This document shows, one piece after another, positions 1 through 11,861 of a DNA stretch of 11,861 nt. The first letter of the stretch is position 1; each line of letters begins with the position of its first letter. The notes below the pieces were generated by a model. The model made no database searches and was not told where the DNA came from. It saw only the letters and a program-made list of their open reading frames with translations. The position numbers and the translations under genes were made by a program. The DNA is from Elusimicrobiota bacterium (GTDB lineage: Bacteria; Elusimicrobiota; Endomicrobiia; CG1-02-37-114; JAHJSO01): positions 1 to 11,861 of the forward strand of contig JAHJSO010000195.1 of NCBI GenBank assembly GCA_018830385.1, read 5' to 3'.

Positions 1-46
1 CGCAATGACAAATCTCGCGGATGCGCAATGACAAATCCCGCGGATA
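1..46. repeat. Two-copy 23-bp tandem repeat at the window edge
   Basis: Bases 1-23 and 24-46 are near-identical copies with a core of cgcaatgacaaat followed by a cgcgg-containing tail. Internally they differ only at a t/c position (aatctcg versus aatcccg) and at the last base. The cgcaatgaca core resembles the ends of dispersed 'tcattgcgag' repeats known from many bacterial genomes, so this may be the end of a longer element or array outside the window. The rest of the leader up to nrdJ (47-181) is AT-rich. I see no gene, confident promoter or NrdR-like box in it. Confidence 0.75.
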
Positions 47-171
47 CTTAATGCGTTTGTATTAAGTGAAAATTTTGGGCAAAATAGTAACCGGCTGGAG
101 TGTTTTATTGATTGTTTTCAGTAACTTAATAATAAGGTCGGGAAGGCACTAACTGGTTAACGCATGCTTTT

Positions 172-177
172 GGGGGG
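172..177 (+). promoter_or_regulatory. Ribosome binding site that decides the nrdJ start
   Basis: A run of six G residues lies 4 nt before the ATG at 182. The alternative in-frame ATG at 164 has no Shine-Dalgarno-like sequence upstream, and the six residues it would add look unlike the family. The start at 182 is therefore preferred. Confidence 0.7.
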
Positions 178-181
178 AATT

Positions 182-2446
182 ATGGCTGTGCAATTATTGA
201 AAAATCTTAAACCGCAACTAACCCGGAATGCAATTAAGGTCCTTGAGAAGAGATATTTAAAAAAGGACGCCGATGGGAAGCCGGTGGAAACGCCCGAGGA
301 ACTTTTTTATAGAGTGGCGGAGAACATAGCCCGGGCGGATAAACTTTACGAACCGGACAAAGACATCGCCCCCGTTGTAGATGAGTTCTATACCGCGATG
401 GCGAAACTTGAGTTTATGCCGAATTCCCCGACGCTGATGAACGCAGGCAGGGAACTCCAGCAACTTTCCGCGTGTTTTGTCCTGCCGGTTGACGATTCAA
501 TGGAATCAATATTTGAAACACTCAAGTCAACCGCGCTTATACACAAATCAGGCGGCGGCACGGGTTTTTCATTTTCAAGATTAAGACCCAGGAACGACAT
601 TGTGCGTTCAACCAACGGCGTATCTTCCGGGCCCGTGTCCTTTATGGAGGTCTATAACATCGCGACCGAGGCGATAAAACAGGGAGGCGCCCGCCGGGGG
701 GCGAATATGGGTATGCTAAGGGTTGACCACCCCGACATTCTTGAGTTTATAGCATGCAAGAACTCAAACGAGGCGCTTTCAAACTTTAACATTTCCGTCG
801 CTCTTACGGAGGAATTCATGGAAGCGGTTGAGGAAGACGGGGAATATAACCTGAAGAATCCCAGGACGGGAGAACCCTGCGGAACACTCAGGGCAAAGAA
901 CGTATTTGACAGGATAATTGAACAGGCATGGAAGAACGGCGAGCCGGGAATCGTATTCCTTGACAGGATAAACGAGACGAACCCCACCCCCGCCCTCGGA
1001 GAGATTGAATCAACAAACCCGTGCGGTGAACAGCCGCTCCTGCCTTATGAGAGTTGTAACCTCGGTTCAATCAACCTCGCCAGGATGGTTACCGGCGGGA
1101 AAGAGGTTAACTACCCCCTGCTCGGCAGGACGGTGAAGACGGCGGTCCATTTTCTGGACAACGTCATTGATATGAACCTTTTTCCGATTCCGCAGATTGA
1201 AGAAATGACGAGGGGGAACAGGAAGATAGGGCTGGGTGTGATGGGCTGGGCGGACATGCTGATACAACTTGAAACATCCTATTGTTCGGCGGAGGCCATC
1301 CGGCTTGCAGAGAAGGTTATGGGTTTTATTCACAAAACGGCGAGGGAGGCGTCAATGGAACTCGCGCGCTCCCGCGGCCCGTTCCCGAATTTTTCAAAGA
1401 GCATCTATGCCCGGGGAGAACCGGTCAGGAATGCAACGGTAACGACGATAGCCCCGACGGGTTCAATCGGACTTATTGCCGGGTGCAGCGGCGGTATTGA
1501 GCCGCTGTTCGCGCTCGTTTATACCAGGGCAAACGTCCTTGACGGAGAAAAACTTAACGAGGTTAACCCTTATTTTGAGGAAACAGCACGGAGAGAAAAC
1601 TTTTATTCTGAAGAACTGATAAAGAAGGTGGCTGAAAAAGGGACAATCAGGGAGATAAAGGAAATCCCCGGCAATGTCCGGAGGATGTTCGTTACGGCGA
1701 TTGACATACCGCCGGACGTTCACGTAAGAATGCAGGCGACGTTCCAGAAATATGTGGACAACGCCGTTTCCAAGACGGTAAATTTTCCGGCTACCGCAAC
1801 AAGACAGGACGTCGCAGGGGTCTATCTGCTTGCCTACCAGCTCGGGTGCAAGGGTGTTACCGTGTACAGGGACAAAAGCAGGGAAAAACAGGTTTTGAAT
1901 ATAGGGGAGAATGAAAAGAAGTGTAACGAGAAAAAGCCGCGCCAGCGCCCGCAGGTAACCCGTGGTTCCACGCTCAGGATGAAGACGGGATGCGGCAAAA
2001 TGTACGTTACGATAAACGAAGACGAGTCGGGCATCTGCGAGGTTTTTTCTCAACTTGGTAAGACGGGGGGCTGTACTGCAAGCCAGGTTGAAGCGATAAG
2101 CCGGCTCATTTCGCTGGCGCTCAGGTGCGGGGTTGAGCACCAGAAAATTGTTTCACAACTTAAAGGGATAAGGTGTCCGACCCCGATGATTGTAGAAGGC
2201 ACGGCGGTTCTTTCCTGCGCCGATGCAATCGCCAAAGGGCTGGAACATTATCTCCAGGAAAAAGACATCCCCGGGCTTTTTAGCCCCGGCGCGCCGCACG
2301 AGCAGGGGCAGGAAGGGAATTATAACAGGACAAACAACCTGAAGTTTATCGGGGCCTGCCCGCAGTGTCCCGAATGCGGGGAGATGCTTATAATAAACGA
2401 GGGGTGCGTCCTGTGTAATAGTTGCGGGTATTCAAGGTGCTGGTAA
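182..2446 (+). CDS. nrdJ: Adenosylcobalamin-dependent (class II) ribonucleoside-diphosphate reductase
   Basis: This cytoplasmic enzyme reduces ribonucleotides to deoxyribonucleotides with a thiyl radical generated from coenzyme B12, with no oxygen requirement. Numbering from the ATG at 182 (754 aa), the barrel carries NSPTLMNAG (about 81-89), the first redox cysteine in LSACFVLPV (C98), STNPCGEQPLL with N279, radical cysteine C281 and E283, and the second redox cysteine C292 in ESCNLGSINL. The 11-residue spacing of C281 and C292 matches class II enzymes. APTGSIGLIAGCSGG (about 424-438) is the phosphate-binding segment, and LGCKGVTVYRDKSR ends the catalytic core. A TSCPD domain follows (about 594-690). 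The C-terminus is a zinc-ribbon or thiol-shuttle tail (CPQCPEC, then CVLCNSC, then a final CW). I see no N-terminal ATP-cone. A thymidylate synthase gene follows after 53 bp, giving a dNTP operon. Confidence 0.96.
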   Translation: MAVQLLKNLKPQLTRNAIKVLEKRYLKKDADGKPVETPEELFYRVAENIARADKLYEPDKDIAPVVDEFYTAMAKLEFMPNSPTLMNAGRELQQLSACFVLPVDDSMESIFETLKSTALIHKSGGGTGFSFSRLRPRNDIVRSTNGVSSGPVSFMEVYNIATEAIKQGGARRGANMGMLRVDHPDILEFIACKNSNEALSNFNISVALTEEFMEAVEEDGEYNLKNPRTGEPCGTLRAKNVFDRIIEQAWKNGEPGIVFLDRINETNPTPALGEIESTNPCGEQPLLPYESCNLGSINLARMVTGGKEVNYPLLGRTVKTAVHFLDNVIDMNLFPIPQIEEMTRGNRKIGLGVMGWADMLIQLETSYCSAEAIRLAEKVMGFIHKTAREASMELARSRGPFPNFSKSIYARGEPVRNATVTTIAPTGSIGLIAGCSGGIEPLFALVYTRANVLDGEKLNEVNPYFEETARRENFYSEELIKKVAEKGTIREIKEIPGNVRRMFVTAIDIPPDVHVRMQATFQKYVDNAVSKTVNFPATATRQDVAGVYLLAYQLGCKGVTVYRDKSREKQVLNIGENEKKCNEKKPRQRPQVTRGSTLRMKTGCGKMYVTINEDESGICEVFSQLGKTGGCTASQVEAISRLISLALRCGVEHQKIVSQLKGIRCPTPMIVEGTAVLSCADAIAKGLEHYLQEKDIPGLFSPGAPHEQGQEGNYNRTNNLKFIGACPQCPECGEMLIINEGCVLCNSCGYSRCW

Positions 2447-2499
2447 AGAAAGGCGACCCCCTGGCGACTCCTGTCGGACACTGGCGCAACGGAGCGTGA

Positions 2500-3279
2500 A
2501 TGATGATATTAAAACCCGTTTACATTGATGCTTTTGACGTTGACGATGCATGGTTTCAACTACTCTGTTCAATCCTGGAAAACGGTGCCGTATATAAGAT
2601 TGACCGGGGCAGTTATGAGGGACAGCGCCGCCTTGAGTTTGATTTTGTGACCGTGCGGATAAGGAACCCGAAACACCAGCCGATACCGCTCATACCCGAG
2701 GGAAGTTCAATCCCCGCTCCGACGAGCATGGAGTACGTCAACAGTTATCTCCCGTATCTTTTAAGCGGCGAAAAAACGGAGACCGAGGACTATACTTACG
2801 GCGAGCGGCTCGTTGACCCGAAGGTAAGGACGGGGCAGTTTAAGGAATTACCCCTGCAGGTTAACCAGATAGAAGAGGTAATAAAAATATACAAAACCCA
2901 GGGCTTCGGGACGAACCAGGCGGTTATGGAAATAGGAATGCCGTCGGATATAAAACTTGCTGACCCGCCGTGCCTGCGCCTGATAGATACGAGGATAAGG
3001 CACGACAAACTTCACTTTATCCTTTATTTCCGTTCGTGGGACCTGTGGGGAGGGTTTCCGTCAAACGTCGGGGGCTTGCAGAAGGTTAAGGAGTTTATGG
3101 CTGATGAAATCGGCGTCGGGGACGGCGAAATTATCGCTTGCAGTAAAGGGCTGCATCTTTACGAATATTGCTGGGAATGGGCAAAACTCAGGACACAAAG
3201 TTGGAGAATCTTGAAATCAGGTAGTTTAAAACCTGGATCCCCTGTCTATTTTTGCACAAACATTTTTAATTCTGTATAA
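2500..3279 (+). CDS. thyA: Thymidylate synthase, ThyA family (short archaeal-type)
   Basis: Probably methylates dUMP to dTMP using methylene-tetrahydrofolate. Landmarks of the ThyA/dCMP-hydroxymethylase superfamily appear in order: DYTYGERL (about 97-104, the YG.R motif), DPPC with nucleophile C158, the phosphate-binding Arg in YFRSWDLWGGFPSN (R178, D181, N189), and GLHLYEY (H219, Y221), which binds the nucleotide sugar. At 259 aa it is close to classical ThyA length, but the N-terminal half is divergent, as in the methanogen-type enzymes. About 26 residues after WAKLRTQ look unlike the family, so the tail may be a recent extension. GGAG at 2491-2494 serves the tandem ATGs at 2500 and 2503, so either may be the start. 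Position directly after nrdJ supports a role in dNTP synthesis. A related pyrimidine hydroxymethylase cannot be fully excluded. Confidence 0.82.
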   Translation: MMILKPVYIDAFDVDDAWFQLLCSILENGAVYKIDRGSYEGQRRLEFDFVTVRIRNPKHQPIPLIPEGSSIPAPTSMEYVNSYLPYLLSGEKTETEDYTYGERLVDPKVRTGQFKELPLQVNQIEEVIKIYKTQGFGTNQAVMEIGMPSDIKLADPPCLRLIDTRIRHDKLHFILYFRSWDLWGGFPSNVGGLQKVKEFMADEIGVGDGEIIACSKGLHLYEYCWEWAKLRTQSWRILKSGSLKPGSPVYFCTNIFNSV

Positions 3280-3280
3280 T
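3252..3280 (+). promoter_or_regulatory. Candidate sigma70 promoter for the TMTC-like gene
   Basis: TTGCAC (3252-3257) and a perfect TATAAT (3275-3280) are separated by 17 bp, inside and just past the last codons of thyA. The -35 matches consensus weakly (TTG only). A start near 3287 would give a leader of about 45 nt containing a ggaggtgggg motif (3308-3317), which lies unusually far (about 14-18 nt) from the ATG at 3332. Confidence 0.5.
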
Positions 3281-3331
3281 TTTACAACTTAAAGACAATA
3301 TGTAACCGGAGGTGGGGACGGACTAAACCGA

Positions 3332-5290
3332 ATGAAATACATCATAATTTTGATTGCAATTTCCTTTGTCGTTTATTCAGGCATATTTCAGAATGAGTTT
3401 GTATGGGATGATATAGACCAGATTGTCCGTAATGATGCGATAAAGGACTGGGGCTACGCCCCGAAATACTTCACAACTGATTTGTGGAAGTTGACCGCCC
3501 GTAAAGGATCAAGCGGGTATTACCGTCCGTTTTTTCTTCTTACCCTCCTGGCAGAATACAAAATATTCGGTTTGCAGACATGGGGGTATCATCTGGTGAG
3601 CGTCCTGCTCCATGCTGCTTCGGCTGTCCTTTTGTATCTTTTGCTTTTAACCTGTTTTAAGGAAAGGTGGATTGCATTTTGCTCGTCTGTTTTTTTTATT
3701 GTATGCTCCGTGTCGTCGGAGGCAGTTGTTTTTATATCGGCGCAGTGTCATCCGTTAGGTCTTATGTTTTTTTTATTGACGATTATACTTTTTGCAAAAT
3801 ATAACAGAATGCATGAATTAGATGACTCACAAAATTCACAACCCTGTGTTGCTCGTCGGGCTAGATGTGACAGGGTGCATCTCTACTATCTTGCCAGTGT
3901 CCTATCTTGTTTATTTGCCCTGTTTTCAAAGGAAATGACAATAACCCTGCCGGCTATTCTGTTGCTCTATGATTATTTTTTTATTCCATCACGGGCTGGC
4001 GCGGGTGCAGAACCCAAAGAGAATATACTCCGCTGGGCCGGCCGCCGGCTGAAATATCACCTGCCGTATATCGCCGTGACAATTGTTTATCTTGTCCTCA
4101 GGTTTTCAGCGATGGGAGGTGTTCGGATAACCGGGGCAGGTGCCTCAGTCGCAAGATTTATTTCCGAACTGTATCCGCGTGTACTCACTGCCGTCACGGT
4201 TTACACCCACTATATTACAAAACTTATTTTCCCCACGGGGCTTTCCACCGTCTATAACTTTGAGGCGCCGAAAGGCCTCGCCGACTTGAAAGTCATTGCT
4301 TCAATGGTTATATTGCTTGTTATTATATTCCTGCTCGTTCGGGGCAGAAAAGAAAAGGCGCTTCTGTTCGGAGCCCTGTGGTTTTTCATAGCGCTCTTGC
4401 CCGCAAGCAATATTATCCCAATACCCGTAATGGTGGCGGACAGATACGCCTATATACCCTCAGCCGGTTTTTGCATAGTTGCCGGTTTTTTAATCAGCAG
4501 ATTTTATAAGTGGGGGGCTGTCCGCCCATCCCGTGTTTTAAAGACCAGCGTCCTGTTTATTTATATCGCCCTGATTTTGTTTCAGGGGGTGGGCACTTTC
4601 AGGAAAAATTCAACCTGGAAAACTGCAGAGTCCCTCTGGATCCGCACCCTGAGTATATTCCCGTCATCCGCCGTCGCATGGAATAACCTCGGGTCTGCCT
4701 ATTCTGATAAAGGCATGCTGGACGAGGCAACAGACGCCTATAAAAAGGCAATTCACTACAACCCGAATTTTATTGAGCCATACACAAACCTTGCCAACGC
4801 ATACAGTCAGAAAGGCATAGTGGATGAGGCATTTGAATATTATGCGGCTGCATTGAAACTCAAGCCCGATTCCGCCAATATACACAACAACCTCGGATTG
4901 ATATATGAGCAAAAGGGCGACCCTGCCCGTGCAATTGAAGAATACAAACAGGCGATAGACGCTGAACCATCCTACTGGCAGGCATACAACAATCTCGGCA
5001 AGGTATATGCTTTGATGAAAAAATACAACGAAGCAGCCGACTGGTTTAAAAAAGCAATTGGTATTGCCACAGGCGGACCTCACGGCAATATTTCCGAGCC
5101 ATATATAAATCTGGGGGGTGTCTATATTGAGACCAAACAATATGATAAAGCAATCATTGAATTACAAAAAGCAATAGAAATTGACCCGAACAGCAGGGAG
5201 GGGCTCACCAATATCGGTATTGCATATTTACGCAAAGGAGACAAAAGTAAAGCAACGGAGATATTCAATAGATTACAGAATCCGCAGTGA
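3332..5290 (+). CDS. TMTC-like GT-C membrane glycosyltransferase with C-terminal TPR repeats
   Basis: This 652-aa polytopic membrane protein has a GT-C-type N-terminal half. After the first membrane helix comes FVWDDIDQI (D26, D27), the acidic motif in the first periplasmic loop, then YYRP (63-66). About nine further hydrophobic segments run to roughly residue 420. NIIPIPVMVADRYAYIPS (about 360-377) matches the hallmark DRYxYxPS motif of TMTC proteins, which are protein O-mannosyltransferases in animals. Residues about 446-650 are five to six TPRs (446-479, 480-513, 514-547, 548-581, 588-621 and a last partial), expected to recruit an acceptor or partner. I infer transfer of a sugar from a polyprenyl-phosphate donor at the outer face of the cytoplasmic membrane. 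Donor and acceptor are unknown. A hydrophilic stretch at 162-181 looks inserted. No other start codon lies nearby in frame. Confidence 0.85.
   Translation: MKYIIILIAISFVVYSGIFQNEFVWDDIDQIVRNDAIKDWGYAPKYFTTDLWKLTARKGSSGYYRPFFLLTLLAEYKIFGLQTWGYHLVSVLLHAASAVLLYLLLLTCFKERWIAFCSSVFFIVCSVSSEAVVFISAQCHPLGLMFFLLTIILFAKYNRMHELDDSQNSQPCVARRARCDRVHLYYLASVLSCLFALFSKEMTITLPAILLLYDYFFIPSRAGAGAEPKENILRWAGRRLKYHLPYIAVTIVYLVLRFSAMGGVRITGAGASVARFISELYPRVLTAVTVYTHYITKLIFPTGLSTVYNFEAPKGLADLKVIASMVILLVIIFLLVRGRKEKALLFGALWFFIALLPASNIIPIPVMVADRYAYIPSAGFCIVAGFLISRFYKWGAVRPSRVLKTSVLFIYIALILFQGVGTFRKNSTWKTAESLWIRTLSIFPSSAVAWNNLGSAYSDKGMLDEATDAYKKAIHYNPNFIEPYTNLANAYSQKGIVDEAFEYYAAALKLKPDSANIHNNLGLIYEQKGDPARAIEEYKQAIDAEPSYWQAYNNLGKVYALMKKYNEAADWFKKAIGIATGGPHGNISEPYINLGGVYIETKQYDKAIIELQKAIEIDPNSREGLTNIGIAYLRKGDKSKATEIFNRLQNPQ
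3841..3876. repeat. Short inverted repeat inside the TMTC-like gene
   Basis: ACCCTGT (3841-3847) and ACAGGGT (3870-3876) are perfect inverted copies around a 22-bp centre. They sit in the stretch encoding the hydrophilic loop at residues 162-181, which interrupts otherwise hydrophobic sequence. This could be the scar of a small palindromic insertion or chance. Confidence 0.4.
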
Positions 5291-5381
5291 ACCTGGAAAC
5301 ATTGAACCCCGCAAGGATGTGTTAAAATTTGAGTGGTGTATTTAGGTGTGTATGTTTTTAAAAATTATTTTGTTGGGGGGA

Positions 5382-5410
5382 TTGACAAAATCCTTAATTT
5401 TTTAGATAAT
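5382..5410 (+). promoter_or_regulatory. Strong sigma70-type promoter
   Basis: TTGACA (5382-5387), a perfect -35, and GATAAT (5405-5410) are 17 bp apart in AT-rich sequence. This is the best promoter in the window. The predicted transcript starts near 5417 and has a leader of about 139 nt before the secreted-protein gene at 5556. A second TATAAT lies at 5452-5457 but has no matching -35. The 265-bp gap between the flanking genes contains no clear terminator for the upstream gene. Confidence 0.75.
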
Positions 5411-5417
5411 ATGTATA

Positions 5418-5434
5418 GAAGTTATAAAAACTTC
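5418..5434 (+). promoter_or_regulatory. 5' stem-loop at the predicted transcription start
   Basis: GAAGTT (5418-5423) pairs with AACTTC (5429-5434) around a 5-nt loop. Because the promoter -10 ends at 5410, this hairpin would lie at the very 5' end of the transcript, a position where stem-loops are known to protect mRNA from decay. Confidence 0.45.
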
Positions 5435-5497
5435 ATTTCTGATAGATAAACTATAATGGGCAAAGTGGAGGTGATGGAGGTTTTTAGCCGAATAAAA

Positions 5498-5520
5498 TTT
5501 TCTGATATTATATCAGGAAA
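5498..5520 (+). promoter_or_regulatory. Leader hairpin upstream of the secreted-protein gene
   Basis: A stem of 10 pairs including one G-U (5498-5507 with 5511-5520, core CTGATA/TATCAG) closes a 3-nt loop. It lies 20 nt before the ribosome binding site of the gene at 5556. It is followed by A-rich rather than U-rich sequence, so it does not look like an intrinsic terminator on this strand. On the opposite strand it would end in a U-tract. Confidence 0.4.
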
Positions 5521-5555
5521 AAAGGTCGACAAAAATAAAAAGGGGGCAACTGTTT

Positions 5556-5960
5556 ATGAAACAGATATTTCAAAAGTTGTTTGTTATCTCACTAGTTGTA
5601 ATTCAAGGAATAGGAATTTGTAGTGTTTCGCTGGGCTACGATGGTCATATAAATCCTCCTGAATACTGGACTGGCTATGCCCATTTGTATGTAACATCTG
5701 ACCCTGTTGGGTTACTTACTTATTGGGGGCCAGGTGCGCCAGAACCAACCCAACATGATGTAACACCGACGCGCGGGGTTACTACTGCTTCTCCTGAGCG
5801 TCAGAGAGAATGGGGCTGGGCAGTGCATGTTTATTATCCTGAAGATGGTTGGTGGTACAGGAAAGAAGTTATAGCTGATATTGGCAAAACAACTCCTGTA
5901 CATTTTGATTTTAAAGGTCGCTCTGGGCATGGGGAAAGGTCTAAACAAGGACTAAAGTAG
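5556..5960 (+). CDS. Small secreted protein with PEGA-like domain
   Basis: I do not recognise this 134-aa protein as a named gene. The N-terminus is a typical Sec signal peptide: lysines at 2 and 7, then a hydrophobic core LFVISLVVIQGIGI (about 8-21), with probable cleavage near VSLG (24-27). There is no lipobox, so it should be soluble in the periplasm or exported. The mature part (about 100 aa) resembles a single PEGA domain: YAHLYVTSDPVG (41-52), a TPTRG turn (70-74), then VHVYYPEDGWWYRKEV (90-105) and a closing VHFDF strand. PEGA domains are surface-associated beta-sandwich modules. The middle is rich in Thr, Ser and Pro (68-80), a possible O-glycosylation segment. AGGGGG at 5541-5546 is a good ribosome binding site. 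Its own strong promoter suggests high expression. The basic tail after residue 120 is short. Confidence 0.7.
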   Translation: MKQIFQKLFVISLVVIQGIGICSVSLGYDGHINPPEYWTGYAHLYVTSDPVGLLTYWGPGAPEPTQHDVTPTRGVTTASPERQREWGWAVHVYYPEDGWWYRKEVIADIGKTTPVHFDFKGRSGHGERSKQGLK

Positions 5961-5975
5961 TTTTATTTTGTTATA

Positions 5976-6097
5976 TTGGGCCTATTTAAACATAAACAAT
6001 CTGTTGGTTAGAGACATATAAAATATTAATTACAGTCAAAAGGATAATTTTTGAAACAATTTTCTCTAACTTTAACAATGTTATTAAATAGGCTCAA
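5976..6097. repeat. 122-bp imperfect palindrome (large hairpin or MITE-like element)
   Basis: Outer arms TTGGGCCTATTTAA (5976-5989) and TTAAATAGGCTCAA (6084-6097) are inverted copies with one mismatch. Further in, GTTAGAGA (6007-6014) and TCTCTAAC (6063-6070) are perfect inverted copies. Between them aaca/tgtt segments also pair when a 4-nt gap is allowed, giving arms of about 35-39 bp around an AT-rich centre of about 48 bp. It fills most of the 176-bp gap between the secreted-protein gene and the GT39-like gene. No ORF is present. TTTATTTTG-like sequence occurs on both sides, but in AT-rich DNA this is weak evidence of a target duplication. It may instead act as a transcript-processing or attenuating hairpin. 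Confidence 0.6.
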
Positions 6098-6136
6098 TTT
6101 ATTTTTGAAAACTAATTTCCCTGTAACTTTTGCTAT

Positions 6137-8473
6137 ATGAAATATAGAAATTATATTGTCCTTTCATTGTTATTGTTTATGTGGGTTCGTATAATTCTTA
6201 CAATCAGCGCTATTTCAGAAACATATGACGAACCCAGATACTTGAAAACAGCACAGAGATTGAGTGAAAAGGGACAATGGGAGACGGAAACAGATGTTCT
6301 CCACCCACCATTGTCACATTATCTCTATGGGTTTCCTCTGAAAATATTAGCCCCCAAAAATTTTGAGAATCAACTTTTTATCGCACGGCTCATTATGAGT
6401 GTGTTCTCTTTGATTTTGGGTTTTTTTATCTTCCGGGTAGCAGAAAACATAGGCGGACTAAAGACCGCTGTGCCTTCTCTTTTATTATATACTTTCTCAC
6501 CTGCAATAATTGCGAATTCCTGCTTTATTGCAACCGACATATTGCTCACCTGTTTTTTATTTCTGTCTGTCCATTATTTTGGAGACATGTTAGATACCCA
6601 TCTCCCAAAAGACCCTGTCCAATCACACGGGGGGGGGCGTTCTGGTCGGTATATAACATCCCTCGGACTATCAGGTATTCTAACAGGAATGGTTCTGCTT
6701 TCAAAATATAATGGTGTTTTTGTATTTCCAATTTATTTTTTGTTGGGTGTTATCAAAGTAATATTCCCGAGCAAGGGAATATTACCGGACGGAGGCAATT
6801 GCGGCAAAAAAGGCGTGGTTATTAGATTTTGGGGGTTCATGAAAATATTTTTAATTGTTTCAATAATAGGGATTTTTATTTTGAATCTGGGATATAAATT
6901 TACAGGAACGGGGTCAGCCCTGGCAAATTATCCCTTCCGAAGTAAAATTCTTGCGGCCATGTCACAGGTGCCGGTCTTATCCCGACTGCCCATGCCAGTT
7001 CCTTCCCCATATCTTTATGGTTTTGACATTCAAAAATATCCTACAGAGGTCGGGCATCCGTCATACCTGATGGGACAAAGAAGCACAAAGGGCTGGTGGT
7101 ATTATCCTATAGTTGCTTTTTTAATTAAGACACCGATATCTTTTTTGTGTCTGTTGTTCCTCTCTCTTGTTCTATTTGTCTTTGAAATTAAAAAGATGTG
7201 TTCGCGCTCTGCGGTGTTTTTGCTCGGATTTTTGCTCATAATAGTTGCGTTGTGCATACCATTTGTTTTCTCTAAAAGCAGTCAGGTCGGACGCTTCCTT
7301 TTACCTGTATATCCATTTCTTTTTGTTTTCGTCGGCACTCTGTTTAGTACAAACAAAAGAGTCCTTCGCGGCATCAGTTATTCATTCCTGTTTTTGTTTT
7401 TACTTGAGAGTGTCTCAATCCATCCCAATTATCTTGCATATTTCAATCAGTTAATCGGAGGACCACGCAATGGTTATAAATATTTAGCCGATGCCAATCT
7501 TGACTGGGGACAAAATCAAAAAATATTTTTAAAATTCAGGAAAAAATGCATCAGAGAGAAAATCGAGGTGAAAGTAAATCCTGAATGGCCAACAGAAGGA
7601 AAAGTCCTTGTAAATGCCAACAACCTCGTGGATTGTTTCAGGGTAAGAGAAAGATATGAATGGCTCAGGAAATTTAACCCCGTGGACAATATGGGCTTTA
7701 CCTGGTTATTATATGATATAAAACTCGCTGAACTTGAAGATAAAATTAACGAACATACTGATGACCCAAACATCTATTATGTGGCAAGTTTTATATATAG
7801 AGAAAAAAAGGACTACATCAAAACAGAAAACACCCTAAAAAAAGCAATCTCTATTGAATTGAAGTCAAGCGATAGAGATAACTTATTTCTTGCTAAGTGT
7901 TATTATTTAATGGGCTTTATGTATTTAGACACCAGAGATTTTCTACAGGCAAAAAAGTCATTTGAAAAGGTCATTGAGGCATATCCGTTTTTTTATGAGG
8001 CGTTCGCAAAGTTATCACAAATTTATGACCTATCTGGGAATAAAAAGATTGCAAAAGAATATTCAAAAAAAGAAAAGGTCTATAAAATTTTAGACGCGTA
8101 TGCTATTAAACCACCAACGGATAAAAAATTCTACATGAATAAGTTGAAGGTTAACCCCCGTGACCCAAAATTGTATAACAACCTCGGATTTGTCCACTGG
8201 ATGAATAATAACATTGACGCTGCAATTGAAAATTTCAACAAAGCCCTGAAACTTGACCCGAAATTGAATTATGTGTATGGAAATCTGGCGGTGGCTCACT
8301 ATGAAAAAAACGATTTTGATGAGATGTCAGGGTATCTTAAAATCTATTATGACAGGAGAGAAAAACTTGGATACAGGAACACTTATGCGATATGGTATAA
8401 CGGGGACTTAATCATAATGGAAGACAACATATTAGCAGTCCTACCGGAGGAGTATTTCAATAGAAAAGAATAA
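6137..8473 (+). CDS. ArnT/PMT (GT39)-like membrane glycosyltransferase with TPR region
   Basis: This 778-aa polytopic membrane protein is built like polyprenyl-phosphate-dependent glycosyltransferases. The first loop has ETYDEPRYL (D31, E32, the GT-C acidic pair) and HPPLSHYL (56-63). ATD (132-134) lies in a later loop. GQVGRFLLPVYPF-like sequence (SSQVGRFLLPVYPF, about 381-394) and HPNYLAYFNQLIGGPRNGY (429-447) followed by LADANLDWGQ (450-459) are typical of this family. About ten hydrophobic segments precede residue 425. A soluble region with TPR-like pairs follows (about 545-725; the best copies are 585-617 and 676-709). No Shine-Dalgarno site precedes the ATG. The next ATG in frame is at 6179. 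It probably forms an operon with the gene 4 bp downstream. An in-frame G9 tract encodes Gly165-167. Donor sugar and acceptor are unknown. Confidence 0.85.
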   Translation: MKYRNYIVLSLLLFMWVRIILTISAISETYDEPRYLKTAQRLSEKGQWETETDVLHPPLSHYLYGFPLKILAPKNFENQLFIARLIMSVFSLILGFFIFRVAENIGGLKTAVPSLLLYTFSPAIIANSCFIATDILLTCFLFLSVHYFGDMLDTHLPKDPVQSHGGGRSGRYITSLGLSGILTGMVLLSKYNGVFVFPIYFLLGVIKVIFPSKGILPDGGNCGKKGVVIRFWGFMKIFLIVSIIGIFILNLGYKFTGTGSALANYPFRSKILAAMSQVPVLSRLPMPVPSPYLYGFDIQKYPTEVGHPSYLMGQRSTKGWWYYPIVAFLIKTPISFLCLLFLSLVLFVFEIKKMCSRSAVFLLGFLLIIVALCIPFVFSKSSQVGRFLLPVYPFLFVFVGTLFSTNKRVLRGISYSFLFLFLLESVSIHPNYLAYFNQLIGGPRNGYKYLADANLDWGQNQKIFLKFRKKCIREKIEVKVNPEWPTEGKVLVNANNLVDCFRVRERYEWLRKFNPVDNMGFTWLLYDIKLAELEDKINEHTDDPNIYYVASFIYREKKDYIKTENTLKKAISIELKSSDRDNLFLAKCYYLMGFMYLDTRDFLQAKKSFEKVIEAYPFFYEAFAKLSQIYDLSGNKKIAKEYSKKEKVYKILDAYAIKPPTDKKFYMNKLKVNPRDPKLYNNLGFVHWMNNNIDAAIENFNKALKLDPKLNYVYGNLAVAHYEKNDFDEMSGYLKIYYDRREKLGYRNTYAIWYNGDLIIMEDNILAVLPEEYFNRKE
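6629..6637 (+). repeat. G9 homopolymer inside the GT39-like coding region
   Basis: Nine consecutive G residues encode three glycine codons (Gly165-167) in a hydrophilic loop near residues 155-171. Tracts of this length in surface-glycosylation genes often change length by slipped-strand mispairing. Gain or loss of one G would shift the frame and truncate the protein before most of its membrane segments. Confidence 0.8.
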
Positions 8474-8477
8474 AATT

Positions 8478-10829
8478 ATGGCGTTTTTTATTTTTGTATT
8501 ACTTTTTGGAATTTATCTCCGAACAGCGCCGCCGACAATAGTCGCCTATCGGGATTCATCCGAACTGATTGCTTCCGCGGCCACTCTGGGTATAGCACAC
8601 CCGTCGGGCTATCCGCTCTATGTTATTTTAGGTAAAATTTTTACCAATATAATTCCCTTTGGCAATATAGCGTATAGAATAAACATTATGTCCGTAGTGT
8701 TTTCAGGGTTGACTATTGTTCTGCTATATTATGCTATACTTTTGGTGCTTGCACAACAGGCGGCATATTGGACAAAAGCAATATCCCCAGGAGCACACTC
8801 AAACGCCCCCCAAAACGCTCCCTCAATCACACCACCAAACGCACCACATAGTGTGTCTGAAGACCTGCTATTTGAGCACCGACTAGCCGCTATTTTTTCC
8901 GTTTTATTTCTTTCATTCAATCCGGTTTTCTGGAATCTTTCTCTGGTAGCGGAAATGTACACACTCAACTCATTTTTGACAATTTTGCTAATACTGGTGG
9001 TGTTATCGTGGCATTTAAGGACATCGGCAGGGACGCCAACATCTTCTGTCCATCTCTATTTATTCTGTTTTATATTCGGAGTTGGTCTCGGCAATCACCT
9101 TACTCTGTTGTTTTTATTACCCGGTGTCGTTTATTTAATATTAAAAACACTCCGCGGGGTGTCCACATTTTTTTCGCGACCCAACGGACAACAAATAGCA
9201 GTCGCCTCATTATTTTTTCTACTGGGATTGTCAATATATCTATACCTGCCAATAAGGTCATATCAGCAGCCGGTAATTAACTGGGGAAGCCCCCATAATT
9301 TTACAAATTTTATAGAGGTAATAACACGAAAAAACATAGGTGCCTTTCAATTGACTATTGAGGCGGCACCATTTCAATTTTCACTGGAGCAACTTATTAG
9401 ACAATCCCTTGTTTTTTTCAACTCTACGGTGCAACACTTTACAATTATTGGCTTTCTCCTCGGATTGTTCGGTCTTATGTTTTTTATATTCAAAAGGCAA
9501 GGGCATATTACCTTGTTTTTTCTCCTGATATTTTTATTTTCTGGAATTGGTTTTTTAGTCCTGGCAGGGCAACCGACCGACGACCAACATGCCCAGGCGA
9601 TATTAGAACCATATTATCTCCTGCCCGGTATTATATTTTCAATATGGCTTGGTATTGGAATAGTTGGTATAAAAAGATTGTTTGCCACGCCTTCAAAAAT
9701 CTTTTCTTATTTTGTGATTTTGATTTTATTGTTCGCACTACTTTTTCAGTTTAAATCGGTCTTTTACAAAGTCAACAAACGCAACCATTTTTTCGCTTAT
9801 GATTATGGTTTAAACTTTTTCAGAACGATTGACAAAAATGCTATTGTCATAACCCATGGCGACACACCACTTTTTACAAGTTGGTATTTTCAGAGGGTGC
9901 TGAAAAAACGGCAGGATATCAATATCTTCTCTGAGGGACTTCGTTTTGCTAAATGGTATATTCAGCAAAAAAGCAAAGATATGCCGGCAGATGTAAAAAG
10001 TTTTATTGCCCTGCCCCGAGTTGACCCGGCGAGGGAACTGATAGTGGGCTATCTCAACGGCTATTTTAAATCATCCGGTTTTTCACTGTATGCCAACTCT
10101 CTGCTTACATTCCCCGGTTATATCATTGACCGTTCCCATCCATTCAGGGGGATTGTTTTTGGTTTTTCTCCGGAGCCCGAAAGTGTATCAGCCCATACAA
10201 TTCAAGAGAACTTAAAATTTTGGGATATCTACATAATGCGCGGCATATATGAACAAAGACCCGAGAAAAGATTCGCACCGGGACCCAATGGGAAAAGCCC
10301 CGCTGAAAAACACCCCCCACGGCACCCGAGGGATTTTTTTATATCAGAAATAACAAATGCGTATTCTTCCGCACACGGTGCCCATGGATTTCTTTTATAC
10401 AACAGAAAACTTTACAATGAGGCAATAGAGCAGTTTTGGGAATCAATAATAATAGAGCCACAGAATATAAAGGGATGGACCGACCTTGGCAGTGTGTATT
10501 ACACGATTGGGGACTACCCCCGTGCAATACAGTTATATAAATATGCTCTGAGTATGTATCCTGATAATGATGAGGTTTATTACAATCTTGGCAGGGTATA
10601 TGAGAAAATTGGCTCAAAGGCGATTGCAATTGAAAATTATACCCGGGCGATTAACATCAACCCCAGGTGTGTAAAATCATACAACAATTTAGGTGTGATT
10701 TATTACAATAAAGGAATGTATGAAAAAGCACTATCATACTGGAAGTCAGCGATTGATATTGCCCCTGATTTTGCAGATGCGAGGCGAAATTATGAAATCT
10801 GCCTGAAAAAAATGGATGCTATCCGATGA
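8478..10829 (+). CDS. DUF2723/TMEM260-like membrane protein with C-terminal TPR repeats
   Basis: This 783-aa protein begins with the DUF2723 signature: YLRTAPPTIVAYRDSSELI (13-31, with D26 and E29), then LGIAHPSGYPLYVILGKIF (37-55). Further family features are AEMYTLN (159-165), GLGNHLTLL (203-211) and YLYLPIRSYQQPVINWGSP (254-272). About ten hydrophobic segments run to residue 425. A soluble domain (about 430-620) precedes three to four TPRs (about 630-770; clear copies at 664-697, 698-731 and 732-765). TMEM260, the human member of this group, is a protein O-mannosyltransferase, so a glycosyltransferase role at the outer membrane face is inferred. Two low-complexity hydrophilic insertions, 100-128 (repeated NAP) and 592-617 (Pro/Lys/Arg-rich), look added to the family core. 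It starts 4 bp after the upstream stop with only a weak ribosome binding site. The frame stays open upstream, so a rare start codon a little earlier is possible. Confidence 0.85.
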   Translation: MAFFIFVLLFGIYLRTAPPTIVAYRDSSELIASAATLGIAHPSGYPLYVILGKIFTNIIPFGNIAYRINIMSVVFSGLTIVLLYYAILLVLAQQAAYWTKAISPGAHSNAPQNAPSITPPNAPHSVSEDLLFEHRLAAIFSVLFLSFNPVFWNLSLVAEMYTLNSFLTILLILVVLSWHLRTSAGTPTSSVHLYLFCFIFGVGLGNHLTLLFLLPGVVYLILKTLRGVSTFFSRPNGQQIAVASLFFLLGLSIYLYLPIRSYQQPVINWGSPHNFTNFIEVITRKNIGAFQLTIEAAPFQFSLEQLIRQSLVFFNSTVQHFTIIGFLLGLFGLMFFIFKRQGHITLFFLLIFLFSGIGFLVLAGQPTDDQHAQAILEPYYLLPGIIFSIWLGIGIVGIKRLFATPSKIFSYFVILILLFALLFQFKSVFYKVNKRNHFFAYDYGLNFFRTIDKNAIVITHGDTPLFTSWYFQRVLKKRQDINIFSEGLRFAKWYIQQKSKDMPADVKSFIALPRVDPARELIVGYLNGYFKSSGFSLYANSLLTFPGYIIDRSHPFRGIVFGFSPEPESVSAHTIQENLKFWDIYIMRGIYEQRPEKRFAPGPNGKSPAEKHPPRHPRDFFISEITNAYSSAHGAHGFLLYNRKLYNEAIEQFWESIIIEPQNIKGWTDLGSVYYTIGDYPRAIQLYKYALSMYPDNDEVYYNLGRVYEKIGSKAIAIENYTRAININPRCVKSYNNLGVIYYNKGMYEKALSYWKSAIDIAPDFADARRNYEICLKKMDAIR

Positions 10830-10832
10830 GCC

Positions 10833-10880
10833 CTGCCACTACCCGCTAAATTCTGCCACACTACCCGCTAAATTCTGCCA
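10833..10880. repeat. Tandem repeat between convergent genes
   Basis: A 20-bp unit and a 22-bp unit, both reading ctgccac...ctacccgctaaatt with two bases added in the second, are followed by a partial third copy (ctgcca). They occupy most of the 65-bp gap between the DUF2723-like gene and the convergent minus-strand gene. No terminator-like stem with a U-tract is visible in the gap. Confidence 0.8.
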
Positions 10881-10894
10881 GAAAAGGTTACTTA

Positions 10895-11861
10895 CTATTC
10901 ATTGAGACCTGATTTGAGACCCGGCTTGTGTTCCAATTTTTTTATAGACAGCAGAAAATATTTCCTTGCCACTTTATTTTCAGGGTTAATATCAAGTGCT
11001 TTTTTGTACATTTCAACCGCCTGAATATAATCTCCTTCTAAATAATGGACATATCCCAGGTTTGTGAATAGTTCACTGTTTTGTGGGTCAAACCGCAAGG
11101 CACTTTCATACACTTCCAGAGCGGTCTTATATTGATTTTTTTTCACATATGCAACACCCATGTTTATGTAGGAATGCACAAAACCCTCGTTTAAAAGAAT
11201 CGCTTTTTTGTATGATTCTATTGCTTTGTCGTATTCGGCGGTGTGTAGATAGGTATTACCTATATTGTAATAGATTTCCCATCCCTCAGGATTATTCTTT
11301 AATCCCTTTTTATATATTTCCAGTGCTTCTTTGAATTTACCTGTGTCTTTGTATATGGTGCCGATTCCGAGATAACTGTCTATCTGAAATGGGTTTATAT
11401 CTAATGCGCGGTTATACGCCGATAGCGATTCTTCGTACCTTCCGAGAAGCGAGTGGACATCTCCGAGAGAGGTGTAAGCACTTACGAAATTCGGGTCGGT
11501 CAGCAGTGCATTTTTGTAAAATTCAATTGACTTATTGTAGTTTCCTTCTTTGAGATACAAATACCCCGAGTTTAAATATGCCACAGCAAAATTGCCTTTT
11601 AGCAGAGGGAGATTAACAAAGAGCCCCGCCAGAATTAACCCCGTTAGGTACACAGGAATCTTCCAGGAATTTTTATTTGCACTTACGGCGGGGAGTATGT
11701 TATTCCTTAGGTATTCTATAAACGAAACAATTGTATAAGCACAAAAGATAATTATCACAGGGACCACTGGCAGACGGTATTCAGAGGCAGCAAAGAATAA
11801 AAGCGCCGTCAGGATATTTGCTATAATAAAACTATAGATGAGACCTCTCCTGCCCGATTTA
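10895..11861 (-). CDS. C-terminal part of a membrane protein with TPR repeats, cut by the window edge
   Basis: The minus-strand frame is open from the right edge, and 321 residues are visible. A GTG at 11767 could be read as a start. However, the 31 residues before it are uninterrupted, form a hydrophobic helix and end in ASEYRLPVVPV, which resembles the conserved R.RLP..P segment late in GT39/PMT-like membrane domains. I therefore read this as the tail of a longer glycosyltransferase-like protein starting beyond the window. A second membrane helix (about 41-56 counted from the GTG) is followed by six TPRs of 34 residues (61-94, 95-128, 129-162, 163-196, 197-230, 231-264) and a capping helix with a Lys-rich end. 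The gene converges on the DUF2723-like gene. The nature of its catalytic module cannot be judged here. Confidence 0.8.
   Translation of the reverse strand, partial: KSGRRGLIYSFIIANILTALLFFAASEYRLPVVPVIIIFCAYTIVSFIEYLRNNILPAVSANKNSWKIPVYLTGLILAGLFVNLPLLKGNFAVAYLNSGYLYLKEGNYNKSIEFYKNALLTDPNFVSAYTSLGDVHSLLGRYEESLSAYNRALDINPFQIDSYLGIGTIYKDTGKFKEALEIYKKGLKNNPEGWEIYYNIGNTYLHTAEYDKAIESYKKAILLNEGFVHSYINMGVAYVKKNQYKTALEVYESALRFDPQNSELFTNLGYVHYLEGDYIQAVEMYKKALDINPENKVARKYFLLSIKKLEHKPGLKSGLNE

What the first reader, a model, noticed from the sequence alone, without database searches (positions are those of the whole stretch)
3332..11861. Array of different GT-C modules, each fused to TPRs, including TMTC-like and TMEM260-like types side by side
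Three complete genes and one partial gene share the same plan, a polytopic membrane domain followed by TPRs. Their membrane domains belong to different groups: DRYAYIPS marks TMTC, HPPL plus LADANLDWGQ marks GT39/ArnT-like, and RDSSEL plus HPSGYPLYV marks DUF2723. TMTC and TMEM260 are the two eukaryotic families known to O-mannosylate cadherins and plexins respectively. Finding both relatives in one bacterial cluster with a secreted protein suggests an undescribed protein or surface O-glycosylation locus in which TPRs choose acceptors.
Basis: partly seen in the sequence, partly recalled or inferred. Interest (0 to 1): 0.72.

Follow-up and report, generated by a model that had tools for sequence, protein, structure and literature searches.

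The report
Bacterial TMEM260-like sugar transferases with TPRs
An uncultured Elusimicrobia bacterium carries a row of membrane sugar-transferring enzymes with protein-binding tails, one clearly related to the human protein-mannosylating enzyme TMEM260, and in its relatives such enzymes tend to sit in one conserved envelope gene cluster that could show what bacteria use them for.

Summary
Three complete genes (A 3332-5290, C 6137-8473, D 8478-10829) have a polytopic N-terminal domain and C-terminal TPRs; a fourth (E), cut by the contig end, shows the C-terminal half of that plan. D is a TMEM260-family protein (PF11028 120.8 bits, cut-off 24.2; human TMEM260, PDB 9rql, E 3e-29). C is PMT-clan (GT39-like). 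A is only TMTC-like: several TMTC features were tested and not met. The reading is partly right. TMTC beside TMEM260 is not conserved (2 of 13 genomes, window included; about 1.7 expected). The C-D neighbourhood is: 13 of 14 genomes with a C relative, window included, have one within 6 kb of a TMEM260 gene (about 0.5 expected). In 14 of 16 TMEM260-bearing genomes at least one copy lies within 10 kb of DUF4159, in a repeated locus: MoxR, DUF58, vWA, DUF4159, vWA/GATase, TMEM260, GT39-like, sometimes ArnC-like GT2, MGDG-synthase-like, DUF4175. The window pair is an outlying copy. Most likely these are extracytoplasmic, lipid-sugar-dependent transferases that glycosylate envelope proteins; acceptor and sugar are unproven and a glycolipid role stays open.

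The parts
3332..5290 (+). ORF A: TMTC-like GT-C module (residues 1-430) followed by at least five TPRs (447-620)
   Evidence: TPR_1 7.3e-42, five stretches; D26 D27 invariant; weak PF08409 on its homologues; motif test, 22 rows; AlphaFold pLDDT 85.0, pTM 0.81
5556..5960 (+). 134-aa secreted-looking protein, one N-terminal hydrophobic segment (residues 8-26); function unknown
   Evidence: no Pfam match at E<=1; no relative in fetched loci beyond one weak E=0.02 match in L028
6137..8473 (+). ORF C: PMT-clan (GT39-like) GT-C module with DE motif (D31 E32), then TPRs (matches between about 551 and 729)
   Evidence: PMT, PMT_2, Glyco_transf_22 over cut-off on the GT-C part; D31, E32, D456 W457 G458 invariant in 17 rows
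8478..10829 (+). ORF D: TMEM260-family GT-C module (YRDSSELI, D26 and E29) with C-terminal TPRs (about 656-770); starts 4 bases after ORF C ends
   Evidence: PF11028 7.4e-35; human TMEM260 9rql 3.2e-29; family profile to 9rql 5.5e-84; 20 of 20 rows have PF11028 and TPRs
10895..11860 (-). ORF E: C-terminal part of another membrane-plus-TPR protein, cut by the contig end; membrane type not identified
   Evidence: (TPR_1 9.8e-53)
164..2446 (+). B12-dependent ribonucleotide reductase (neighbour, not part of the array)
   Evidence: (NF006417 1195.6 bits, cut-off 961)
2500..3279 (+). thymidylate synthase relative (neighbour); ORF A starts 52 bases downstream
   Evidence: PF00303 36.2 bits, cut-off 24.3; TIGR03283 104.8 bits, below its cut-off 174.55

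Best explanation
A, C and D are inner-membrane GT-C transferases that take a sugar from a polyprenyl-phosphate donor on the outer face of the membrane; their C-terminal TPRs lie in the periplasm and dock protein partners or acceptors. D works like human TMEM260 and C like a PMT. The two are adjacent genes, act as a pair and most likely glycosylate envelope proteins. The pair is an outlying copy of a neighbourhood that in this class of Elusimicrobia usually lies in a MoxR/DUF58/vWA/DUF4159/DUF4175 envelope locus, so the likeliest acceptors are extracytoplasmic vWA or Ig-like proteins of that kind rather than the 134-aa neighbour. A is a distant TMTC-like enzyme that is next to the pair by chance. 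Shown: domains, conserved loop acids, recurrence of the TMEM260-GT39 neighbourhood, presence of donor-synthase-like GT2 genes. Inferred: topology, activity, sugar (mannose or other), protein acceptor, TPR role.
For: Family tests for C and D. First-loop acids conserved. A C relative within 6 kb of a TMEM260 gene in 13 of 14 genomes, window included; a rough upper bound for scatter is 0.51. DUF4159 present in 15 of 16 TMEM260-positive and 1 of 43 TMEM260-negative genomes, and on the same contig within 10 kb in 14 of the 15 with both. The own genome has DUF4159 and two TMEM260 genes together (C251). Donor synthases: a GT2 gene of the locus (G002) matches ArnC over nearly its full length (2e-42), and the own genome has a GT2 whose best PDB match is dolichol-phosphate-mannose synthase (3.6e-21). 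Published proposal that TPRs of TMTC and TMEM260 recruit Ig-like acceptors (PMC11292533).
Against: No acceptor or sugar is shown. TIG/IPT domains, the human TMEM260 acceptor fold, have no match in the own genome (79% complete) or in the five f5 genomes, which all have TMEM260 and DUF4159. The locus also has an MGDG-synthase-like gene, which fits glycolipid work. The window pair is not in the conserved locus, and D branches apart from the locus copies in the tree. Much of the presence/absence signal is one family (f4, 40 genomes) lacking both; without it p is 0.05. The link is not general: of 14 control genomes PF11028 rings only in Bacteroides ihuae and DUF4159 only in Caulobacter, and two named TMEM260-bearing outsiders show no gene of the locus core in the 8.7 and 12 kb fetched around their copies.
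Confidence: 0.5

Rival explanations
1. The GT-C enzymes build or decorate an envelope glycolipid or surface polysaccharide: the MGDG-synthase-like enzyme makes a glycosylated lipid on the inner leaflet, and the GT39-like and TMEM260-like enzymes add further sugars from polyprenyl-phosphate donors on the outer leaflet; TPRs hold the complex together.
For: MGDG-synthase-like gene next to the GT39-like gene in the locus (best NCBIfam match diglucosyl diacylglycerol synthase, 145.2 bits against a cut-off of 500); ArnC-like GT2 in the locus of some genomes; ORF C also scores over cut-off for Glyco_transf_22; in another lineage TMEM260-TPR genes are next to a Wzy_C (O-antigen ligase) TPR gene (L158); ArnT, a GT-C enzyme, acts on a lipid (recalled).
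Against: The human member of D's family acts on proteins (PMC11292533), and the locus core (MoxR, DUF58, vWA) is not a known glycolipid pathway (recalled); none of the genes found in the window is a lipid glycosyltransferase by the family scans.
Confidence: 0.3
2. The side-by-side A, C, D and E genes are a real single TMTC/TMEM260 O-glycosylation locus, with the 134-aa secreted protein as substrate.
For: A, the small gene, C and D lie on one strand with gaps of 4 to 265 bases, and A, C and D have TPRs; one relative (G048:C24) also has a TMTC-like gene 9.3 kb from TMEM260 genes.
Against: 2 of 13 genomes with both families, window included, against about 1.74 expected; the secreted protein has no clear relative in the fetched loci; base composition changes along the window.
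Confidence: 0.12
3. The GT-C modules are no longer enzymes; TPR-bearing membrane scaffolds remain.
For: ORF A has QxH where 19 (R) and 18 (D) of 22 rows keep RxD, and VY in the place of the TMTC DW.
Against: The first acid of the outer loop is invariant in all three families, and the frames are open for 650-780 codons.
Confidence: 0.08

Closest known systems
TMEM260 (CAZy GT117), human protein O-mannosyltransferase
   Same: Sequence homology over the GT-C part (E 3.2e-29 single sequence, 5.5e-84 profile), DSxE loop, C-terminal TPRs (TPRs of TMEM260 per PMC11292533)
   Different: Bacterial, several copies per genome, near a GT39-like gene and often inside a MoxR/vWA/DUF4159 locus; acceptor and sugar unknown; no TIG match in the own genome
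TMTC1-4 (CAZy GT105), cadherin O-mannosyltransferases
   Same: Plan of ORF A (membrane part then TPRs), DD in the first outer loop, KE..T, RxxY
   Different: No PF08409 match; RxD, DW and PxxP not kept, and of SHKSYRP only S..(S)YRP in part: S, Y, R, P agree
PMT / ArnT-like GT-C enzymes (GT39, GT83)
   Same: ORF C passes PMT and PMT_2 cut-offs on its GT-C part and has the DE motif
   Different: TPR tail; also passes Glyco_transf_22, so the exact CAZy family is open
MoxR AAA+ ATPase with vWA proteins, including the predicted archaeal surface/secretion system with Ig-like vWA proteins (PMC5898192, passages read)
   Same: MoxR plus vWA and membrane partners
   Different: Here the locus carries TMEM260, GT39-like and sometimes ArnC-like genes; it is not in the window but elsewhere in the same genome (part of it, C251) and in relatives

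Membership tests
TMEM260 (GT117) | PF11028 above its curated cut-off | tested here: met
   ORF D 120.8 bits against 24.2; 20 of 20 aligned rows match at E<=0.001
TMEM260 (GT117) | Homology to the solved human TMEM260 across the GT-C domain | tested here: met
   9rql, E 3.2e-29, stretches 5-91 and 141-504; profile E 5.5e-84
TMEM260 (GT117) | Acids in the first outer loop (DSxE as in the human sequence) | tested here: met
   Window DSSE against human DSGE; D26 invariant in 20 rows; the second acid is E or D in relatives
TMEM260 (GT117) | C-terminal TPRs | tested here: met
TMEM260 (GT117) | O-mannosylates IPT/TIG Ig-like domains | not testable with these tools
   Activity cannot be tested. As a hint, PF01833 has no match in the own genome and matches in 7 of 16 TMEM260-positive and 3 of 43 other genomes
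TMTC (GT105) | PF08409 (TMTC_DUF1736) match | tested here: not met
   No match in the own genome at E<=0.01, 0 of 59 genomes over the cut-off; of 5 weak matches 3 lie inside ORF A homologues and 1 beside a broken one
TMTC (GT105) | M1 DD in EL1 | tested here: met
   D26 D27, 22 of 22 rows; motif list from PMC7801869
TMTC (GT105) | M2 SHKSYRP in EL1 | tested here: not met
   Window has SSGYYRP: S, Y, R, P agree, H, K and the second S do not
TMTC (GT105) | M3 RxD in EL2 | tested here: not met
   Window Q138 and H140; the family has R in 19 and D in 18 of 22 rows
TMTC (GT105) | M4 KE(T/Q)xxT in EL3 | tested here: met
   K200, E201 and T205 present, with M in the T/Q place
TMTC (GT105) | M5 DW in EL4 | tested here: not met
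   Window V307 Y308; D in 9 of 22 rows, W in none
TMTC (GT105) | M6 PxxP in TM9 | tested here: not met
   P357 present (22 of 22), but residue 354 is A
TMTC (GT105) | M7 ERxxY in EL5 | tested here: met
   DRYAY: D for E, R371 and Y374 kept
TMTC (GT105) | GT-C fold of the membrane part | tested here: inconclusive
   Good model, but the rows shown by both structure searches were TPR matches; profile comparison to the C family 95.0% over 102 columns and to the D family 96.5% over 135
PMT / GT39-like (ORF C) | PF02366 or PF13231 above cut-off | tested here: met
   31.6 against 22.7 and 30.4 against 26.1 on the GT-C part; on the whole protein PMT 30.6, PMT_2 26.0, just under
PMT / GT39-like (ORF C) | Exclusive match to that family | tested here: not met
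   Glyco_transf_22 also 29.9 against 23.8
PMT / GT39-like (ORF C) | MIR domain of eukaryotic PMTs (recalled feature) | tested here: not met
   No MIR family among the 16 matches at E<=0.01

The most novel reading that the evidence does not exclude
Elusimicrobia have an undescribed envelope system in which TMEM260-type transferases, paired with a GT39-like enzyme and fed by an ArnC-like donor synthase, O-glycosylate extracytoplasmic vWA and Ig-like proteins run by a MoxR ATPase: a bacterial forerunner or counterpart of the domain-specific O-mannosylation of Ig-like folds in animals. The window pair C-D is a second, relocated set with TPRs on both partners.
Probability: 0.25. Interest if true: 0.8.

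Novelty: new variant of a known kind. Interest (0 to 1): 0.5.

Why it matters
How the TPRs of TMEM260-type enzymes pick their acceptors is open (PMC11292533). A bacterial system with several TMEM260-TPR genes in a repeated gene neighbourhood narrows the candidate acceptors and donor enzyme to a handful of genes and offers small systems for testing TPR-guided glycosylation. It also gives the MoxR/DUF58/vWA/DUF4159 locus a possible biochemical output.

Tried and rejected
ORF A as a TMTC family member: rejected as membership, kept as resemblance. Sequence and profile searches of the PDB with A's membrane part gave no GT-C entry; C's membrane part alone likewise. Whole-protein profiles of A and C were swamped by TPRs (60 rows shown of 502 and 99). 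ORF C folded alone gave a useless model (pLDDT 38.9) and was not searched. TIG as the general acceptor: association p 0.0024 over 59 genomes but 0.26 without family f4, and no TIG match in the own genome. The 134-aa protein as acceptor: no support. Promoter-like sites are about background (35 found, shuffles 26.8 sd 6.5); terminator-like sites exceed it (16, shuffles 8.7 sd 3.0), but I drew no operon limits from them. tRNA scan: none. RNR identity as a lineage marker was replaced by an exact contig match. Alignments used 22 of 29 (A1), 20 of 28 (A2) and 17 of 20 (A3) sequences, counting the window and the frames extracted (two further A loci, L045 and L049, were not extracted); chosen by hand for completeness and spread. 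The tree took the window and 23 rows picked by a motif pattern from the fetched loci; TMEM260 copies that missed the pattern were left out and not counted, so only D's position apart from the locus copies is used. The clustering lumps TMEM260, TMTC-like and ORF E into one group through their TPRs, so families were told apart. The 'expected by scatter' figures are a simple formula (numbers of hits, window size, genome size), not a shuffle, and include the window genome among the observed cases.
Full report
What is there. The window is a whole contig (G000:C144) of a 1.23-Mb, 255-contig, 79% complete genome. It encodes a B12-dependent ribonucleotide reductase, a thymidylate synthase relative, ORF A, a 134-aa secreted-looking protein, ORF C, ORF D and, convergent, the cut ORF E. 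Gaps are 52 bases (thymidylate synthase to A), 265 (A to the small gene), 176 (small gene to C) and 4 (C to D), so C and D are very probably one transcript (inference). G+C is 48-53% in 1-kb windows up to about 3000, then 34-49%, mostly 36-42%.

Lineage. One of the relatives that the tool puts in the same order as the window genome, G004, is the named record of Elusimicrobia bacterium RIFOXYB2_FULL_48_7: its contig C182 equals MGVM01000182.1 letter for letter and its contig C166 is identical through both handles. The window therefore belongs to the Elusimicrobia by the tool's kinship.

Domains. TPRs score over cut-off in A, C, D and E. D matches PF11028 (TMEM260-like) at 120.8 bits against 24.2, and human TMEM260 (PDB 9rql) at E 3.2e-29 with one sequence and 5.5e-84 with a profile of 20 rows. 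C matches PMT, PMT_2 and Glyco_transf_22 over cut-off on its GT-C part. A's membrane part matches no relevant Pfam family and no GT-C entry of the PDB by sequence. Its relatives give weak links: of five sub-threshold PF08409 matches in 59 genomes three lie inside ORF A homologues and one beside a broken one; a homologue in L130 has a sub-threshold PMT_2 match at 6.1e-4; the A profile aligns with the C profile over 102 columns at 95.0% and with the D profile over 135 at 96.5%. Against the seven TMTC motifs of PMC7801869 (abstract and passages read), M1, M4 and M7 are kept, and M3, M5, M6 and the HKS core of M2 are not. So A is TMTC-like, not filed as TMTC. The AlphaFold model of A (10 sequences, pLDDT 85.0, pTM 0.81) shows many helices of membrane length, a first loop of about 60 residues made of short helices, and then helical hairpins in the TPR region, as expected of a GT-C plus TPR protein, but the structure searches showed only TPR matches. 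Loop acids: DD invariant in A's alignment, DE in C's, D26 in D's with E or D three residues on.

How common it is. The own genome has 4 TMEM260-like matches over cut-off, 11 PMT_2 matches over cut-off (two in one frame, and one on a TMEM260-like gene) and 2 TMTC-like genes. TMEM260-TPR is the usual architecture: 20 of 20 rows have both domains, and the human enzyme is described with TPRs as well (PMC11292533). TMTC-like proteins occur in records named Omnitrophota, Elusimicrobia, Nitrospirae, Deltaproteobacteria, Geobacter and Woesearchaeota; of the 10 loci found one (L139) is only a TPR match and one (L138) a short frame. The fusions as such are ordinary.

Is the set conserved? Over 59 related genomes, the own one included, 33 have an A relative, 14 a C relative and 16 a D relative. 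A and D relatives lie within 15 kb in 2 of the 13 genomes with both (the window and G048); scatter would give about 1.74. C and D relatives lie within 6 kb in 13 of the 14 genomes with a C relative, window included; scatter would give at most about 0.51; the exception, G003, has no D relative. A neighbouring pair with TPRs on both partners was seen in one other place among those I scanned, G024:C8, with the order reversed between genes that I read as smc and wecG. The other two close C relatives, G003:C77 and G002:C68, have no TMEM260 match on their contigs.

The conserved home. Fetching the neighbourhoods and clustering the ORFs gave one repeated order, annotated by Pfam on single representatives: MoxR ATPase (AAA_3), DUF58, vWA protein, DUF4159, vWA/GATase1-like protein, one to three TMEM260 genes, GT39-like gene (the C family, without TPRs in the copy scanned), an ArnC-like GT2 in five genomes (one of them, G003, without TMEM260), MGDG-synthase-like gene, DUF4175, peptidase-MA with TPRs. 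Not every locus has every gene. DUF4159 is found in 16 of 59 genomes, TMEM260 in 16, both in 15 (Fisher 6e-12; without family f4, whose 40 genomes have neither, p 0.05). In 14 of those 15 the two lie on the same contig: 2.2-3.4 kb apart in 12 and 9.4-9.8 kb in 2; in G037 they are on different contigs; G003 has the locus without TMEM260, and G041 has TMEM260 without a DUF4159 match. Further TMEM260 copies lie elsewhere in several genomes. The own genome has DUF4159, vWA/GATase and two TMEM260 genes on contig C251, cut at the contig end. D of the window is not one of these: in a tree of 24 rows it is a long branch outside the locus copies, in one half of the tree. Outside the class the picture differs: among 14 control genomes PF11028 rings only in Bacteroides ihuae and DUF4159 only in Caulobacter; of 8 genomes behind named records 3 have TMEM260, one of them being G004. 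Of the other two, an unclassified bacterium (CSMAG_2684) has TMEM260 genes beside a Wzy_C-TPR gene (L158), and a Geobacter record has a TMEM260-like gene without TPR matches (L159); neither fetched stretch holds a relative of the MoxR, DUF58, vWA or DUF4159 genes.

Donor and acceptor. The locus GT2 from G002 matches ArnC over residues 3-301 of 314 (2e-42); PF00535 in 4 of 4 scanned of the five. The own genome has 10 Glycos_transf_2 matches; the best PDB match of L140 and of L146 is dolichol-phosphate-mannose synthase (3.6e-21 and 3.2e-16). This makes a polyprenyl-phosphate-sugar donor plausible, not shown. TIG domains match in 10 of 59 genomes, in 7 of 16 with TMEM260, and not in the own genome. 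A weak Big_7 (Ig-like) match under cut-off lies in one of three DUF4175 proteins scanned. The secreted 134-aa protein has no Pfam match and no clear relative in the fetched loci.

How it most likely works. GT-C enzymes have the catalytic loop on the outer face, and TMTCs are modelled with 11 helices and the C-terminus on the same side (PMC6801728 and PMC7801869, passages read), so the TPRs should lie in the periplasm (inference). D and C would then transfer sugars from lipid-phosphate donors to envelope proteins docked on their TPRs, as proposed for the human enzymes (PMC11292533). The MoxR/vWA neighbourhood suggests vWA or Ig-like envelope proteins as acceptors; in archaea MoxR and Ig-like vWA proteins were predicted to form a secretion-related surface system (PMC5898192, passages read). 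The glycolipid rival is live because of the MGDG-synthase-like gene.

In print? Searches of the held library found no paper with DUF2723, none with DUF4159, none with Elusimicrobiota, glycosylation and TPR together, none with Bacteroidota, O-glycosylation and O-mannosyltransferase together, and one with Omnitrophota, tetratricopeptide and glycosyltransferase, seen in the listing only. Broader searches listed TMTC/TMEM260 papers about eukaryotes in the main (5 papers; 12; 20 shown of 35; 15 shown of 218), of which I read passages of PMC11292533, PMC7801869 and PMC6801728. Five papers hold at least three of MoxR, von Willebrand, glycosyltransferase, Elusimicrobi; I read passages of two, which do not describe this locus; the other three were seen in the listing only. 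The library holds open-licence papers only, so this is no proof of novelty.

Verdict. Observation confirmed; interpretation partly supported. The TMTC/TMEM260 juxtaposition is probably chance; the TMEM260-GT39 neighbourhood and its home in a MoxR/vWA/DUF4159 locus are the part worth following.

Noticed in passing
L158 2195-8666 (G059:C21, record of bacterium isolate CSMAG_2684): A Wzy_C (O-antigen ligase) TPR gene, a TMEM260-TPR gene and a third TPR gene with a weak, cut TMEM260 match in tandem; the small genes beside them begin like type II secretion pseudopilins (my reading of the N-termini).
   Followed up: partly
L131 2819-5940 (Candidatus Omnitrophota CSMAG_2666): A TMTC-like TPR gene directly behind a PMT_2 GT-C gene.
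   Followed up: partly
window 1-3000 against 5000-10500: G+C falls from about 52% in the reductase/thymidylate synthase genes to about 38% in the GT-C genes, which may mean a different origin of the GT-C block.
   Followed up: no
L116 4674-7676 and L114 10489-13422 (G037, G057): Large secreted proteins of one group, the L116 copy reading like a subtilase with a C-terminal sorting-like domain, next to tandem TMEM260 genes; possible acceptors.
   Followed up: no
G009:C9 about 2186-3008: A TMTC-like stretch with several stop codons inside, probably a pseudogene.
   Followed up: no
window 2500-3279: Thymidylate synthase relative closest to the methanogen-type model TIGR03283 but under its cut-off.
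   Followed up: no
G004:C17: Open frame of 1512 aa with seven TIG matches in the Elusimicrobia relative RIFOXYB2_FULL_48_7, a natural candidate acceptor for TMEM260-type enzymes.
   Followed up: no
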